A stretch of 64,000 bases of DNA, from positions 673,950-737,949 of the forward strand of contig NZ_MSCO01000002.1 of NCBI RefSeq assembly GCF_002954705.1, read 5' to 3'. The position numbers and the translations under genes are program-made. Position 1 is the stretch's first letter; each line of letters begins with the position of its first letter. A model generated the notes under the pieces. That model saw nothing but the letters and a program-made list of their open reading frames with translations, was not told where the DNA came from and did no database searches. Source of the stretch: Aliivibrio sifiae. Lineage in GTDB: Bacteria; Pseudomonadota; Gammaproteobacteria; Enterobacterales; Vibrionaceae. Shown here one piece after another: positions 1-64,000 of this stretch.

Positions 1-156
1 AATTGTTGGATAATCAGAAAAAGTAATCAGTCTTTGATACATAACTTCTGATGATTCAATATTTGGTTTGTTATAAAAAAGAACAGCAAGGACGATTAAG
101 AAAATAATGCATATTGGGAAAGCAAAATATTTATTATAGACTTCACGATCATTCAT
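1..156 (-). CDS. Partial small membrane protein in a dif-integrated element
   Basis: The first 52 codons of an open frame run off the left edge with no stop. The protein starts MNDREVYNKYFAF and has one hydrophobic segment at about residues 14-28 (PICIIFLIVLAVLFY), then a polar stretch. This looks like a single-pass membrane protein with a short N-terminal tail. It lies 2 nt downstream of the 98-residue gene on the same strand, so the two are probably one operon belonging to the mobile element bounded by dif at 1031-1058. I do not recognise the family. A phage membrane or morphogenesis protein is possible but not shown. Confidence 0.5.
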   Translation of the reverse strand, partial: MNDREVYNKYFAFPICIIFLIVLAVLFYNKPNIESSEVMYQRLITFSDYPTI

Positions 157-158
157 GA

Positions 159-455
159 TTAAAGATCCAAGCTAGAAGCAATCGAAACAGGAGAGCATTC
201 AACAGTATGAACAAATACTTCTTTATTTAGCGATTGAAGCTTATCAAAACAAGAACGCGCGTCCTCAAGTAGAAACAACTTAGCTCCAGACAAACACCAA
301 GCAGTAAGAACTCTATTTTTCTTTCCAAAACCAGAAAAGAAACGAAGACCTCTAGATGTATTCACCATGATTACTTTTGATGAGTAAACGAATTTGCGAA
401 CACTTGGATGTTCTTCGGTTGTTTCTACTAATTTCCTAACAGTTATTGTTGTCAT
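159..455 (-). CDS. Hypothetical 98-residue protein of the dif-integrated element
   Basis: A 98-residue, fairly basic protein without signal peptide or membrane segment. The N-terminal part (VRKLVETTEEHPSVRKF) is charged; the rest alternates short beta-like stretches. I recognise no family. It is transcribed away from the DUF3693 regulator at 688, and the 232-bp divergent gap carries three 15-bp direct repeats, so it is probably the first gene of an operon controlled from there. In CTXphi-like phages this place is held by the replication initiator, but this protein is far too short for that. An RstB-like accessory protein is one untested idea. Confidence 0.5.
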   Translation of the reverse strand: MTTITVRKLVETTEEHPSVRKFVYSSKVIMVNTSRGLRFFSGFGKKNRVLTAWCLSGAKLFLLEDARSCFDKLQSLNKEVFVHTVECSPVSIASSLDL

Positions 456-489
456 GATTAAACCCCGTAACAGATTGTGTAAGTTTGGA

Positions 490-540
490 GGCCCAGCTCA
501 ACCGAGTAGTTACGGTACAGAGCCAAGCCGAGCCAAATAA
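490..540. other. GC-richer block upstream of the divergent element genes
   Basis: A short block richer in G and C than its surroundings, just upstream of the 98-residue gene. It contains a weak inverted repeat (ACCG, 8-nt loop, CGGT, about 504-519) and a repeated GAGCC motif (GAGCCAAGCCGAGCC). It may belong to the leader or promoter region of the minus-strand operon or to a single-strand origin-like structure, but nothing in the sequence decides this. Confidence 0.2.
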
Positions 541-589
541 AAACCGAAACGCTGAATGTTGACAAGATTGTGTTTGCGAATCGGCAATA

Positions 590-652
590 ACCAGATTTGG
601 TTAGTAGATTAAACACCAAAGTTGGTTAGCGCAAGACACCAAAACTGGTTAG
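590..652. repeat. Three 15-bp direct repeats, likely operators of the element regulator
   Basis: Three copies of a 15-mer lie at 590-604, 615-629 and 638-652: ACCAGATTTGGTTAG, ACCAAAGTTGGTTAG and ACCAAAACTGGTTAG. Each contains CCA, five bases, TGG, so each unit is itself a short palindrome followed by TTAG. Start-to-start spacing is 25 and 23 bp. The last copy ends just before a possible -10 hexamer (TATTAT, 661-666) of the DUF3693 gene. Regulator operators are the simplest reading; replication iterons are the alternative. Confidence 0.6.
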
Positions 653-687
653 TAATGAGCTATTATTAGGGAAACGGAGGATTTGCC

Positions 688-1056
688 ATGTATCAAAATG
701 AACTGTTAGATGCCTACAAAAAGGCGCAGAGCTACGTACAAGACAAGCAAATAGCTATGGATATGAACATTCCACAGCAAAGAATTACTGATTTCAGAAA
801 AGAAAGACGCCATCTATCTGATTCACAAGCTATTTTTCTTGCTCAAGGTGCAAATATTGAACCTGAATTAGCATTACTAGGTTGTCAGGCAGATCGAAAT
901 GAAAATCCCATAATCAAAAGCATGTGGGAAAGCATTGCAAAAAAGTTGAATAGCCACGGATTACAAAGAATATCAATGGCTTGTGGCGGTTTAGCGATGT
1001 GGGTCGGCACCCCTAAAGAAGCCATGGCCAAGTGCGCATTATATATCTTATGTTAA
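688..1056 (+). CDS. DUF3693-family phage-type regulator whose 3' end is the dif site
   Basis: 122 residues. The N-terminal half reads as a helix-turn-helix regulator (residues about 15-45, IAMDMNIPQQRITDFRKERR), followed by a segment predicting where the sequence stands in the family (QAIFLAQGANIEPE). The pattern matches DUF3693 proteins, which I know from filamentous vibriophages and related dif-integrated elements. A good ribosome site, GGAGG at 676-680, precedes the ATG. The last eight codons and the stop lie inside the dif sequence at 1031-1058, so integration at dif completes the gene instead of breaking it. Likely role: repressor or switch protein acting on the repeats at 590-652. The fold call is from family memory, the role is inferred. 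Confidence 0.7.
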   Translation: MYQNELLDAYKKAQSYVQDKQIAMDMNIPQQRITDFRKERRHLSDSQAIFLAQGANIEPELALLGCQADRNENPIIKSMWESIAKKLNSHGLQRISMACGGLAMWVGTPKEAMAKCALYILC

Positions 1057-1058
1057 AT
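1031..1058 (+). other. dif: XerCD dif site (chromosome dimer resolution; element attachment site)
   Basis: The 28 bp have the 11-6-11 layout of dif: AGTGCGCATTA (XerC arm), TATATC (centre), TTATGTTAAAT (XerD arm). From memory both arms equal those of V. cholerae dif1 and the XerD arm equals that of E. coli dif. The centre differs from V. cholerae dif1 (TGTATG) and dif2 (CGTGCG). It marks the right end of the element at 1-1058. A second dif copy should lie left of the window if the element is a complete integrant. The odd centre may come from the element or be the natural one of this replicon. Confidence 0.85.
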
Positions 1059-1151
1059 ATGGTTTGCGTGGCTAGATAATATCTATATATATGCTTCCCC
1101 ATTCTCTATTTCATCTATCTATTTAACCGTAATAGTATTTACCATAAAATA

Positions 1152-1199
1152 GCTAATAATCATTAAATAATACTTCGTATTTATCCATTGATTATTAGC
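1152..1199. repeat. 11-bp perfect inverted repeat between dif and yciH
   Basis: GCTAATAATCA at 1152-1162 is repeated inverted as TGATTATTAGC at 1189-1199. The 26-nt loop holds a smaller inverted pair (AAATA, then TATTT). It lies 20 bp downstream of the yciH stop and 94 bp from dif. Its stem is AT-rich and no clear T-run follows on either strand, so it is a poor intrinsic terminator. A protein-binding palindrome near dif is an alternative. Confidence 0.45.
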
Positions 1200-1218
1200 G
1201 TTCATTTAACTCTTTAAA

Positions 1219-1530
1219 TTAACCGCCAGCAAGTTTAACGGTATGGCCTTGCTTAGTTAAAAAGTCTTTAATCTTTTCACGGTTATCACCTTGGATTTCA
1301 ATGTCGCCATCTTTTATAGCACCGCCACAACCGCATACTTTTTTAAGTTGTGCGGCCAGAAGTTTAAGCTCTGTGTCTTCCATATCAAGTCCAGTAACTA
1401 CGCAAACTCCCTTGCCTTTACGGCCTTTGGTTTCACGTTGAATACGAACAATACCATCACCTTTAGGGCGTTCTTTTTTTACTTCTTCTTGTTTAATTCG
1501 ACCGACATCCGTTGAATATACTAAAGACAT
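1219..1530 (-). CDS. yciH: YciH, SUI1/eIF1-family translation factor
   Basis: 103 residues, the usual length for bacterial SUI1-domain proteins. The C-terminal two thirds carry the family signature: RKGKGVCVVTGL, then the acidic DLELKLLAAQLKK-type helix and KVCGCGGAIKDGDIEIQGD, ending in the FLTKQGHTVKLAGG strand. Related to eukaryotic eIF1; in E. coli YciH is linked to start-codon fidelity and stress-time control of translation. It stands alone between the dif region and the DUF3319 gene on the same strand. Function follows from family knowledge. Confidence 0.92.
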   Translation of the reverse strand: MSLVYSTDVGRIKQEEVKKERPKGDGIVRIQRETKGRKGKGVCVVTGLDMEDTELKLLAAQLKKVCGCGGAIKDGDIEIQGDNREKIKDFLTKQGHTVKLAGG

Positions 1531-1568
1531 AATTAATCTCGTTTTTTTTAATGATGTGGAATTGTAAA

Positions 1569-1919
1569 TTATTTTTCGTGTTTATCCAAAAACCTTTTTA
1601 TTGCAGGTAATGAGCCCTTGGCTAATTTTCCATGATATAAACAATACCAATTCTTTGCTTCGTCAGTATCATTTTTAATAGCAAAGCCTTTGTATTCTTC
1701 AACTTGGCTTTTACTTTTTTGCTCATTAACTGCAGTTTCGCCCATATCACCGAACTCTTTAGGCTCAATGATCGATCCGGTATCGTTCCACCAATCTATG
1801 CTTTTTTTTACTGCACTTAAGTGACCATGTAATACTTTGTTTTTTATCAATACTTTCCAATCATCAGGAATGTCTGTTTTATTCTCAATAAAGAATCCTC
1901 TGTATAATGATTTCTTCAT
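1569..1919 (-). CDS. DUF3319-family protein with two internal repeats
   Basis: 116 residues from the ATG at 1919; an upstream in-frame start at 1964 would add 15 residues that do not look like the family (MNLVLVIRTQQ). The protein is two copies of one unit: residues about 5-43 (YRGFFIENKTDIPDDW to AVKKSIDWW) and about 76-114 (YKGFAIKNDTDEAKNW to AIKRFLDKH), joined by an acidic linker. Each unit predicts as beta-rich with a C-terminal helix. I know the family as DUF3319, found mostly in Vibrionaceae, with no established function. No signal peptide, so probably cytoplasmic. Confidence 0.75.
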   Translation of the reverse strand: MKKSLYRGFFIENKTDIPDDWKVLIKNKVLHGHLSAVKKSIDWWNDTGSIIEPKEFGDMGETAVNEQKSKSQVEEYKGFAIKNDTDEAKNWYCLYHGKLAKGSLPAIKRFLDKHEK

Positions 1920-2011
1920 ACTTATTACTCTTTGTTGTGTCCTGATTACTAGTACTAGGTTCAATTATTTCATTCTTTTATACTAGTTAAAAACTTAAGT
2001 TTCGTGATCTT

Positions 2012-2980
2012 ATGTCAATTTTATTATGGTATAGTTTAGCGTATAAAGCTAAGTTATGGTGCATTAGAATGGTAAAAGACATATTCCTTTCAACTGAATT
2101 AGATATTGGGACATTAGAGGCTCATTTGAGCAAACGGTATTCACATAATAGCTTGCTTTCATTTAAAAATGATTGGAATAACTTTGTTCTATTTTGTCAG
2201 TTACATCATGTAGTTGCTCTGCCCGCCTCTACAACAGCAATTAGAATCTTTATAGAGAAACAAGCAAAAGAAAAAAAACTTGCCTCGATTAAACGTTCAC
2301 TCGTTTCCATCTCAAATATACACACTGCATTTGATTTTAAAGACCCAACCAAAACCGCACAGGTAAAAGTCGCTTTAGGTAAAATCCGTTTAGATAAAAA
2401 AGATGACAACAAGCAGACTGAAGGTATTACAGTGCAGATGCTTGATAAGTTAGAAGCTTTGCTTTTTCATTCTATTGAGCTAAAAGATATTCGTGACTTG
2501 TGTATTTGGCATTTAATGTTTGAATTATTACTAAAGCGTGGAGAACTCCGAGATTTACAATTGGATGATGTGTGCTTCGATGAATCTAACAATGGAATGA
2601 TAAAATTACAGCAATGTTATTACCCACTCTCAGAAAGCACAAACCACCTTCTTTCCAATTGGATTGATGCATCACAAATAAGGAATGGGTATTTATTTAG
2701 AGCGATTGATCGTCACCAAAACGTATCAGATAAGCATTTAAACGATTCGTCAATTTATCGTGTTTTCCGCCGTGCAAATGAATTACTGAATTTAGACATT
2801 CAGTTTTCAGGATTATCTGCACGTGTAGGAGCAACCAAAGAACTTGCTAAAAGTGGTTATTCAATCCATGAGATCCAAGAAATGGGGCGCTGGGTAAGTC
2901 CTGCGATGCCAAACCAATATATAGGTAATATTGAACGCTCTGAGAGGCAAAAGTCGCGTTTTAAAACTAAAAAAGCCTGA
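2012..2980 (+). CDS. Cre-like tyrosine recombinase with altered catalytic residues
   Basis: 322 residues (or 303 from Met20). An N-terminal SAM-like core-binding region (about 30-125) is followed by a catalytic domain (about 135-315). The end resembles phage P1 Cre closely: SGLSARVGATKELAKSG against Cre SGHSARVGAARDMARAG, then GRW and NQYIG. Mapping to Cre gives Arg271, Trp294 and the nucleophile Tyr303 intact. However, the first catalytic Arg is Lys175 (LLLKRGEL in place of LLRIAEI) and the active-site His is Leu268. Strand-exchange activity is therefore doubtful; a DNA-binding or diverged role is possible. It is not next to a recognisable att site, and dif lies about 1 kb away. No strong ribosome site supports either start. 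Confidence 0.75.
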   Translation: MSILLWYSLAYKAKLWCIRMVKDIFLSTELDIGTLEAHLSKRYSHNSLLSFKNDWNNFVLFCQLHHVVALPASTTAIRIFIEKQAKEKKLASIKRSLVSISNIHTAFDFKDPTKTAQVKVALGKIRLDKKDDNKQTEGITVQMLDKLEALLFHSIELKDIRDLCIWHLMFELLLKRGELRDLQLDDVCFDESNNGMIKLQQCYYPLSESTNHLLSNWIDASQIRNGYLFRAIDRHQNVSDKHLNDSSIYRVFRRANELLNLDIQFSGLSARVGATKELAKSGYSIHEIQEMGRWVSPAMPNQYIGNIERSERQKSRFKTKKA

Positions 2981-2996
2981 TTAAGTATCAGGCTTT
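2972..2996 (-). terminator. Terminator shared by ddl and the recombinase gene
   Basis: Stem AAAGCCTGAT (2972-2981), 5-nt loop, ATCAGGCTTT (2987-2996). On the minus strand the stem is followed by a T-rich run, so it fits best as the terminator of ddl. The left arm overlaps the last codons of the recombinase. Confidence 0.75.
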
Positions 2997-3020
2997 AACT
3001 ATAATTAAAGCAAATTAGTC

Positions 3021-4013
3021 TTATTTTATTGCGTTTAAAATCGCTTTTTCTAAGAAAGTTTTGAAGCAATCACCGTTATGTTCTAATAATTTCGGGAACA
3101 TAGAAATCGGCGTCATCCCTGGGAAGGTATTCACTTCATTCAAGAATATTTCGTTATCTTCAGTTAAAAAGAAATCAATACGAGATAAATCTTTTAATTT
3201 CATTTTAGTGAAGACTTTCTGGCTGTACTTATTAATAAGAGTTACTTGCTCATCAGATAAGTTAGTTGCTGTTAAGCTTGTTGTTGAATGACTGCCACTG
3301 CCATATTTCTCATCATACGTATAGAATGCGCCATCAGGAGCCATTACTTCACCTGGAGGTGTTGTGAATAACTGCCCATCAATTTCATAAGCGGCAACTT
3401 CCAACTCTCTTGGTTTTATTGCTTTTTCAACTAATACTTGGTGAGAATAACCAAATGCATCATCGATTGCTTGTGATAGTTCACATTCAGAAGTTACCTT
3501 GTAACAACCAACTGACGAACCTTGGCAAGCCGCTTTAACAAACAACCCGCCCCATTTCTTAAATGCTGCTAATGCCGAGCTATGTGTCTCTTCATTATTT
3601 TCAGTTAAGAATAAATAAGGCGTATTTGGAATACTAAGTGCATCATACCAAAGCTTAGATGTGATCTTATTAAAACTGTTCGTACTTGATTCTGCGTCAC
3701 AACCTAAATAAGGAATGCCAAACATATCAAGCATTGATTGAATGTCACCAGTTTCCCCCGGATAGCCATGAATACAAGGAATAACATAATCAACCAATCC
3801 CAAATTATCATCACCACAAAGTAATGATTTATCAGAGCGTAACTCATGTTTTAAACCTGATTCAATATGGTACCAAGCGCCATCTTTGATTTCTAGATGC
3901 GTAATTTGAAAGGTATTTAATTCTGAAAGTTGTTGAGAAATGTATTTTGAAGAAACCAATGAAACTTCGTGTTCAGTACCACTACCGCCACAAAGTAAAA
4001 GGATATGAGTCAT
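3021..4013 (-). CDS. ddl: D-alanine--D-alanine ligase
   Basis: 330 residues from the ATG at 4013. A TTG seven codons upstream lies inside the preceding terminator stem and is rejected. ATP-grasp enzyme joining two D-alanines for peptidoglycan precursors in the cytoplasm. The N-terminal motif CGGSGTEHEVSLVS, the CIHGYPGETGDIQ segment, the KAACQGSSVGCYKV ATP-binding loop, the substrate segment near YDEKYGSGS, and the metal-binding DFFLTEDNEIFLNEVNTFPGMT are all present. Ddl families A and B are hard to separate by eye. It is not in a division-cell-wall cluster, so it is probably a second or accessory Ddl of this bacterium; that is inference. Confidence 0.93.
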   Translation of the reverse strand: MTHILLLCGGSGTEHEVSLVSSKYISQQLSELNTFQITHLEIKDGAWYHIESGLKHELRSDKSLLCGDDNLGLVDYVIPCIHGYPGETGDIQSMLDMFGIPYLGCDAESSTNSFNKITSKLWYDALSIPNTPYLFLTENNEETHSSALAAFKKWGGLFVKAACQGSSVGCYKVTSECELSQAIDDAFGYSHQVLVEKAIKPRELEVAAYEIDGQLFTTPPGEVMAPDGAFYTYDEKYGSGSHSTTSLTATNLSDEQVTLINKYSQKVFTKMKLKDLSRIDFFLTEDNEIFLNEVNTFPGMTPISMFPKLLEHNGDCFKTFLEKAILNAIK

Positions 4014-4032
4014 AATATTCACTATAAAAATC

Positions 4033-4059
4033 AATCGGTGTACTTAGTGCACACCGATT
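4033..4059 (-). terminator. Terminator of the SPOR lipoprotein gene
   Basis: Nine-base-pair stem AATCGGTGT (4033-4041) and ACACCGATT (4051-4059) with a 9-nt loop, followed on the minus strand by a T-run (gattttta). It separates the SPOR gene from ddl. Confidence 0.7.
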
Positions 4060-4064
4060 CAATA

Positions 4065-4631
4065 TTAATTTAATTTATGTAGCTCAGGGTTATCTGAACT
4101 TTTAATGCTATTAATGCTGCGGACAAACGGGCCATATGCTTGGATGTCTGCTGGCAATTGTTTAATTGCTTCACGAGCTTCTGCTGGCGTAGCGAAATCA
4201 CCGTATAAAATAGTATACCAAGGCATATTATTTACTGTTTTACGGTTCATCCATACAGGCTGTTCACCTGCAAGTTTTTCTGCATAAGCAGTAAGATCTG
4301 TTTTACGGCTTAATGCTAAAATTTGTAATGTGTAACCATAACGGCTATGCATTTCTTGTTGTTTTTGCGTTGGCGGTAAGATCTTAATTGCAGCATCAGA
4401 TTCAGCAACGGTTGTTGTCTCTTCTGGTGTTAATTTAACGACTGGTTTTTCTGCATCAATTTGCTCAACTACAGCAATTTCAGTTTCTTGGAAAGTAGTG
4501 TCTTCTTGCTCAATAGGTTGAGTTACTTGATACACTTCTTCCGAAGATTCTGCCGTAATGTTTGTGGTATACGAACTGCTTGAACATCCTGCTAGCAGTG
4601 CGGTTAACGTAATAGGAATGATTCTTTTCAT
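4065..4631 (-). CDS. SPOR-domain lipoprotein
   Basis: 188 residues. The signal peptide ends in a lipobox LLAGC with the acylated Cys at residue 16, followed by Ser residues, which favours the outer membrane. An acidic, Thr/Glu-rich linker (about 30-90) leads to a C-terminal SPOR-like domain (about 97-175; GYTLQILALSRKTDL, then PWYTILYGDFATPAEAREAIKQLP). SPOR domains bind denuded peptidoglycan glycans, often at the septum. The gene sits directly upstream of ddl on the same strand but is separated by a terminator, so coupling is weak. The exact partner is unknown. Confidence 0.82.
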   Translation of the reverse strand: MKRIIPITLTALLAGCSSSSYTTNITAESSEEVYQVTQPIEQEDTTFQETEIAVVEQIDAEKPVVKLTPEETTTVAESDAAIKILPPTQKQQEMHSRYGYTLQILALSRKTDLTAYAEKLAGEQPVWMNRKTVNNMPWYTILYGDFATPAEAREAIKQLPADIQAYGPFVRSINSIKSSDNPELHKLN

Positions 4632-4854
4632 TTTTAATTCACAATTTATAGTCCTGCTGATTTCCTAATTCTGCACCTGATATAACTGACAATCAAGTCT
4701 TTAGCCTTGTAACTGTTCAATTACTCCAGAATTTATACTCAATAAGCGATAAATGATGTGTTTTTGTGCGCTAGCTTTTGTTTATATTACTCCAAAGAGC
4801 CAAATTATTTGATCTCGGCTATCTTATTCTTATATAAGGATTAAGGGAGTCACA

Positions 4855-7539
4855 ATGTCTGATTTGAAAACACTGTTACGGCCTCGCTCTATTGCGGTAA
4901 TTGGCGCATCAATCCATCCAGATCGAGCTGGGCATATTGTTATGCGTAATCTACTTGATGGGGAGTTTGATGGTCCTATAATGCCAGTCCATCCACATTA
5001 TCATTCTATTTGTGGAATATTAGCGTATAACGACATTGAATCACTTCCAATTACTCCTGATTTTGCAATCTTGTGTACTCCAGCAAGAGAGAATATAAAG
5101 ATACTTGAACAATTAGGAGAGAAAGGCGTCAAGCTTGCCATTATTCTCTCCTCTGATATGAATTTGCATTGTAGTGGTATTGGAGAACCCTTACCTTACG
5201 AAGCTGCTCGTATTGCAACTAAATATAAAATGCGTATTTTAGGACCGAACAGTCTTGGTATCATCCTTCCTTGGGTTAATCTTAATGCCTCTTTTTCACC
5301 TATTAATGCGAATAAAGGGAACATTGCTTTTATTTCACAATCCGCAGCAGTTTGTACCACTATCTTAGATTGGGCTAAAGAAAAAGAAATTGGGTTTTCA
5401 GCCTTTGTTTCTCTTGGTGATGGGATTGATATTGATTTTAGTGAATTACTCGATACCTTATGCACTGATTCTAAAACCGATGCTATTTTACTTTATATTG
5501 ATTCAATAAAAGATGCGCGTCGCTTCATGTCTGCAGCAAGAGCTGCAGCTCGAAATCGACGAATTCTAGTTGTAAAAAGCGGCCGCTCTATTGCAGGAAG
5601 TAAGGCTGCGCAACTGCATACCAATGGTGAAATAAGTTTAGATGCTGTTTATGATTCAGCAATAAGACGGGCTGGGATGCTAAGAGTATCTAATACACAT
5701 GAATTATTTGCTGCAGTAGAAACCCTTGCTCATCCCATACCTTTTCGAGGGCGTCGTTTAGCCATCGTTACAAACGGTGGCGGACCTGCAATCATGGCCG
5801 TTGATAGTTTAATGCAACAAGGTGGGAAATTAACACAATTAACAGAATTATTAATTGAGCAACTTAATCAAAAATTACCACAAAATTGGTCGCATTCAAA
5901 TCCTATTGATATTGGCGGTGATGCTGATGCACAGCGTTATTGTGATGCCGTCAATGCTCTATTAGGCAGTGACGATTGTGATGCGATCTTAATAATGCAC
6001 AGCCCTTCAGCAATATCTAATGCAGCGAGAACTGCCTCAAAACTGATCGAATTAATTAAAAACCATAAACGAAAATCAAAGTTTACTATATTGACTAATT
6101 GGTCTGGAGAAACCTCTTCAAAAGAAGCGCGATTAAGCTTTACTCAAGCAGGAATCCCTACTTATCGAACACCAGAAAGTTCGGTATCTGCTTTTCTGCA
6201 TTTAGTGGAATATCACCGAAATCAAAAACTATTAATAGAAACCCCCGTTTCCTCTGGTCATATTAATAAACATGATGCGCAAATGGCAAGAGAATGGCTA
6301 GATGATTGTGTGTCTCACGATCTTGTTGAATTAGACACGCATGAAACACAAGCACTTTATTCGTGTTATGGGTTTAAAACTCTAGATACTTGGATTACAG
6401 AAGAACCGGTCGAAACTGGCTATATTTCTGAAAGTATTGGCTATCCCGTTGCAGTCAAGCTTCGTTCACCTGATATTGCTCATAAATCTGATGTTCAAGG
6501 GGTAATGCTCAACCTAAATACTAAAGAAGAAGTCATCTCAGCTGCACAGTCTATTGTTGATCGTGTTTCTCTAAGTTATCCAGCAGCAAGAATCTCTGGG
6601 CTTAGTGTACAAAAGATGGCTCAACGAGCAGGATCACAAGAATTGAGAATTAAAGTGTGTCAAGATCCCGTCTTTGGTCCTGTGATCTTGTTGGGTGAAG
6701 GTGGATCCGAGTGGGATCTCAATAATAATGCTGCTGTAGCCTTACCACCACTGAACATGGCACTTGCTGAAAATCTAATAAAATACGCAATTAAAGAAAA
6801 TATAATTCAAAACAGAAACTCTCCAACTAAGATGAGTCTATTTGATTTGAGTGCCTTTCTTGTGCGTCTTTCCCAAATGATACTTGATTGTCCTGAGATC
6901 GTTGAGCTTGATATTCATCCATTGCTCATTTCTGGTATGGACCTCACTATTATTGATTCATCAATGAAGGTACAACACTTTACGGGAGATATTCATAAAC
7001 GTTTAGCGATTCGTCCTTACCCTAATGAACTCGAAGAGCTTACATTGTTAAAAGACAGCAGCACGATATTATTGCGCCCTATTCTTCCCGAAGATGAACC
7101 AAAACACGCTGATTTTATTTCTCAAGTATCACATGAAGATTTGTATAAACGATTCTTCTCTGATGTTGGGGAGTTTAATCACGAAGCGTTAGCAAACTTT
7201 ACGCAAATTGATTACGATCGTGAAATGGCTTTTGTCGCGACAAAACAAATTGATGGCGAAGAGGTAATATTGGCAGTCGCACGTGCATTATCTGACCCTA
7301 ATAATAACAATACTGAGTTTGCTGTATTAGTTAGATCGGATCTAAAAGGATTAGGCTTAGGCAAAATTCTGATGGATAAAATCATCCGCTACTGCCGTGA
7401 GCAAGGCATTAAAGTAATGACTGGAATGACAATGCCATCAAATCAAGGAATGATAGGTTTAGCTCAACACTTTGGCTTTGATATTGATGTTCAAATGGCA
7501 GATGGTGTTGTAGAGATGTACCTTCGATTAAATGATTAA
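4855..7539 (+). CDS. patZ: Protein lysine acetyltransferase PatZ (Pat/YfiQ)
   Basis: 894 residues, near the E. coli PatZ length of 886. Domain order: CoA-binding fold (about 8-130, LRPRSIAVIGAS), succinyl-CoA-ligase-like domains (about 150-460, including LHTNGEISLDA and TNGGGPAIMAVD), an ATP-grasp region (about 490-715, PVAVKLRSPDIAHKSDVQGV and GEGGS), and a C-terminal GNAT domain (about 735-892) with the acetyl-CoA loop DLKGLGLGKIL. The family acetylates metabolic enzymes such as acetyl-CoA synthetase using acetyl-CoA; the NDP-forming part is usually regulatory. A strong ribosome site (AAGGGAG) precedes the ATG. It appears to be a single-gene unit. Confidence 0.93.
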   Translation: MSDLKTLLRPRSIAVIGASIHPDRAGHIVMRNLLDGEFDGPIMPVHPHYHSICGILAYNDIESLPITPDFAILCTPARENIKILEQLGEKGVKLAIILSSDMNLHCSGIGEPLPYEAARIATKYKMRILGPNSLGIILPWVNLNASFSPINANKGNIAFISQSAAVCTTILDWAKEKEIGFSAFVSLGDGIDIDFSELLDTLCTDSKTDAILLYIDSIKDARRFMSAARAAARNRRILVVKSGRSIAGSKAAQLHTNGEISLDAVYDSAIRRAGMLRVSNTHELFAAVETLAHPIPFRGRRLAIVTNGGGPAIMAVDSLMQQGGKLTQLTELLIEQLNQKLPQNWSHSNPIDIGGDADAQRYCDAVNALLGSDDCDAILIMHSPSAISNAARTASKLIELIKNHKRKSKFTILTNWSGETSSKEARLSFTQAGIPTYRTPESSVSAFLHLVEYHRNQKLLIETPVSSGHINKHDAQMAREWLDDCVSHDLVELDTHETQALYSCYGFKTLDTWITEEPVETGYISESIGYPVAVKLRSPDIAHKSDVQGVMLNLNTKEEVISAAQSIVDRVSLSYPAARISGLSVQKMAQRAGSQELRIKVCQDPVFGPVILLGEGGSEWDLNNNAAVALPPLNMALAENLIKYAIKENIIQNRNSPTKMSLFDLSAFLVRLSQMILDCPEIVELDIHPLLISGMDLTIIDSSMKVQHFTGDIHKRLAIRPYPNELEELTLLKDSSTILLRPILPEDEPKHADFISQVSHEDLYKRFFSDVGEFNHEALANFTQIDYDREMAFVATKQIDGEEVILAVARALSDPNNNNTEFAVLVRSDLKGLGLGKILMDKIIRYCREQGIKVMTGMTMPSNQGMIGLAQHFGFDIDVQMADGVVEMYLRLND

Positions 7540-7551
7540 TCTTAAATAAAA

Positions 7552-7584
7552 AAACCAAGATAAACATATGATTTATCTTGGTTT
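7552..7584. terminator. Terminator between patZ and the 26-residue membrane protein gene
   Basis: Perfect 13-bp stem: AAACCAAGATAAA (7552-7564) and its complement at 7572-7584, 7-nt loop. The T-run is better on the minus strand (ttttattt), so it ends the small minus-strand gene at 7624-7704 and may also serve patZ. Confidence 0.75.
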
Positions 7585-7623
7585 ATATATAGATATAAAG
7601 TGTTTAAAAAAGGGTTATCTATA

Positions 7624-7704
7624 TTATTTAGATTGCTCAGATTTTTCTTTTTTTACCATAATTGCACCAGCAATAACGAATGCAACTAACAATAAAATTT
7701 CCAT
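7624..7704 (-). CDS. 26-residue single-pass membrane protein
   Basis: Short frame MEILLLVAFVIAGAIM then VKKEKSEQSK and stop. One hydrophobic helix covers residues 2-16, followed by a basic, hydrophilic tail, so the positive-inside rule puts the C-terminus in the cytoplasm. A very good ribosome site (AGGATAGG) lies 4 nt upstream of the ATG, and a terminator follows at 7552-7584. These signals together support a real gene. The homologue and function are unknown to me. It lies on the same strand as the diguanylate cyclase gene that ends upstream... 73 bp before its start at 7777, so co-transcription with that gene is possible. Confidence 0.6.
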   Translation of the reverse strand: MEILLLVAFVIAGAIMVKKEKSEQSK

Positions 7705-7776
7705 TAACCTATCCTAATTAAGTGTAAAATAATCAACCTGCTTAATATACCATCAATAAAAATAAGTTAAATAGAT

Positions 7777-9765
7777 TTAATTCAACTTTGTAAACATTTT
7801 TTCACTATTATGAAAAACGTATTGACCTTTACCTGCAAGTTTTGCTTGATACATAGCACTATCTGCTTCTTTTAATAGACAATCGACCCCTTTTTCATCG
7901 CTATATTTCGCAATAGTCATGCCGATACTTGCACCAACAGACAATCTATTATCTTGATAATAAATAGGTTGTTTAATTGATTCTATAACTCGATTTGATA
8001 ATTCAATAAGTTGAGTTTCATTAACAACTGAATTTATAAAAAGAACAAATTCATCCCCTGCTAATCGGCACGCTAGGCCTTTTTCTTTTATAGAGTGATC
8101 AAGACGTTTTGCGATCGCTTTTAGTACTTCATCTCCCGCATCATGGCCGTAAGTATCATTCACATCTTTAAATCCATCTAAATCTAAATAGCACAAGCCA
8201 ATATGCCCTATTGACTCTTGATTCATCGTGATGATTTTATTTGCTGTTTGATAAAATTTAGAACGATTAGGCAAACCTGTTAATGTGTCATGATGCGCTA
8301 AGTAATCAAGTCGTTCTTTTTCTTTAGAATCAAATAAGCTCGTAAAGATGAAAATGTAACTCTCTTCTCCATACTGCTCTTCATCAATAATTTTACTTGC
8401 TTTGATATACAAGGGAACCTCGTCACCTTGCTTATCTTTTTCTAATACCTCCCCATGCCATTGTTCAAAACGATAAATCGATTCTGTTATCAATTCCTTG
8501 GACATCGTAAAGTGGTGGCCATCAAATAACTCTTGCATCGATAAATTAATCAATTCTTCTGGTTCATAACCAAAAATTTCTGTAAACGCAGGGTTAATTA
8601 ACGTTAAGTTGCCTGATGAATCAAAAATTAGCACACCATCTTGGCTATTTTTAAATACATTAGCAGCCAATTTTTGCTGAGTTCTACTTTTAACTGATTC
8701 AGTCACATCAACGACTGAGAATAATAATTGGTCTTTGTTTGATAACACTTTAGCTGTAATTTGTAATGCATAATTATCAAGTGTTTTTACGAGTAAATCG
8801 TCCACTTCATTAAATGTTTGAAGAATACCGGATAACGTATTTTTTTCTAACGGATTTAAAATATCCAGAAAAGAAACATCAACTCTATTCTCTCTCGTTA
8901 ATCTAGGAAATAATTTTTTAGAGGCATCATTAGAAAGAAGGACTTTTCCTTCCTTATCAACAACAAAAAGTCCATGCTGAACTGCTGCAATAATTTGCTT
9001 TCCAAAATCTCGTTCGTGTTCAACTTTATTAAAAACAAAGCGTAGCTGATTTTGACGCTCTTCTAATCTATCAGCCATTCTATTAAATGAGAATGTAAGA
9101 TCACCTAACTCATCTTTAGTCATTACTTCTGGACGTTGATTAAATTCACCACGTTCAATAATCCCTCTCATTGCGTGATTAAGGTTTGTTACGGGTGTCG
9201 TAATCAAATGTCTAATTTTTGATATGAAGAAATAACAGAATACGATAATGAGGCAACATAAAATAAAGGTTACCTGTAAGGCTTGTCTACTTGTCGTATC
9301 CAACTCTGATTTTGAGACAATTAACCGTATCTGAGCGACTTTTTTATTCCCTAGCTTGACTGGCATGAGTACATAAATGGCAGACTGACCAACGGCATAA
9401 CCCTCCGCTATTATTTTTTTTTGTAATACCATATTAGGTTCTTTAATTACTGCCTCATTTTTACGAAATTCTGCGAATAACGAACCCTCTTTTTTAATTA
9501 AAAGCGCTTGTAAAATTTCATCATCAACACTAAAAGCATGTAGAATTTCCGTTGCTAGTACTTTGTCATTACTCAATAAAGAGGATTGCAAATTAATACT
9601 GACACCGTTAGATAACACTTTAACTCTATTTATCAGGTTCTTTTTTTGAGTATCATAAGTCGATATGTAATTATACCCTTGCAGCATAATGAATAGACTG
9701 GCGGTAAATACGATAATTGGCAGGGATAACCGCCTCCGTAGCGATACTTTTTCTATCCATTTCAT
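7777..9765 (-). CDS. Membrane diguanylate cyclase (sensor-HAMP-PAS-PAS-GGDEF)
   Basis: 662 residues. Transmembrane segment at about 13-30, a periplasmic sensor region to about 160, a second membrane segment at about 163-182, HAMP linker (about 183-237), two PAS-like regions (about 250-350 and 370-490; DGVLIFDSSGNLTLINPAFTEIFGY is typical) and a GGDEF domain (about 495-655). The active-site loop is AGDEF at 569-573, a variant found in active cyclases. No RxxD inhibitory site is seen at the usual distance before it (KEKG stands there), so product inhibition is probably absent. It should make c-di-GMP from two GTP at the inner membrane in response to an unknown periplasmic signal. Confidence 0.88.
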   Translation of the reverse strand: MKWIEKVSLRRRLSLPIIVFTASLFIMLQGYNYISTYDTQKKNLINRVKVLSNGVSINLQSSLLSNDKVLATEILHAFSVDDEILQALLIKKEGSLFAEFRKNEAVIKEPNMVLQKKIIAEGYAVGQSAIYVLMPVKLGNKKVAQIRLIVSKSELDTTSRQALQVTFILCCLIIVFCYFFISKIRHLITTPVTNLNHAMRGIIERGEFNQRPEVMTKDELGDLTFSFNRMADRLEERQNQLRFVFNKVEHERDFGKQIIAAVQHGLFVVDKEGKVLLSNDASKKLFPRLTRENRVDVSFLDILNPLEKNTLSGILQTFNEVDDLLVKTLDNYALQITAKVLSNKDQLLFSVVDVTESVKSRTQQKLAANVFKNSQDGVLIFDSSGNLTLINPAFTEIFGYEPEELINLSMQELFDGHHFTMSKELITESIYRFEQWHGEVLEKDKQGDEVPLYIKASKIIDEEQYGEESYIFIFTSLFDSKEKERLDYLAHHDTLTGLPNRSKFYQTANKIITMNQESIGHIGLCYLDLDGFKDVNDTYGHDAGDEVLKAIAKRLDHSIKEKGLACRLAGDEFVLFINSVVNETQLIELSNRVIESIKQPIYYQDNRLSVGASIGMTIAKYSDEKGVDCLLKEADSAMYQAKLAGKGQYVFHNSEKMFTKLN

Positions 9766-10117
9766 TAATATTCCCTTCTAATAACAGGTAAATTATCTAA
9801 ATGCATCAACATTTATGCTTTAGGAATAATATTTAATGGCATCGTAATTTATAAGAAGCCCCATCGAATCTAAAGATGCGCTATTTGATATAGCCAGCGA
9901 GGCTAATGAACAACAGTATAGCTAAAAACATCCCATACGGTTCATTTGATTTTAAGTAATTAATTGACAAAGTGATCGCTGTAACAGTTATCTTTTTATC
10001 AATTACCATTAATTTCTTGAATGTTTTATATCGAACTTAAAACAATGATAATGAAGAGATGTTTATCTTTCGAATACGATATCCTTTATCACTAACTAAC
10101 TTATTTTGAGCGTAACT
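9766..10117. other. 352-bp intergenic region upstream of two divergent genes
   Basis: Divergent promoter region between the cyclase and the small secreted protein. A perfect -35 hexamer TTGACA lies at 9964-9969 with an imperfect -10 (TTATCT, 9988-9993) pointing right. A short piece near 10043-10056 (AATGATAATGAAGA) slightly resembles half a Fur box but is too weak to call. No open frame with a ribosome site was found. Confidence 0.3.
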
Positions 10118-10345
10118 ATGAAACAAACTATTAGTGTTCTACTCCTACTACTCTTTTCTTCGTTTAGTCTTGCTAAAAGCGTTGAAAAATATTATCAAGA
10201 GCACCAACCAAAGCGTTGCGAAACTCTCAATAGAACCCTTACTCACGTGAATAAATTACTTAGCTTTAGCGAAGGAAAAGAATACAAAGAGAGACTTAAA
10301 GAGAAAAAGGCATTAAAGAAATTACGAAAAGAAAAAAGTTGCTAA
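10118..10345 (+). CDS. Small secreted protein, Cys-containing, highly basic
   Basis: 75 residues from the ATG at 10118; a TTG four codons upstream is less likely. A clear signal peptide (KQTISVLLLLLFSSFSLA) is cleaved before KSVEKYY, leaving about 56 residues, rich in Lys and Glu (KEYKERLKEKKALKKLRKEKSC), with two Cys that could pair in the periplasm. I do not recognise a characterised family; the pattern looks like a conserved small Vibrionaceae protein. It stands alone, ends in a hairpin, and converges with mog. Confidence 0.6.
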   Translation: MKQTISVLLLLLFSSFSLAKSVEKYYQEHQPKRCETLNRTLTHVNKLLSFSEGKEYKERLKEKKALKKLRKEKSC

Positions 10346-10349
10346 TAAG

Positions 10350-10373
10350 AAAGCCAACAGACATGTTGGCTTT
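10350..10373. terminator. Bidirectional terminator between the small secreted gene and mog
   Basis: Stem AAAGCCAAC (10350-10358) and GTTGGCTTT (10365-10373) with a 6-nt loop between convergent genes. Confidence 0.75.
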
Positions 10374-10393
10374 AAATTCTTTAAAAGATATGA

Positions 10394-10930
10394 TTATTTT
10401 GCTTTTGGTCTAAAAGGTTTAATCACTTCTTCGTTACACTCAAGAAATGGACCTTCCATTAAATCAATACAATATGGGATAGCAGGGAAAACAGCATCTA
10501 AACATTCACGGATTGACTTTGGCTTACCTGGTAAATTGACGATTAATGAATCTTTACGTAAACCAGCCGTCTGGCGAGACAAGATAGCTGTTGGTACAAA
10601 CTTTAGAGATTCAGCTCGCATTAACTCACCAAAACCAGGCATCATACGATCACACACTGCTTCTGTTGCTTCCGGTGTAACATCACGCTTTGCCGGACCA
10701 GTGCCACCAGTAGTTACCACTAAACAGCAACCTTTATCATCTGTTAGTTCAATCAGCGCCTTTTCAATCACATCTTGTTCATCTGGGATAACTACGTACT
10801 CTGGTTCCCATTCTGACGTTAAATAATCATTCAGTGTTGCAATGATTGCTGGGCCTGAAATATCTTCGTAGATACCAACACTTGCACGATCACTAACTGT
10901 TACGATGCCAATTTTTGCTTTTTTAGTCAT
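10394..10930 (-). CDS. mog: Molybdopterin adenylyltransferase MogA
   Basis: 178 residues, MoaB/Mog family length. The family loop TTGGTGPAKRDVTPEAT (about 90-106) and the second motif NLPGKPKSIRECLDAVFPAIPYCIDLM (about 133-158) are present. MogA adenylates molybdopterin with ATP in the cytoplasm before molybdate insertion by MoeA. Read in the same direction, it lies 41 bp upstream of the TraF-like gene; no other molybdenum cofactor gene is in the window, so it acts at a distance from its pathway partners. Confidence 0.92.
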   Translation of the reverse strand: MTKKAKIGIVTVSDRASVGIYEDISGPAIIATLNDYLTSEWEPEYVVIPDEQDVIEKALIELTDDKGCCLVVTTGGTGPAKRDVTPEATEAVCDRMMPGFGELMRAESLKFVPTAILSRQTAGLRKDSLIVNLPGKPKSIRECLDAVFPAIPYCIDLMEGPFLECNEEVIKPFRPKAK

Positions 10931-10971
10931 AATGAATTCTTATTTAAGTAAGGTGCCCCATTATTACAGAT

Positions 10972-12201
10972 TTAGTATTCGTAAGCCATATTGACTGAGA
11001 CACCATAAGTTGAATCTACTGAATAGATTGCAGCTAAATCTAAATGAAACATATTCAATGGCGAAAAGCCAATACCTGCCGTAAATGCATCATCATATGT
11101 ACCTGCTAGATCTTTCTTAAAACCACCACGTAATTGAATTTGATATAATAGGTCAAACTCAGCACCAATTCTTAGCATCTGCATATTATCGTTTAATTCA
11201 ACAAAACGTTCTTGTTCATTAAGATCAACGTCAGCGGTCAAAATAAAGTAGTTCGTCATAAAGGCAATACCAGCGGTATAAATTGGTTCCATATTATAAG
11301 TATATTGAGTAATACGAGTTTGTTTTCCAGGTCCACCAGTATAACTAGGATCACCAACAAGTTTACCTATTTCAGCGTCAGATAAACCTACCGTTATTGA
11401 TGATTCTTTTGTCTTAATTTCTTGAGATATTAAATTTTTACCTGCAAGAGCAAAGCGCCACGGCCCATGAAACCATACAGTACCAACATCAAAATTAAGG
11501 TTAGTTTCACCTGTTTCATAATTATCTGTGATATCTTTAAATTTAAAGTCGACAGCTGATGCACTGTAATTAAAAGTGTAACTTTGCTGAATTTTTGGCG
11601 TGATGCCGATAGTTAAATTTTGACCTAAGAAATTAGTATAACCTGCAAAAGCTACCCCAATTTCTGTAATACCAATAGCAGCAGAATCGACTGTTGCATA
11701 TGATATATCAAGAACATTCGCTAATGCAGGATCCGGTAAAGCACCATAAGATTGACTTTCTACATCAGCGATAGCAACAGATTCCAATGAAGCTTTTGCA
11801 TAAAAGTTCATAGATAAATAACGGTTAGGGATAGCTATTGCAATTGCAGTCCCCATTTGAATTTGTGCGGTATCTTCAGACAAATCAGACAGTGCTTTTG
11901 TTGCTCCAGGAACGTCTATCTTATCGTAAGCGTTTATTAAGCTATCAAGATCATCAATCATGTTGTCTTTATCAACAACTTGAAGACCAAAACTTGGCAG
12001 TAAAAGACCTACATCATCTTTACGACTATAAATAGCAATTAATGCGGGGTTATAAAAGACACCAGTAAGATAATCGGCAGATGCTGTACCTGCACTACCC
12101 ATCGCATCAATACGACCATCAACACTAAAGTTAGTTGCTAATGCTGGTGAAGAAGCGGCTGTTGCACATGAAAGTAAGCCAATTTTTATCCACTGTTTCA
12201 T
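10972..12201 (-). CDS. TraF/FadL-like outer membrane protein
   Basis: 409 residues with a signal peptide cleaved near ALA-TNFSVDGR (about residue 22). The N-terminal mature part, RIDAMGSAGTASADYLTGVFYNPALIA, is typical of the FadL-like beta-barrel group named TraF_2 (often annotated as conjugal transfer protein TraF). The rest alternates polar and aromatic beta strands and ends VSVNMAYEY, with the terminal aromatic expected for barrel assembly. No conjugation genes are near, so the TraF name should not be read as function; a role in uptake of hydrophobic compounds is only a guess. It lies just upstream of nothing co-directional except mog, which precedes... it is read from 12201 toward mog. 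Confidence 0.75.
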   Translation of the reverse strand: MKQWIKIGLLSCATAASSPALATNFSVDGRIDAMGSAGTASADYLTGVFYNPALIAIYSRKDDVGLLLPSFGLQVVDKDNMIDDLDSLINAYDKIDVPGATKALSDLSEDTAQIQMGTAIAIAIPNRYLSMNFYAKASLESVAIADVESQSYGALPDPALANVLDISYATVDSAAIGITEIGVAFAGYTNFLGQNLTIGITPKIQQSYTFNYSASAVDFKFKDITDNYETGETNLNFDVGTVWFHGPWRFALAGKNLISQEIKTKESSITVGLSDAEIGKLVGDPSYTGGPGKQTRITQYTYNMEPIYTAGIAFMTNYFILTADVDLNEQERFVELNDNMQMLRIGAEFDLLYQIQLRGGFKKDLAGTYDDAFTAGIGFSPLNMFHLDLAAIYSVDSTYGVSVNMAYEY

Positions 12202-12333
12202 TTTTTATAAGCCTAATAAAGATAGTTAACTCTTTATCGACTCTAGCCATCGTAACTTTAGAGGAATTTAAACATTTATATTAATATTTAAAATAGATAA
12301 GGAAGATACAAATAAATGATGAATGGATATAAA

Positions 12334-12359
12334 AAACCGAGATACTAAGATCTCGGTTT
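12334..12359 (-). terminator. Terminator of the vxr operon
   Basis: Ten-base-pair stem AAACCGAGAT (12334-12343) and ATCTCGGTTT (12350-12359), 6-nt loop, followed on the minus strand by a T-run. It lies 5 bp past the stop of the yoaH-like gene and closes the vxrA-vxrB-vxrC-yoaH unit. Confidence 0.85.
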
Positions 12360-12363
12360 CATA

Positions 12364-12516
12364 TTATTTCTTCGCTTTCTCAGCTATTTCTGCTCGTATT
12401 TGCTCTGAAATCATTTTAATTGCTTCACCACTACTAACACCTTGACGCATTAGTTCTTGGATTTTTTCTACCGCTTGTTGTTGCTCTTCATGAGTTAACG
12501 TTGGTAAATCTAACAT
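12364..12516 (-). CDS. yoaH: UPF0181 (YoaH) family protein, last gene of the vxr operon
   Basis: 50 residues: [19 protein letters not shown], then [16 protein letters not shown] and a charged helix. This matches E. coli YoaH ([29 protein letters not shown]) almost position by position. Its ATG overlaps the stop of the preceding vxrC-like gene (TAATG), so translation is probably coupled. In V. cholerae the last gene of the vxrABCDE operon is, as I recall, also a UPF0181 protein (vxrE). Molecular function is unknown. It is short enough to be missed by automatic gene calling. Confidence 0.88.
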
Positions 12517-13436
12517 TAGTTGCTCTCTACATTTTCTGATGCATCAAAATTGATGACTTTTGTAATTGCTTGTATTTCTTGAATCGAAATGGGCCCTTGA
12601 AAACGCTTATGGTTAAATGAAACACTTAAAATGTAGCTTCCAGGTAGTACATTTGTTGACGGTAAACTTTTAGGGAATTTCTCTTCATACTTCTCTTCCC
12701 ATAACTTTATGTATTCATTGTCTTGATGATCATAAATAGCGACCGACATTTCAGGTAATGGACAATTTGATTTAAGCAGTCCTGTTTGTGTTGTCTTCCA
12801 CTTTTCTTTACCTAGCCAAGATACTGCCATTTCAGTTTTAGGAGTACTTAATACTATCCATGTTTCCCATTGAGTCTTTTCTTTATCATCAGCGGTAATA
12901 ATTAACTTATATAGACCATTCTTAACACGGTTATTAAGAGATTCACTCGCGTAGATATATTGTGTTACGGCTTCGTCTTGAGTCGGCACCCGCTTCACTG
13001 ATGGATTTACCAATAACTCTTCATCTGGCCACTTTATAAAAGAGATGGATGAAATACTTTTTTCACTATCAAATTGGACGATCATTCTATGATGTAATCG
13101 ACCGGGGCTTTGTATTATAACTCTTTGTACACTCAACGATGTTAGCCATTTAGGGACCACTATTGTTGAAAGATCACGACCACAATTATTTGAAATGGCC
13201 AACCCCATGAGCTGATCAATATTTTGAATAATATTGTTATCTGCTGAGCTCTGTAGCACTTCAATTACTGTAGAAAAGCCCTTTAAAGTATTACCTTCAA
13301 GGAATTGTTTATGGGCAGTAAAAAGCGCAGACTGTTCATTAAACCAGTCTGCAGAGTTAGCTACCGCTCCATGTATTAAACAAAAAAAGCCAATAATAAA
13401 AATGGCAATTTTTTGTGGAAGCTGACGCAATAGCAT
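12516..13436 (-). CDS. vxrC: VxrC-like periplasmic protein (DUF2861)
   Basis: 306 residues with a signal peptide ([18 protein letters not shown], cleaved near residue 27). The mature part has a helical N-terminal third ([21 protein letters not shown]) and a beta-rich C-terminal part. I assign it to DUF2861, the family I associate with vxrC next to the VxrAB two-component system. It starts 2 nt after the vxrB stop and overlaps yoaH, so it belongs to the operon. Its role in VxrAB signalling is not established from sequence. Confidence 0.72.
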
Positions 13437-13438
13437 TA

Positions 13439-14095
13439 TTATGCTTTCATTTTATAGCCAACACCACGCAGTGTCTCTATCTCTATCCCTACAATCTTTT
13501 GACGTAATTGAAGGATATGAGTATCAACAGTTCGTGTTGTTGGAAAATGATTATAACCCCATACTTGATCAAGCAATTCATCACGAGTAAATACTTTGCC
13601 TAAATTTGTTGCTAAGAAAAGCAATAAATCAAATTCAGTTCTCGTTAACGTGACGCTGTCACCTGAGTTAATAACGTCTCTTGTTGATGTATCTATTGAT
13701 AAGTTACCTACAACAAGCTTGGTTTTTGCATCATCAGACTCTGGTGAACGTAAGTGCGCTCGTAAACGCGCTAATAATTCAGCTTCAGCAAAAGGCTTTG
13801 TTAAGTAATCATTAGCGCCCGAATCAAGACCTGTCACTTTGTCTCTAACCGAAACTAATGCAGTTAATAAAATAACAGGAACATCTTTAATTTGCTTCCA
13901 TTGAGGTAACCAAGTTAATGAATCACCTTCAGGTAACTGGCGATCGAGAATAACAATATCAGCATCAAGCCATAGACTTGATACATTTGCTGCATTTTCT
14001 GAATGAAGGCAATGGTATCCCGCTTCTTCCAAGCTAACGATTAAGCCATCAGCTAAGTTTTTATCGTCTTCAACAAGTAGGATTGTCTGTTTCAC
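13439..14095 (-). CDS. vxrB: Response regulator VxrB (WigR), OmpR family
   Basis: 218 residues: receiver domain (1-118) with acidic pocket residues ED near 9-11, phospho-acceptor Asp51 (VILDRQLPEG), Thr in LLTA and Lys in YLTKPFAE; then a winged-helix DNA-binding domain (about 125-217; RTEFDLLLFLATNLGKVFTRDELLDQVWG). In V. cholerae VxrB/WigR controls cell-wall synthesis genes, type VI secretion and biofilm after wall damage. It overlaps vxrA by 26 bp. The coding sequence contains a matS-type site at 13650-13662. Confidence 0.85.
   Translation of the reverse strand: MKQTILLVEDDKNLADGLIVSLEEAGYHCLHSENAANVSSLWLDADIVILDRQLPEGDSLTWLPQWKQIKDVPVILLTALVSVRDKVTGLDSGANDYLTKPFAEAELLARLRAHLRSPESDDAKTKLVVGNLSIDTSTRDVINSGDSVTLTRTEFDLLLFLATNLGKVFTRDELLDQVWGYNHFPTTRTVDTHILQLRQKIVGIEIETLRGVGYKMKA
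13650..13662. promoter_or_regulatory. matS: matS-type MatP-binding site
   Basis: GTGACGCTGTCAC fits the MatP consensus GTGACRNYGTCAC at every position. It lies within vxrB. MatP organises the replication terminus region in Enterobacteria and Vibrio. The nearby dif site (12.6 kb away) fits. Confidence 0.65.
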
Positions 14096-15515
14096 AAGGT
14101 ATCTCCAGTATAAAAGTCGTTGGTGGCCCCTGAAGTGTCATGGTGCCGCCCATTCTTTTGATCATTGATTCTACGATTGTTAGGCCTAAACCTAACCCTG
14201 CTTTGCTAACAAAAGGAGTTTTTAGTTCTTTCCAATTTGCTTTTGTTAGTTGTCCGCCATCAATGACTTCAATTTTTAATTTTTTATTATCAACAGTAAC
14301 ACTTAAAATAACGGGTTGAATACCATATTTGTGTGCGTTACTAATCAAGTTGTCTATACAGTTACCCAACCAATAAATGTTTACCTTTATGGCAGAGTCT
14401 TTATTTATCTTAAATTGTACTGGTTGGCTGTACTCCATGCATCGGTAACTTAGCCACTCTTCAACCGAAGGGATCCACTCTGTAGCAAACCCTTTATCAT
14501 CTGATTGTAAATAATCTTTACTTGCTTCGGCCAATTGACGTAACCGTCTAGAATCTTCACATAATCGCCTAAATTCGTCATATAACGATTCAGGTAATGA
14601 TTCAAATTGTCTTCTGAATCCTTCAACCGTTAGGCCTAAACTTGCAATTGGGGTTCTCAATTCATGCGTTAGTATTTGCAGTACTAACATTCTGCTTTTC
14701 ATTTCTCTTCGCTTACCGTTCCATTGAGATATCCCCCAACCAACCGCTAAGCATAAATTTACAAAGACTAAAAATAAAACAATGTAGGAGAGCGTTTTAG
14801 AGTTACTCTCTTCTTGCCAGCACACATTACCATTTCGAACGTAACAATTGTCACCCTCTTTAAATTCAACCATATCAAGCACAAACTTATCTAAGTTCTT
14901 TTGTTTTAAGCTCATTGGATATAAGTAGTATCGACTGCCTTTTCTTATCCATAATAATTTATCAGCGATAATAGTATCTGAACCACTAATAATAGCTCTG
15001 ATAGCTGTATCATCCATTTCTTGCAAATGATGTAATAATGTTCCTTCTGCACCTAATGTTCGCTCTTTGATGTGCATATAAGGTTCTAACTGACTTAATC
15101 TGTTGGGGTGACTCTGAACATAACGATAAGCATAAGTACCACCACCAGGATGGATCATACCAGATCGAGCAAACCAACTTGTTGGTAATTTTATCCCTTT
15201 ACACAATGCACGGATAAGAACTAAAGGCTCTCCAACGAGCGGACTAACCGGCCATGGTCCAGTACAAGTCTGAGCATTTCGATATAATTGTTGTAATTGA
15301 TTATAAGGATATGAGGCCGTTTGTGGTAACAGTGTATCGGGAGACAATAATACTGTGGGATATTCTTTTTGTATCAGGCGAATGTCATATATTTCGACAG
15401 CTTGCTCTTTTTTAAACGCTTTTTTGAAACTGTCGATTTTTGTAGCTAAGCTCACGGCATGTGAAGAGAAACTTGTCATCAACAACAGAGAAAATAGCAA
15501 GCGCTTATCTATCAA
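14070..15515 (-). CDS. vxrA: Sensor histidine kinase VxrA (WigK)
   Basis: 481 residues. The start is TTG at 15515, needed to give the signal-anchor (DKRLLFSLLLMTSFSSHA) its positive N-terminus. A periplasmic sensor (about 21-240) precedes one membrane segment (241-262, SYIVLFLVFVNLCLAVGWGI), then a dimerisation domain with phospho-His284 (THELRTPIAS) and an ATPase domain (NLISNAHKYG, then GLGLGLTIV). Four Cys in the sensor (at about 83, 104, 223 and 232) may form disulfides. The architecture and the gene order vxrA-vxrB-vxrC match the V. cholerae system that senses cell-wall damage. Calling it VxrA rests on this order and architecture. Confidence 0.82.
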   Translation of the reverse strand: MIDKRLLFSLLLMTSFSSHAVSLATKIDSFKKAFKKEQAVEIYDIRLIQKEYPTVLLSPDTLLPQTASYPYNQLQQLYRNAQTCTGPWPVSPLVGEPLVLIRALCKGIKLPTSWFARSGMIHPGGGTYAYRYVQSHPNRLSQLEPYMHIKERTLGAEGTLLHHLQEMDDTAIRAIISGSDTIIADKLLWIRKGSRYYLYPMSLKQKNLDKFVLDMVEFKEGDNCYVRNGNVCWQEESNSKTLSYIVLFLVFVNLCLAVGWGISQWNGKRREMKSRMLVLQILTHELRTPIASLGLTVEGFRRQFESLPESLYDEFRRLCEDSRRLRQLAEASKDYLQSDDKGFATEWIPSVEEWLSYRCMEYSQPVQFKINKDSAIKVNIYWLGNCIDNLISNAHKYGIQPVILSVTVDNKKLKIEVIDGGQLTKANWKELKTPFVSKAGLGLGLTIVESMIKRMGGTMTLQGPPTTFILEIPCETDNPTC

Positions 15516-15598
15516 CAGAAAGTCCTATAAAATACAGTAAAAATAAAGATCACTTTAATCAGTATATTATAAATCAGTTAGAATACGAATAGTTTATG

Positions 15599-15850
15599 TC
15601 ACTTCATTGTTACTTTTCCACCAATCATCTTATAAGCAGGAGTGCCTCTTATTAACATCTCTCTGCCAAATACAACACCACACTCAGGACACGAACAGGC
15701 CGTGTTGGTATAGTCTTCAACAATACGTTCTATAAAGCACTTAACCAAAGAACCCTTTCCTCCTTTCCTGTATTTATAAAGTAAGGCTTTACATTTAGAA
15801 CAGTAAATCTGCACCGTTTTTGTTGGGCCTTTTTTATTTGGTTTTGCCAT
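15599..15850 (-). CDS. Small zinc-ribbon protein
   Basis: 83 residues. Two Cys pairs, CSKC (about 17-20) and CSCPEC (about 52-57), look like a zinc ribbon. The N-terminus is basic (MAKPNKKGPTKT). The end, IRGTPAYKMIGGKVTMK, is well structured but not familiar to me. No signal peptide, so cytoplasmic and possibly nucleic-acid binding. It is divergent from the HemF-like gene with a 96-bp gap. No specific family recognised. Confidence 0.6.
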   Translation of the reverse strand: MAKPNKKGPTKTVQIYCSKCKALLYKYRKGGKGSLVKCFIERIVEDYTNTACSCPECGVVFGREMLIRGTPAYKMIGGKVTMK

Positions 15851-15946
15851 CTATAATTTCAAGCTCTCAGGTTGCTATCAATAAGGACTTTATCTTACAC
15901 TCAATTCATCTGACTTTTTTGATTTATTGTTTTTATAGGATCTTTC

Positions 15947-16921
15947 ATGCGTAGTTATGCTCAACACCCTCAAGCTCAAAAAGTATTACATCTTCTGACT
16001 GGGGTTCAATCCTATTTTGAAACAGAACTAACCAAAGCCAGTAATTTGGTTTCAATTAATACTGAGTTTACACCTGTTGAATGGCTACGAGATAATGGAC
16101 TTCACGGTGGAGGTAAACGTTTTGAAGCGCTTGAAGGTGGATTATTTAATCGAGCATCCATCAATGTGTCGCAAATACATTATGAAGAACAAACAGATAA
16201 GCATTACGATAGTGCTACTGCTCTATCAACGATTATTCACCCCTCACACCCACTTGCTCCTTCTATACATATGCATTTTAGCTGGACAGCACTTAAAGAT
16301 GGTTCAAGCTATTGGAGAATAATGGCAGATCTTAATCCATCCCATTTTGACAAAAATGATAAAGAATATTTTGATCAAACATTAAAAGTAGCATCGAAAA
16401 ATTATTATTCTCAGGGAACAAAGCTAGGGAATCAATACTTTGACATTCCAGCACTAAAAAAACGCAGAGGAGTCAGCCATTTCTATTTAGAAGGATTTAA
16501 TCCTATGAATGAAGACGGTACTGAATTTGCTCATCAGTTTGCCACAAAAGTTATTAATACCTATATTCATATTCTGTGTTCACATTTTGTGTCAGCAACG
16601 CCTCCAACAGATGTTCAGAAACAGCAGCAATTGGACTATCATACTCTCTATTTTTATCAGGTATTAACGTTAGATAAAGGAACCACAGCTGGATTGCTAG
16701 TGCACGATCAGAATGATGTGGGTACGTTAGGCTCACTACCTTCTCACATCAATCATGATTTATTGAGTACTTGGCAAGCTGAATCTCCTGAGCCTATAAA
16801 TGAGCTTGTGAAAGAGTTATTAAATACATTACCAAAACAAAACATTTGCCCAATAACGCCAGATACAAAAGCAAAGCTTGCTCAAGCTATTCGTAAGTTT
16901 TATCAGCAGAAAGCATACTAA
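15947..16921 (+). CDS. Divergent coproporphyrinogen III oxidase (HemF) family protein
   Basis: 324 residues, a little longer than classical HemF (about 300). HemF-like landmarks are visible: GLHGGGKRFEALEGGLFNRASINVSQIH (about 46-74), PSIHMHFSWTAL (about 104-115; HemF has PSVHMNVRFF), RRGVSHFYLEGF (about 178-189; HemF RGIGGLFFDDL) and LTLDKGTTAGLL (HemF DRGTLFGLQ). Several strongly conserved HemF residues are changed, including Arg to Lys in the last motif and loss of the GGRTESILMS segment. It is probably a paralogue of the housekeeping enzyme that decarboxylates coproporphyrinogen III in heme synthesis. Altered substrate or loss of activity is possible. Confidence 0.6.
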   Translation: MRSYAQHPQAQKVLHLLTGVQSYFETELTKASNLVSINTEFTPVEWLRDNGLHGGGKRFEALEGGLFNRASINVSQIHYEEQTDKHYDSATALSTIIHPSHPLAPSIHMHFSWTALKDGSSYWRIMADLNPSHFDKNDKEYFDQTLKVASKNYYSQGTKLGNQYFDIPALKKRRGVSHFYLEGFNPMNEDGTEFAHQFATKVINTYIHILCSHFVSATPPTDVQKQQQLDYHTLYFYQVLTLDKGTTAGLLVHDQNDVGTLGSLPSHINHDLLSTWQAESPEPINELVKELLNTLPKQNICPITPDTKAKLAQAIRKFYQQKAY

Positions 16922-16931
16922 AGACAAGTTA

Positions 16932-16964
16932 GCCAATGATGTGTTAATAGCTCATATCATTGGC
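16932..16964. terminator. Inverted repeat between convergent HemF-like and SgrR-like genes
   Basis: GCCAATGAT (16932-16940) and ATCATTGGC (16956-16964) form a 9-bp stem with a 15-nt loop. No good T-run follows on either strand, so termination efficiency is uncertain. Confidence 0.45.
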
Positions 16965-16971
16965 AAATCGA

Positions 16972-18684
16972 TTAAAAGTTAGGCTTTATCCACACGGTAT
17001 TAAAATCAAACCACCCAAGTCCATTGCATGATGCATTTTGTATACTGTTGTTGGCATCTTCACTTATTCCCATCCAACCATGAAACAATGGTGTAATTTG
17101 CCCGCAGTCAACGAGATAGCGACATATCTCATTAACAGGAAAATGTCGTTGAGATGATGATTGCCATTCCTCAATTAAAAATGAGAGATGCTCAAACTCT
17201 TCTTCAGGCATGACTCGTTCTATTTCATTAAAGGCAAATAGCCATGACAACAATGCTTCTGGGCATTGTGTTCCTAAACTCATACCTCGTAACCAAATAT
17301 CAATATTAGCCGTTTTTTCTTCATCAAGAAGATCGAGTGTATCAAATGGATGAATCTTTAAAGTTATGCCATCTTGAGCTAATCGCTGTTTAATGATCTT
17401 TCCAAGTAAAGGGTACAAAGGGTGTTCATTTTCATATCCTAAATGCACAACACTTCCTTTATCTGGTGTGATAAAGGGGTTCTTTGGGCGATTTAAGCAA
17501 TGCTGTAAACCAGGTAACAATCCATAAGCGTTAAAAAGCCCAATCCCATTCATACTCGAGTTTTGTAGTTCACTCAGTAACAACAAAGGCGTAATCGTTT
17601 GTGTTAAGTAAGCTTGCCAATTCTCATCTTTCGTTATACCTGATTTTCTATTAAATAAAATATAACTACACCCTCTATCAACATCGACTTTTTCATCATA
17701 TGACGTTGGTGATAACTCGGAGCCTTCATAAACTTCTAAGCCTAATTTTAATTGTATCGGGGCGACTTCAGGTAAAATCCAAACTTCAACAGAATCAATT
17801 AATGGTCGATATCCAAAATAGTTTTCATTAGCGACAAGGATCAGTTTTTTATCTGTATTTTCGCTAACTTTATAAGGTCCTGTGCCAATTGGAAGTCGGT
17901 TATAATCTTGGGTAACATGAGCTGAAACAGGTATAATTTTAGCATTAAATTGTGCCAATTTAGAATCAAAATAGTGATCATCTCTAGCTAAGATAAAATC
18001 AATAACATTAAGGTTAGGCGTTGTAACCTCTTTAATATGACTGAATACAAAGTTAGATTTTAATGAGGAAAAAGTGGTTTTGATATCATCAAAAGAGAGT
18101 AGTTTGCCATCATGAAAACTGACGCTTGGGCGAATATAAAACCGCCAATGTTGAGGCGTTATCATTTCCCAATGATGCGCTATATCCCCTTCAATATCCC
18201 CTTTCTTATTCCATTGAGTTAATCCATTAAAAATCTGTTGCACTAAATGTTGCTCTGAACGACGTATCGCTAAAGAGGGTTTAAGAATATGGAGTTGGCG
18301 ATAATAAGGAAGCTTTACAACTTGCTTTCCTTTTTCGTGAGATATACCAAGCACATTATGAATAAGATCTAATAGTGCATCTTGGTTACCATCTAGGATC
18401 TCTAAAGCGACATCAAGTTTACCATCTTCAATGCTTTGCTTCGCTAGAGATAAATAAACAGAATCAGGAGTTGAAATAAACTCTAAGATCGAGCTTTTTC
18501 CTCGACCCACAGCTGGTCGCCATACAATCCAATGTTCATCAGACATTTTCTTGAGAACCATACGAGTATTTCGACGAGTACAGCATAATAAATCTGCAAT
18601 ATCATCGATCTGAACCCCTGAAGAAGCTCGGTGATAATGCTCATACAGTTTTTCAAATTGTGTACGTAAACGTGGACTACCCAT
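16972..18684 (-). CDS. SgrR-family transcriptional regulator with solute-binding domain
   Basis: 570 residues. The N-terminal winged helix (about 1-75; RLRTQFEKLYEHYH, then LLCCTRRNTRMVLKKMSDEHWIVWRPAVGRGKSS) matches the SgrR_N pattern of E. coli SgrR. The rest (about 130-560) is an oligopeptide-binding (SBP_bac_5) fold without signal peptide, used as a ligand sensor (GDIEGDIAHHWEMITPQHWRFYIRPSVSFHDGK). In E. coli SgrR activates the sRNA sgrS during glucose-phosphate stress. No sgrS-like sRNA was recognised in the 128-bp divergent gap here. The neighbouring AraC-type gene may be its target. Confidence 0.82.
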   Translation of the reverse strand: MGSPRLRTQFEKLYEHYHRASSGVQIDDIADLLCCTRRNTRMVLKKMSDEHWIVWRPAVGRGKSSILEFISTPDSVYLSLAKQSIEDGKLDVALEILDGNQDALLDLIHNVLGISHEKGKQVVKLPYYRQLHILKPSLAIRRSEQHLVQQIFNGLTQWNKKGDIEGDIAHHWEMITPQHWRFYIRPSVSFHDGKLLSFDDIKTTFSSLKSNFVFSHIKEVTTPNLNVIDFILARDDHYFDSKLAQFNAKIIPVSAHVTQDYNRLPIGTGPYKVSENTDKKLILVANENYFGYRPLIDSVEVWILPEVAPIQLKLGLEVYEGSELSPTSYDEKVDVDRGCSYILFNRKSGITKDENWQAYLTQTITPLLLLSELQNSSMNGIGLFNAYGLLPGLQHCLNRPKNPFITPDKGSVVHLGYENEHPLYPLLGKIIKQRLAQDGITLKIHPFDTLDLLDEEKTANIDIWLRGMSLGTQCPEALLSWLFAFNEIERVMPEEEFEHLSFLIEEWQSSSQRHFPVNEICRYLVDCGQITPLFHGWMGISEDANNSIQNASCNGLGWFDFNTVWIKPNF

Positions 18685-18812
18685 AAAGCACCGTTCATTT
18701 GATTGATATAAGTCTTAATATGAACTCAAATATTGAGACTGTGAGCTTATGCTCTTGATTTTTCAATAAGTAAGTTTACACTAAATTCCGAGTATTTAAG
18801 AGGAAATTCAAG

Positions 18813-19610
18813 ATGATTCCAGTTCAATTACACGAATTCAATTCTCATATGAGAAGAAAGTCTGATCGTTACCCTGTTGTTCGTAACGGTATTTTTCTGG
18901 TCAAATCTGGTGAATTTACTTATCAAGATAAAGCAGGAGAATCTATCATACTCACCAGTGGTGATTTTTTACTTTATAGCTCTGGCGATATATCTAAAAT
19001 TGATATTTCATCCTCTACTGGCAACTTTACAGCTGAATCTCTCGTTATTGATAGCTCTATTTTTCAGCGTTTTATTAGCTACAGCAACGCTGAAGATCAT
19101 ATAAGTTCAACTCGTGAATCATTTATTTTTAATCAATCTGACACAAACCTTGTTTCTCTCCTTTCTCTTTTAAAAGAACAGTTGTCTGATAACCCATCGC
19201 CAGATACTGTTGAGTTTATGACCTTAGCTATTCTAAGTGAAATGGTTCATCAACATCCTGAGTTATTAGATTTTATACATAGAATTTCAGTGTTGACTAT
19301 CTCTCAACAATTAATTCGATATGTTGAACAAAATATCGCTTCAGACTTAACGATTGATACCGTTGCTCCTAAGTTAGGAATGTCACCTTCAACCTTAAAG
19401 CGAAAACTCCAATCTGATAAGTTATCATTTGCTAATCTAGTTAAGGTTAAACGCATAAATCACGCAGCGACACAACTTAGAGTAACAAGAAAAACCATTA
19501 CAGAAATCGCTTATGAAACAGGATTTAAAACAGCAGCTCATTTTAGCACTACCTTTAAAGCAGTAACTAGAATGACACCAAAAGAATTTAGAGAACAAAT
19601 ACAACTTTAG
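18813..19610 (+). CDS. AraC-family transcriptional regulator
   Basis: 265 residues. The N-terminal ~150 residues form a beta-rich, cupin-like effector domain (GIFLVKSGEFTYQDKAGESIILTSGDFLLY). The C-terminal AraC DNA-binding domain (about 163-262) has two helix-turn-helix units; the second, ITEIAYETGFKTAAHFSTTFKAVTRMTPKEFR, is the canonical family signature. A ribosome site AGAGGAAA lies 8 nt before the ATG. It is divergent from the SgrR-like gene and upstream of the PstS-like gene. The ligand is unknown. Confidence 0.88.
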   Translation: MIPVQLHEFNSHMRRKSDRYPVVRNGIFLVKSGEFTYQDKAGESIILTSGDFLLYSSGDISKIDISSSTGNFTAESLVIDSSIFQRFISYSNAEDHISSTRESFIFNQSDTNLVSLLSLLKEQLSDNPSPDTVEFMTLAILSEMVHQHPELLDFIHRISVLTISQQLIRYVEQNIASDLTIDTVAPKLGMSPSTLKRKLQSDKLSFANLVKVKRINHAATQLRVTRKTITEIAYETGFKTAAHFSTTFKAVTRMTPKEFREQIQL

Positions 19611-19678
19611 TAAAGAGCTGTCACAGTGGTGTAACACTCTCGTTTTATTATGCTTTTTTTCTTTAATGAGATCAGATC

Positions 19679-20497
19679 ATGTTTAAAGCGTTATCCTACA
19701 CTACTATTATGGCCAGCTTTCTTTTTAGCTCTACCACATTTGCAGCCAACACAAACACAACAATAGCAGGTTCCACTTCGGTATCGACCTTATTAGAACC
19801 TTTTATTGAGCAATATAATCACAGTTCTGATCATGATGTTGATCTTCAAAGTATTGGCTCTAGCGCGGGCATTACCATGCTAAATACTGGTGCAGTAGAT
19901 CTAGCAATTAGCTCTAGGCAGCTATCTGATACTGAAAAAGAAACACTGTCTTCAAAATTAATTGCTTATGATGCGATTGCTGTTGTTGTTCATCCTGATA
20001 ATCCAATAAAAACACTCTCTGCTGAAAATATTTGGAAAATTTACCACGGTGACATTTCTAATTGGAAAGAAATCGGTGGAGAAGATAAAAAAATAGCAGT
20101 AGTAACTCGAGAATTAGCCTCTGGTTCGCGCTTTTCATTTGAACGTAATCTAGGATTAACCAAAGAAATCAACTCTTTTACTGTTTCTGATATCAGTAAA
20201 AATGCGATTGTTGTCAATGGAACAAATATGGTTAAAAGTATTGTAGCTCGTAACCCTCATGCTATTGGGTATACATCTGCGGGTTCTATTGGTGACCTTG
20301 CTCAGCTACAAGTTGTTAAAATCGATAATGAATTACCAACACCTCAAGCTATTATTGATAATAAATATCCACTTTCTCGCCCTTTTCTATTTGTTTTTAA
20401 AAATGGCACTTTATCAAAACAGTCTAACGAATTTATCTCTTATATAAATTCTGAATCTACCACAAAGCAGATCCAGTCATTAGGCTATGTAAAGTAA
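19679..20497 (+). CDS. Orphan PstS-like phosphate-binding protein
   Basis: 272 residues with a signal peptide (cleaved near TTFAANTN, about residue 22). The mature protein begins TTIAGSTSVSTLLEPFIEQY and continues with IGSSAGITMLNTGAVDLAISSR, which are the phosphate-loop segments of the PstS family (the anion is held by backbone and Ser/Thr). RELASGSRFSFE is a third ligand segment. No pstCAB genes are near, so this is a solitary binding protein, perhaps a sensor or a partner for a transporter elsewhere. It follows the AraC gene by 68 bp on the same strand; common control is possible. A phosphate role is inferred from the family. Confidence 0.78.
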   Translation: MFKALSYTTIMASFLFSSTTFAANTNTTIAGSTSVSTLLEPFIEQYNHSSDHDVDLQSIGSSAGITMLNTGAVDLAISSRQLSDTEKETLSSKLIAYDAIAVVVHPDNPIKTLSAENIWKIYHGDISNWKEIGGEDKKIAVVTRELASGSRFSFERNLGLTKEINSFTVSDISKNAIVVNGTNMVKSIVARNPHAIGYTSAGSIGDLAQLQVVKIDNELPTPQAIIDNKYPLSRPFLFVFKNGTLSKQSNEFISYINSESTTKQIQSLGYVK

Positions 20498-20559
20498 CAG
20501 TTGAAAAAAAACAATGAATAACATATTGTTAAATGGAAATTTAATTACAAGGATGCGTC

Positions 20560-20841
20560 ATGCTAAGTGTTAATAGCTATTTTGAAGATAAAGTAAAATC
20601 AATTGGGTTTGAACAAAATAGCAATGCTATTTCTGTTGGTGTTATGTTACCGGGTAACTACACGTTTGGAACAAATGCTGCAGAGAAAATGACTGTCGTA
20701 ACTGGCGCGCTAGAAATCAAACGAACAACTGACGTTGATTGGGTTTTATTCTCTTCAGGAGAAAATTTCTCAGTTGAAGGAAATTCATCTTTTGATGTAA
20801 AAGTAAGCCTTGAAACCGCTTATCTATGTGAATATTTATAA
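20560..20841 (+). CDS. ppnP: Pyrimidine/purine nucleoside phosphorylase PpnP
   Basis: 93 residues, equal to E. coli PpnP (YaiE) length. A single cupin fold covers the protein: SVNSYFEDKVKSIGFE, then SVGVMLPGNYTFGTNAAEKMTVVTG and SGENFSVEGNSSFDVKV. PpnP splits several nucleosides with phosphate to base and ribose 1-phosphate. It follows the PstS-like gene by 62 bp on the same strand and ends in a strong hairpin shared with the convergent helicase gene. Confidence 0.92.
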   Translation: MLSVNSYFEDKVKSIGFEQNSNAISVGVMLPGNYTFGTNAAEKMTVVTGALEIKRTTDVDWVLFSSGENFSVEGNSSFDVKVSLETAYLCEYL

Positions 20842-20867
20842 TTTTATATTCTGCATAGCTTAATATA

Positions 20868-20903
20868 AAAAATGCCAAGTGAGATAACTCACTTGGCATT
20901 TTT
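20868..20903. terminator. Bidirectional terminator between ppnP and the helicase gene
   Basis: Perfect 14-bp stem from AAATGCCAAGTGAG (20870-20883) and its complement (20888-20901), 4-nt loop ATAA. T-runs follow on both strands. Confidence 0.9.
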
Positions 20904-20950
20904 ATTGTTTAAGTTTTATTGTCTTAAACAAAGAAACTTAAAAGTAAGTC

Positions 20951-22288
20951 TTATTCGTCATCAACAACCAATTTTTTTGGCTTTTTCTTCGGCATAAACA
21001 CTTGGTCACCCACTGCTACGTTAGTGTGGAATGAGTTATCACGCTTCTTAGCCGCTTTTGGTTTATGAGAACCACGTTTCGCTGTCGTTTTCTTAGCGTC
21101 GCCTTTCTTAACAAACGTACGTTTCTTCTTAGGTACAAGACCTTTGAATTTACCTTTTAGGTCTTCAAATACTGAGAACGTTAATTCTTTCTGCAGGAAA
21201 TTTTCTATACGCTTAAAGCTTTCCCAGTCTTTTGGGCCCACAAGAGAAATTGCTGTCCCTTTTTTACCAGCACGACCAGTACGGCCAACACGGTGAACGT
21301 ATTCTTCCATATGCTTTGGCATATCGAAGTTGATAACGTGAGTTACGCTAGTTAAATCTAAACCACGAGAGGCAACGTCCGTCGTCACTAGAATTTTGTG
21401 TGCACGACGCTCAAACTGACTCATGATGTTATTACGAGCGGTTTGGTTCATATCACCACTTAATGCTACCGCTTTAAGCTTGCGCTCATTAAGTAGTTCA
21501 GTTAGACGATCAGTATCGGCACGAGTTGCTGTAAAAATCATGATTTGGAAGTATTTTTCCGTCTCAATGATTTTATCTAATAGAGCTTGTTTATGATCTA
21601 AGTGATCACACAAGTAAAAGCTTTGTGTAATATCAGTATGTTCATCTGTTGATAAACCAACAGAAACAAACTTAGGATTATCAAGCATATTACCAGCAAA
21701 CTGAGTAACGGCATCATGATCCAAAGTTGCAGAGAACATTAATGTTTGACGGCGACGGTGGTTTGCCGCTTTATGGATCTTCTGAAGGTGCTCAGCAAAG
21801 CCTAAATCAAGCATACGGTCTGCTTCATCAAGGATTAATGTCTCTAAACCATTCAAGAACAAAGATTGATGCTCTAGGTGATCAGCCAAACGACCTGGTG
21901 TTGCTACGATAAATTTAGGGAATTTACGCAGTGCATTCACTTGGTCATTGAAGTTTTCACCACCCGTAATTAGGGTAGCGTCATAGCTTAACCCACCTAA
22001 CATGCTACGTAGGTGTGTATATACTTGTTTTGCTAATTCACGTGTTGGTGCCAAGATCACTGCACGAGGATCATTCTTAGAAAACGATTTTGATTTCAGT
22101 GACTTATGAAGCATTGGCAAGACAAACGCTAACGTTTTACCTGAACCTGTTTTTGATGATGCAAGAATGTCTTTACCTGCCATCGCAACAGGGACAGCTT
22201 TACGCTGAATTTCTGTTGGTTTTTTGATGTTCTGGTGAGCGAGATTTTTTAATAGGCGATTATCTAAACCTAAATCTTTAAATTGCAA
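20951..22288 (-). CDS. DEAD-box RNA helicase (SrmB-like)
   Basis: 445 residues from a TTG start at 22288, chosen because GGAG lies 8 nt upstream; a GTG three codons earlier overlaps that same GGAG. All DEAD-box motifs are seen: Q motif (KPTEIQRKAVP), I (SSKTGSGKT), Ia (PTRELA), II (DEAD at about 147-150), III (SAT), IV (IMIFTATR), V (TTDVASRGLD) and VI (HRVGRTGRAG). The tail (about 375-445) is Lys-rich and disordered, as in ribosome-assembly helicases. The ITGG segment and the DRMLDLGF and TLDHDAV parts resemble E. coli SrmB, which acts on the 50S subunit. The orthology is tentative. Confidence 0.9.
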   Translation of the reverse strand: MQFKDLGLDNRLLKNLAHQNIKKPTEIQRKAVPVAMAGKDILASSKTGSGKTLAFVLPMLHKSLKSKSFSKNDPRAVILAPTRELAKQVYTHLRSMLGGLSYDATLITGGENFNDQVNALRKFPKFIVATPGRLADHLEHQSLFLNGLETLILDEADRMLDLGFAEHLQKIHKAANHRRRQTLMFSATLDHDAVTQFAGNMLDNPKFVSVGLSTDEHTDITQSFYLCDHLDHKQALLDKIIETEKYFQIMIFTATRADTDRLTELLNERKLKAVALSGDMNQTARNNIMSQFERRAHKILVTTDVASRGLDLTSVTHVINFDMPKHMEEYVHRVGRTGRAGKKGTAISLVGPKDWESFKRIENFLQKELTFSVFEDLKGKFKGLVPKKKRTFVKKGDAKKTTAKRGSHKPKAAKKRDNSFHTNVAVGDQVFMPKKKPKKLVVDDE

Positions 22289-22499
22289 AAGCTGCACTCC
22301 AATTTCGAGTATTATTGGTGGATAACCAGTGATTCTGGTCTAATGCGGCGGAGTATAGCATAAGTGTCGTTTTACCTTACATATAAATCTTCATTTGAAC
22401 TTTTATACTCTCCTCCCACTTTGCTACACTATGGATAAGCTAATAAAAAGTCTTAACGCATAAAAACATTAACTTAATTATAAAAAAGTAGAACAATCT

Positions 22500-23327
22500 A
22501 TGAGCATAGAAATTACTGGAACATTAGCAAAAATGCGAGCATCACTGCTTGATGGTACGGTTCAATACCGACTACCTGTTGGCAACGAGGAAGTGGAACT
22601 TAATAGATTCATAGGGAAAACAATTACTCTAACTCATACGGGCAACATTTTTTGCAGCTCTTGTGGTAAGAAAACCAAAAAAAGTTACTCTCAAGGACAT
22701 TGCTTTGTTTGTATGAAAAAACTAGCAAGCTGCGACATGTGTATTATGAAACCAGAAACCTGTCATTTTGCTGAAGGTACTTGCCGTGAACCGCAGTGGG
22801 GCGAAGATAACTGTTTTGTCGACCATTATGTTTACCTTTCAAATACATCAAGCTTAAAGGTCGGCATTACACGTCATACCCAGCTCCCTACTCGCTGGAT
22901 TGATCAGGGAGCAACACAAGGTTTACCAATAGCTAAAGTTAAAAACCGTTTAATCTCAGGATTAGTAGAAATCGAATTAGCTAAGTTAATCGCTGATAAA
23001 ACCAATTGGCGTACGCTGTTAAAAGGTAATAATGAACCACTTGCTTTAAAAGAAGCTGCATTAGAATTATTACCACAAGTCGAAGAAGCCATAGCTAAAA
23101 TTCAAGCAACGCATGGTGAAGATTCAGTTGAATTACTGGATGAGAACATTCTAGATATCAGGTTCCCAGTAAATGAATTTCCAACTAAAATTGTCAGCCA
23201 TAATTTTGATAAAAATCCTGAAGTAACAGGGATATTGAATGGCATTAAAGGCCAATATCTTTTGTTTGATACTGGTGTCATTAATATCCGTAAATTCGGT
23301 TCTTATGAAGTCACCGTGACAGTGTAA
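22500..23327 (+). CDS. DUF2797-family protein with Cys-rich region
   Basis: 275 residues. The N-terminal part has many Cys in CxxC pairs (CSSCGKKTKKSYSQGHCFVCM, about 52-72, then CDMCIMKPETCHF), suggesting one or two zinc sites. The centre, YVYLSNTSSLKVGITRHTQLPTRWIDQGATQG (about 109-140), resembles a GIY-YIG-like nuclease fold (VYL...KVGIT). I know the arrangement as DUF2797. Nuclease activity is not shown. It is a single-gene unit divergent from the helicase gene. The stop codon overlaps an imperfect matS-like sequence at 23316-23328. Confidence 0.75.
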   Translation: MSIEITGTLAKMRASLLDGTVQYRLPVGNEEVELNRFIGKTITLTHTGNIFCSSCGKKTKKSYSQGHCFVCMKKLASCDMCIMKPETCHFAEGTCREPQWGEDNCFVDHYVYLSNTSSLKVGITRHTQLPTRWIDQGATQGLPIAKVKNRLISGLVEIELAKLIADKTNWRTLLKGNNEPLALKEAALELLPQVEEAIAKIQATHGEDSVELLDENILDIRFPVNEFPTKIVSHNFDKNPEVTGILNGIKGQYLLFDTGVINIRKFGSYEVTVTV

Positions 23328-23471
23328 CATAAAGGCAATTGCTGTTGTACTTAGCCTCTGTGGCGATAAGTACAACGGTAACGTGATTCTCGTCGTATAA
23401 TAATTTTCCATAATTTGATAAAAACTAATGATTCGGTTATCAATAGTGCATGCTATTTAATGGAGTAAAGC

Positions 23472-24272
23472 ATGCTACTAGTCACTCAAGAGCAATTTCA
23501 AACCTATTTATTCTTAGGTAAAGATGGCTCATATTATTCAAAATATGATGGTTATTTATTACAGAGCGTTTTTCAACCTATCTTTAATACTCAACAAACC
23601 ATTATTGGCTATGAAGCATTATTACGAATTTATGACAACAAAATGCTACCAATCCGACCAGATTTGTTTTTTAAAGACGCAACAAGAACCGTTGAACAAA
23701 TTCTCAATATTGAGCGACTAAGCCGCATTATTCATATACGAAACTTTTCTCTTTTTTCACAAAGAAATATTCAACTATTTCTAAATATATTACCTGAATC
23801 TGCAGTCCATTTTCATATAAATAAAATACCGACTCTGAATACATCATTACTTGAATCTCGTATTCAAGAACTGGGGTTATCCCCTCAATATGTCACACTA
23901 GAACTTCTTGAATTTCATTACCATGATAAAGATAAATTATTAAGTGCTATAGAGGATATTAAATCACATGGTTTTAATATTGCCATTGATGACTTCGGCT
24001 CAGAAGCGTCATCAGAAGAGCGCGTCTCATTATTAGAACCCAACATTTTGAAGATTGATCGTTCTTTATTGCTTCAATATGAAAATGGCAACACTACTCC
24101 TATTCTGTCAGCCATCGCTTTAGCGAGAAAACAAAAAGCATTAATTGTTATTGAAGGCGTTGAAACCGCTAAACAATATGAAGATATGAAATCACTGGGT
24201 ATTGATTATTTTCAAGGCTTCTTGTTGGGTAAACCTTTACCATTACAGCAACAAAATCATCAAGCAGCCTAA
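23472..24272 (+). CDS. EAL-domain c-di-GMP phosphodiesterase
   Basis: 266 residues, a single EAL domain from about residue 28 onward and no membrane segment. Key motifs are intact: EAL at 48-50 (YEALLRI), N in LFLNILPES, ELLEF, DDFGSE, the Lys in ILKIDRSLL, the Glu in IEGVETA and the QGF loop. It should hydrolyse c-di-GMP to pGpG. With no sensor domain its control must be by expression or by partners. It lies 64 bp upstream of rbgA on the same strand. Confidence 0.9.
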   Translation: MLLVTQEQFQTYLFLGKDGSYYSKYDGYLLQSVFQPIFNTQQTIIGYEALLRIYDNKMLPIRPDLFFKDATRTVEQILNIERLSRIIHIRNFSLFSQRNIQLFLNILPESAVHFHINKIPTLNTSLLESRIQELGLSPQYVTLELLEFHYHDKDKLLSAIEDIKSHGFNIAIDDFGSEASSEERVSLLEPNILKIDRSLLLQYENGNTTPILSAIALARKQKALIVIEGVETAKQYEDMKSLGIDYFQGFLLGKPLPLQQQNHQAA

Positions 24273-24336
24273 CTTCCCTTTACTCTTTTGACTTTGCCGT
24301 TAAAATAGCGTTTTTGATTTTTAAAGGATTCACGCT

Positions 24337-25272
24337 ATGTCCATCCAATGGTTCCCTGGTCACATGCATAAAGCTCAAAAAGAGATCGCGGAAGTGATCC
24401 CTAAAATGGATGTGATCATCGAAGTGCTTGATGCTCGTATCCCTTTCAGTAGCGAGAATCCAATGATCGCCTCTCTACGTCAAGACAAGCCTTGTATTAA
24501 AGTTTTGAACAAGCGTGATTTAGCTGACCCTGAAGTGACTCAACTGTGGATTGAACACCTTGAAAAAGAGCAAGGCGTTACAGCAATGGCTGTGACAACC
24601 AGTAACCCCGATGAAATCCATAAAATTATGGAAAGATGCCGTAAGCTGGTTCCTCACCGTGAAGCGATGGGAAAAAATGTTCGCACCATGATTATGGGCA
24701 TTCCAAATGTGGGAAAATCAACCATCATTAATACGTTAGCAGGACGTATGATTGCAGTAACCGGCAACCAACCAGCGGTAACTCGTCGTCAGCAACGTAT
24801 TAATTTGCAAAATGGGGTTGTTCTTTCTGATACCCCTGGGATTTTATGGCCTAAGGTTGAGAATCCACACAGTGGTTTCCGTCTTGCAGCTACTGGTGCT
24901 GTTAAAGATACAGCGATGGATTACGATGAAGTGGCTTTTTATACTGTTGAGTATTTAGCAAAACAGTACCCAGAGCACTTAAAAGAACGCTATAACTTGG
25001 ATGAATTACCAGATAACGATTTAGAGTTAATGGAAGCAATTGGCCGTAGCCGCGGTTGTTTGCAAGCTGGCGGACGAATTAATATCTATAAAGCGTCTGA
25101 AATTCTGCTTCATGAACTTCGTTCAGGTACATTAGGTCAATTAACCCTAGAACTTCCTGACATGATCCCGGCTGAACTTGAAGCCGTTGAAATTGCTGCA
25201 GCACTTAAAGTTGAACAACAAATTAAGAAAAAAGAAGAACGTCGTAAACGTTACTTGAAAAACAAACGTTAA
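24337..25272 (+). CDS. rbgA: Ribosome biogenesis GTPase RbgA/YlqF
   Basis: 311 residues, starting MSIQWFPGHMHKAQKEI, the YlqF hallmark. It is a circularly permuted GTPase: G4 (NKRDLAD, about 57-63) precedes G1 (GIPNVGKST, about 123-131) and G3 (DTPG, about 168-171). The C-terminal helical domain (about 210-305) binds rRNA and ends in a Lys/Arg-rich tail. In Bacillus RbgA drives late 50S assembly; in gamma-proteobacteria the role is less clear. A bidirectional terminator follows. Confidence 0.92.
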   Translation: MSIQWFPGHMHKAQKEIAEVIPKMDVIIEVLDARIPFSSENPMIASLRQDKPCIKVLNKRDLADPEVTQLWIEHLEKEQGVTAMAVTTSNPDEIHKIMERCRKLVPHREAMGKNVRTMIMGIPNVGKSTIINTLAGRMIAVTGNQPAVTRRQQRINLQNGVVLSDTPGILWPKVENPHSGFRLAATGAVKDTAMDYDEVAFYTVEYLAKQYPEHLKERYNLDELPDNDLELMEAIGRSRGCLQAGGRINIYKASEILLHELRSGTLGQLTLELPDMIPAELEAVEIAAALKVEQQIKKKEERRKRYLKNKR

Positions 25273-25291
25273 TTCTTTTTAACACACTAAT

Positions 25292-25329
25292 AAAAAGAGA
25301 GGCTAACCCTAAGTTAGCCTCTCTTTTTT
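25292..25329. terminator. Bidirectional terminator between rbgA and the CobW-family gene
   Basis: Long stem AAAAGAGAGGCTAAC and its complement around a 5-nt loop, with A-run and T-run on the two sides. Serves convergent genes. Confidence 0.9.
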
Positions 25330-25348
25330 ATTTTTATTACTGAGCTTG

Positions 25349-26320
25349 CTACTCTTCAATAAGTAAACTTAATAACACTTCCTCTAACTGATCCCAAGGC
25401 AATAGTTGGCTATCAATTACTTCTAATTTTGATTCCATCCCATCAATACTAAGTAAATTAACTGAAACAACACCGTTAGCGACGTTGAATGCATAAAAGC
25501 CTTTATTGGTATTCATTACCGCTTTAACACGTTCAGCCGTTAGCGCAGATAACATTGAAAATAGTTCATCAAAATTAAATACCGATTCAGCCCCAAAGAA
25601 CCAACCACAACTCACATAGCCCTGCCCTTTGTTTTCTTTACGACAGAATTTTTGTCCTGGCTCTAATATCATTTCAACAATTTCTTGCTCTGCATGATGA
25701 TGGTGATGATCTTCAATCGTTAATTCAACCGTTCTATTCTCATCTAACCAATGTAAAGGCAGCTCACCATGATTAATCGTGGTGGTTTTAGGTTGGTGTG
25801 GTAATGATTTTGCCCATGAAGCAAATAAACATTCATCATAATCGGACGCAATGTCCATTTTGGTCGCAACAACCACGTCAGAAATACTTAACTGATCATT
25901 AAAATTTTGGTTGCTTGTGTATTTCTCGTTAGACAAATTACGAGGGTCAACAAGGCCAATGGTTGACTTTAAATCAATATATTTTTCATAATGTTCAGAT
26001 TGAAGAATAGCTATAATTTTCTTAGGGTGACCTAAGCCTGTTGGTTCAATAATCAAACGATCTGGTTTTTGGCGTAATAATGCATTGATACCTACAGACA
26101 TAGGTAAACCCGCAGTACAGCACATGCAGCCACCAGGGACCTCTTTAACCATCGCCCCACTTTCTGTTAAAAAAGCACCATCGATACCAACTTCACCAAA
26201 TTCATTAACTAAAACAGCCCAAGACTCTCCTTCTGGCTTATTTTTAAGTAACTGCAAAATGGTTGTCGTTTTCCCTACACCGAGAAAACCAGTAATGATA
26301 TTTGTTGGTATTTTTTTCAT
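25349..26320 (-). CDS. yeiR: CobW/COG0523-family GTPase YeiR, zinc-linked
   Basis: 323 residues from the ATG at 26320; a GTG four codons upstream is less likely. P-loop GFLGVGKTT (about 11-19), the metal-binding CMCC motif (GGCMCC, about 66-71), and the GTPase base-recognition region near ATKMD are present. A His-rich patch DHHHHHAEQ (about 208-216) fits zinc handling. The match to E. coli YeiR extends through the N-terminal half (VLVNEFGEVGIDGA, LIEPTGLGHPK) and the RVKGV-like end (ERVKAVM). YeiR is a zinc-binding GTPase, proposed as a metallochaperone. Single gene. Confidence 0.88.
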   Translation of the reverse strand: MKKIPTNIITGFLGVGKTTTILQLLKNKPEGESWAVLVNEFGEVGIDGAFLTESGAMVKEVPGGCMCCTAGLPMSVGINALLRQKPDRLIIEPTGLGHPKKIIAILQSEHYEKYIDLKSTIGLVDPRNLSNEKYTSNQNFNDQLSISDVVVATKMDIASDYDECLFASWAKSLPHQPKTTTINHGELPLHWLDENRTVELTIEDHHHHHAEQEIVEMILEPGQKFCRKENKGQGYVSCGWFFGAESVFNFDELFSMLSALTAERVKAVMNTNKGFYAFNVANGVVSVNLLSIDGMESKLEVIDSQLLPWDQLEEVLLSLLIEE

Positions 26321-26534
26321 AACAATGCTCACAATTAATAAAATCCTTTTTATGATACCTCTACTGCGTCTTATCGTACTAATTATTTAAGAAAACTTAT
26401 TGATTAATTTACAAAATAAATTACATAAATCGAACTTTTGAGTTATGTTAGCAGTATGTGGGAATACTCTGTTATTTCTCAGAAAATCAATTTCACAATA
26501 ATTCGAAACAATATAATAATTAAAGGCTTAACGT

Positions 26535-28361
26535 ATGTTTAACTTCTTTGAACGGCTCACCACCGCTTTTCCAAAGCAAGAACCAGATCAGCCTCCTAAA
26601 GGGCTCTATGCATTTTGTCGCCATTATACCAAAGGGTTTGAAACTCCATTAATTGCAATGTCATCACTAAGTGCTGTTATTGCCATCATTGAGGTCTCAT
26701 TATTTGGTTTTATGGGACAATTAGTTGATTGGTTATCAACACATGATCGTGACACATTTTTAGCACAAGAAGGCCAAACTTTAATCTGGTTAGGTTTATT
26801 GGTTGTCATTGGTGTGCCTATTTTACTTCTTATACACTCTTTAATTACTCATCAAACTTTGTTGGGTAATTACCCAATGGCGATCCGCTGGCAAGCACAC
26901 CGTTATTTATTAAAACAAAGCGTATCATTCTACTCTGATGATTTTGCTGGCCGTATAGCCACTAAAGTAATGCAAACCTCATTAGCCGTTCGCGAAACCG
27001 TAATGAAGCTATTGGACGTGCTTGTCTATATCTCAGTTTATTTCACCTCGATGGTTGTTATGGTCGGCCAGGCTGATTGGCGTCTAATGATTCCAATGCT
27101 TATTTGGCTTGCTGCTTATATTGCTATCCAATTCTATTTTGTCCCTAAACTAAAAGCGATTTCTGAGAAACAAGCCGATGCACGCTCTACCATGACAGGT
27201 AGAATTGTAGATAGCTATACGAACATTAACACCGTGAAGTTATTCAGCCACAGCAAGCGTGAAACTGAATATGCAGAAGAAGGGATGGAAGAGTTCTTGG
27301 GCACGGTGCATAAACAAATGCGCTTAGCGACAGGAATTAATATTTCAGTTGAGATTATAAATTACCTTTTAGTTTTCTCTATTGCTGCTGTATCTATTAT
27401 GTTATGGGTTGATAACGTACTTTCTATTGGCGCTATTGCGATTGCCATCAGCTTAGCTTTACGTGTTAACGGTATGTCTCATTGGATAATGTGGGAAATT
27501 AGCTCATTATTTGAAAACCTAGGTACGGTTACCGATGGTATTAATACACTTTCAAAGCCAATTTCGATCAATGATAAGCCAGATGCAACAGAGTTAAAAG
27601 TGACTCAAGGCTCAATTAAGTTCGATAATGTTAATTTTCACTATGGTGAAAATAAAGGGGTAATTAATGACCTTAATCTTGAGATTAAACCAGGTGAAAA
27701 GATAGGTCTAGTCGGTCGTTCTGGAGCAGGTAAATCAACATTAGTAAATTTGTTGCTTCGTTTCCATGATATAGAATCTGGTTCTATTTCTATTGATGGG
27801 CATGATCTTAGAGAAGTAACTCAAGATTCACTGCGTAGCCAAATTGGTATGGTAAGCCAAGATACCTCTCTACTTCATCGCTCAATTAGAGATAACATCA
27901 AATATGGTCGCCCTGATGCAAGTGATGAAGCTCTATTTATTGCAACCAAACAAGCTCAAGCCCATGAGTTCATAGAAACATTAACCGACTCTAATGGTAA
28001 GAAAGGTTATGATGCTCAAGTTGGTGAACGTGGTGTGAAACTGTCTGGTGGTCAACGTCAACGTATTGCTATATCTCGAGTTTTACTCAAAGATGCACCA
28101 TTATTAATTTTAGATGAAGCAACCTCAGCCTTAGACTCAGAAGTTGAAGCAGCAATTCAGGACAGTCTTGATGAGCTAATGAAAGGAAAGACTGTAATTG
28201 CAATTGCACACCGCTTATCAACCATTGCTGCAATGGATAGATTATTGGTAATGGATCAAGGCAAAGTCGTAGAACAAGGTACGCATAAAGAGTTAGTACA
28301 ACTAGGTGGTATTTACGCCCAGTTATGGAATCATCAAACAGGTGGATTCATTAGCGACTAA
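26535..28361 (+). CDS. ABC exporter, fused membrane and ATPase domains
   Basis: 608 residues. Six-helix membrane domain (about 35-325) followed by a nucleotide-binding domain (about 360-605): Walker A GRSGAGKST (about 395-403), Q-loop VSQDTSLL, signature LSGGQRQRIA (about 501-510), Walker B LLILDEATSALD and switch His in IAHRLST. The N-terminal tail is cytoplasmic and amphipathic. It forms homodimers or pairs with another half-transporter; no second half is adjacent. Substrate unknown; MsbA-like or multidrug annotation would be a guess. Terminator at 28377-28411. Confidence 0.9.
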   Translation: MFNFFERLTTAFPKQEPDQPPKGLYAFCRHYTKGFETPLIAMSSLSAVIAIIEVSLFGFMGQLVDWLSTHDRDTFLAQEGQTLIWLGLLVVIGVPILLLIHSLITHQTLLGNYPMAIRWQAHRYLLKQSVSFYSDDFAGRIATKVMQTSLAVRETVMKLLDVLVYISVYFTSMVVMVGQADWRLMIPMLIWLAAYIAIQFYFVPKLKAISEKQADARSTMTGRIVDSYTNINTVKLFSHSKRETEYAEEGMEEFLGTVHKQMRLATGINISVEIINYLLVFSIAAVSIMLWVDNVLSIGAIAIAISLALRVNGMSHWIMWEISSLFENLGTVTDGINTLSKPISINDKPDATELKVTQGSIKFDNVNFHYGENKGVINDLNLEIKPGEKIGLVGRSGAGKSTLVNLLLRFHDIESGSISIDGHDLREVTQDSLRSQIGMVSQDTSLLHRSIRDNIKYGRPDASDEALFIATKQAQAHEFIETLTDSNGKKGYDAQVGERGVKLSGGQRQRIAISRVLLKDAPLLILDEATSALDSEVEAAIQDSLDELMKGKTVIAIAHRLSTIAAMDRLLVMDQGKVVEQGTHKELVQLGGIYAQLWNHQTGGFISD

Positions 28362-28376
28362 CTAACAACTTTAAAT

Positions 28377-28417
28377 GAAGGCACAATTTTATGTTTACTT
28401 TTTGTGCCTTCTCTTTC
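28377..28417 (+). terminator. Terminator of the ABC exporter gene
   Basis: Ten-base-pair stem GAAGGCACAA (28377-28386) and TTGTGCCTTC (28402-28411), 15-nt loop, then a T-rich stretch. Confidence 0.75.
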
Positions 28418-28522
28418 TTCGTGTTATTTTTGCGAAACATTAGATAACAAACTGATTTATTGTGGATAATTATTATTTTTTCTACTACATTATGTTTATA
28501 TCTTTCCAAAAGGCTTGAAACA

Positions 28523-29503
28523 TTGCGCGGATTAAATTCTCTCTTAATTATTTTGTTATTAAATCTAGTTACAGAGAAAGCTATCGCTCATAAGTTAACG
28601 CCAGAAAGACAAGTCGAGCAAGCTTTCGCAGCCTCACTCGTTTTATCTGATAGCAACATGATCACATTCGGGATCGCCGATTTTAATCCAAATAACTACT
28701 TCGAAAGTGATAATGAAAATATTGGAAGTTCTGATTCTGTTGAGCTTCGCAATCAAATGACGGTTTACTCCCTTCCCTATACATTTACATTAACCGACGA
28801 TCCTGATTCACTTTGGTCACATGAAATAACGGTTCGTGCTTCTTATGTAAATACTGATGTGGATATGGAGATCAAAGATAAATCTTTACCAGATTCAGAT
28901 ATTGATGAAGTTTTCGGCTTATATGCCGAATATGCTCAAAATTATGAGTTTTATGAAAATTGGACCATTTCATTGGGGAATGCTTTTCACCTAATGCATT
29001 ATAAAAACACCCACAAGTATAACTCTGCATTTAGTCAGTCTTTAGCTCCCTACTTTAATGGTACTTTTTTTAATGTCTCAAGTAATACCTTCATGATTGA
29101 ACCTAAAATCACCTTTCAGTATAAAAAAGAAACTGATTGGGGAGAATGGCGTTTCAATAACAGCTATCATTATGCTTATGGTCAAGGTTTTGGTGGCTCT
29201 GCTAATTTTAGCTCAGATGTAAATCCAGAAGTCTGGCGTTTTGTAAATAGTCTACAATTAAGATACAACATGGCTCATTGGAATCGTTTTGCTCAAGTTC
29301 TATACTTAAAAGCAAAGCGTGTCGATCTAGGTGGTGATGTGAACGAACCTCTTGGCACTGATTTCTATTATGAGTTCAATATTGCATGGTTAATCGATAC
29401 GAGAAAATGGATATCTCTGGTTGATAATGTCGGTATTGGGTTCACATTTAACGTAGGTAGTGCGCTTCGCGGCGGCAGTATTGTTCTTTTTTACGATGAA
29501 TAG
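28523..29503 (+). CDS. Solitary outer-membrane beta-barrel protein (Vibrio-type)
   Basis: 326 residues from TTG at 28523; a TTG at 28460 would give 347. The inner start is preferred because AAAAGG lies 9 nt before it and it leaves a proper signal peptide (RGLNSLLIILLLNLVTEKAIA). The mature chain alternates polar and aromatic strands (ITFGIADFNPNNYFE, LRYNMAHWNRFAQVLYLKAKR) and ends IVLFYDE. I assign it to the family called solitary outer membrane autotransporter beta-barrel. It has no passenger domain. Function unknown. Confidence 0.7.
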   Translation: MRGLNSLLIILLLNLVTEKAIAHKLTPERQVEQAFAASLVLSDSNMITFGIADFNPNNYFESDNENIGSSDSVELRNQMTVYSLPYTFTLTDDPDSLWSHEITVRASYVNTDVDMEIKDKSLPDSDIDEVFGLYAEYAQNYEFYENWTISLGNAFHLMHYKNTHKYNSAFSQSLAPYFNGTFFNVSSNTFMIEPKITFQYKKETDWGEWRFNNSYHYAYGQGFGGSANFSSDVNPEVWRFVNSLQLRYNMAHWNRFAQVLYLKAKRVDLGGDVNEPLGTDFYYEFNIAWLIDTRKWISLVDNVGIGFTFNVGSALRGGSIVLFYDE

Positions 29504-29722
29504 TCACCAATAAACTTACATTATTCTTTAATGATAACAGCGTGTTTATATATTTTACTCCTCATTAACCCACTAGAGTTGATAAAAATGCTACTATCCG
29601 TCCCTGAAATTAGACAATATCATTCAGGATAATGCATTAAAATACATTTATTCTTCATTTTTTTTCGAAAAGCTAACTAATGTAGACGAAACTAAGAATC
29701 GATATTTCAACTTAGGAGTACT

Positions 29723-30946
29723 ATGTCAAACACTCTATCTATTGGCGCACTTGAATCATTTTTAATTGCCATTGCGGTGCTTTTTCTCGGCCACTTGGTC
29801 AATTCAAAAGTTGTGCTATTTAAAAAATATAATATCCCAGAGCCAATTGTTGGCGGATTGATCGTCGCGGTTGCTATCACCGCTCTCCATTTTAAGGGTA
29901 TTAACTTACAGTTCTCACTGCCTTTACAAAGTACATTCATGCTAATGTTCTTTAGTACAGTCGGCTTGGCTGCTAACTATAAGCAATTAATAAAAGGAGG
30001 CACGAAAGTCTTCATTTTTCTTACAGTTGCTTCTGTTTACATCATTATCCAAAACGGAATTGGCGTCAGCTTGGCAAGCATGATGGGACTAGATCCTCTT
30101 ATGGGATTAATTGCTGGTTCAATTACCCTATCTGGTGGTCATGGTACAGGCGCTGCGTGGTCACAAACATTTGCTGAGACTTATCATTTAAACACACTAG
30201 AACTAGCAATGGCATCAGCAACCTTTGGTTTAATTATGGGGGGGTTAATTGGTAGCCCAATTGCACAAAAACTTATCCATAGACATAAACTAGAATCAGA
30301 GTATGGCACAGGGGTTGATACTCATAGCCGTTTCCCTGAGCTTGTTACCTATAATGAACGTGAAGAAGATAAAGTTACCGCTAAAAAAGTAATTGAAACA
30401 TTATTTGTTCTTTTACTTTGTGTCGTTGGTGCCGGATACCTTGGTGATTTTGTTGCTACCTTTGATATCTCATGGCTGAAAATTCCTGATTTTGTCTATG
30501 CATTATTTATCGGTGTATTCATTACTAATATCACTGAAGTTACTAAGATCCATAAAATTGATACTGAAACAGTTGATATTTTAGGTACGGTTTCACTTGC
30601 CCTGTTCTTAGCAATGGCATTAATGAGCTTAAAGCTGTGGAATATCTTCGACTTAGCGATTCCATTACTGATTATTCTTTCAGTTCAAACCGTAGTCCTA
30701 GCGTTGTTTTCATATTTCGTTACATTCCGCGTTATGGGGTCAAATTATGATGCTGCGGTAATGGCTGGCGGTCACTGTGGGTTTGGTCTAGGCGCGACAC
30801 CAACAGCGGTGATGAATATGGGCTCACTCGTCTCTCGTTTTGGACCATCACCACAAGCGTTTATGGTTGTTCCTATTGTCGGTGCGTTTTTCATTGATAT
30901 CGTAAATTTGATTATTTTACAAACTTACATTAGCTTTATTGGATAA
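29723..30946 (+). CDS. gltS: Sodium/glutamate symporter GltS, copy 1
   Basis: 407 residues with about ten hydrophobic segments. Family landmarks: NIPEPIVGGLIVA near residue 35, the two re-entrant loop motifs LSGGHGTGAAWSQ (about 137-149) and GGHCGFGLGATPTAVMNM (about 349-366). It imports glutamate with Na+ across the inner membrane. The product is highly similar to the copy at 58953 (same length within one residue-scale tail and the same loop motifs). The ribosome site TTAGGAGT precedes the ATG. Terminator at 31014-31049 is shared with the HD-GYP gene. Confidence 0.92.
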   Translation: MSNTLSIGALESFLIAIAVLFLGHLVNSKVVLFKKYNIPEPIVGGLIVAVAITALHFKGINLQFSLPLQSTFMLMFFSTVGLAANYKQLIKGGTKVFIFLTVASVYIIIQNGIGVSLASMMGLDPLMGLIAGSITLSGGHGTGAAWSQTFAETYHLNTLELAMASATFGLIMGGLIGSPIAQKLIHRHKLESEYGTGVDTHSRFPELVTYNEREEDKVTAKKVIETLFVLLLCVVGAGYLGDFVATFDISWLKIPDFVYALFIGVFITNITEVTKIHKIDTETVDILGTVSLALFLAMALMSLKLWNIFDLAIPLLIILSVQTVVLALFSYFVTFRVMGSNYDAAVMAGGHCGFGLGATPTAVMNMGSLVSRFGPSPQAFMVVPIVGAFFIDIVNLIILQTYISFIG

Positions 30947-31013
30947 TACTAATCACAGTAAGTAAGCTGATTCAGCATTTTAACCAGCTACGATGATCAG
31001 TTATTTACTAAAT

Positions 31014-31049
31014 AAAAAGCCCGCTACATCACTGTATCGGGCTTTTTTT
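31014..31049. terminator. Bidirectional terminator between gltS copy 1 and the HD-GYP gene
   Basis: GCCCG-C-TACA paired with TGTA-T-CGGGC (one mismatch), TCAC loop, with A-run before and seven Ts after. Confidence 0.88.
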
Positions 31050-31078
31050 CGTTAAAATGATAAGTAATCTCATACAAT

Positions 31079-32827
31079 TTAATCAGGGTATTCCTGTCTA
31101 ATATCAACAAATTTTTGAATGTTATTTAAGAACATTTGGCACAAATTAGGATCAAACTGTTTACCACATTCTTTTTCAAACAGCGCTATAACTTTGTCTA
31201 GAGGCCATGGCTCTTTATAGCAACGCTTACTCATCAAGGCATCGAATACATCCGTTATCGCTGTAATACGAGCAAAAATATAAATTTCATCAGCGACTAG
31301 TTGATTAGGGTACCCTTTTCCATCCCACCGTTCATGATGCTCTAAGGCTATCCTTGCTGCTGATTGCATAATTTCGCCCCCTGAACTTAATAAGTTATAA
31401 CCCATAACAGTATGTTGCTCTATTATTTTTCTTTCATCTTGGGTTAACTTACCTGGCTTATCTAATATAGCCTCTGAGATCCCTATTTTACCAACATCAT
31501 GCATAGGGCTAATAACTTCTATTAATTCATATTCTGATAAAGGTAACCCATAAATTTTACCTAGAAGCCAAGACATTTTAGCAACTCTGCGAACATGACT
31601 TCCCGTTTCACCAGAACGCGTTTCTATCGCCTCCCCTAAAACTTCTATCATTTCTTTTTGTACTGTTAATGTTTTTCTCTGTAGAGCCAATATGTGCGAT
31701 TTATTTTCATTTAATTCTTTCTTACGTAGTATGGCAATATATTGAGTAATGATAATGCCAAGCATCATTACTACTAATAGCGCAGAGACACTAATGATAT
31801 TTCTGTGCTCATACAGATAAGAATAAGGTTCATTCACGACACTCGAAGCATGAGGTAATTCTTGTCTTTTTAAATGAAAACGCTCTACCATGCTTGAATC
31901 GAAAAGATAGCCTTCCCATGCAGAAGGAAAATTAGACACCTTTTCTGTTATCGTAAAATTCAATTTCTGACGAAGCGATAAAATCGATTGCACACCTAAT
32001 GAATAAGAACGATTTACATAGCCACCAAGAACCCCATAGCCAATGTAATGCTCCCAAAATACAAAGATTGGGATAGCACTATTTTTAGATAATACCGAAG
32101 CAATAGCGGCATAATCATAATATCGGCCTTTGTTTAATTCAGTATTATAGTGCGTTAGAAAAGCAACTGAATCTCTTGGGGCTGTAGATAAGAAAGCTGT
32201 AGCTTCTTCTAATGATTTATCGTTGATAACTTTAACTGTTAATTGAGCGAACTTCTCAGCCTCAGATAAAAAATGCTTACGAATTAACTGAGAGGTTAAG
32301 CTGTCATCACTTAATAAATATATCGTTTTGACGTTAGGGAAAAGCGATTGTGCCAATTCTAAGTTTTTAGATATGTGATCCCGCTCATAATAGATTGTTA
32401 ATCGATTTTTCAGGGTACCTAAATCTGGGGAAAGATTATTAATACCAACAGCTACAATAGGAATGTCAGGATAAAGGTTGTCGGCGTTTTTAATTAAAAA
32501 ATTGAGTGCATTATCATCAGAGGCAATAACGGCATCAAAGTAATCTATTTTATATTTAATACTCAAATAGTACTGATACTCTGCATGATATTGCTTATTA
32601 TCAATACGTTTAGAATCCATATACTCAATCGATAAACGTATATTTTTATCTGCATTTTTTATGGTGTTCTGAATCCCCTTCTCTATGTTCATCGTCCACT
32701 CATAAGACGGGCTATAAGAGTGTAGGATAAGAATATTAATGGGCTTTTCAGTCTCTACCAATCGCGCAAAAGAAATCGATGGATATAGAGATAAAAAAGC
32801 CATTAAGAATGAGAAAAAGTAACGCAT
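31079..32827 (-). CDS. Membrane HD-GYP c-di-GMP phosphodiesterase with periplasmic binding domain
   Basis: 582 residues. Signal peptide (about 1-21), a periplasmic ABC-substrate-binding-like sensor (about 28-320; INILILHSYSPSYEWT), one membrane segment (about 343-366) and a cytoplasmic HD-GYP domain (about 395-575). The metal and substrate motifs are complete: ETGSHVRRVAK, HD at 443-444 (MHDVGKIG), HH at 497-498, and GYP at 505-507 (GKGYP). It should degrade c-di-GMP in response to a small ligand or partner protein. Co-directional with the next two genes but 29 bp past the 165-residue gene start... it lies downstream of them, so one operon is possible. Confidence 0.9.
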   Translation of the reverse strand: MRYFFSFLMAFLSLYPSISFARLVETEKPINILILHSYSPSYEWTMNIEKGIQNTIKNADKNIRLSIEYMDSKRIDNKQYHAEYQYYLSIKYKIDYFDAVIASDDNALNFLIKNADNLYPDIPIVAVGINNLSPDLGTLKNRLTIYYERDHISKNLELAQSLFPNVKTIYLLSDDSLTSQLIRKHFLSEAEKFAQLTVKVINDKSLEEATAFLSTAPRDSVAFLTHYNTELNKGRYYDYAAIASVLSKNSAIPIFVFWEHYIGYGVLGGYVNRSYSLGVQSILSLRQKLNFTITEKVSNFPSAWEGYLFDSSMVERFHLKRQELPHASSVVNEPYSYLYEHRNIISVSALLVVMMLGIIITQYIAILRKKELNENKSHILALQRKTLTVQKEMIEVLGEAIETRSGETGSHVRRVAKMSWLLGKIYGLPLSEYELIEVISPMHDVGKIGISEAILDKPGKLTQDERKIIEQHTVMGYNLLSSGGEIMQSAARIALEHHERWDGKGYPNQLVADEIYIFARITAITDVFDALMSKRCYKEPWPLDKVIALFEKECGKQFDPNLCQMFLNNIQKFVDIRQEYPD

Positions 32828-32855
32828 ATTATGGTTAGCTTATTAGTAAACAGGC

Positions 32856-33347
32856 TTATGTTCGAATACAAGATGTAAACGTATGACCTGTTAAAGCAGT
32901 TTGTTGCTCCATGACTGCACTTAAAAAGCTATTAATAGTCAAAACATCACTTGTTACTACAACATCCGAAACATACATGACATCATCAGAAGCTTGAGAC
33001 ACACATGCGGCAACAGGTTTCATACCATCTAAAGCTATAAATAGTTGATAATCGTCACACAAATCTACTTGAGTTAGAAATTCGAGTACATCGTCATACT
33101 CTGTATCCCATTGACTCGCTACCGTCATTGCCCATCGGATAGTTAAACGATGCTCAGTAACTAATAAAATTGACATGTTTTCAGGGAATACTGGCGAAAG
33201 GTAGGTGTATTCTTCCGAATCTAGAGTCTCTTGATTTAAGTAGACATCGCGACCTTTTACACTTTCAGGCGTAGGAAAGTCGACATTAACTTGATTCGCT
33301 AACCAAGTTAATTTTTGCTGATGGAATGTATTCAAATCTATAGACAT
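32856..33347 (-). CDS. Hypothetical cytoplasmic protein
   Basis: 163 residues from the ATG at 33347, chosen because TAGGTG lies 5 nt upstream; a GTG two codons earlier is possible. No signal peptide or membrane segment; acidic. The second half (YQLFIALDGMKPVAACVSQASDDVMYVSDVVV) faintly resembles the strand pair of an acetyltransferase fold, but no acetyl-CoA loop is visible. I do not recognise the family. It lies 28 bp upstream of the HD-GYP gene and downstream of DUF3010 with a hairpin between. Confidence 0.55.
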   Translation of the reverse strand: MSIDLNTFHQQKLTWLANQVNVDFPTPESVKGRDVYLNQETLDSEEYTYLSPVFPENMSILLVTEHRLTIRWAMTVASQWDTEYDDVLEFLTQVDLCDDYQLFIALDGMKPVAACVSQASDDVMYVSDVVVTSDVLTINSFLSAVMEQQTALTGHTFTSCIRT

Positions 33348-33357
33348 AAGCACCTAC

Positions 33358-33385
33358 AAAAAAGGATGGTTAATCCATCCTTTTA
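33358..33385 (-). terminator. Hairpin after the DUF3010 gene
   Basis: Stem AAAAGGATGG (33360-33369) and CCATCCTTTT (33375-33384), 5-nt loop, with a minus-strand T-run. It separates DUF3010 from the next gene; the ribosome site of that gene follows at once, so read-through would be attenuated. Confidence 0.8.
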
Positions 33386-33397
33386 ATAATCAAAAAA

Positions 33398-33820
33398 TTA
33401 TAAGTTTAAGAAAGCAAAACCCGTTTCATACGCTTCTTGCTGATAACCTTTAAGGCCAACTTCTTTTACTCGCAGCATTTCTGGTGCGCGTTTAAGGCTA
33501 GCTTTTTGATCCATTGCTGATAATACTTCAACTTCAACAGCGTCAATTAACTGAATCGCAGCTTCTAATTTAAAGCCGACAGCACCGCCAGCAAACTTAC
33601 CTTTCATAACGCGTTCTTTAATTACAACCGTTTCTACTTGATAGTCTTCCATCAATTTTTTAAATTTAAACTGAAAATCACGGATAGATTCCGTTTTAGA
33701 TGGCTCAGTAATATCAAATTTAGCAACACGACAATCTGGTAGGTCAATCATGCCATCTGATTTATTAACTAAACAGATGATTGCTTCATTACCTTTAAGC
33801 TCTACGCCACATACTTTCAT
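33398..33820 (-). CDS. DUF3010-family protein (RNase H-like fold likely)
   Basis: 140 residues. Begins KVCGVELKGNEAIICLV, a beta-hairpin with a glycine typical of RNase H/actin-like starts, and has TVVIKERVMKGKFAGGAVGFKLEAAIQLI (about 62-90), the core I associate with DUF3010. Cytoplasmic, about family length. Function not established. A possible Holliday-resolvase-like fold is inference from the start motif. Confidence 0.75.
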   Translation of the reverse strand: MKVCGVELKGNEAIICLVNKSDGMIDLPDCRVAKFDITEPSKTESIRDFQFKFKKLMEDYQVETVVIKERVMKGKFAGGAVGFKLEAAIQLIDAVEVEVLSAMDQKASLKRAPEMLRVKEVGLKGYQQEAYETGFAFLNL

Positions 33821-33915
33821 TCTAAAATCCTAACAATGTCTTGAACTCGTTGATTATAGCCTAATTAAATTAAATAGATACGCTGAATCTAACAATAAAA
33901 ATCAAGCATTAAAAA

Positions 33916-34029
33916 TCATTGGCCCCAAATATTACAAAAGTCTGGAACACATACACTTGGTTGTGATGGAGAGGTGCAGCCACTTAATAAAATAACCATA
34001 ATAGCAGCTGTAATTATTTGTTTTTTCAA
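33916..34029 (-). CDS. 37-residue lipoprotein with TTG start
   Basis: Frame MKKQIITAAIMVILLSGC, then TSPSQPSVCVPDFCNIWGQ and stop. The lipobox LLSGC puts the acylated Cys at residue 18 and leaves a 20-residue lipopeptide with two more Cys (CVPDFC) that may pair. The start is TTG with GGAG and a suitable spacing (GGAGATATATC) before it. The combination of signal peptide, lipobox and ribosome site in such a short frame argues against chance. Family and role unknown; small entericidin-like or Lpp-like lipoproteins are loose parallels. Confidence 0.55.
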   Translation of the reverse strand: MKKQIITAAIMVILLSGCTSPSQPSVCVPDFCNIWGQ

Positions 34030-34239
34030 GATATATCTCCACATGTGTATTTTATAGAATAGATACTAATACACTTTTGACTAATTCAAAAACCCATTTG
34101 TCATTTGAGTTCGCATATACACCTAACTACTCTATGCTAACGTCATGACATCATTTATATTTTTAGTATCGTGCCATGCTCAAATCGAATAACACTTATG
34201 CTACACTCATCTATATCGTTTAAAATCAGAGAATCTTTA

Positions 34240-34710
34240 ATGAAAAAAATTATTTTTGCTCTAAGTCTGACCGCAATGCTTACTGCTTGTTCAGATAATG
34301 AAGTCGGTGACGTATCACTAGGTATGTTCACCATGAAAGATATCAAAGTTTCAAACTTGGATGATGACAAAATCCCAGGCATTACTTGTCACATTGCATC
34401 AGTTGAAGCTGACTTCAGTCTTGCAGATCCGAGTGATAGCTCTATTTCATGTCGCCAAACGGGTGATATCACACCTGAGATGATTGCAACAATCAATAAA
34501 TCTAAATCAGGTGAAGTGGTATTTAAACAATCTAAGAGTATTTTCTTCAAATCAATGAAGGTTAGACGCATCTACGATGCTGAAAATCAAACCCTACTCT
34601 ACCTGTCTTACACAACAAAAGAGACCGAAGGCAGCTTTAAACATAGTCTTTCAACTGTTCCACTGTGGGGTACTAAGGCGTACCAAGAGCAACCAATATC
34701 TGCTCAGTAA
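34240..34710 (+). CDS. creA: CreA-family lipoprotein
   Basis: 156 residues from the ATG at 34240 (upstream starts add a sequence that is not a signal peptide). Lipobox LTAC with Cys at residue 17. The mature part follows CreA: GITCHIASVEADFSLADPSDSSISCRQTG (E. coli VTCYVSR ... AAISCQQVG), GEVVFKQSKSIFFKSMKVRRIYDAENQTLLYLSYTTKETEGS. E. coli CreA is soluble-exported; here it is lipidated. Function unknown; it is not next to creBC. Confidence 0.85.
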   Translation: MKKIIFALSLTAMLTACSDNEVGDVSLGMFTMKDIKVSNLDDDKIPGITCHIASVEADFSLADPSDSSISCRQTGDITPEMIATINKSKSGEVVFKQSKSIFFKSMKVRRIYDAENQTLLYLSYTTKETEGSFKHSLSTVPLWGTKAYQEQPISAQ

Positions 34711-34718
34711 AATGCAAA

Positions 34719-34752
34719 TAAACCAGATAGGGATATATCCTTATCTGGTTTA
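34719..34752. terminator. Bidirectional terminator between creA and the OmpA-like gene
   Basis: Stem AAACCAGATA-GGAT with its complement (one mismatch), 2-nt loop region; serves convergent genes. Confidence 0.8.
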
Positions 34753-34772
34753 CACTATCTTTAATCTTATCT

Positions 34773-35405
34773 TTACCAATGAATCTTTAATATTGTAATT
34801 TCAACACGACGATTACACTTACGGCCTAACATCGTTTCGTTATCGCATAATGGAAGATACTCACCAAACCCACGAGAATACAATTGACCTGCATCCAGTC
34901 TATTTGCTAATAGGTAACGTCGAACTTCGTTAGAGCGCATTTCTGACAGGTTCTGATTACTATCCGGATTACCAGTTTTATCTGTGTGTCCATCTAAAAC
35001 TAAAGCAAGTTCCGGCTTCGTAGCCATAACAGATATCAGTTTATTTAATAAATTTTTAGCAAACGGCGTTAACTCTGCCTTGGCACTTGAGAAATGTACT
35101 TTCTCTTGAATACTAATAACAAGCTGGTCACCATTGACTTCATGATAAATAACACCAAGCTCAGAAAGCTGATTGGCCACTTTTCTCATATCATCGTCTT
35201 TCAATTCACCATTCGGTCCTGTTAATGGACTTGTTACCTCAGCATCAACGGATTCACCTTTTTCTAATGTTTGATTAGTAGGATCTTCAAATGTTGGAAA
35301 TGGTGTATCATCTTTAGTCTTAGGAGCGGTATCTAATAAATTGTTCCCCATTGGAGCACAACCGATCAGTAACAATGAAGTACATAGTGATAAAATTTTA
35401 AGCAT
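34773..35405 (-). CDS. OmpA-family peptidoglycan-binding lipoprotein
   Basis: 210 residues from the ATG at 35405; a longer TTG start lacks a proper signal. Lipobox LLIGC with Cys at residue 16. An acidic linker (about 25-75) leads to the OmpA C-terminal domain (about 95-205): VHFSSAKAELTPFAKNLLNKL, then VLDGHTDKTGNPDSNQNLSEMRSNEVRRYLL and the RKCNRRVEITI end. The Asp and Arg that clasp diaminopimelate are present (TDKTG, NRRVEI). It should tether the outer membrane to peptidoglycan. Confidence 0.88.
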   Translation of the reverse strand: MLKILSLCTSLLLIGCAPMGNNLLDTAPKTKDDTPFPTFEDPTNQTLEKGESVDAEVTSPLTGPNGELKDDDMRKVANQLSELGVIYHEVNGDQLVISIQEKVHFSSAKAELTPFAKNLLNKLISVMATKPELALVLDGHTDKTGNPDSNQNLSEMRSNEVRRYLLANRLDAGQLYSRGFGEYLPLCDNETMLGRKCNRRVEITILKIHW

Positions 35406-35611
35406 GATTAACCCGAGTAATAATATTCCTACCTCTTTTAGCGACCTAGATGACAATATCTTTACTTTAAACCCTTCTTTTGTGACCTTTATTCCTTATT
35501 TTTGCTTCTAAATAGAACAATTAGGACGCTATTTTCCTATACAGCAATGAATAGAATTGACATTTTTTGTGGTCTGGTTACCATTTATTTTTTATATGAC
35601 GAGAAATGCCC

Positions 35612-36049
35612 ATGTCTGAAGTTGAAAACACACAAAAAGAGGCTATTGATTTAGCAACTATCTCTCCAGAACTTAAAAAAGTAATTGAGTTTGAAAGCGT
35701 TCCTGAAGAAATGTGGCACATGCTTGTTTCTGTTCATGAAGTAGCTGAGATTGCTGTTCGTGAATCTTGGGATGAAATGCCAGCAAGTGCTCAAAAAGTA
35801 TTAGACAATTTTGAGCAATTTCACGCATTAGTTTCTTTAAGCCAAAGCTACGCTGGTTATGATTTCATGGCGGAATTCGAAACTATCGAACTTCCTGAAA
35901 ACATGGATGAAGATGCACAAGCGGAATACCGCTCTCAGCTGCTTGATCAAGTTTTACACAACTGTGTTAAAGACCTTGTTAAACAGATTAAAAAAGCACG
36001 TCGTGATCCAATCATGAAACGTGAACTTGCTGAAATATTCAAAAAGTAA
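35612..36049 (+). CDS. DUF3069-family protein
   Basis: 145 residues from the ATG at 35612 (or 147 from 35606). All-helical, acidic, soluble: SPELKKVIEFESVPEEMWHMLVSVHEVAEIAVRESWDEMPASAQKVLDNFEQFHAL, ending in a basic helix (KDLVKQIKKARRDPIMKRELAEIFKK). From memory this is the DUF3069 family of Vibrionaceae, function unknown. It is upstream of the DUF2960 gene on the same strand with a hairpin between them. Confidence 0.7.
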   Translation: MSEVENTQKEAIDLATISPELKKVIEFESVPEEMWHMLVSVHEVAEIAVRESWDEMPASAQKVLDNFEQFHALVSLSQSYAGYDFMAEFETIELPENMDEDAQAEYRSQLLDQVLHNCVKDLVKQIKKARRDPIMKRELAEIFKK

Positions 36050-36056
36050 TTAATAG

Positions 36057-36083
36057 AAAGGATGGTTACGGCCATCCTTTTTT
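36057..36083 (+). terminator. Terminator/attenuator between DUF3069 and DUF2960 genes
   Basis: Stem AAAGGATGG and CCATCCTTT with a 6-nt loop, then Ts, immediately followed by the DUF2960 ribosome site GAGGAA. It can limit read-through into the downstream gene. Confidence 0.8.
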
Positions 36084-36094
36084 GAGGAATAATA

Positions 36095-36340
36095 ATGGCT
36101 CGTACCGTTCGTTACACCTACAAATCAGAAACGAAAGAAATTGCTTTCTCGTTCCGTGAATTTCACGGTCCATTTGAGGCAGCAGCTGCTGCTGAAGGTA
36201 TTGATATCTCTAAATTTGATACCATGCTAAAACAAGTAGAAATGGCATCAAGCAATCCTGGTGCAGTGAAGGACTTCCGTCACAGCTACTTCACTAAATT
36301 AGGTTTTAGTAAAGTTCGCTTTGTGAAAGATGGGGAATAA
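36095..36340 (+). CDS. DUF2960-family protein
   Basis: 81 residues: MARTVRYTYKSETKEIAFSF then REFHGPFEAAAAAEGIDI and NFRxxYF-like DFRHSYFTKLGFSKVRFV. I know the pattern as DUF2960, restricted to Vibrionaceae and relatives, function unknown. Soluble, basic. Its stop lies 4 bp from the convergent viaA stop; a 7-bp inverted repeat (TAACGCA at 36338, TGCGTTA at 36355) covers both ends. Confidence 0.72.
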   Translation: MARTVRYTYKSETKEIAFSFREFHGPFEAAAAAEGIDISKFDTMLKQVEMASSNPGAVKDFRHSYFTKLGFSKVRFVKDGE

Positions 36341-36344
36341 CGCA

Positions 36345-37793
36345 TTATCTGATTTGCGTTAATCTACCTAGCATTGATGGATGATAAGACCATGTATGAT
36401 CAAACATCGCCATTAATGCTGGATTACCATATTTAGATAAACAAACCGCATGAAAACGATTCTGATATTGTTTAACTTCTTGAACCATTGCATCAATATG
36501 CTCTGATTGCGTCGGGGCGATAAAGTCAGACAATACGACCAAATCTGCGTTTTTATACTTATCACCATGCATAAGTTGAATCGACTGCTCAAGTACCGGC
36601 TCTAAATCTGTACCACCGTGAAATTTATACGATAAAAAATCCGCAACCTCTTTCAAACCATCTTGCTTTGTTAACTCATAGGTAATTTGTTGGGTAGAAA
36701 ATAAGATGACATAACAATCTCTTTCTTCCGCTAATGCGATTTGCATTAACCCATACGCCAATGCTTTAGCGCATTGTTCAGGAAAGCCACTCATTGAACC
36801 TGATGCGTCAACACAAACAACAAAAGGCCCCTTTTCAATTAATGCGTCACTTGCAGCTCTAGAGTGTGCGGTAACTTTCCGCAATTTTCTATCAGCCCCT
36901 TCCATTCGATAATTCATCAAACGTTTGTCTACAAGATGCTGATAAAAAATAACCTCAAGTTCAGGGTGAGATAAAAATAGGGTTTCATTGGGTAATAGAC
37001 GACTCAGATCATCCCCTTCTTGTATACCTACAATATCATCAGTAACAAAATCACTTTTCTCTTCCACCACTTTGACTTCTTCAGCCAAAGCTTGAGAGCG
37101 ATCATGATTTTGTGCTTCATTCGCCATGCGTCCAAGTTTGGAAGCAATATCTTGTAGCCCTTTATTTTTGCTTAAAAAACGTGCGTGAAGCTTCATAATA
37201 TCAACATTGGATTTAGTTAACTTGGCTGATGCCATGTCCCATAACTTTCCAATCTTAGCCTCATCCCCTTCAGACGTTACTGATTCCATTGTTTTTAAGG
37301 TCTCAATACGCTGATACAGGTCGGCAAGTAGTTTCTCTTTATCTTCTTTTAATTCTGTCAGCTGTGCTTTCTTAATTGCATCAGAAAGGCTTTCATACCA
37401 ACGTTCACAAAAGAAACGAGGAAACATTGGATTAATTAACCCCTTGTTGTTGTTAATCAACTTACTCGCTTCAATATAAAATGAAGAGTGCCATTCTAAC
37501 TTAATAACAACACTATCTATTTTCTGATAAAACTCATCTTCAGTCCAATGAATGACTTCTTGATATAATGCCAACTCTTCTTGAATACGTTCAGTCTCAC
37601 ACACTTTTGTCATTTTGTGTTTAACCTTACCTCTCCATTTTAAAATATGATTTTTAATGGTAGGCTTAATGTTAGGGTTTGATTTCGCTGCAGTTAAAAA
37701 TTGAGGTCTAGATAAAACCTCCGCGATCGAAGAATCTATCATTCCTGATTCTGCAACCATCATAACTAAATTTAACGCGTCAGCACCTAACAT
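36345..37793 (-). CDS. viaA: ViaA, VWA-domain partner of RavA
   Basis: 482 residues, as in E. coli (483). The N-terminal helical part (MLGADALNLVMMVAESGMID) is family-typical. The C-terminal von Willebrand A domain (about 325-480) has the metal-ion site DASGSMSGF (about 330-338) and GGTDL. Between them, GIQEGDDLSRLLPNE matches E. coli (GLQQSDDILRLLPPE). ViaA works with the MoxR-type ATPase RavA; in E. coli they act on respiratory complexes and affect aminoglycoside sensitivity. Encoded 33 bp downstream of ravA. Confidence 0.93.
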   Translation of the reverse strand: MLGADALNLVMMVAESGMIDSSIAEVLSRPQFLTAAKSNPNIKPTIKNHILKWRGKVKHKMTKVCETERIQEELALYQEVIHWTEDEFYQKIDSVVIKLEWHSSFYIEASKLINNNKGLINPMFPRFFCERWYESLSDAIKKAQLTELKEDKEKLLADLYQRIETLKTMESVTSEGDEAKIGKLWDMASAKLTKSNVDIMKLHARFLSKNKGLQDIASKLGRMANEAQNHDRSQALAEEVKVVEEKSDFVTDDIVGIQEGDDLSRLLPNETLFLSHPELEVIFYQHLVDKRLMNYRMEGADRKLRKVTAHSRAASDALIEKGPFVVCVDASGSMSGFPEQCAKALAYGLMQIALAEERDCYVILFSTQQITYELTKQDGLKEVADFLSYKFHGGTDLEPVLEQSIQLMHGDKYKNADLVVLSDFIAPTQSEHIDAMVQEVKQYQNRFHAVCLSKYGNPALMAMFDHTWSYHPSMLGRLTQIR

Positions 37794-37826
37794 ATATTTC
37801 CTTGTGAGTAATAATACATAATTATA

Positions 37827-39476
37827 CTAAGAGTAATATTCACTAAAATTTAGCACTCTACGGCTTGTGCTCTCAAATTGAGTTTTACAATCTTCAATTC
37901 GTTGAGCTAATAACTGTAGACTACTTTCAATAACAGACGGTAAATTCTCTTCAATAAAATTATGTGGAAGCGCCGCATGGAATTGAGTTCTACTTTTTCT
38001 TAACTGATGATCAGCCTCATTCAATTTTGAATTGTTTAAAGCAATACTCTGTTCCCACTCTTCAAATTGGCTTTGCTCTGGATTATTATGACCGACCATA
38101 CCAACAAGAACAGAGCGATTTGCGATATCTTTGATTACCAACCTGGAATCTGCATCCAATTCTAAATTCAACGCGCATAAATTTGGATTTTGATTCACAT
38201 AACCATAAACAACCGCTTTGCCTTCTTTCATTTGCTTTGATATGTCATCAGGATTTACATAAACCCAACGGCTATCGCCCTTTTCACTCTCTGAAACAGA
38301 CATATTCGATTGCAGCATAACTAACTTAATTAATTGATGAGCAGAACCTACGCTGTATCTTTTACCTTTATGGAAATCAAATTCAAAGCTTTCTTTTTTC
38401 ATTAATCGATTACCCGTAGCTTCGATATGAAAATTAATACTTTGTTCAACTAATATCGCCGCTTCCATCTCAATAACATCAGCTTGTATCATCTCAATAT
38501 TCATCGATACATTTTTTTGATCAAATGCTTTTTCTGAAGCAAATTTTCGAATGCTGTCCCTTACTTGGTCACGGTTTTCAGGCGTAGTCCATAAACAGTC
38601 TTGCAGCAACAACAGATCCATTGGATTAATTTCATCACGTCCACTGAAAAATGCCGATGCTTTCAGTAGTTTTACTGATTTTTTCCAACGGCGATCGGAT
38701 ACATAAAGATCATCATCATAAGCTGAGTTATGTTTCTCTAGCATTGATTTAAGTTCAAAAAGCTTTTCGAATACTTCTTCAGATAGAGTTAAGCCATCAA
38801 ACTCTTTTTGCCATTGATGATACTCTGTATCTGTAACGACTAATAACGGATCTACTTCTGTTTCTTGAATCGTCCCAGTCATTAACATCGACTTAAAATT
38901 GTTTTTATTTTGAATACGATTCACGAACACGCGAACTAACATTCGATCGTAAAGTGCATCCAAACCGCTGTCTTCATCTGGTAGTTCATTAGATGCAGAA
39001 ATCAATAATCGCATAGGAACGGGAAGAATTTCACTGCCATTTTTAAATGTTTTTTCATTAACAACGGTTAGTAAAGTATTTAAGATTGCAGGGCCTGCTT
39101 TCCAAATCTCATCTAAAAATACAACCTGAGCATTAGGTAAATAACCTTCAGTCAAACGTACATACTTACCATTGTCTTTTAATTCTTGAATTGATAATGG
39201 ACCAAATACTTCTTCTGGTGTTGAGAACCGTGTCATTAAATACTCAAAATAACTGCTGTTATCAAAAGCCTTAATTAAACGCTTTGCAATTAAGCTTTTT
39301 GCTATACCTGGAGGACCAAGCAAGAAAACACTTTCTCCTGCAAGCGCGGCAAGCAAACACAGCCTCATTGTGTCTTCTCTCTCATATACACCATCAGACA
39401 AGGCGGTTGTCAGTTTTTGGATTCTTTCTGATAACAATGCGCGCTCTGCACTGGTTCTTATTGAGTTACCTTGCAT
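37827..39476 (-). CDS. ravA: RavA, MoxR-family AAA+ ATPase
   Basis: 549 residues. AAA+ module (about 1-310): Walker A GPPGIAKS (about 58-65), Walker B VVFLDEIWKA (about 112-121), sensor LISASNELP and arginine-bearing region near LYDRMLVRVFV. The C-terminal part (about 330-549) holds the triple-helical and LARA-like regions. RavA forms hexamers and, with ViaA, remodels protein targets; E. coli RavA also binds LdcI, for which no gene is seen here. Start MQGNSIRTSAERALLSERI. Confidence 0.92.
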   Translation of the reverse strand: MQGNSIRTSAERALLSERIQKLTTALSDGVYEREDTMRLCLLAALAGESVFLLGPPGIAKSLIAKRLIKAFDNSSYFEYLMTRFSTPEEVFGPLSIQELKDNGKYVRLTEGYLPNAQVVFLDEIWKAGPAILNTLLTVVNEKTFKNGSEILPVPMRLLISASNELPDEDSGLDALYDRMLVRVFVNRIQNKNNFKSMLMTGTIQETEVDPLLVVTDTEYHQWQKEFDGLTLSEEVFEKLFELKSMLEKHNSAYDDDLYVSDRRWKKSVKLLKASAFFSGRDEINPMDLLLLQDCLWTTPENRDQVRDSIRKFASEKAFDQKNVSMNIEMIQADVIEMEAAILVEQSINFHIEATGNRLMKKESFEFDFHKGKRYSVGSAHQLIKLVMLQSNMSVSESEKGDSRWVYVNPDDISKQMKEGKAVVYGYVNQNPNLCALNLELDADSRLVIKDIANRSVLVGMVGHNNPEQSQFEEWEQSIALNNSKLNEADHQLRKSRTQFHAALPHNFIEENLPSVIESSLQLLAQRIEDCKTQFESTSRRVLNFSEYYS

Positions 39477-39830
39477 TACATTCCCTTACAATTCTGATCG
39501 TATATAATATTGAGTATAATGTAATTCCTTTACTCATTATAGTTACATATTTTCATAATCGCTTAATAAACAATCACTTTAACTAATCAATTAGTCGTAA
39601 TTTAGAAATTTTGCTCTTTTTGATATGCATTTTTTTATCGTTACCTTTAACTCTATCACTAAGATCTTTTAACCAGAAGTGAGTCATATTAGTCGCTGGC
39701 GTATGTAAAAAGATGTGGTCGGCATTATTTTCACATACATAAACACTATGCTATCGTCTATTAAAAATAGCACTAAAATAATAACAGACTAATGATATTT
39801 TAAACATTACGGTTAACGCAAGGAAGTAAC
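39477..39830. other. 354-bp intergenic region upstream of ravA and ltaE
   Basis: Divergent promoter region. No hairpin terminator and no convincing gene. The minus strand holds one open stretch (39583-39750) described separately. A GGAAG ribosome site precedes ltaE. Confidence 0.4.
39583..39750 (-). other. Possible gene remnant or small ORF
   Basis: An open frame of 55 codons follows a stop at 39751-39753. The only ATG inside (39687) would give 34 residues (MTHFWLKDLSDRVKGNDKK and a Lys-rich end) and lacks a ribosome site. The upstream part (NNADHIFLHTPATN) also reads like protein. It could be the end of a decayed gene. I do not recognise it. Confidence 0.2.
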
Positions 39831-40838
39831 ATGATTGATTTTCGCTCAGATACAGTAACAAGACCAACCCAAACCATGCGTGATGCAATGGCAAACGCCT
39901 TAGTTGGCGATGATGTGTATGGAGATGACCCAACAGTAAATGAACTTGAAGCATGGACAGCAGAGCGACATGGCTTTGAAGCGGCTCTTTTCACCTCATC
40001 AGGTACTCAAGCGAACCTTTTAGGTTTGATGGCCCACTGTGAACGTGGTGATGAATATTTATGTGGCCAACAAGCGCATAATTACAAATATGAAGCCGGT
40101 GGCGCAGCAGTTTTAGGATCAATCCAACCTCAACCAGTAGAGAATAACCCTGATGGTTCATTATGCTTTCAAAAGCTAGAAGCTGCAATTAAACCAGATG
40201 ATTTTCATTTTGCACGAACCAAGCTGCTCAGCTTAGAAAATACCATTAATGGTAAAGTCCTCCCTCTTAGCTATTTAGCCGAAGCTCGTGAGTTCGTAAA
40301 TAAGCATAATTTACAACTTCACCTTGATGGCGCCCGTGTATATAACGCAGCAGTCGCACTAAATGTCGATATTAAAGAGATTGCACAGCATTTTGATAGT
40401 ATGACTATTTGTTTATCGAAAGGCTTATCAGCACCTGTTGGCTCTTTATTATTAGGCACTAAAGAGTATATCCAAAAAGCACGGCGCATTAGAAAAATGT
40501 TGGGCGGCGGCATGCGTCAGGCAGGAATTCTAGCTGCTGCTGGTAAACTTGCTTTAACTGAACAAGTTCCACAACTCTCGGTCGATCATAGCAATGCTAA
40601 ATATTTAGCAGAACAACTTAATAATGTTAGTGGATTTTCGGTCAATGTAGAGCACATTCAAACTAACATTGTATTTGCTCGTTTAGATAACAAAGTCGAT
40701 ATACATACAATTGTTCAACACGCTCAAGAGAAAGGTATTTTAATTTCTGCTGGTAACCCTATTCGTTTTGTTACTCATAAAGATATTTCAAAACAAGATA
40801 TTGATACGTTTGTTGAGTTTCTAAAAAGCGAAGTCTAG
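39831..40838 (+). CDS. ltaE: Low-specificity L-threonine aldolase
   Basis: 335 residues, PLP fold type [41 protein letters not shown] is the family opening. The PLP Lys lies in [18 protein letters not shown] (Lys at about 197), and the Asp holding the PLP ring in [11 protein letters not shown]. It splits threonine or allo-threonine to glycine and acetaldehyde. Single gene, divergent from ravA. Confidence 0.94.
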
Positions 40839-40910
40839 TTGCAGATTAATACTAATTCTTTTAGGCAATCATTAGAAACTTATCTCAATGGTTTGAAAAG
40901 ATAGTCAAAT

Positions 40911-40940
40911 AAAAAGAGCAGCTTAGTGGCTGCTCCTTTG
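40911..40940 (-). terminator. Terminator of mlc, facing ltaE
   Basis: Stem GAGCAGC (40916-40922) and GCTGCTC (40929-40935), with a five-A run on the left that reads as Ts on the minus strand. Confidence 0.8.
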
Positions 40941-40962
40941 TTTCCATACATACAGTAATATT

Positions 40963-42177
40963 TTAGCCTTCAATCACTTTCATCAGTAATGACCCATCAA
41001 ACATTGCTTGCTTAACAAGCGCAGCTCCCGGCATTGTCGCTTGTGTATAAAAACGGCTTTCAACTAACTTTGTATCTTTAGCATACAAAGGTAATACTTG
41101 ATTTTGTATTGCATCCATTATGACAGGATAAAGAAGTTCTTTAGAAAGATTTATCTCACCACCAATCAATACAATTTCAGGGTTAAACAAGTTCACCATA
41201 ATGGCAATCGCTTCACCAAGATTATGCCCTAACTCAGTAATGACTTGTTTTGCTAAAATATCGCCTTCATTAGCAGCTAGACAAATATTTTCTATCGTAA
41301 TCACATTGCCTTTTAATGACGTTTGGTGCCCATTATTAATCAGGTTTGTTACTTGATCTCTAAGCGCTTTAGCACTGGCTACGGTTTCAAGACAACCTGA
41401 ATTACCACAATGACAACGAGCGCCTAATTTATTGATTTTGATGTGCCCCATCTCACCAATATTACCCGTTCTACCTTGTAGGACTTCACCATTCATTATG
41501 ATACCAGCACCAACACCGTGATGAATGGAAACAAGAATTGAATTATCATAACTTTGAGAATTACCAAACAACTTTTCAGCTAATGCCCAACTACGAGTGT
41601 CGTTACCAATAAAGACAGGCAAGCCTGTAGCTTCATAAATTTTAGGACCAAGAGGCAAATTATCCACGTTGTAATGTGGCATTTGAATAACAAGCCCTTC
41701 AGAAGAAATAACTAACCCCGGTAAAGAAACTGAAATACTTGTTATCCTGCCTAAAATACGAGAATGTTTTTGAAAGAATAGTTCAATCTCGGCAAGTAAC
41801 TTCGCGAGTAACTCATCTTGTTCTATTTCTTTAATCGTTTGTCTTTCTTCAATAATTTGCTCACCGCCAAGACTGTGCAACGCGATAGTAAGGTAGCCTC
41901 GTCCTAACCGTAAAGACAAAAACTGCCAGCCTTCATTATCAACTTCTAAACCAATCGCAGGTCGACCACGACTATTTGCTTCTTGTACCTGCATTTCTTT
42001 GATAAGGTGTGCGTCAAGCAATTCGCGTGTAATTTTAGTAATACTAGCCGGAGCTAAATTACTTTGTTTAGAAAGGTCTATTCGAGAGATAGGACCAAGT
42101 TGGTCAATAAGCTTATAAACCCGTCCAGCATTTACTTGTTTTAAGTGATCAATGTGTCCGGGTTGGGCCACGTACAT
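40963..42177 (-). CDS. mlc: ROK-family repressor Mlc
   Basis: 404 residues. The N-terminal helix-turn-helix (about 10-70, QPGHIDHLKQVNAGRVYKLIDQLGPISRIDLSKQ) matches E. coli Mlc nearly word for word. The ROK domain has the zinc site CHCGNSGCLE (about 247-256) and the helix GNIGEMGHIKI. Mlc represses PTS sugar genes and is inactivated when unphosphorylated EIICB-Glc binds it. NagC is the main alternative but the N-terminus is clearly Mlc-like. A CRP/FNR-like palindrome lies upstream at 42257-42276. Confidence 0.9.
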   Translation of the reverse strand: MYVAQPGHIDHLKQVNAGRVYKLIDQLGPISRIDLSKQSNLAPASITKITRELLDAHLIKEMQVQEANSRGRPAIGLEVDNEGWQFLSLRLGRGYLTIALHSLGGEQIIEERQTIKEIEQDELLAKLLAEIELFFQKHSRILGRITSISVSLPGLVISSEGLVIQMPHYNVDNLPLGPKIYEATGLPVFIGNDTRSWALAEKLFGNSQSYDNSILVSIHHGVGAGIIMNGEVLQGRTGNIGEMGHIKINKLGARCHCGNSGCLETVASAKALRDQVTNLINNGHQTSLKGNVITIENICLAANEGDILAKQVITELGHNLGEAIAIMVNLFNPEIVLIGGEINLSKELLYPVIMDAIQNQVLPLYAKDTKLVESRFYTQATMPGAALVKQAMFDGSLLMKVIEG

Positions 42178-42256
42178 GTGTATCTCCAGTAAATAAATTT
42201 GTGTCTAATTTCATTTTTTTACTTTGCGAACAAATTGTGAAGTCTAAGTATTAACC

Positions 42257-42276
42257 TACGTGATAAGTATCACGAA
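42257..42276. promoter_or_regulatory. CRP/FNR-like palindrome between mlc and queE
   Basis: CGTGAT, 4 nt, ATCACG (42259-42274) is a perfect inverted repeat resembling a CRP site (TGTGA-N6-TCACA) with the outer bases altered. It lies 80 bp upstream of mlc and 86 bp upstream of queE. In E. coli mlc is CRP-controlled. Confidence 0.45.
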
Positions 42277-42361
42277 GATTATGAAATATTTACTGAAAAT
42301 GCGACTTTTGCACGTATTTCACCTACGATTTTTTATAGTTTTTTATTTGAGTAAAATAATT

Positions 42362-43042
42362 ATGTCAGCGCCATCATTTAAAATTAATGAGTTATTCGAA
42401 ACCATTCAAGGTGAAGGTACATTCACCGGAGTTCCTTCTATTTTCTTACGCTTACAAGGCTGTCCTGTTGGTTGCTCTTGGTGTGATACCAAACAAACGT
42501 GGGAAGTTGAGCTAAGTGATAAAACAGATTTAGCAACGATTTTAGCGAAAAAAGAAGATGCGCCAAGCTGGACAGAGCTAACAAGCACTCAAATCATAAA
42601 CATGCTTAATGAACAAGGTTATACAGCAAAGCATATCGTTATAACGGGTGGTGAGCCATGCATGTATAATTTAACACCATTAACAGAAGAGTTAGAACAA
42701 CATGGTTACCGTTGTCAGATAGAAACCAGTGGTACCTACCCTATTTTGACCTCAGTTAGCACGTGGGTGACAGTGTCACCAAAAATCAATATGAAAGGTA
42801 AGCTTCCTGTATTAGAACAAGCCTTAATGCGCGCAAACGAAATTAAACATCCAGTGGGAACAACAAAAGACATTGAGCAACTAGATACCCTGCTTGAGAA
42901 TATAAAATTATTGGACGATGTTACGATTGCCTTGCAGCCTATCAGCCAAAAACCACGAGCTACCGAACTTTGTATTGAAACCTGCATCAAAAGAAATTGG
43001 CGACTTTCTATACAAACACACAAATATTTAGCGATTGCGTGA
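42362..43042 (+). CDS. queE: 7-carboxy-7-deazaguanine synthase QueE
   Basis: 226 residues from the ATG at 42362. Radical-SAM enzyme of queuosine/preQ0 synthesis. The start INELFETIQGEGTFTGVPSIF is the QueE hallmark and the iron-sulfur loop is CPVGCSWCDT (Cys at about 31, 35, 38). VVITGGEP (about 95-102, here IVITGGEP) and the WVTVSPKINM and ALQPISQK segments agree with E. coli QueE. A matS-type site is embedded in the codons for VTVSP. Confidence 0.93.
   Translation: MSAPSFKINELFETIQGEGTFTGVPSIFLRLQGCPVGCSWCDTKQTWEVELSDKTDLATILAKKEDAPSWTELTSTQIINMLNEQGYTAKHIVITGGEPCMYNLTPLTEELEQHGYRCQIETSGTYPILTSVSTWVTVSPKINMKGKLPVLEQALMRANEIKHPVGTTKDIEQLDTLLENIKLLDDVTIALQPISQKPRATELCIETCIKRNWRLSIQTHKYLAIA
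42767..42779. promoter_or_regulatory. matS: matS-type MatP-binding site
   Basis: GTGACAGTGTCAC fits GTGACRNYGTCAC at every position. It lies inside queE, 29.1 kb from the other perfect site. Confidence 0.62.
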
Positions 43043-43147
43043 TACTTTTTTACAATTTCCTTGTTTGAATCATGGAATTGTCATCATTCTCGATATATGT
43101 TTAGTGGATCACAGAATAAACACAATAACATCCATTTTGGAGATAAT

Positions 43148-44593
43148 ATGTCTAACAGACTACGTAGAACAAAAATCGTTACCACTCTTGGCCCTGCAAC
43201 TGATCGTGATAATAACCTTGAAAAAATCATTGCCGCGGGTGCAAACGTTGTTCGAATGAACTTTTCACACGGTAGCCCAGAAGACCACATCATGCGCACT
43301 AAGAAAGTACGTGAAATTGCGGCTAAACTAGGTACTCACGTTGCTATTCTTGGTGATCTTCAAGGTCCTAAAATTCGCGTATCTACGTTCAAAGACGGTA
43401 AAATTCAACTGGCTATTGGTGATAAATTCACACTAGATAGCGATTTACCAAAAGGCGAAGGTAATCAAGACTCTGTAGGTTTAGATTATAAAGAACTTCC
43501 ACAAGATGTTGTTACTGGTGACGTACTGCTTCTTGATGATGGTCGAGTTCAATTAAAAGTAACTTCTGTTGAAGGTAACAAGGTTCACACTGAAGTAACC
43601 GTTGCTGGTCCTTTATCAAACAACAAAGGTATCAACAAACAAGGCGGCGGTCTTTCTGCTGACGCACTGACTGAAAAAGACAAAGCTGACATCATCACAG
43701 CTGCTGCGATGAAAGTTGATTACCTAGCAGTTTCTTTCCCACGCAACGGCGAAGACATGAACTACGCTCGTCGTTTAGCTCGTGAAGCAGGTCTTGAAGC
43801 AAAATTAGTCGCTAAAGTTGAGCGTGCTGAAACCGTTGCTACAGAAGAAGCAATGGATGACATCATCATGGCATCTGACGTTGTAATGGTTGCTCGTGGT
43901 GACCTGGGTGTTGAAATTGGCGATCCTGAGTTAGTGGGTGTTCAAAAACAACTTATCCGTCGTGCTCGTAGTCTTAACCGTACCGTTATTACTGCAACAC
44001 AAATGATGGAATCAATGATCACAAGCCCAATGCCAACTCGTGCTGAAGTAATGGACGTTGCTAACGCCGTACTTGATGGCTCGGATGCGGTAATGCTTTC
44101 TGCAGAAACAGCTGCGGGTGACTTCCCTGTTGAGACAGTAATGTCTATGGCAAGTGTATGTATTGGTGCAGAAAAAGTACCTACAGTAAATGTGTCTAAC
44201 CACCGTTTAGATCGTCGTTTCACGACTCCAGAAGAAACGATTGCAATGTCTACTATGTATGCAGCAAATCACATGGAAGGCATCACAGCGATGATCACGT
44301 TGACTGAATCTGGTCGTACACCATTAATGATGTCACGCCTTAGCTCTGGCCTACCAATCTTTGCATTATCACGTAACGAAAGTACACTAAATCGTGCTGC
44401 ACTTTACCGTGGTGTTACTCCAGTATTCTTTGATGAAAGCGCAGGCTCTGGCTTACCATCAACATATGCTGCAATTAATGCATTAAAAGATAAAGGCCTA
44501 TTAAGTGCTGGTGACCAAGTTATCATCACTCAAGGTGACGTGATGGATATCGTTGGCTCTACTAACTGCATGCGTATTATTACGGTTGAATAA
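43148..44593 (+). CDS. pykA: Pyruvate kinase II
   Basis: 481 residues from the ATG at 43148, which has GGAG 6 nt upstream; a longer frame to 43061 is not supported. The N-terminus [40 protein letters not shown] (in pieces) is PykA, not PykF. Key parts: [19 protein letters not shown], the metal site [18 protein letters not shown]. It makes pyruvate and ATP from phosphoenolpyruvate. In E. coli PykA is activated by AMP. Located next to mlc and the trehalose genes. Confidence 0.94.
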
Positions 44594-44638
44594 GAGTAAG
44601 GTTAATCACTTAATCTTTATCTCTATTAATTAAACAAA

Positions 44639-44677
44639 AAGCCCTGAAAATCATTATGATTTCAGGGCTTAATTTTT
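44639..44677. terminator. Bidirectional terminator between pykA and treC
   Basis: AAGCCCTGAAAATCA paired with TGATTTTCAGGG-like complement (TGATTTCAGGGCTT) around a short loop; A-run before and T-run after. Serves convergent genes. Confidence 0.88.
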
Positions 44678-44723
44678 ATAATAAGCCACTTTATTTACAG
44701 TGCCATTCCCACCAAAATAAGAG

Positions 44724-46394
44724 TTACTTTTGAATCAATATCACTCGACACTCGTATGGGCGCAGTATCATTTCTTTTTGAGGTTGCGTGAATTCTACAT
44801 CACCATAATTCGCTAAAATATACTTAACGTCCTTCCCTTTTAAATCAAAAGAGACAGGCGCTTCATTCGCATAAAAGTTATGAACAGCAATTAAACGATG
44901 CGTATTACTTTCTCGTTGATAACAGAATAACTCCTTATGCTCAGGCATCAAATCATAGTAATCCCCCGTGGTTATTACCTCTACCTCTTTACGAAGTTGG
45001 ATGATTTTCTGATAGAAATAAAACACAGAGTTTTGATCGTTTACTGCATTTTCTGCATTCACATCTTGATAATTGTTAGCCACGGATAACCACGGAGTAC
45101 CTAAGGTAAAACCAGCATTATTGCTTCTATTCCATTGCATTGGTGTTCTAGAATTATCACGAGATTTTTGTTCTAAAATTTCAAGCATTTCAGACTCAGA
45201 AACAGATTTCTTCTGGTTCACCATGATATCGAACATGTTAGTACTTTCAAGGTCTCGATATTGCTCGATTGAAGTATAATGTGGGTTGGTCATTCCAATC
45301 TCTTCACCTTGATAAATATAAGGCGTTCCTTGCATCATATGCACTGATGACGCGAGCATTTTAGCGGATAATTCACGGTACTCTTCATCATTACCTAAGC
45401 GGCTTACCACTCTAGGTTGATCATGATTACACCAAAACAGTGCTCCCCAGCCCTTGCCATTTAAACCGGTTTGCCAGTGATTAAAAATCGACTTCAGAGA
45501 TATAAAATCAAACGGAGCTTTGGTCCACTTTTCACCATTTATATAATCAGCTTTAAGATGATGAAAGTTGAATACCATCGATAGTTCTTTGCCATCTCGT
45601 GCTGAGTATTGTTGACAATGTTCTAACGTGGTTGATGACATTTCACCTACAGTCACAGAACCATACTTTTGAAAAACAGCTTTGCTTATCTCTTGTAAAT
45701 ATTGATGAACTTTAGGGCCATCAGTATAAAAACGGCGCCCATCTCCAACATCATCATTCAGAAATTCTTGCTGCTTTGAAATAAGGTTAATAACATCTAA
45801 ACGGAATCCATCAACGCCTTTCTCTGCCCAAAAGCTGATTATTTCTTTTACTTCTTGACGAACTTTAGGATTGTCCCAATTTAGATCCGCCTGCTCTTTA
45901 GCAAATAAGTGTAAATAATATTGCTCTGTTGCTTCATCTAATGCCCACGCGTTACCTCCAAACTTAGATTCCCAATTAGTTGGCTCTTTGCCATTAACTG
46001 AATCTTTCCAAATATAATAATCTCGGTATTCACTGTCTTTGTCACCAAGAGCAGACTTGAACCAATGATGTTCTGTCGATGTATGATTAACCACAAGATC
46101 CATAATAATGCGTATGCCACGAGACTTTGCTTCTTCAAGTAATTCATCAAAATCTGCCATGGTGCCAAAATCAGGATTAATTGAATAATAATCAGCAATA
46201 TCGTAGCCATTATCAATCATTGGGGATTGATAGATAGGAGTTAACCATAATGCATCCACACCCAATTTTTTCAGGTAATTCAATTTAGAAATAATACCTT
46301 TAATATCACCTGTGCCTTTATTACCGCTGTCGCAAAAACTTTTTGGGTAAATTTGATAGATAGTTGCTGTACGCCACCACTCTAAATTTGTCAT
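44724..46394 (-). CDS. treC: Trehalose-6-phosphate hydrolase
   Basis: 556 residues, GH13. Catalytic landmarks: DLVVNHTS (region I), DGFRLDVINL (nucleophile Asp), GEMSST (acid/base Glu) and NHDQPR (region IV). It splits trehalose 6-phosphate to glucose and glucose 6-phosphate in the cytoplasm. It lies 116 bp downstream of treB with an imperfect 10-bp hairpin between. An oligo-1,6-glucosidase is the usual confusion, but the genetic context with treB and treR settles it. Confidence 0.93.
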   Translation of the reverse strand: MTNLEWWRTATIYQIYPKSFCDSGNKGTGDIKGIISKLNYLKKLGVDALWLTPIYQSPMIDNGYDIADYYSINPDFGTMADFDELLEEAKSRGIRIIMDLVVNHTSTEHHWFKSALGDKDSEYRDYYIWKDSVNGKEPTNWESKFGGNAWALDEATEQYYLHLFAKEQADLNWDNPKVRQEVKEIISFWAEKGVDGFRLDVINLISKQQEFLNDDVGDGRRFYTDGPKVHQYLQEISKAVFQKYGSVTVGEMSSTTLEHCQQYSARDGKELSMVFNFHHLKADYINGEKWTKAPFDFISLKSIFNHWQTGLNGKGWGALFWCNHDQPRVVSRLGNDEEYRELSAKMLASSVHMMQGTPYIYQGEEIGMTNPHYTSIEQYRDLESTNMFDIMVNQKKSVSESEMLEILEQKSRDNSRTPMQWNRSNNAGFTLGTPWLSVANNYQDVNAENAVNDQNSVFYFYQKIIQLRKEVEVITTGDYYDLMPEHKELFCYQRESNTHRLIAVHNFYANEAPVSFDLKGKDVKYILANYGDVEFTQPQKEMILRPYECRVILIQK

Positions 46395-46423
46395 TTTATA
46401 TCTCTAAACTACTTAAAAAGAGA

Positions 46424-46456
46424 ACACCTTTACTTATATTATCCATGTGAAGGTGT
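46424..46456 (-). other. Hairpin in the treB-treC gap
   Basis: ACACCTTTAC (46424-46433) and GTGAAGGTGT (46447-46456) pair with one G-T wobble and a 13-nt loop. No T-run follows. Such hairpins often stabilise or separate transcripts inside an operon. Confidence 0.4.
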
Positions 46457-46510
46457 GTACTGTAATGATAAGAATTACTTAACCTAGGCTGCAGAAACGG
46501 CTAACTGCTC

Positions 46511-47908
46511 TTAAGTTTCTGCACGCTTATACATAATCAATGTTAAAATGGCAGGAACAAAAATTGCGACTAACATAGCAACACCATAAATTCCCCAGAA
46601 TTGCGGTTGAATAGAAAGAATTCCCGGCAAGCCACCTACTCCAATGCCATTCGCCATGACACCGGCACTACCACAGATAGCTGCTGCCATTGCTGAACCT
46701 ATCATTGCACTCAACATTGGAAATTTATATTTCAAATTAATTCCGTACATTGCGGGCTCTGTAACACCAAGATAAGCTGAAATAGCTGCTGGGACTGAAA
46801 TGTCACGCTCACCACTTTTCTTACTGATAATGATAATCCCAACCACCGCTGAAGCTTGGGCAATATTTGATAATGCGATTAGAGGCCAAATTGGGGTGCC
46901 GCCCAACTCTTGCATTAATTGCAAATCGACAGCGTTCGTTGTGTGGTGAATACCCGTAATTACTAATGGTGCATAGAAGAAACCAAAGATCACTGACCCA
47001 ACAATCGCAAAATCTCCAGTCATTGCGGCTTTTGCAGCCACTGCAACGCCATCACCGAGCACTCTGCCAAACGGTCCAATAAATGCGTGAGCCAAAATGA
47101 CAGACACAATAATAGAAACAAAAGGCACAACAACAAGATACAGATAAGAAGGAACAATGCGCTTTAAATTTGTTTCAATAAAGGCTAATGCAACACCGGC
47201 AAGCATGGCAGGAATAACTTGTGCTTGATAACCAACTTTTTCAATAACAAATAAACCGAAATCCCAAACTTCAGGTACTTGTTTACCAATAAGGTACGCA
47301 TTCATCAATTGAGGAGAGACTAGAGTAACACCGAGTGTAATACCTAGAATCGGAGTACCTCCTAATTTTTTCACCGTTGACCAACACACACCAACAGGTA
47401 AGAAAAAGAATATCGCTTCACCAATCAACCATAAAAATGAATGTACTGTTGCCCAAAACTGACTCGTTTCTACTAATGTTTGACCATCAAGCATTCTTAG
47501 ATCGCCGATGACGTTTCTAAAACCTAAGATCAAACCACCTGTAATAATCGCAGGTAATAATGGGACAAAAATTTCAGCTAGATGAGAGATCCCACGCTCT
47601 AAAATATTCATATTTTGTCGAGCTGCAAGTTTGGCATCTTCTTTGGATGCTCCTTTCTCTCCTGAAAGCTCATTTAAAATGGAAAAAACTTCATCCACTT
47701 CAGTACCAATAACAACTTGAAATTGTCCGGCATTAGTAAAGCAGCCTTTAACCATAGGTATTTTTTCTATTGCTTTTACGTCAGCACCATTAGTGTTGTT
47801 TAATACAAAACGTAAGCGCGTCAAACAATGACTTACACTAGCAATATTCTCTGTTCCCCCGATCAACTCTATCAAACGTTGTACGTCCTTTCTCTCTATT
47901 TTACTCAT
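46511..47908 (-). CDS. treB: PTS trehalose-specific EIIBC
   Basis: 465 residues from the ATG at 47908, preceded by AAAGGT; the longer frame to 47995 covers the operator and is wrong. The IIB domain (1-80) carries the phosphorylated Cys28 (SVSHCLTRLRFVL). The IIC domain has about ten membrane segments with GITGFH-like GIHHTTNAVD near the substrate site. No IIA domain is present, so it borrows EIIA-Glc, as in E. coli. It imports trehalose as trehalose 6-phosphate for treC. Confidence 0.93.
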   Translation of the reverse strand: MSKIERKDVQRLIELIGGTENIASVSHCLTRLRFVLNNTNGADVKAIEKIPMVKGCFTNAGQFQVVIGTEVDEVFSILNELSGEKGASKEDAKLAARQNMNILERGISHLAEIFVPLLPAIITGGLILGFRNVIGDLRMLDGQTLVETSQFWATVHSFLWLIGEAIFFFLPVGVCWSTVKKLGGTPILGITLGVTLVSPQLMNAYLIGKQVPEVWDFGLFVIEKVGYQAQVIPAMLAGVALAFIETNLKRIVPSYLYLVVVPFVSIIVSVILAHAFIGPFGRVLGDGVAVAAKAAMTGDFAIVGSVIFGFFYAPLVITGIHHTTNAVDLQLMQELGGTPIWPLIALSNIAQASAVVGIIIISKKSGERDISVPAAISAYLGVTEPAMYGINLKYKFPMLSAMIGSAMAAAICGSAGVMANGIGVGGLPGILSIQPQFWGIYGVAMLVAIFVPAILTLIMYKRAET

Positions 47909-47943
47909 ACCTTTGTCCACGTTGATTATAATTTCGCACGAAC

Positions 47944-48014
47944 TGGGAATGTTCCCAATGAATTTCGAAGCATACTTGCAAATATGACCGGACAAATAAA
48001 TGGGAACAATCCCA
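47944..48014. promoter_or_regulatory. Two TreR operators upstream of treB
   Basis: TGGGAATGTTCCCA (47944-47957, perfect palindrome) and TGGGAACAATCCCA (48001-48014, one imperfect pair) are 57 bp apart, measured start to start, in the 149-bp treR-treB gap. LacI-family TreR of E. coli binds a GGGAAC-GTTCCC type palindrome. Two sites suggest cooperative or looped repression of treBC. Confidence 0.82.
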
Positions 48015-48015
48015 T

Positions 48016-48037
48016 AAATTGAATTAGATCACAATAA
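48016..48037. promoter_or_regulatory. Possible CRP site upstream of treB
   Basis: AGATCACA on the right half agrees with a CRP half-site; the left half (TTGAAT) is poor. It abuts the distal TreR operator. Glucose control of trehalose genes by CRP is usual. Confidence 0.35.
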
Positions 48038-48057
48038 AGTGTATTATTTACGATAAT

Positions 48058-49002
48058 TTAGAAAGATAAAGGCTGAGTTAAATGAGTAATATTTGCGCTA
48101 CCATCTAATTGTTGTAAAAGCTGTTTCGCAGCAATTTCCCCTGCACGCTGATAGCCAGGATTAATGCTGATAATATTAGGGAATAAGAAAGAAAGTAGCT
48201 CATTACCACCAACCCCTGTAATTTGAATATCATCACGTTGTAACTCTTGAAGACGCTTAGCTACGCCAAGTGCCAATGTATCACTTGCGCACACTATGGC
48301 TTCAATATCATCATCTAATACTGAATCAACTAACGCATACGCACTCTGGTGATCTAACTGCCCTGTTGCAAATCGAGATGGTAATTCACGCTCCTCACAC
48401 CAACTCAAATAAGCATCTAAACGTAATTTACCGGTTGTTTTATCACTAGGATCAACACCAATATAAGCAATGTTAGTAAGACCCAGTTCTGATAAATGAT
48501 AAAGAGCTTGCTTTATCACACCTTGGTTATCGTAGTTAATTGAACTGACTTTATCGGTATCCATAGCAATGACAACCATGCGCTCATCCCAACGTTCAAC
48601 TTCACTCATATCACACTCTGTAAAACCAAATAGAATAACACCGTCAACACTGCGTTTTCTCAGTACTTCTAAATGCTCATTGGTTTTTTGAGTATCAAAT
48701 TGACTTTCCATAATCACAGCATCATAGCCGTGACGATAAATTACCTCTAAAATTGCACTCACCGCTTTATTTTCTGAAGGCGAATCAAGACGAGACGTAA
48801 TAATACCGATGACTTTTTGACTGCCACCACGCATGCTTTGGGCTGACTTTGAAGGAGTAAACCCAGACTCTTTAATGATCTGCTCTACTTTGAGGCGAGT
48901 TTCTAATTTCACTTTTGGATCATCGGTTAATACACGAGACACCGTCGACTTTCCAACACCAGCCATTTTAGCTATATCAAGAATCGTCAATTTTTTCGTC
49001 AT
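48058..49002 (-). CDS. treR: LacI-family trehalose repressor
   Basis: 314 residues from the ATG at 49002, close to E. coli TreR (315). Helix-turn-helix LTILDIAKMAGVGKSTVSRVLT (about 4-25) and the TreR pattern SAQSMRGGSQKVIGIITSRLDSPSENKAV. The effector domain (about 60-310) should bind trehalose 6-phosphate. Located upstream of treBC on the same strand; the last 49 bp before the operators are free of hairpins, so treR may read through into treB. Confidence 0.93.
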   Translation of the reverse strand: MTKKLTILDIAKMAGVGKSTVSRVLTDDPKVKLETRLKVEQIIKESGFTPSKSAQSMRGGSQKVIGIITSRLDSPSENKAVSAILEVIYRHGYDAVIMESQFDTQKTNEHLEVLRKRSVDGVILFGFTECDMSEVERWDERMVVIAMDTDKVSSINYDNQGVIKQALYHLSELGLTNIAYIGVDPSDKTTGKLRLDAYLSWCEERELPSRFATGQLDHQSAYALVDSVLDDDIEAIVCASDTLALGVAKRLQELQRDDIQITGVGGNELLSFLFPNIISINPGYQRAGEIAAKQLLQQLDGSANITHLTQPLSF

Positions 49003-49087
49003 GTGTAAATCATCCATTAGTGAGAGTGCCATTTATTGAATTCGAATATGCATTTTTAATACGTTAATAGTTTACTCATTCTCTAAT

Positions 49088-49118
49088 AAAAACGCATGAA
49101 AAATATCATGCGCTTTTA
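49088..49118 (-). terminator. Terminator of nagZ
   Basis: CGCATGA paired with TCATGCG around a 6-nt loop, with an A-run on the left (minus-strand Ts). Confidence 0.7.
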
Positions 49119-49137
49119 TTCTACAAAGTTAACTATA

Positions 49138-50133
49138 TTATGGTTTCCAACGATCATAAGCACGGGTAATGCTCTCATTCGCCGTTTTCCACTCTTTACT
49201 GTTTAATAGCGTTGCTCTATCAAAATGCTTAGTTTTCAATAATGCGTTTGCTTTTTCTACGGTTTGAATTTCTAAGTTATCTAACACTTCTACCGCAGAT
49301 TGGCGATTGTTACACATAAGAACCATATCACAACCGGCATCAAGGGCTTGCTGAGAGCGTTCTGCTGGTCCGCCCATAATGGTCGCACCTTCCATACTCA
49401 AATCGTCTGAAAAAACCAATCCGTTAAAGTTTAGTTGTTTACGTAGCACTTCTTTTAACCAATAAGAAGAACCACTGGCTGGTGATGAGTCGTATTCAGG
49501 ATAAATAACATGCGCTGGCATCATCGCATCTAGAATACCTGCTTCAATTTGAGCTTTAAAAATCGCCATGTCTAACTCAAAAATATTATCACGGTTATCA
49601 TAAGGTGTTTCTAAATGAGAATCAGCAATCACACCACCATGACCAGGAAAATGTTTACCTGTCGTAGAAGTACCTGCTGATTTCATTCCCTTCATGAATG
49701 CGGTGCTGTATTTAACAATGGTATTAATATCATCACCAAATGCACGGTTACCAATGGCTTTACAATCAAAACCGCTATCAAGAACAGGAGCAAAGGTAAG
49801 ATCTATATCATGAGCAACTAACTCTGAACACAATAACCAGCCTGCCATTTTTGCCAATTCTAAACCGTTATCCATTTCGGCATAAGCTTGCGCTGGGGGA
49901 ATAAGGGTAAATTCATCTCTAAAACGTTGAACACGACCGCCTTCTTGGTCAACACCAATCAAGATAGGACGGCCAGCCGCTTTACGAATTGACGCGGTTA
50001 GTGCAGCGAGCTGCTTTGAATCATGATAATTTCGAGCAAATAAGATCAAGCCCCCTACCGTTGGGTGCTGTAATAATTCACGCTCTTCAGCATCAATCTC
50101 GTATCCTTCAACATCTAACCATAACGGTCCCAT
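49138..50133 (-). CDS. nagZ: Beta-N-acetylglucosaminidase NagZ
   Basis: 331 residues from the ATG at 50133 (GGAG 6 nt before it). GH3 enzyme: [20 protein letters not shown] opens the protein, [18 protein letters not shown] (catalytic loop His) and the nucleophile Asp in [11 protein letters not shown] follow. It removes GlcNAc from anhydro-muropeptides in the cytoplasm during peptidoglycan recycling and can affect beta-lactamase induction. The next gene on the other strand is anmK, of the same pathway; the two are divergent. Confidence 0.94.
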
Positions 50134-50321
50134 AAATTTCTCCAAATCATCTTAATTTTTATAGGCTTAAAGTATCATGCTCTTTATGAATTTAAAATCT
50201 TATATCTAGAACTTATTACTCAAAATACGTTGAATTGTTTAAATATTATCTCTCCGCTTTATGGCACAATATCTTAGTATTACTATCTTGGTGTAAATTA
50301 AATGCAGTTGGAGAAATGAGA

Positions 50322-51425
50322 ATGGAAAAATACATAGGTTTAATGTCAGGAACGAGTTTAGATGGTGTTGATGCTGTTTTAGTTGAGACAAATGGCACAA
50401 CCATAAACTTACTTGGCCATGCTGATTACCCAATGGATGCTCAATTAAAATCAGATATTTTATCTTTCTGCACAGGCCAAGAAACCAATTTAAAAGTTGT
50501 TGGTGAAATTGAACATCGCTTAGGGCATTTATTTGCTGATGCCTCTTTACATCTTCTCAATACCCTCTCAGTTGCTCCAGAAAGTATTACTGCAATTGGT
50601 AGTCATGGGCAAACAGTTTTTCATTCACCAGATACACAGTATCCATTCACAATGCAACTGGGGGATGCCAATATTATCGCAGCAAAAACAAACATAGATA
50701 CTGTAGCTGATTTTCGTCGTAAGGATATGGCACTAGGTGGCCAAGGAGCACCACTGGTTCCAGCCTTCCATCACACTTTATTTGGTAAACCAAATAGCAC
50801 TCATATCATCCTAAATATCGGGGGGATTTCTAATATATCTATCTTACAAAAAGACACTTCCGTAATTGGCTATGATACAGGCCCTGGTAATATGTTGATG
50901 GACGCTTGGATCTATAAACATAAGCAAAAAAGCTATGACCATAATGGCGATTGGGCTCGTGATGGTGTCGTGATTCAAGAGTTATTAGCTCAACTAAAAC
51001 AACACAGTTACTTTGCTCGTCCTTACCCTAAAAGCACAGGACGTGAATTATTTAATTTAGAATGGTTTGCTCAATTTATTGAAAATAAACCATACAAACC
51101 ACAAGATATACAAGCGACATTATTAGAGTTTACTGTCGTTACTATTGTTGAACAAGTCGTTAAATTTCATGTTGGTGAAGCAGCAAAACTTCTTGTATGT
51201 GGTGGCGGTGCTCATAATCAATATCTAATGGAAAAACTGCAACAACATTTATCTAATTGGGCAGTTGCTACGACTAACGACTACAATGTAGATAGTGACA
51301 ACATGGAAGCAATGGCGTTTGCATGGCTTGCACATCAACGAATTCATAACAGACCAAGCAACGAGCCAGATGTAACAGGTGCTTCACGTTACGCAAGTTT
51401 AGGTGTAATCTACCCGGCCTCTTAA
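50322..51425 (+). CDS. anmK: Anhydro-N-acetylmuramic acid kinase
   Basis: 367 residues from the ATG at 50322 (GGAG 9 nt before it). ASKHA-fold kinase: EKYIGLMSGTSLDGVDAVLVE, then LGGQGAPLVPAFHHTLF and ILNIGGISNIS, VIGYDTGPGNMLMD and KLLVCGGGAHNQYLM. It phosphorylates and opens 1,6-anhydroMurNAc to MurNAc 6-phosphate, the step after NagZ. It shares a divergent promoter region with nagZ. Family length fits. Confidence 0.94.
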   Translation: MEKYIGLMSGTSLDGVDAVLVETNGTTINLLGHADYPMDAQLKSDILSFCTGQETNLKVVGEIEHRLGHLFADASLHLLNTLSVAPESITAIGSHGQTVFHSPDTQYPFTMQLGDANIIAAKTNIDTVADFRRKDMALGGQGAPLVPAFHHTLFGKPNSTHIILNIGGISNISILQKDTSVIGYDTGPGNMLMDAWIYKHKQKSYDHNGDWARDGVVIQELLAQLKQHSYFARPYPKSTGRELFNLEWFAQFIENKPYKPQDIQATLLEFTVVTIVEQVVKFHVGEAAKLLVCGGGAHNQYLMEKLQQHLSNWAVATTNDYNVDSDNMEAMAFAWLAHQRIHNRPSNEPDVTGASRYASLGVIYPAS

Positions 51426-51458
51426 ATACAAATAAGAATAATTAAGAAGTATTTTATT

Positions 51459-52331
51459 ATGCATATTTCAGCTCAACTACAGCCACTTTGGCACAGTAAA
51501 AAAACCTCAGAACCATGCCACTCTTTAAAAGAACAATTGGCATGGTTACACGATGCTGACGATAATTTTAAGCTTAAAGCAATTAATAAAGAGCAACTTG
51601 ATGATAAACACCTCCTATTAAATGAGTGGCTGCCTTCTAGTTTATCTAATGCTATTGAATTGTTTGGTAAAAAGAATGAAGTAAACCAAAATGTTGCCGC
51701 ATCAATGTGGTTAAAATCATTCAATAATCAATTTTTTACCAGTTTAACCGCTTTACGTTTAAAATTTAATCGCGTACCTATCGTTCAATTTAATGACATT
51801 TTCATTTCGACACCTAATGGTGAAAAAATAAAATCATTACAAATCAATAATAACTGCCATTTTGTTTGCCTTGAAAACGATCCTTTAGCAACAAGTCCTC
51901 AATCTACAGTAGTCGCTACCCACGAGCAGTTAGATGAAGCCTTTACTCATTTAATACAGCAAATTGGTGGTGGATTAAGTCTGTTATTTGAAAAAGAAAG
52001 ATTAAAGCATCGTCCATTTTGGGGAAGTATCTCACTGGCTGTCAGTGTCTTCTTTATGCGTTTAACCGAAAAAGGGCTTTCTGCAGATCTCGCTAAGCAA
52101 ATACTTCCTAATGCCCAGCAATGGTTATCAAATACCATGCCTAATATAGGAAAAGAACTGGCCCATATCCATGTAGCAGAAAAAGAACAGCGCGCTATCT
52201 TATATGTCCAACGTGAAACCTGTTGTTTAAAATACAAAATTGATGGCAAGAAAAATTGTGCTACGTGTCATTTACTTTCCGATGAAGAACGCATCAAGAA
52301 AAACACCAAACGTATCCCCTCTTCACTGTAA
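51459..52331 (+). CDS. FhuF-type siderophore ferric reductase
   Basis: 290 residues. The C-terminal Cys pattern C255-C256-x10-C267-x2-C270 is exactly the two-iron two-sulfur motif of FhuF-like ferric-siderophore reductases. The rest (about 20-240) is helical with no signal peptide, so it acts at the cytoplasmic side. Ferric-siderophore uptake genes are not in the window. A Fur box was sought upstream; only a weak AT-rich stretch exists in the 33-bp gap after anmK. Co-transcription with anmK is likely by spacing. Confidence 0.78.
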   Translation: MHISAQLQPLWHSKKTSEPCHSLKEQLAWLHDADDNFKLKAINKEQLDDKHLLLNEWLPSSLSNAIELFGKKNEVNQNVAASMWLKSFNNQFFTSLTALRLKFNRVPIVQFNDIFISTPNGEKIKSLQINNNCHFVCLENDPLATSPQSTVVATHEQLDEAFTHLIQQIGGGLSLLFEKERLKHRPFWGSISLAVSVFFMRLTEKGLSADLAKQILPNAQQWLSNTMPNIGKELAHIHVAEKEQRAILYVQRETCCLKYKIDGKKNCATCHLLSDEERIKKNTKRIPSSL

Positions 52332-52349
52332 TACGCAGTTTATCAATTG

Positions 52350-52379
52350 TAATGTGTCGGTAACACTACCGACACATTA
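52350..52379 (+). terminator. Hairpin after the FhuF-like gene
   Basis: Perfect 13-bp stem TAATGTGTCGGTA and its complement, loop ACAC. No T-run follows on the plus strand (gctttgt), so it may terminate with help or stabilise the mRNA end. Confidence 0.65.
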
Positions 52380-52433
52380 GCTTTGTAAATATTAAATAAA
52401 ACTTACATCAATTCTTAATATATTTTTTCTATC

Positions 52434-52501
52434 TTAGATCCCAAGCAAATAACTAGACTAAAACGGATTGTTTTAGTTCATTTTAAAGGTATGGGATCTA
52501 A
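52434..52501 (+). promoter_or_regulatory. Nested inverted repeats in the porin leader
   Basis: Outer arms TTAGATCCCA (52434-52443) and TGGGATCTAA (52492-52501) enclose an inner hairpin ACTAAAAC (52457-52464) and GTTTTAGT (52470-52477). The right outer arm ends on the A of the porin ATG. The ribosome site AAAGG (52485-52489) lies between inner hairpin and outer arm. Folded RNA would hold the start codon in a stem. The nested layout suggests translational control. Confidence 0.55.
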
Positions 52502-53439
52502 TGAAAAAATTACTACTATCAACCGCTATTTTATCGTCTTTTGTATCTGCACCGCTTCTTGCTGCAACCGTTTATGATCAAGATGACACTCAATTAAAAG
52601 TTGGTGGCAGAGCCGAAGCTCGAGCAAATATTTCTGACAATAATGAATCAGCAACAGACAGTTCATTTGAAGATAAAAGTCGTGCTCGTATTAATTTAAA
52701 AGGCAAAACAAAAATTAATGACAGCTTAGGCGCATTTGGTACCTATGAAGTTGAAATTGGAAGCGGTAAAAATAACACGGTAAACACTCGATACTTGTTC
52801 GCTGGTTTAAGCACAACTGTTGGTAATTTCTCTTACGGCCAGCAAGACTCAGCGCAAGTCATGCTTACTGATTATACTGATATCCTAGCGACATTCGGCG
52901 GTGATGCAGCCGACTTAACCGCTGGCAACAAAGACAAGCGTGAAAATAACTTCTTATACTCAGGAGAGTTTGATGCACTAACCATTCAAGCCAACTACAT
53001 TGCAAGTAATACCAAAAAGAATGATAGTTTTGGTATCTCTGGTATGTACGCATTACCTATGGGCTTAGATATCGGTTTAGGTTATACGTCAGGTGAAGAG
53101 TCTTCAACAGGACTAACAACAGCAGATGCAGATCAAATCAACTTGGCACTTCGCTACACATTAGATGCATTCATGGTATCTGGTCTCTTTACAACTGGAG
53201 AAGTAGATAAAAATGATGCAAGTGGTTACGAATTAGCCGCGGCCTATAAACTTGACCAATGGGTATTCCAAGGCGTTTATAACTTCCAAGAAGTAGATAA
53301 TACCGATACTGAAAATAATGTTGCAATTGAAGCTATTTATAAATTAAATAAAAGCTTCCGTACTTATGCAGGCTATAAATTTGAGCAAATCGATAACAAA
53401 GATGACCAATTACAATTCGGCCTTCGTTACGATTTCTAA
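52501..53439 (+). CDS. Outer-membrane porin (OmpU/OmpC-like general porin)
   Basis: 312 residues. Signal peptide KKLLLSTAILSSFVSAPLLA cleaved before ATVYDQD (about residue 21). The mature chain is a 16-strand-type barrel: TQLKVGGRAEARANIS, LGAFGTYEVEIG, SYGQQDSAQVMLTDYTDILATFGGD (an eyelet-loop-like region) and the terminal QFGLRYDF with the Phe end needed for BAM recognition. Diffusion pore in the outer membrane. Its leader RNA carries a nested palindrome that reaches the start codon. Confidence 0.85.
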   Translation: MKKLLLSTAILSSFVSAPLLAATVYDQDDTQLKVGGRAEARANISDNNESATDSSFEDKSRARINLKGKTKINDSLGAFGTYEVEIGSGKNNTVNTRYLFAGLSTTVGNFSYGQQDSAQVMLTDYTDILATFGGDAADLTAGNKDKRENNFLYSGEFDALTIQANYIASNTKKNDSFGISGMYALPMGLDIGLGYTSGEESSTGLTTADADQINLALRYTLDAFMVSGLFTTGEVDKNDASGYELAAAYKLDQWVFQGVYNFQEVDNTDTENNVAIEAIYKLNKSFRTYAGYKFEQIDNKDDQLQFGLRYDF

Positions 53440-53492
53440 ATAATTTAATTACAAAAAACTAATTTAGCGCTCTGGGTGGAGGGCTAAACCCC

Positions 53493-53527
53493 AATCCGGA
53501 ACAGTTATTTTGCTGTTTCGGATTTTT
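53493..53527 (+). terminator. Terminator of the porin gene
   Basis: AATCCGGAACAG paired with CTGTTTCGGATT (one wobble), 8-nt loop, then a run of Ts. Confidence 0.88.
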
Positions 53528-53592
53528 CACTTTGGCACATTATCTTAAGATCTGTTATAACGTACCTTCAAATCACTATTTAACGGTTAATC

Positions 53593-53829
53593 ATGAAATT
53601 ACTAGTTCGCAACCTACCTCGCACAATGACTGAATATGAATTAAGAGAGATGTTTAAAGCTCACGGTTCACTTGATTACTGCACACTGGTTTTAGATGAA
53701 ACAACTGGCGAATCTAAAGGTTTTGCTTTTGTTGAAATGCCAAACGAAGAAGAAGCTCTAGCGGCTATTGAAGCAGAAAATGGTAAAAAGTTTGGTAAAG
53801 ATAAAATCCGTGTAAAAGCGGCAGAATAA
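53593..53829 (+). CDS. RNA-recognition-motif (RRM) protein
   Basis: 78 residues, one RRM and nothing else. RNP2 is KLLVRNL (about 2-8) and RNP1 is KGFAFVEM (about 42-49), with the aromatic residues that stack on RNA. Such single-RRM proteins occur widely in Vibrio and cyanobacteria; their targets are mostly unknown. Highly expressed-looking codons. Ends in a short acidic tail. Single gene. Confidence 0.9.
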   Translation: MKLLVRNLPRTMTEYELREMFKAHGSLDYCTLVLDETTGESKGFAFVEMPNEEEALAAIEAENGKKFGKDKIRVKAAE

Positions 53830-53898
53830 CCCCTGCTTTTGTAAACCAAGCACATTCAGTGATTAGAAAACATCGGTCTCAACCTGTTTCTAATTACT

Positions 53899-53935
53899 AT
53901 ACCAATCGTATTTGCAACAAGGGTACGATTGGTAT
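53899..53935. repeat. 12-bp perfect inverted repeat after the RRM gene
   Basis: ATACCAATCGTA (53899-53910) and TACGATTGGTAT (53924-53935), loop of 13 nt. Without a T-run it resembles the short mobile palindromes scattered in Vibrio genomes more than a terminator. No second copy is in the window. Confidence 0.5.
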
Positions 53936-53994
53936 TGCTTTGTGTTGTTTAAAACCATCGCCCCACTTCACCTCTCTGTTAATTAGACATTATT

Positions 53995-55710
53995 ATGCCA
54001 ATTTCTGATCCTTGCTTTACTTCTTTTACACAATCCATTAATAGCTATGCCTTGCCTGAACGATTCACCTTCCCATTTTATTATGAACCACATCCACTAT
54101 GTGAATTAGCGGCAAATCAGTTACAACGTCACTTAGTATCACAAACCGATTGGCAGCATAACTTTGGTGTAGAGCAAGATATTATTGTAGGAAGTAACGA
54201 AAAAGCCATTGGTAAAATGTTTGGGGTCTTGTTAGTTCAGCATTCATCAGGAGAGATCGGATACTTATCTGCTTTTTCAGGTAAAGTAGCGGACAGTAAT
54301 CATCTTCCGGGTTTTGTTCCTCCGGTATTTGATATGTTAGAAGAAGATGGATTCTTCAAAGCTGAATTGGCTGAAATTACAGAGATAAATGCAACGATAA
54401 AACTGCAACAAGCCAATCCTCAACTCGCAGAATTAACTGCAACCCTACAAGCAGAAATTAAATCCTCTCAAAAACAACTTGAAGCACAACGACAAGTAAT
54501 GATTGAAGGAAGAAAATCGCGTAAAGAGCAACGAGCAGCAGCAGACAATAAAGCTCAAGATGGCACTCAAAAATCTCAAATAGCCCTAGAGCAATTAATC
54601 ATCCAGCTCAGTAAAGAAAGTATTAAAGAGAAAAATACATTAAGAGATCTTAAGATCTTTTGGGATGAAAACGTAAATAATATTCAGCATCAGTTAGATC
54701 GGCTAAATACAGAATTATCACAATTAAAAACAACGCGTAAAAATCTATCTAATGCTCTACAAAAAAAACTATTTCAGCAATATAAATTCTTAAATACTCA
54801 TGGTATTGAAAAAGATCTGAATGATATTTTCAAAGATACACCGAATCACATTCCACCAGCCGGTTCTGGAGAATGTGCTGCGCCTAAATTATTACAATAC
54901 GCTTTTGCCCATGAGTTAACACCACTAGCCTTAGCTGAGTTTTGGTGGGGAGTTGCACCTAAATCAGAAATACGTCAACACAAGAAATTCTATGCTTCTT
55001 GCCAGAGTAAATGCCAACCAATTTTAGGTCATATGCTTGAAGGTATAGAAATGGATGAAAACCCTTTGCTAACTAATCCAGCAGAAGGCAAAGACATTGA
55101 AATCATTTATGAAGATGAGTTTATGCTTATCGTCAATAAACCTGCTGACTTTTTATCGGTTCCCGGTAAGAACATTCAAGATTCGGTCTACACTCGTATT
55201 CAGCAACGCTACCCTAATGCAACGGGAGGCTTAATCGTTCATCGTTTAGATATGGCGACCTCAGGGTTAATGGTGCTAGGGTTAACGAAAAAAGCACATA
55301 AACGACTTCAAAAACAATTTATTAGTCGTACTGTTGAAAAACGCTACACAGCATTAATTGATGGTGTATTAACCCAAAATGAAGGAATGATAACCCTACC
55401 ATTACGTGGTGACCTTTATGATAGACCTCGTCAGCTAGTTTGCTTTGAACATGGAAAACCAGCAGAAACAACCTACCAAGTTCTTGAGCGTAATGACGGG
55501 AAAACTAAAGTGTACCTTTATCCAAAAACAGGTCGCACACACCAGTTACGCGTTCATTGTGCTCATCACCTTGGCTTAAACATACCAATAATGGGCGATG
55601 ACTTATATGGTAAAAAAGCCGACAGACTCCATCTGCATGCTGGGTATTTATCACTAACCCACCCGATGACAAAAGAGTCAATGGAATTTAACGTTGAGGC
55701 AGAATTTTAG
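53995..55710 (+). CDS. RluA-family pseudouridine synthase with long N-terminal extension, copy 1
   Basis: 571 residues against about 220-320 for ordinary RluA/RluC/RluD enzymes. The catalytic domain is C-terminal (about 365-565): VNKPADFLSVPGK, HRLDMATSGLMVL with catalytic Asp419, VEKRYTALIDG and KTGRTHQLRVHCAHHLG. The N-terminal 360 residues comprise a globular start (PERFTFPFYYEPHPL), a segment GYLSAFSG, a coiled coil (about 140-270, QAEIKSSQKQLEAQRQ) and a conserved AEFWWGV region. The extension lacks an S4 domain. RNA target unknown. A 15-bp-scale spacing separates it from the next paralogue, so they are co-expressed. Confidence 0.85.
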   Translation: MPISDPCFTSFTQSINSYALPERFTFPFYYEPHPLCELAANQLQRHLVSQTDWQHNFGVEQDIIVGSNEKAIGKMFGVLLVQHSSGEIGYLSAFSGKVADSNHLPGFVPPVFDMLEEDGFFKAELAEITEINATIKLQQANPQLAELTATLQAEIKSSQKQLEAQRQVMIEGRKSRKEQRAAADNKAQDGTQKSQIALEQLIIQLSKESIKEKNTLRDLKIFWDENVNNIQHQLDRLNTELSQLKTTRKNLSNALQKKLFQQYKFLNTHGIEKDLNDIFKDTPNHIPPAGSGECAAPKLLQYAFAHELTPLALAEFWWGVAPKSEIRQHKKFYASCQSKCQPILGHMLEGIEMDENPLLTNPAEGKDIEIIYEDEFMLIVNKPADFLSVPGKNIQDSVYTRIQQRYPNATGGLIVHRLDMATSGLMVLGLTKKAHKRLQKQFISRTVEKRYTALIDGVLTQNEGMITLPLRGDLYDRPRQLVCFEHGKPAETTYQVLERNDGKTKVYLYPKTGRTHQLRVHCAHHLGLNIPIMGDDLYGKKADRLHLHAGYLSLTHPMTKESMEFNVEAEF

Positions 55711-55711
55711 A

Positions 55712-57418
55712 ATGACAAATATTCATATTGCATCGCAAAAATTTACGCCGTTTTCTCATTTAACAGCGCATCAAGACTTGCCACAACGTTTTACGTTTCC
55801 ATATTACTACACGCCTCACCCATTAACGTTACAAGCGATAGAACAGTTACAACATTATTTAGAGAATCAAACCACTTGGCTGCATGATTTTGAACAACAA
55901 GGCGTCATGTTTGGTGTGTTAGTCGTGAAGAATCAAAAAGATGAATTAGGTTACCTTTCATCTTATGCTGGTTGTCCTTTGTATTCTTTTGATAACGAAC
56001 AAATTCCGCCATTTTTTGTTGATGCTATTTTTGATGATTCAGCACATCACCACCATTTTTCTCAACAAGAAAGTGAGATTAACCAACTCACCCGTCATAT
56101 CAACGAATTAGAAAATTCCTTTGAGTTTATTGAACTGACAAAAAATTTAGCCGCTAACATTGAGCAATCAGACAAAGAAATTACAGAACAACAACACGCA
56201 ATGTCTTTAACAAAAACACAGCGTAAACAAGCACGAAAGGAAGCCGAATTACAAACTGAGCCCTCATTAACACCAGAAGTTCTGAATCTATTCATTCGTG
56301 AGCTAGGTAATCAAAGCAGTCGTGAAAAACGTGAGTTAAAAGCATTAAAACAACATTGGAAAGAAACGGTATCTGAGTTTTCAGAGCGACATAACAAACT
56401 GCTTAGTATTATTAAATCAAAGAAAAAAGAACACTCCGAATTAATAAAAGAATTAAAACTAGCATCATTGAAATCATGCACCTTTCTGAATCAGAATGGT
56501 ATTTCAAAAAGTCTATTTGAGCTGTTTAATATTAATGATTTAAAAACAACGACTCAAGATCCAATTTTATATTCAAGTGAACAAAATTTACCAAAACTCT
56601 TACAAACCGCATTTCAAATGAATTACGAACCATTAGCCTTAGGCGAGTTTTGGTGGGGTGCTTCCCCTTATGATCAAATCCGTCAACATAAAAACCTCTA
56701 TCCTGTTTGCCAAAGTAAATGCTTTGAGATTATTCAACACATGTTAGATGGTATTGAAACGGATGACAGCCCTTTAGAGCTAACCCCTTCTTATGGGAAA
56801 GAGCTTGAAATCGTTTATGAAGATGATGTCATGGTTATCGTTAATAAACCTGCCGAGTTTCTATCCGTATCGGGCAAGTATATTACGGATTCTGTTCATG
56901 CTCGTATCCAAGAACGCTATCCAAATGCAACGGGACCATTAATTGTTCATCGATTAGATATGTCCACCTCTGGTTTACTGGTTCTTACATTAACAGCAGA
57001 GACGAATAAACACATACAAAAGCAGTTTATTGAACGCACTGTTGAAAAGCGTTACACCGCTCTTCTTGAAGGTAATATTGAATCAGAACACGGCGTGATC
57101 AATCTCCCTTTAGCGGGAGACATGGAAGACAGGCCTCGCCAGATGGTATGCCATAGGCATGGACGAAGTGCTGAAACGACTTATGAAGTAATATCACGTA
57201 ACAACAATCGAACTAAAATTTACCTTTACCCTAAAACCGGTAGAACTCATCAATTACGAGTGCATTGCGCCCATCAAGCTGGTTTGAATACACCTATCGT
57301 TGGTGATGACCTATATGGTTTTAAAGAAACGCGATTGCACTTACATGCTGGCTATTTGAAACTGCGCCATCCAATTACAAATAATGAGATAGAATTTGAA
57401 GTTAATGCTGAGTTTTAA
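55712..57418 (+). CDS. RluA-family pseudouridine synthase with long N-terminal extension, copy 2
   Basis: 568 residues from the ATG at 55712, one base after the stop of copy 1 (TAG-A-ATG). Layout and motifs match copy 1: PQRFTFPYYYTPHPL, LGYLSSYAG, a coiled coil (about 140-250), GEFWWGAS, then HRLDMSTSGLLVL with catalytic Asp416 and KTGRTHQLRVHCAH. The active site is intact, so both copies probably modify RNA, perhaps different sites. Coiled coils suggest homo- or heterodimers. Terminator at 57451-57478. Confidence 0.85.
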   Translation: MTNIHIASQKFTPFSHLTAHQDLPQRFTFPYYYTPHPLTLQAIEQLQHYLENQTTWLHDFEQQGVMFGVLVVKNQKDELGYLSSYAGCPLYSFDNEQIPPFFVDAIFDDSAHHHHFSQQESEINQLTRHINELENSFEFIELTKNLAANIEQSDKEITEQQHAMSLTKTQRKQARKEAELQTEPSLTPEVLNLFIRELGNQSSREKRELKALKQHWKETVSEFSERHNKLLSIIKSKKKEHSELIKELKLASLKSCTFLNQNGISKSLFELFNINDLKTTTQDPILYSSEQNLPKLLQTAFQMNYEPLALGEFWWGASPYDQIRQHKNLYPVCQSKCFEIIQHMLDGIETDDSPLELTPSYGKELEIVYEDDVMVIVNKPAEFLSVSGKYITDSVHARIQERYPNATGPLIVHRLDMSTSGLLVLTLTAETNKHIQKQFIERTVEKRYTALLEGNIESEHGVINLPLAGDMEDRPRQMVCHRHGRSAETTYEVISRNNNRTKIYLYPKTGRTHQLRVHCAHQAGLNTPIVGDDLYGFKETRLHLHAGYLKLRHPITNNEIEFEVNAEF

Positions 57419-57745
57419 GATCTTTATCCCGTTAATAATATAAATATCATAACGAGTATTTTCAATGCTCGTTTTTTATCGTTTATCGTAAGTAAAAGAT
57501 TGCTTTTTTCTATAAAAACGTTATTTTCTCTGTCTTATAAATTGGTTGTATAGCCATAATTTCAGTACCTAAACTTAGATACTCTTTGTAGACACTCTCA
57601 TGATACATAACAACTCATTGCCACTATCTATTAGTCTTCACTGTAAAGCATTCGTCGAAAGTTCATAACTTCACTAATTTTTAAAACTCTTATGCATTTA
57701 AAATAGTAAATGTGTTTTCTTCCCCGTTATAAAGAGCACTGACTT
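57419..57745. other. 327-bp intergenic region upstream of rodA
   Basis: Starts with a terminator and continues as AT-rich sequence without a credible open frame. The rodA ATG has a modest ribosome site (AAAGAG). No regulator site recognised. Confidence 0.4.
57451..57478 (+). terminator. Terminator of the tandem RluA-like genes
   Basis: AACGAG-tATT paired with AAT-gCTCGTT and followed by seven Ts. Confidence 0.75.
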
Positions 57746-58825
57746 ATGTTCAAATATACCCCCCGAATTGACTATGCTTTACTCGTTGCTATTCTACTCT
57801 TAATGCTATTAGGTACCTTAACGGTATGGAGCGCAAGCGGTTTTAGTGAGCCTATGCTAGAGCGACACCTCATCCGGGCCTTAATTGCGGTTGGCTGTAT
57901 CATTATCATGTCATCAATCTCACCACGCACTTACGAGCGAATAACACCTTACTTATATGTATTAGCCGTTATTCTTCTATTAGGTGTCATTATCGCTGGT
58001 GATAGTACTAATGGTTCTCAACGTTGGTTAGTTATTGGGCCAATCCGATTCCAACCTTCAGAATTGGTTAAGGTCGCTATCCCATTAATGGTTGCTTGGA
58101 TTTTAGTTGCTGAAGCTGGCCGTCCTGATATCAGAAAAATTATTATTTGTTTGCTTGTTACGGCAGTTCCTGCTGGATTAATCTTTATTCAACCAGACCT
58201 TGATGGCGCTATCTTTACCATTATCTACGCCCTGTTTGTTCTCTATTTTGCAGGGATGAGTTGGAAAATCATAGGCTCGTTTCTTGGCGGAATTGCAGTC
58301 ATAATCCCTATATTGTGGATTTTTATAATGGAAGCGTATCAAAAGAAACGAGTAACTCAATTTCTTGACCCTGAATCTGATCCACTTGGCGCTGGCTATC
58401 AAATAATTCAATCTTTAATTGCGATAGGATCAGGTGGTATCCGTGGTAAAGGTTGGACAAACGCCACTCAAGGTCAACTTGGCTTCATACCTGAAAGCCA
58501 TACCGACTTTATTTTCTCTACTTATGCAGAAGAATGGGGTTTTTTTGGGTGTGTACTACTATTAAGCCTGTATCTATTTATTACCGGTCGAGTAATTTGG
58601 CTAGCTTATCAATGTGATTCTTCATTTAATCGCCTAGTCAGTGGCACTTTTGCTCTGAGTTTCTTCTTGTACGCTTTTATTAATATGGGAATGGTAAGTG
58701 GTATTCTTCCTGTTATGGGAAGCCCTTTACCTTTCTTCAGCTATGGTGGAACGGCAATGATCACTCAAGGGATCTGCTTTGGTATTATTATGTCTTTATG
58801 TCTAAATAAGTCCTATAAACCTTAA
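57746..58825 (+). CDS. rodA: RodA-family SEDS glycosyltransferase, solitary copy
   Basis: 359 residues with ten membrane segments, SEDS fold. RodA landmarks: GSQRWLVIGPIRFQPSELVKV (about 90-110), PDL at 150-152, PESHTDFIFSTYAEEWGF with the catalytic-type Asp254, and SYGGTAMI near the end. In RodA the usual QPDLGTS reads QPDLDGA here. The enzyme polymerises lipid II with a class B PBP, usually PBP2 (mrdA) next to it; no PBP gene is adjacent. Probably a second RodA of this bacterium. Alternative: FtsW family, but the sequence is closer to RodA. Confidence 0.85.
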   Translation: MFKYTPRIDYALLVAILLLMLLGTLTVWSASGFSEPMLERHLIRALIAVGCIIIMSSISPRTYERITPYLYVLAVILLLGVIIAGDSTNGSQRWLVIGPIRFQPSELVKVAIPLMVAWILVAEAGRPDIRKIIICLLVTAVPAGLIFIQPDLDGAIFTIIYALFVLYFAGMSWKIIGSFLGGIAVIIPILWIFIMEAYQKKRVTQFLDPESDPLGAGYQIIQSLIAIGSGGIRGKGWTNATQGQLGFIPESHTDFIFSTYAEEWGFFGCVLLLSLYLFITGRVIWLAYQCDSSFNRLVSGTFALSFFLYAFINMGMVSGILPVMGSPLPFFSYGGTAMITQGICFGIIMSLCLNKSYKP

Positions 58826-58952
58826 TTGATTAAAAAGCTATTAGAATATTTATTATGAACATAAATATTTATAGTGACATTATCAATAAGTTATCATAAT
58901 CTCGATCTTCCTAGTCACACCCATTGGTTTGATATTACATTTCGAGCTACCT

Positions 58953-60176
58953 ATGACAAACACTATATCTATCGGCGCATTAGAATCATTTCTAATCGCC
59001 ATTTCAGTGCTTTCCCTTGGCCACTTCATCAACTCTAAAATTGGGGTATTCAAAAAATACAATATCCCAGAGCCGATTGTTGGTGGCTTAATTGTTGCTT
59101 TTTCTATTACTGTTTTGCATTTTCAGGGGATCAGTATTGAATTCTCTCTGCCATTGCAGAATACGTTTATGCTAATGTTTTTCAGTACCGTAGGTCTTGC
59201 CGCTAACTACACTCAGTTAATTAAAGGCGGAACGAAGGTTTTCTTATTCTTAGCTGTCGCCTCTTTTTATATCTTAATTCAAAATGCCGTAGGTGTAGGT
59301 CTTGCCAGCGCAATGGGATTAGATCCGTTATTAGGTCTAATTGCGGGTTCAATTACATTATCTGGCGGACATGGTACTGGTGCCGCTTGGTCACAAACCT
59401 TCGCAGAAAACTATCACTTAAATACACTAGAGTTAGCTATGGCCTCTGCTACGTTTGGCTTAGTAATGGGTGGTTTAATCGGAAGTCCTATTGCTCAAAA
59501 ACTAATTCAAAAACACAACTTAGAATCAGAATACGGCACAGGAGTTGATACACATACTCGTTTTCCCGAGCTAGTGACCTACAACGAACGTGAAGAAGAT
59601 AAAGTAACGGCAAAGAAAGTTATTGAAATGCTATTTATCATGTTGTTATGCGTTGCTGGTTCACAACATTTAAGTAGTTTTGTGAATAGCTTTGGTATCA
59701 CTTGGCTTAAGATTCCTGATTTTGTTTACGCTCTATTTATTGGTGTTTTCATTACCAATATTTTTGAAATAACAAAGGTTCGTAAAATTGATACTGATAC
59801 TGTTGATATATTAGGTACAGTCTCTCTATCACTCTTCTTAGCCATGGCGCTTATGAGTTTAAAATTATGGAATATCTTTGATCTCGCTATCCCATTCTTG
59901 ATTATTTTAACCATACAAACCGGAGTGTTAGCGCTGTTCTCTTACTTTGTTACTTTCCGTGTGATGGGTTCAAACTATGATGCAGCGGTCATGGTCGGTG
60001 GTCATTGTGGATTTGGATTAGGAGCAACGCCTACTGCTGTAATGAATATGGGATCACTCGTTTCTAGATTTGGCCCCTCACCTCAAGCCTTCATGGTTGT
60101 TCCTATTGTTGGTGCCTTCTTCATTGACATTACGAATCTAATTATTCTTCAAGCGTACATTAGTTTTATTGGGTAA
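58953..60176 (+). CDS. gltS: Sodium/glutamate symporter GltS, copy 2
   Basis: 407 residues from the ATG at 58953 (8 codons after a possible upstream start). It is collinear with copy 1 at 29723 and nearly identical in the loops LSGGHGTGAAWSQ and GGHCGFGLGATPTAVMNM; differences concentrate in membrane segments 7-8 (about residues 220-250). Same role: Na+-driven glutamate import. A hairpin follows at 60221-60254. Two gltS genes 29 kb apart indicate duplication. Confidence 0.92.
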   Translation: MTNTISIGALESFLIAISVLSLGHFINSKIGVFKKYNIPEPIVGGLIVAFSITVLHFQGISIEFSLPLQNTFMLMFFSTVGLAANYTQLIKGGTKVFLFLAVASFYILIQNAVGVGLASAMGLDPLLGLIAGSITLSGGHGTGAAWSQTFAENYHLNTLELAMASATFGLVMGGLIGSPIAQKLIQKHNLESEYGTGVDTHTRFPELVTYNEREEDKVTAKKVIEMLFIMLLCVAGSQHLSSFVNSFGITWLKIPDFVYALFIGVFITNIFEITKVRKIDTDTVDILGTVSLSLFLAMALMSLKLWNIFDLAIPFLIILTIQTGVLALFSYFVTFRVMGSNYDAAVMVGGHCGFGLGATPTAVMNMGSLVSRFGPSPQAFMVVPIVGAFFIDITNLIILQAYISFIG

Positions 60177-60220
60177 AAATAAAATAAGCTAATTTATTGT
60201 CCATATAGTTAACGCTTTCT

Positions 60221-60259
60221 AAGTGAATGATTTTTAATTAAAGATCATTCACTTTTTTC
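60221..60259 (+). terminator. Terminator of gltS copy 2
   Basis: AAGTGAATGAT (60221-60231) and ATCATTCACTT (60244-60254), followed by Ts. Confidence 0.85.
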
Positions 60260-60441
60260 TTTTTAAAATATATATATACCTGATTAAAAAGAAAAAAACG
60301 AGATTAGTGATGAGCGTCAAATACTTAATATGAACTTTTTATGACAGTGATTTTTTATAGTGACTTTACCAACCACTTACCTTACTCTCGATCATTCTTA
60401 TTCAACAAGTTAACTACTTGAATTTCGTCTGGAGAATGACG

Positions 60442-61107
60442 ATGTTTGATTCATTTATTTCGATTTTAACGGCTCTTTGGCAACAAGATTTTACTATTTT
60501 ACAAAATCCAAACAGTGCAGCGATGATTTACTTCTGTCTAATCTTATTTATTTGGCTAGAAAGTGCCTTTATCCCTGCTGCGCCACTTCCTTGCGACAGT
60601 GTTGTTATCCTTTCTGGTTCTTTAGCTGCCGCTAATGTGATTAGCTATCCGGTGATTACTGCAGGCCTCATTATGGCAGCTGCTATTGGTAGCCAATTAG
60701 CATTTATTCAAGGACGCTGGCTACATAAATTTCCAACCATTCAAAAATGGATTAATGCAGTACCACCACATAGATTGCAAACTGTCGATTCTTTACTTGC
60801 TAAGCATGGCCTTATTGCTTTGTTTGTTGCTCGATTTATTCCTGTTGTTCGTCCCCTCTTACCATTAATGATGGGACTAAGAATGCAAAAAGCGGCTCGC
60901 TTTCATTACTTTGCTTGGATGAGTGCCATTATTTGGATTTTATTGCTTACTGGTTTTGGTTACTCTCTTTCTTTTTTACCTGAAAAGCTGTCTAAATACA
61001 TTACGATGGCTTTAATGGCAGCTCCCGTAATTACCTTAGCTATCGCATTAGGTAGTTTTGTTAGTGGCTATTGCTTAAAGAGATATAGACGTAAAAAATT
61101 GTATTAA
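60442..61107 (+). CDS. DedA-family membrane protein
   Basis: 221 residues from the ATG at 60442, chosen because GGAG lies 7 nt upstream. Five or so membrane segments and the DedA/VTT core: ESAFIPAAPLPCDSVVILSGSLAAA and ALFVARFIPVVRPLLPLMMGLRM with the key Arg residues. DedA proteins are linked to lipid carrier recycling (undecaprenyl phosphate) and membrane homeostasis. It stands alone between gltS copy 2 and the pentose phosphate operon. Confidence 0.88.
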   Translation: MFDSFISILTALWQQDFTILQNPNSAAMIYFCLILFIWLESAFIPAAPLPCDSVVILSGSLAAANVISYPVITAGLIMAAAIGSQLAFIQGRWLHKFPTIQKWINAVPPHRLQTVDSLLAKHGLIALFVARFIPVVRPLLPLMMGLRMQKAARFHYFAWMSAIIWILLLTGFGYSLSFLPEKLSKYITMALMAAPVITLAIALGSFVSGYCLKRYRRKKLY

Positions 61108-61135
61108 AATCTACCTTTATATAGATAAGTAAAAC

Positions 61136-61168
61136 AAGCCCTTAACTCATTATAAGTTAAGGGCTTTT
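61136..61168. terminator. Bidirectional terminator between the dedA-like gene and gnd
   Basis: AAGCCCTTAACT (61136-61147) paired with AGTTAAGGGCTT (61155-61166), loop of 7 nt; closes the zwf-pgl-gnd operon on the minus strand. Confidence 0.88.
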
Positions 61169-61193
61169 AAATTAGTAATTAGGTAAATTTAAC

Positions 61194-62642
61194 TTACGAA
61201 TTGTAAGTGGTAGATGAAACATCGCCACCTTTTCCTGTCCAATTAGTATGGAAAAACTCTCCTCTTGGTTTATCTAAACGTTCATACGTATGAGCACCAA
61301 AATAATCACGCTGAGCTTGTAAAAGGTTCGCAGGTAAACGAGCCGTTGTATAACCATCTAGGAATGTTAACGCTGAGGTCATACAAGGCATTGGGATACC
61401 AACTTCCATCGATTTAGCTGCAACTTTACGCCATGCAGATAAACAATCTTCTAAAATCCCTTTAAAGTAACCATCTGAACCTAAAAATGATAATTCAGAG
61501 TCGATATCATAAGCATCACGAATATTGCCTAAGAATGCAGAACGAATAATACAACCACCACGCCACATAAGCGCTACGTTACCATAATTCAAATCCCAAC
61601 CATTTTCATTTGACGCTTCACGCATCAACATAAAACCTTGTGCATACGAAATGATTTTTGAAGCAAGTAATGCTTGTCGTAATGCGTCAATCCACGCTTT
61701 CTTATTTCCTTCAACAGGGACGATTGTTTTATTAAATAATTGCTCTGCTTCTACCCGTTGATCTTTAAGTGTTGATAAACAACGAGAGAATACAGACTCT
61801 GTAATTAAAGTTAATGGTATGCCCATATCAAGCGCGTTGATACCCGTCCATTTACCTGTGCCTTTTTGTCCTGCTGTATCCAGAATTTTCTCAACTAATG
61901 GAGCACCATCAGTATCTTTATAACCAAGAATATCTGCAGTGATCTCAACCAAGTAGCTATTTAATTCCGTTTCATTCCAATCCATAAAGACAGATTGCAT
62001 CTCATCATGCGTCATGCCTAGGCCATCTTTCATGAACTGATATGCTTCTGTAATTAATTGCATGTCACCATATTCGATACCGTTATGCACCATTTTCACA
62101 AAATGGCCAGCACCGTCGTTACCAACCCAATCACAACAAGGTTCATTACTCTCTGTTTTTGCAGAGATAGCTTGGAAGATTGGTTTTACAAATGGCCACG
62201 CTTCTGGTGAACCGCCAGGCATGATTGAAGGACCAAAACGCGCACCTTCTTCACCACCAGAAACACCGGTACCGATAAAGTGAATGCCTTTCTCACGAAG
62301 AGCAGCAACACGACGGTTAGTGTCTGGGAAATTCGTGTTACCACCATCTATAATGATATCGCCTTTGTCTAGAAGCGGGACAAGCTTGTCGATAAAGGCA
62401 TCAACAACATCACCAGCACGAACCATTAACATAATTTTACGAGGAGTTTCTAGCTTCTCGACTAACTCTTCTAAAGAATAAGCCCCTACAATATTGGTTC
62501 CTTTTGCTGGACCCTCTAAAAATTCATCTACTTTTGCAGCCGTTCGGTTATGAGCAACGACGTTAAAACCATGGTCGTTCATATTTAAGATAAGGTTTTG
62601 GCCCATTACTGCTAAGCCGATTACACCGATATCACCTTTCAT
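61194..62642 (-). CDS. gnd: 6-phosphogluconate dehydrogenase (decarboxylating)
   Basis: 482 residues from the ATG at 62640-62642 (TTGGAGAAATAT before it). NADP-binding GVIGLAVMGQNLILN, IIDGGNT, GVSGGEEGARFGPSIMPGG, and KMVHNGIEYGDMQLI with the catalytic Lys are present. It oxidises 6-phosphogluconate to ribulose 5-phosphate with NADP. Last gene of the operon zwf-pgl-gnd, 33 bp after pgl. Confidence 0.96.
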   Translation of the reverse strand: MKGDIGVIGLAVMGQNLILNMNDHGFNVVAHNRTAAKVDEFLEGPAKGTNIVGAYSLEELVEKLETPRKIMLMVRAGDVVDAFIDKLVPLLDKGDIIIDGGNTNFPDTNRRVAALREKGIHFIGTGVSGGEEGARFGPSIMPGGSPEAWPFVKPIFQAISAKTESNEPCCDWVGNDGAGHFVKMVHNGIEYGDMQLITEAYQFMKDGLGMTHDEMQSVFMDWNETELNSYLVEITADILGYKDTDGAPLVEKILDTAGQKGTGKWTGINALDMGIPLTLITESVFSRCLSTLKDQRVEAEQLFNKTIVPVEGNKKAWIDALRQALLASKIISYAQGFMLMREASNENGWDLNYGNVALMWRGGCIIRSAFLGNIRDAYDIDSELSFLGSDGYFKGILEDCLSAWRKVAAKSMEVGIPMPCMTSALTFLDGYTTARLPANLLQAQRDYFGAHTYERLDKPRGEFFHTNWTGKGGDVSSTTYNS

Positions 62643-62675
62643 ATATTTCTCCAAAATTTGTCTTGTGCAAGCACT

Positions 62676-63398
62676 CTATTTATTAATGATTTGCGCTGCT
62701 GCATCTAAATCTAAAAACCACTCAGTTTGACCCATTGTTGATTGGATCTTTGCTGCCGGATATGACAACTGCTCTGCTGGTGTTGTACTAATCTCGTGTA
62801 CGATGTCTGCCTTGCCTTTTCCTAGAACTAAATAGCTAATACGTTTTGCGGCTTGCAATACTTTGGTTGTTTTTGAAACTCGACGCTGACCTGATTCTGG
62901 ATGAACAGCAACAAGGCTAAGATTTGAATCACTATAGTCGGTAACGTTTGGAAACAAAGAGGCCGTATGTCCATCAGCACCAACACCTAGTAAGATCCAG
63001 TCAAATACTGGAATACCGCCTTGTTGGGGAATAACATCACGCATTTCTTGTGCAAAACGAACCGCTTCTTTTTCTGGATCATTTTCACCTTGAATTCGGT
63101 GAATATTGTCTTCTGGGATTGTAATATGTGAAAACAACAACTCATTTGCTTCCCCATAATTACTTTCAGCATCATCAGGGGCTACACAACGTTCATCCCC
63201 CCACCAAAAATGGAGATTCTTCCATTGAATACTCTTCGCGTAAGGTTCTGATGCTAATAATGAAAACAGCATCTTAGGCGTACTGCCACCAGAGAGTGAT
63301 ACATGTACTGGTTTGCCTTGTTTACTTAACGCTTTTAATTCATCAGCAAGGCTAATCACAACTTGTTCTGGTGTTTGAAATATTTGATGATTTATCAT
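62676..63398 (-). CDS. pgl: 6-phosphogluconolactonase
   Basis: 240 residues of the DevB type. Landmarks: [55 protein letters not shown]. It hydrolyses the lactone made by Zwf. Its ATG overlaps the zwf stop (ATGA), so the two are coupled. Confidence 0.95.
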
Positions 63399-64000
63399 AA
63401 TTCACAATAATCCGTATCAGTTAAGTTTTTACAAGGAAAACGCCATGCTCTATTGTCTCGTTCTAACAATTGATCGGCTTCTTTGGGTCCCCACGTTCCA
63501 CAGGCGTAGCCAAATAGTGATTGAGGGTCTTGTTTAAAATCTAGTATCGGTTGCACAAACTTCCAACATGCATTCACCGCATCACTGCGAGCAAAGAGTG
63601 TTGCATCACCGTTTAACGCATCTAAGAGTAATCTTTCGTATGCGGTTAACATGGTAGTTTCAGTTAACGACTGATAATGAAAATCCATTGATACGTCTTT
63701 CACTTTAAAACCAGAACCAGGCTCCTTTAAGCCAAAACGCATTTGTATCCCTTCATCAGGTTGAATACGGATCACTAATTTATTTTCTGGTGCATTTGCA
63801 GCAAACGCTGGGTGTGGCGTTTTCTTAAAATGAACAACGACCTCAGTCACGCGAGTTGGAAGACGCTTACCAGTACGAACATAAAAAGGAACCCCATTCC
63901 AACGCCAATTATTGATGAACATTTTCAAACCGACATAAGTTTCTGTTCGAGAATCATCAGCAACGCCATGTTCATCACGGTAACTTGGCAAAAACTTACC
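63395..64000 (-). CDS. zwf: Glucose-6-phosphate dehydrogenase, C-terminal part
   Basis: The C-terminal 201 codons; the frame is open to the right edge, so the N-terminus with the NADP site lies outside. [41 protein letters not shown], then [13 protein letters not shown]-like [15 protein letters not shown], and [33 protein letters not shown] are typical. The first step of the oxidative pentose phosphate pathway. Overlaps pgl by 4 bp. Confidence 0.95.

Follow-up and report, generated by a model that had tools for sequence, protein, structure and literature searches.

An inovirus DUF3693 gene in Aliivibrio sifiae that appears to be closed by the host dif site

The window, i.e., the whole stretch of 64,000 nucleotides analyzed here, stems from contig C2 of Aliivibrio sifiae and opens with the right end of an integrated inovirus, which meets the host chromosome at dif, where the cell resolves chromosome dimers. 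The features around this junction are the following.

1-1041, no strand assigned: right end of the integrated inovirus; phage DNA through the XerC arm, the rest running left to position 665252 of C2, with phage gene families between
159-455, minus strand: small phage ORF of 98 amino acids; PHROG 37694 (unknown function; E = 4e-14), no Pfam match
688-1056, plus strand: DUF3693 regulator gene, with 122 codons when integrated; PF12472 (E = 5.7e-19) and PHROG 638, transcriptional regulator (E = 3.6e-42)
1031-1041, plus strand: XerC arm, phage-derived, in-frame codons 115-118 (K C A L); relatives used to place the crossover point
1042-1047, plus strand: central hexamer TATATC, host-derived, codons Y I; centre conserved in the genus
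1048-1058, plus strand: host-derived XerD arm TTATGTTAAAT, with codons L C plus the stop
1054-1056, plus strand: TAA stop of the phage gene, inside the host XerD arm

With a PF12472 score of 67.9 bits against a gathering cut-off of 21, the regulator is a member of DUF3693, and it also shows weak transposase-like matches (E between 0.003 and 0.0075). AlphaFold2 models residues 1 to about 80 with confidence, as an N-terminal helical part, while residues 90-122 have a pLDDT below 50; the remaining four models scored lower. The gene enters the XerC arm at the second base of codon 115 and ends with AAG TGC GCA TTA TAT ATC TTA TGT TAA, which are the codons that the first-pass annotation had read when it proposed that dif coincides with the end of this gene. 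Of the three sense frames through this dif site, a single one contains a stop. Judged from the sequence, dif is thus the supplier of the last codons and the TAA of a phage gene.

The site at 1031-1058 (AGTGCGCATTA-TATATC-TTATGTTAAAT; 28 bp, 11-6-11) has the characteristics of a chromosomal dif. Its arms are identical to those of the dif site on contig C1, and with up to three mismatches allowed only two dif sites are found in the 4.46-Mb genome, one each on C1 (2.50 Mb) and C2 (1.45 Mb), the window site lying mid-contig at 46.6% along C2. None of 200 mononucleotide shuffles of the neighboring ~19 kb reached 21 out of 22 arm letters (best: 17). The site also exists without a phage: contig C2 of genome G006 carries an empty chromosome 2 site with a single dif, around which 587 nt on the left and 331 nt on the right match at 93.5% and 88%, respectively. 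The central hexamer had been suspected to be derived from the element. However, a comparison of the dif centres on both chromosomes of 14 genomes of the genus refutes this suspicion: 13 of them have one dif with TATATC as its centre, 10 of these 13 lacking a DUF3693 match, and such a match occurs in only three of the 14 genomes. TATATC is therefore host DNA.

The same comparison yields some observations on the sites themselves. Across the dif loci L003, L004 and L214-L239, a TGTATA-like centre on chromosome 1 is combined with a TATATC-like centre on chromosome 2 in eight genomes and the arrangement is reversed in six (G001, G005, G006, G008, G009 and G012), chromosomes being assigned by flank matches, except for chromosome 1 of G010 (centre ATAACA), which was assigned by elimination. 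The two centres of one genome are unlike each other in all 14 genomes. G006 has the strongest flank matches to the present genome, yet is among the genomes with swapped centres. Decayed DUF3693 3' ends were seen by eye to the left of dif on chromosome 2 of G008 (L221) and G013 (L239), both genomes without a DUF3693 match; by the same visual judgment, they look like remnants of older integrations.

Downstream of dif, a conserved host element is present on both chromosomes (window ~1121-1201; L002 ~1600-1680 on the other chromosome). It comprises a hairpin (GCTAATAATCA...TGATTATTAGC; z = -5.06) and an inverted XerD-like arm (TTATGGTAAAT), and an Rfam scan of it gave nothing at gathering score. 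By blastn, it has a match in 100 of 121 Vibrionaceae genomes; among the matches listed, 89 out of 98 lie 47-146 nt (median 83) downstream of the dif core on the same strand. In five of the nine exceptions (G004:C1, G054:C23, G057:C1, G039:C3 and G068:C2), the element is found 11-43 kb downstream of the nearest listed dif, again on the same strand, a spacing that may stem from DNA inserted between dif and its former flank. A tyrosine-recombinase-like gene (2012-2980, plus strand; PF00589, E = 7.2e-14) follows about 950 bp to the right of dif and scores far under the cut-offs of the XerA, XerD and XerC models. The flank that holds most of this gene (1211-2710) matches the chromosome 2-type dif locus in 14 out of 14 genomes of the genus.

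To the left, the second dif-like site that the first-pass annotation had expected exists 9,728 bp from dif, outside the window (AGTGCGCATTA-TGAGTGC-TTATGTAAAAT; L005:9753, position 665252 of C2). It was found by an arm-by-arm scan; a pattern with a 6-bp centre found none, since the centre of this site counts 7 bp. The site reads as a single 29-bp attP (11-7-11), with an 11-bp XerC arm, the 7-bp centre and an XerD arm with 10 of 11 letters. This junction pair supports phage integration at dif, and the interval is thus filled by a filamentous prophage of the VGJ/f237 type. The gene set of filamentous phages (replication initiator, ssDNA-binding, coat, Ace-like and Zot-like proteins) is present, with matches to Rep_trans (replication initiator; E = 4.5e-14), DUF1293 (E = 2.4e-39), PHROG 6548 (coat protein; E = 1.5e-18), PHROG 306 (Ace-like protein; E = 6.1e-15) and Zot (E = 3.2e-33). 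No integrase family was found in the 10 element proteins scanned (E 0.01), which represent part of the ORFs of the element. A DUF3653-like gene sits just inside the left junction. Between it and the Zot-like gene lies a cargo region (L005 ~10250-12668) with a HIRAN-domain protein (E = 2e-14) and a long ORF in which a HipA-like kinase motif is visible by eye. A candidate inner junction at L005:12820 (XerC-like 9/11, XerD-like 6/11) was rejected, as it lies in a stretch of short GC-rich inverted repeats that by eye is phage intergenic sequence. Promoter-like and terminator-like sites at both prophage ends showed no excess over shuffles.

The host centre TATATC at the right junction and TGAGTGC at the left point to an exchange at the XerC arm. 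The XerC arms are identical at both ends here, so that the crossover point has to be read from relatives. For all 23 prophage rows of which both ends were read (21 distinct contigs, none dropped), the left centre counts 7 bp and the right centre 6 bp, and in nine of the 23 the XerC arms differ between left and right. The junctions fit one exchange between the XerC arm and the centre, by which the arm is phage DNA and the centre, the XerD arm and the stop are host DNA. A different Xer route, either XerD-first as for TLCphi or with a single-stranded attP as for CTXphi, could be thought of in view of the VC1465-like gene of this phage, a family named after the TLC region. It is nevertheless highly improbable: an XerD-side exchange would put the host centre on the opposite side, whereas the centres differ in all 23 rows with the host centre on the XerD side, and attP is one 11-7-11 site with 10 of 11 XerD-arm letters instead of a pair of inverted sites. 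The exchange between XerC arm and centre corresponds to the mechanism described for VGJphi, for which the accessible text reports a 29-bp attP and an XerC-only exchange at dif1 (PMC4246890). We infer that XerC is the enzyme here as well and that excision occurs in this strain. Nearly all distinct phage half-sites (40 out of 41) begin with T, as dif does. The exception is VFJ, which in the part of its description available was a plasmid only under the conditions tested, with no integration reported (PMC3731265).

We then analyzed how DUF3693 genes end across the family, in a sample of several sources. From the family-wide matches, it draws on a part, namely 30 given loci and 80 fetched stretches; from IMG/VR, the best 80 of 160 were taken, which weights the sample toward V. 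parahaemolyticus-like phages. Out of 217 rows, 205 have a classifiable end; the other 12 lie at or near a contig end or are cut short (n = 11) or have no att site found (L096). These 205 correspond to 194 distinct ends, distinct meaning a different DNA sequence from the start codon to the XerD arm, by which a contig-cut gene may count beside its complete twin. A complete dif is found at 150 of the distinct ends, a 7-bp att at 27 and other half-sites at 17. Among the 150 dif-ended genes, 149 share one phase of the XerC arm and 145 take their stop from the XerD-arm TAA; the five exceptions to the latter are three contig-end cuts, L104, which is out of frame upstream, and L072, which has a changed arm. 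Beside the DUF3653-like gene, 72 rows were examined, of which 10 lie at contig edges and nine have no att found (including VCY, with an arm under the threshold); the remaining rows carry a 7-bp centre in 52 out of 53 cases and an 8-bp centre in one. With a 7-bp centre, the XerD-arm TAA falls out of frame. A 122-codon end of the xxLC-stop type at a non-dif locus, named beforehand, in combination with the lack of a left site, as the finding that would speak against a coupling of gene end and att site, occurs in none of the 194 classified ends. In weak rows (e.g., L138, L156, L159-L161, L163, L167, L170, L171 and L194), the gene runs past the XerC arm into dif-unlike half-sites with endings such as YVKGLI, YSCLC, YVMW and CAWNYVEG; such ends probably arise where the phage adjoins other elements arrayed in tandem at dif.

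Free and integrated forms can be compared directly in relatives. Genome G203 holds one phage in three states, with a gene core that is 100% identical over 343 nt: the DUF3693 protein counts 154 amino acids in the episome and 122 on both chromosome 1 (ending CILC) and chromosome 2 (YVLC). The episome contig (6,702 bp) is taken as a circle because its two ends are contiguous in both prophages. Similarly, VALGphi8 is described as extrachromosomal in strain K04M1 in the available text (PMC7761403), and the episomal gene of K04M1 encodes 160 amino acids versus 122 for the genome copy L064, which ends in a complete dif (core 99.7%); the integrated record VALG8 ends inside the XerD arm. The alignment of circular and integrated C-termini, the gene-end survey and the junction pairs together bear out the earlier proposal that integration rebuilds the end of the regulator. 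As far as DNA can tell, it is evident where the junctions lie, that the gene end is of host origin, that the frame rule holds across the family and that relatives have both forms. In the clade of the window (L005, L135 and L020/L137), TGA follows directly after the XerC arm. Predicted from attL, the free form of the present phage's gene should count 118 residues; of the two outcomes foreseen for the excised form, a different C-terminus is thus predicted, but the frame would not stay open for this phage. From the predicted end of the 118-residue gene to the first ATG of its neighbor there are 62-63 nt without overlap, a gap that makes translational coupling impossible here. L135, of which the protein is 96% identical, is integrated at a dif whose centre reads TGTATA, and its protein has the ending CILC.

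Whether the tail matters was addressed with 41 distinct half-sites, grouped into 21 lineages (<85% identity). In 15 of the 21 lineages, the frame of the gene runs on without a stop for at least 22 codons after the XerC arm, compared to one of 21 for each other frame. Beyond the XerD arm, 17 of 21 lineages keep this frame open, whereas 2000 dinucleotide shuffles gave 6.6 on average and never more than 14; for this test it holds that the lineages are not independent and that the fixed XerD arm by itself closes one of the other frames. For the tail-only stretch, the Ka/Ks ratio is 1.0 when read in frame with the gene and 0.63 and 0.66 in the other two frames, while the overlap stretch in the neighbor's frame has a ratio of 0.25. 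Openness thus appears to be kept, and the sequence of the tail not. The claim that gene function depends on the junction finds no support here, given a tail without detectable amino-acid selection. The overlap may then be neutral: the end of DUF3693 would tolerate att, function would be confined to residues 1 to about 114, and both the tail and the separation of the genes would be without effect. We give this explanation slightly less than an even chance. It agrees with the ratio of 1.0, with free forms, predicted or observed, that span 118-160 residues, with the immediate stop after the XerC arm in the window clade and with the 17 further ends that have other half-sites and other tails. The 17 open lineages against the shuffles and the stops within 22 codons in the other two frames (20 of 21 lineages each) argue against it. 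A functional swap, by which the host-written end would alter a hydrophobic C-terminal helix and hence the activity of the regulator in the prophage, is improbable. The C-terminal third is indeed hydrophobic in several relatives (maximum over 19 residues on the Kyte-Doolittle scale 1.34-2.21), and a transmembrane stretch is predicted in the altered end of VAIphi ORF9 in the text at hand (PMC7412436). The present protein, however, reaches only 0.75 integrated and 0.71 free, its residues 90-122 are modeled with the low confidence mentioned above, and the tail lacks amino-acid selection.

Integration leaves the DUF3653-like gene and the DUF3693 gene at opposite ends of the prophage. The name of the former reflects a PF12375 score of 21.8 bits, under the gathering cut-off of 22.4, which is also just missed by VGJ ORF136 (20.3) and XacF1 ORF11 (20.7). 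Against the NCBIfam family of VC1465 Xer-activation factors (NF040522), it scores 48.4 bits (E = 8e-13), under the curated cut-off of 70. Such a match is found in seven out of seven phages (this one, VGJ, VFJ, VCY, Vaf1, PQ189320 and XacF1; E = 2.6e-4 to 6.9e-13), always under 70 bits, which suggests that the neighbor is a remote relative of the VC1465/XafT Xer-activation factors. In the accessible part of a previous report (PMC10790759), the f237 counterpart ORF9 is classed, from a weak match, as an RstR-like repressor, with no function given for ORF10. A literature search for XafT and DUF3653 gave only unrelated papers among the matches listed. In 31 of 40 distinct halves, the long form of the DUF3693 gene overlaps the first ATG of the neighbor by 4-92 nt; six show a gap and for three the scan gave no start. 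This is the arrangement expected for translational coupling, the lineages being related and the test not independent.

Taken together, the locus is very probably explained by an inovirus of the VGJphi/f237 type at the dif of chromosome 2, of which the DUF3693 gene is closed by host dif. The attP would lie inside the 3' end of this gene with its XerC arm in frame, and an exchange at the inner edge of that arm would join codons 1-118 to host dif. The 6-bp host centre would bring the XerD-arm TAA into frame, by which the prophage gene ends YILC-stop. In the free circle, the gene would be followed by the phage half-site with its 7-bp centre, which in most sampled relatives would keep the frame open into an overlap with the start of the DUF3653-like gene and in the window clade would give an immediate TGA. 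It is quite conceivable, at a probability somewhat under one half, that moving the Xer-activation-like gene away from DUF3693 dampens its expression and makes the prophage more stable. More tentatively, attP might act as a frame- and operon-level switch, integration silencing the phage's own helper and fixing the integrated state. In most relatives, ribosomes would read through the DUF3693 gene of the free form, with its 7-bp centre, into the gene resembling Xer-activation factors, while in the prophage the 6-bp host centre would let the TAA end translation and the activation-factor gene would be stranded at the far end. The host's dimer-resolution site would then serve as a stop codon, and the window clade would have lost read-through and kept gene separation only.

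Several parts of this picture have precedents. Like VGJphi, fs1, VEJphi and f237/Vf33, the phage has a DUF3693 gene (ORF154 in VGJ) with an attP from codon 115 and a 7-bp-centre att; as in the VGJphi group, a DUF3653-like gene (VGJ ORF136) lies directly behind it, and the VGJ record itself annotates attP inside orf154. Unlike this group, in which the free form counts 148-154 amino acids, the form predicted here has 118, the two genes do not overlap and there is extra cargo with the HIRAN-domain protein. The Xanthomonas phages XacF1, phiXv2 and phiLf also carry attP inside a DUF3693 gene (XacF1 ORF12; E = 4.4e-14), followed by a DUF3653-like gene. For XacF1, the texts as far as available describe that integration splits the regulator gene and that loss of its 5' part slowed integration and made the prophage unstable (PMC5666396; PMC4076744). 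The Xanthomonas-type att lies antisense at the end of the DUF3693 gene in four out of four phage records (XacF1, phiXv2 and two of phiLf) and at genome locus L244, the latter counted as Xanthomonadales-type by resemblance. Its frame differs between XacF1 and phiLf; in contrast to the present phage, att is thus antisense and variable in frame, and the XerD-arm TAA plays no part. The two phiLf records agree in sequence as far as the att core and differ from there on. Compared to Vibrio, att would either have been placed more than once or been inverted, the place being kept and the detail not. A class-wide survey found DUF3693 in only five of 369 genomes, including the window's own and three weak matches among the five, so that the picture outside Vibrionaceae rests on five Xanthomonadales-type examples. 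VAIphi of V. anguillarum similarly integrates at dif-like sites of both chromosomes, by which one phage ORF keeps its frame with an altered C-terminus, reported in the available text as extended upon integration, unlike here (PMC7412436). In a survey of 2009, six of 161 dif sites lay in coding sequences, one of them in a phage gene on chromosome 1 of V. parahaemolyticus; in contrast to the present analysis, its accessible part contains no frame rule, free form or family survey (PMC2731167). A C-terminal change on integration is hence already published, in the texts as available, for phages of Xanthomonas and V. anguillarum. Neither the 6/7-bp frame rule nor the family-wide host-supplied stop was found in print in a limited literature search of partial texts, which gave no paper on DUF3693 by name and none combining VGJ and orf154.

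The Vibrionaceae inoviruses thus offer a natural comparison in which a host site closes a phage reading frame, and in which one base in the att centre (7 versus 6) decides whether this frame continues or stops. For annotation, it implies a warning: the C-termini of chromosomal DUF3693 proteins are host-written and should not be taken for phage sequence. If gene separation silences the Xer-activation-like gene, it would provide a simple reason for the stability of prophages without an integrase.
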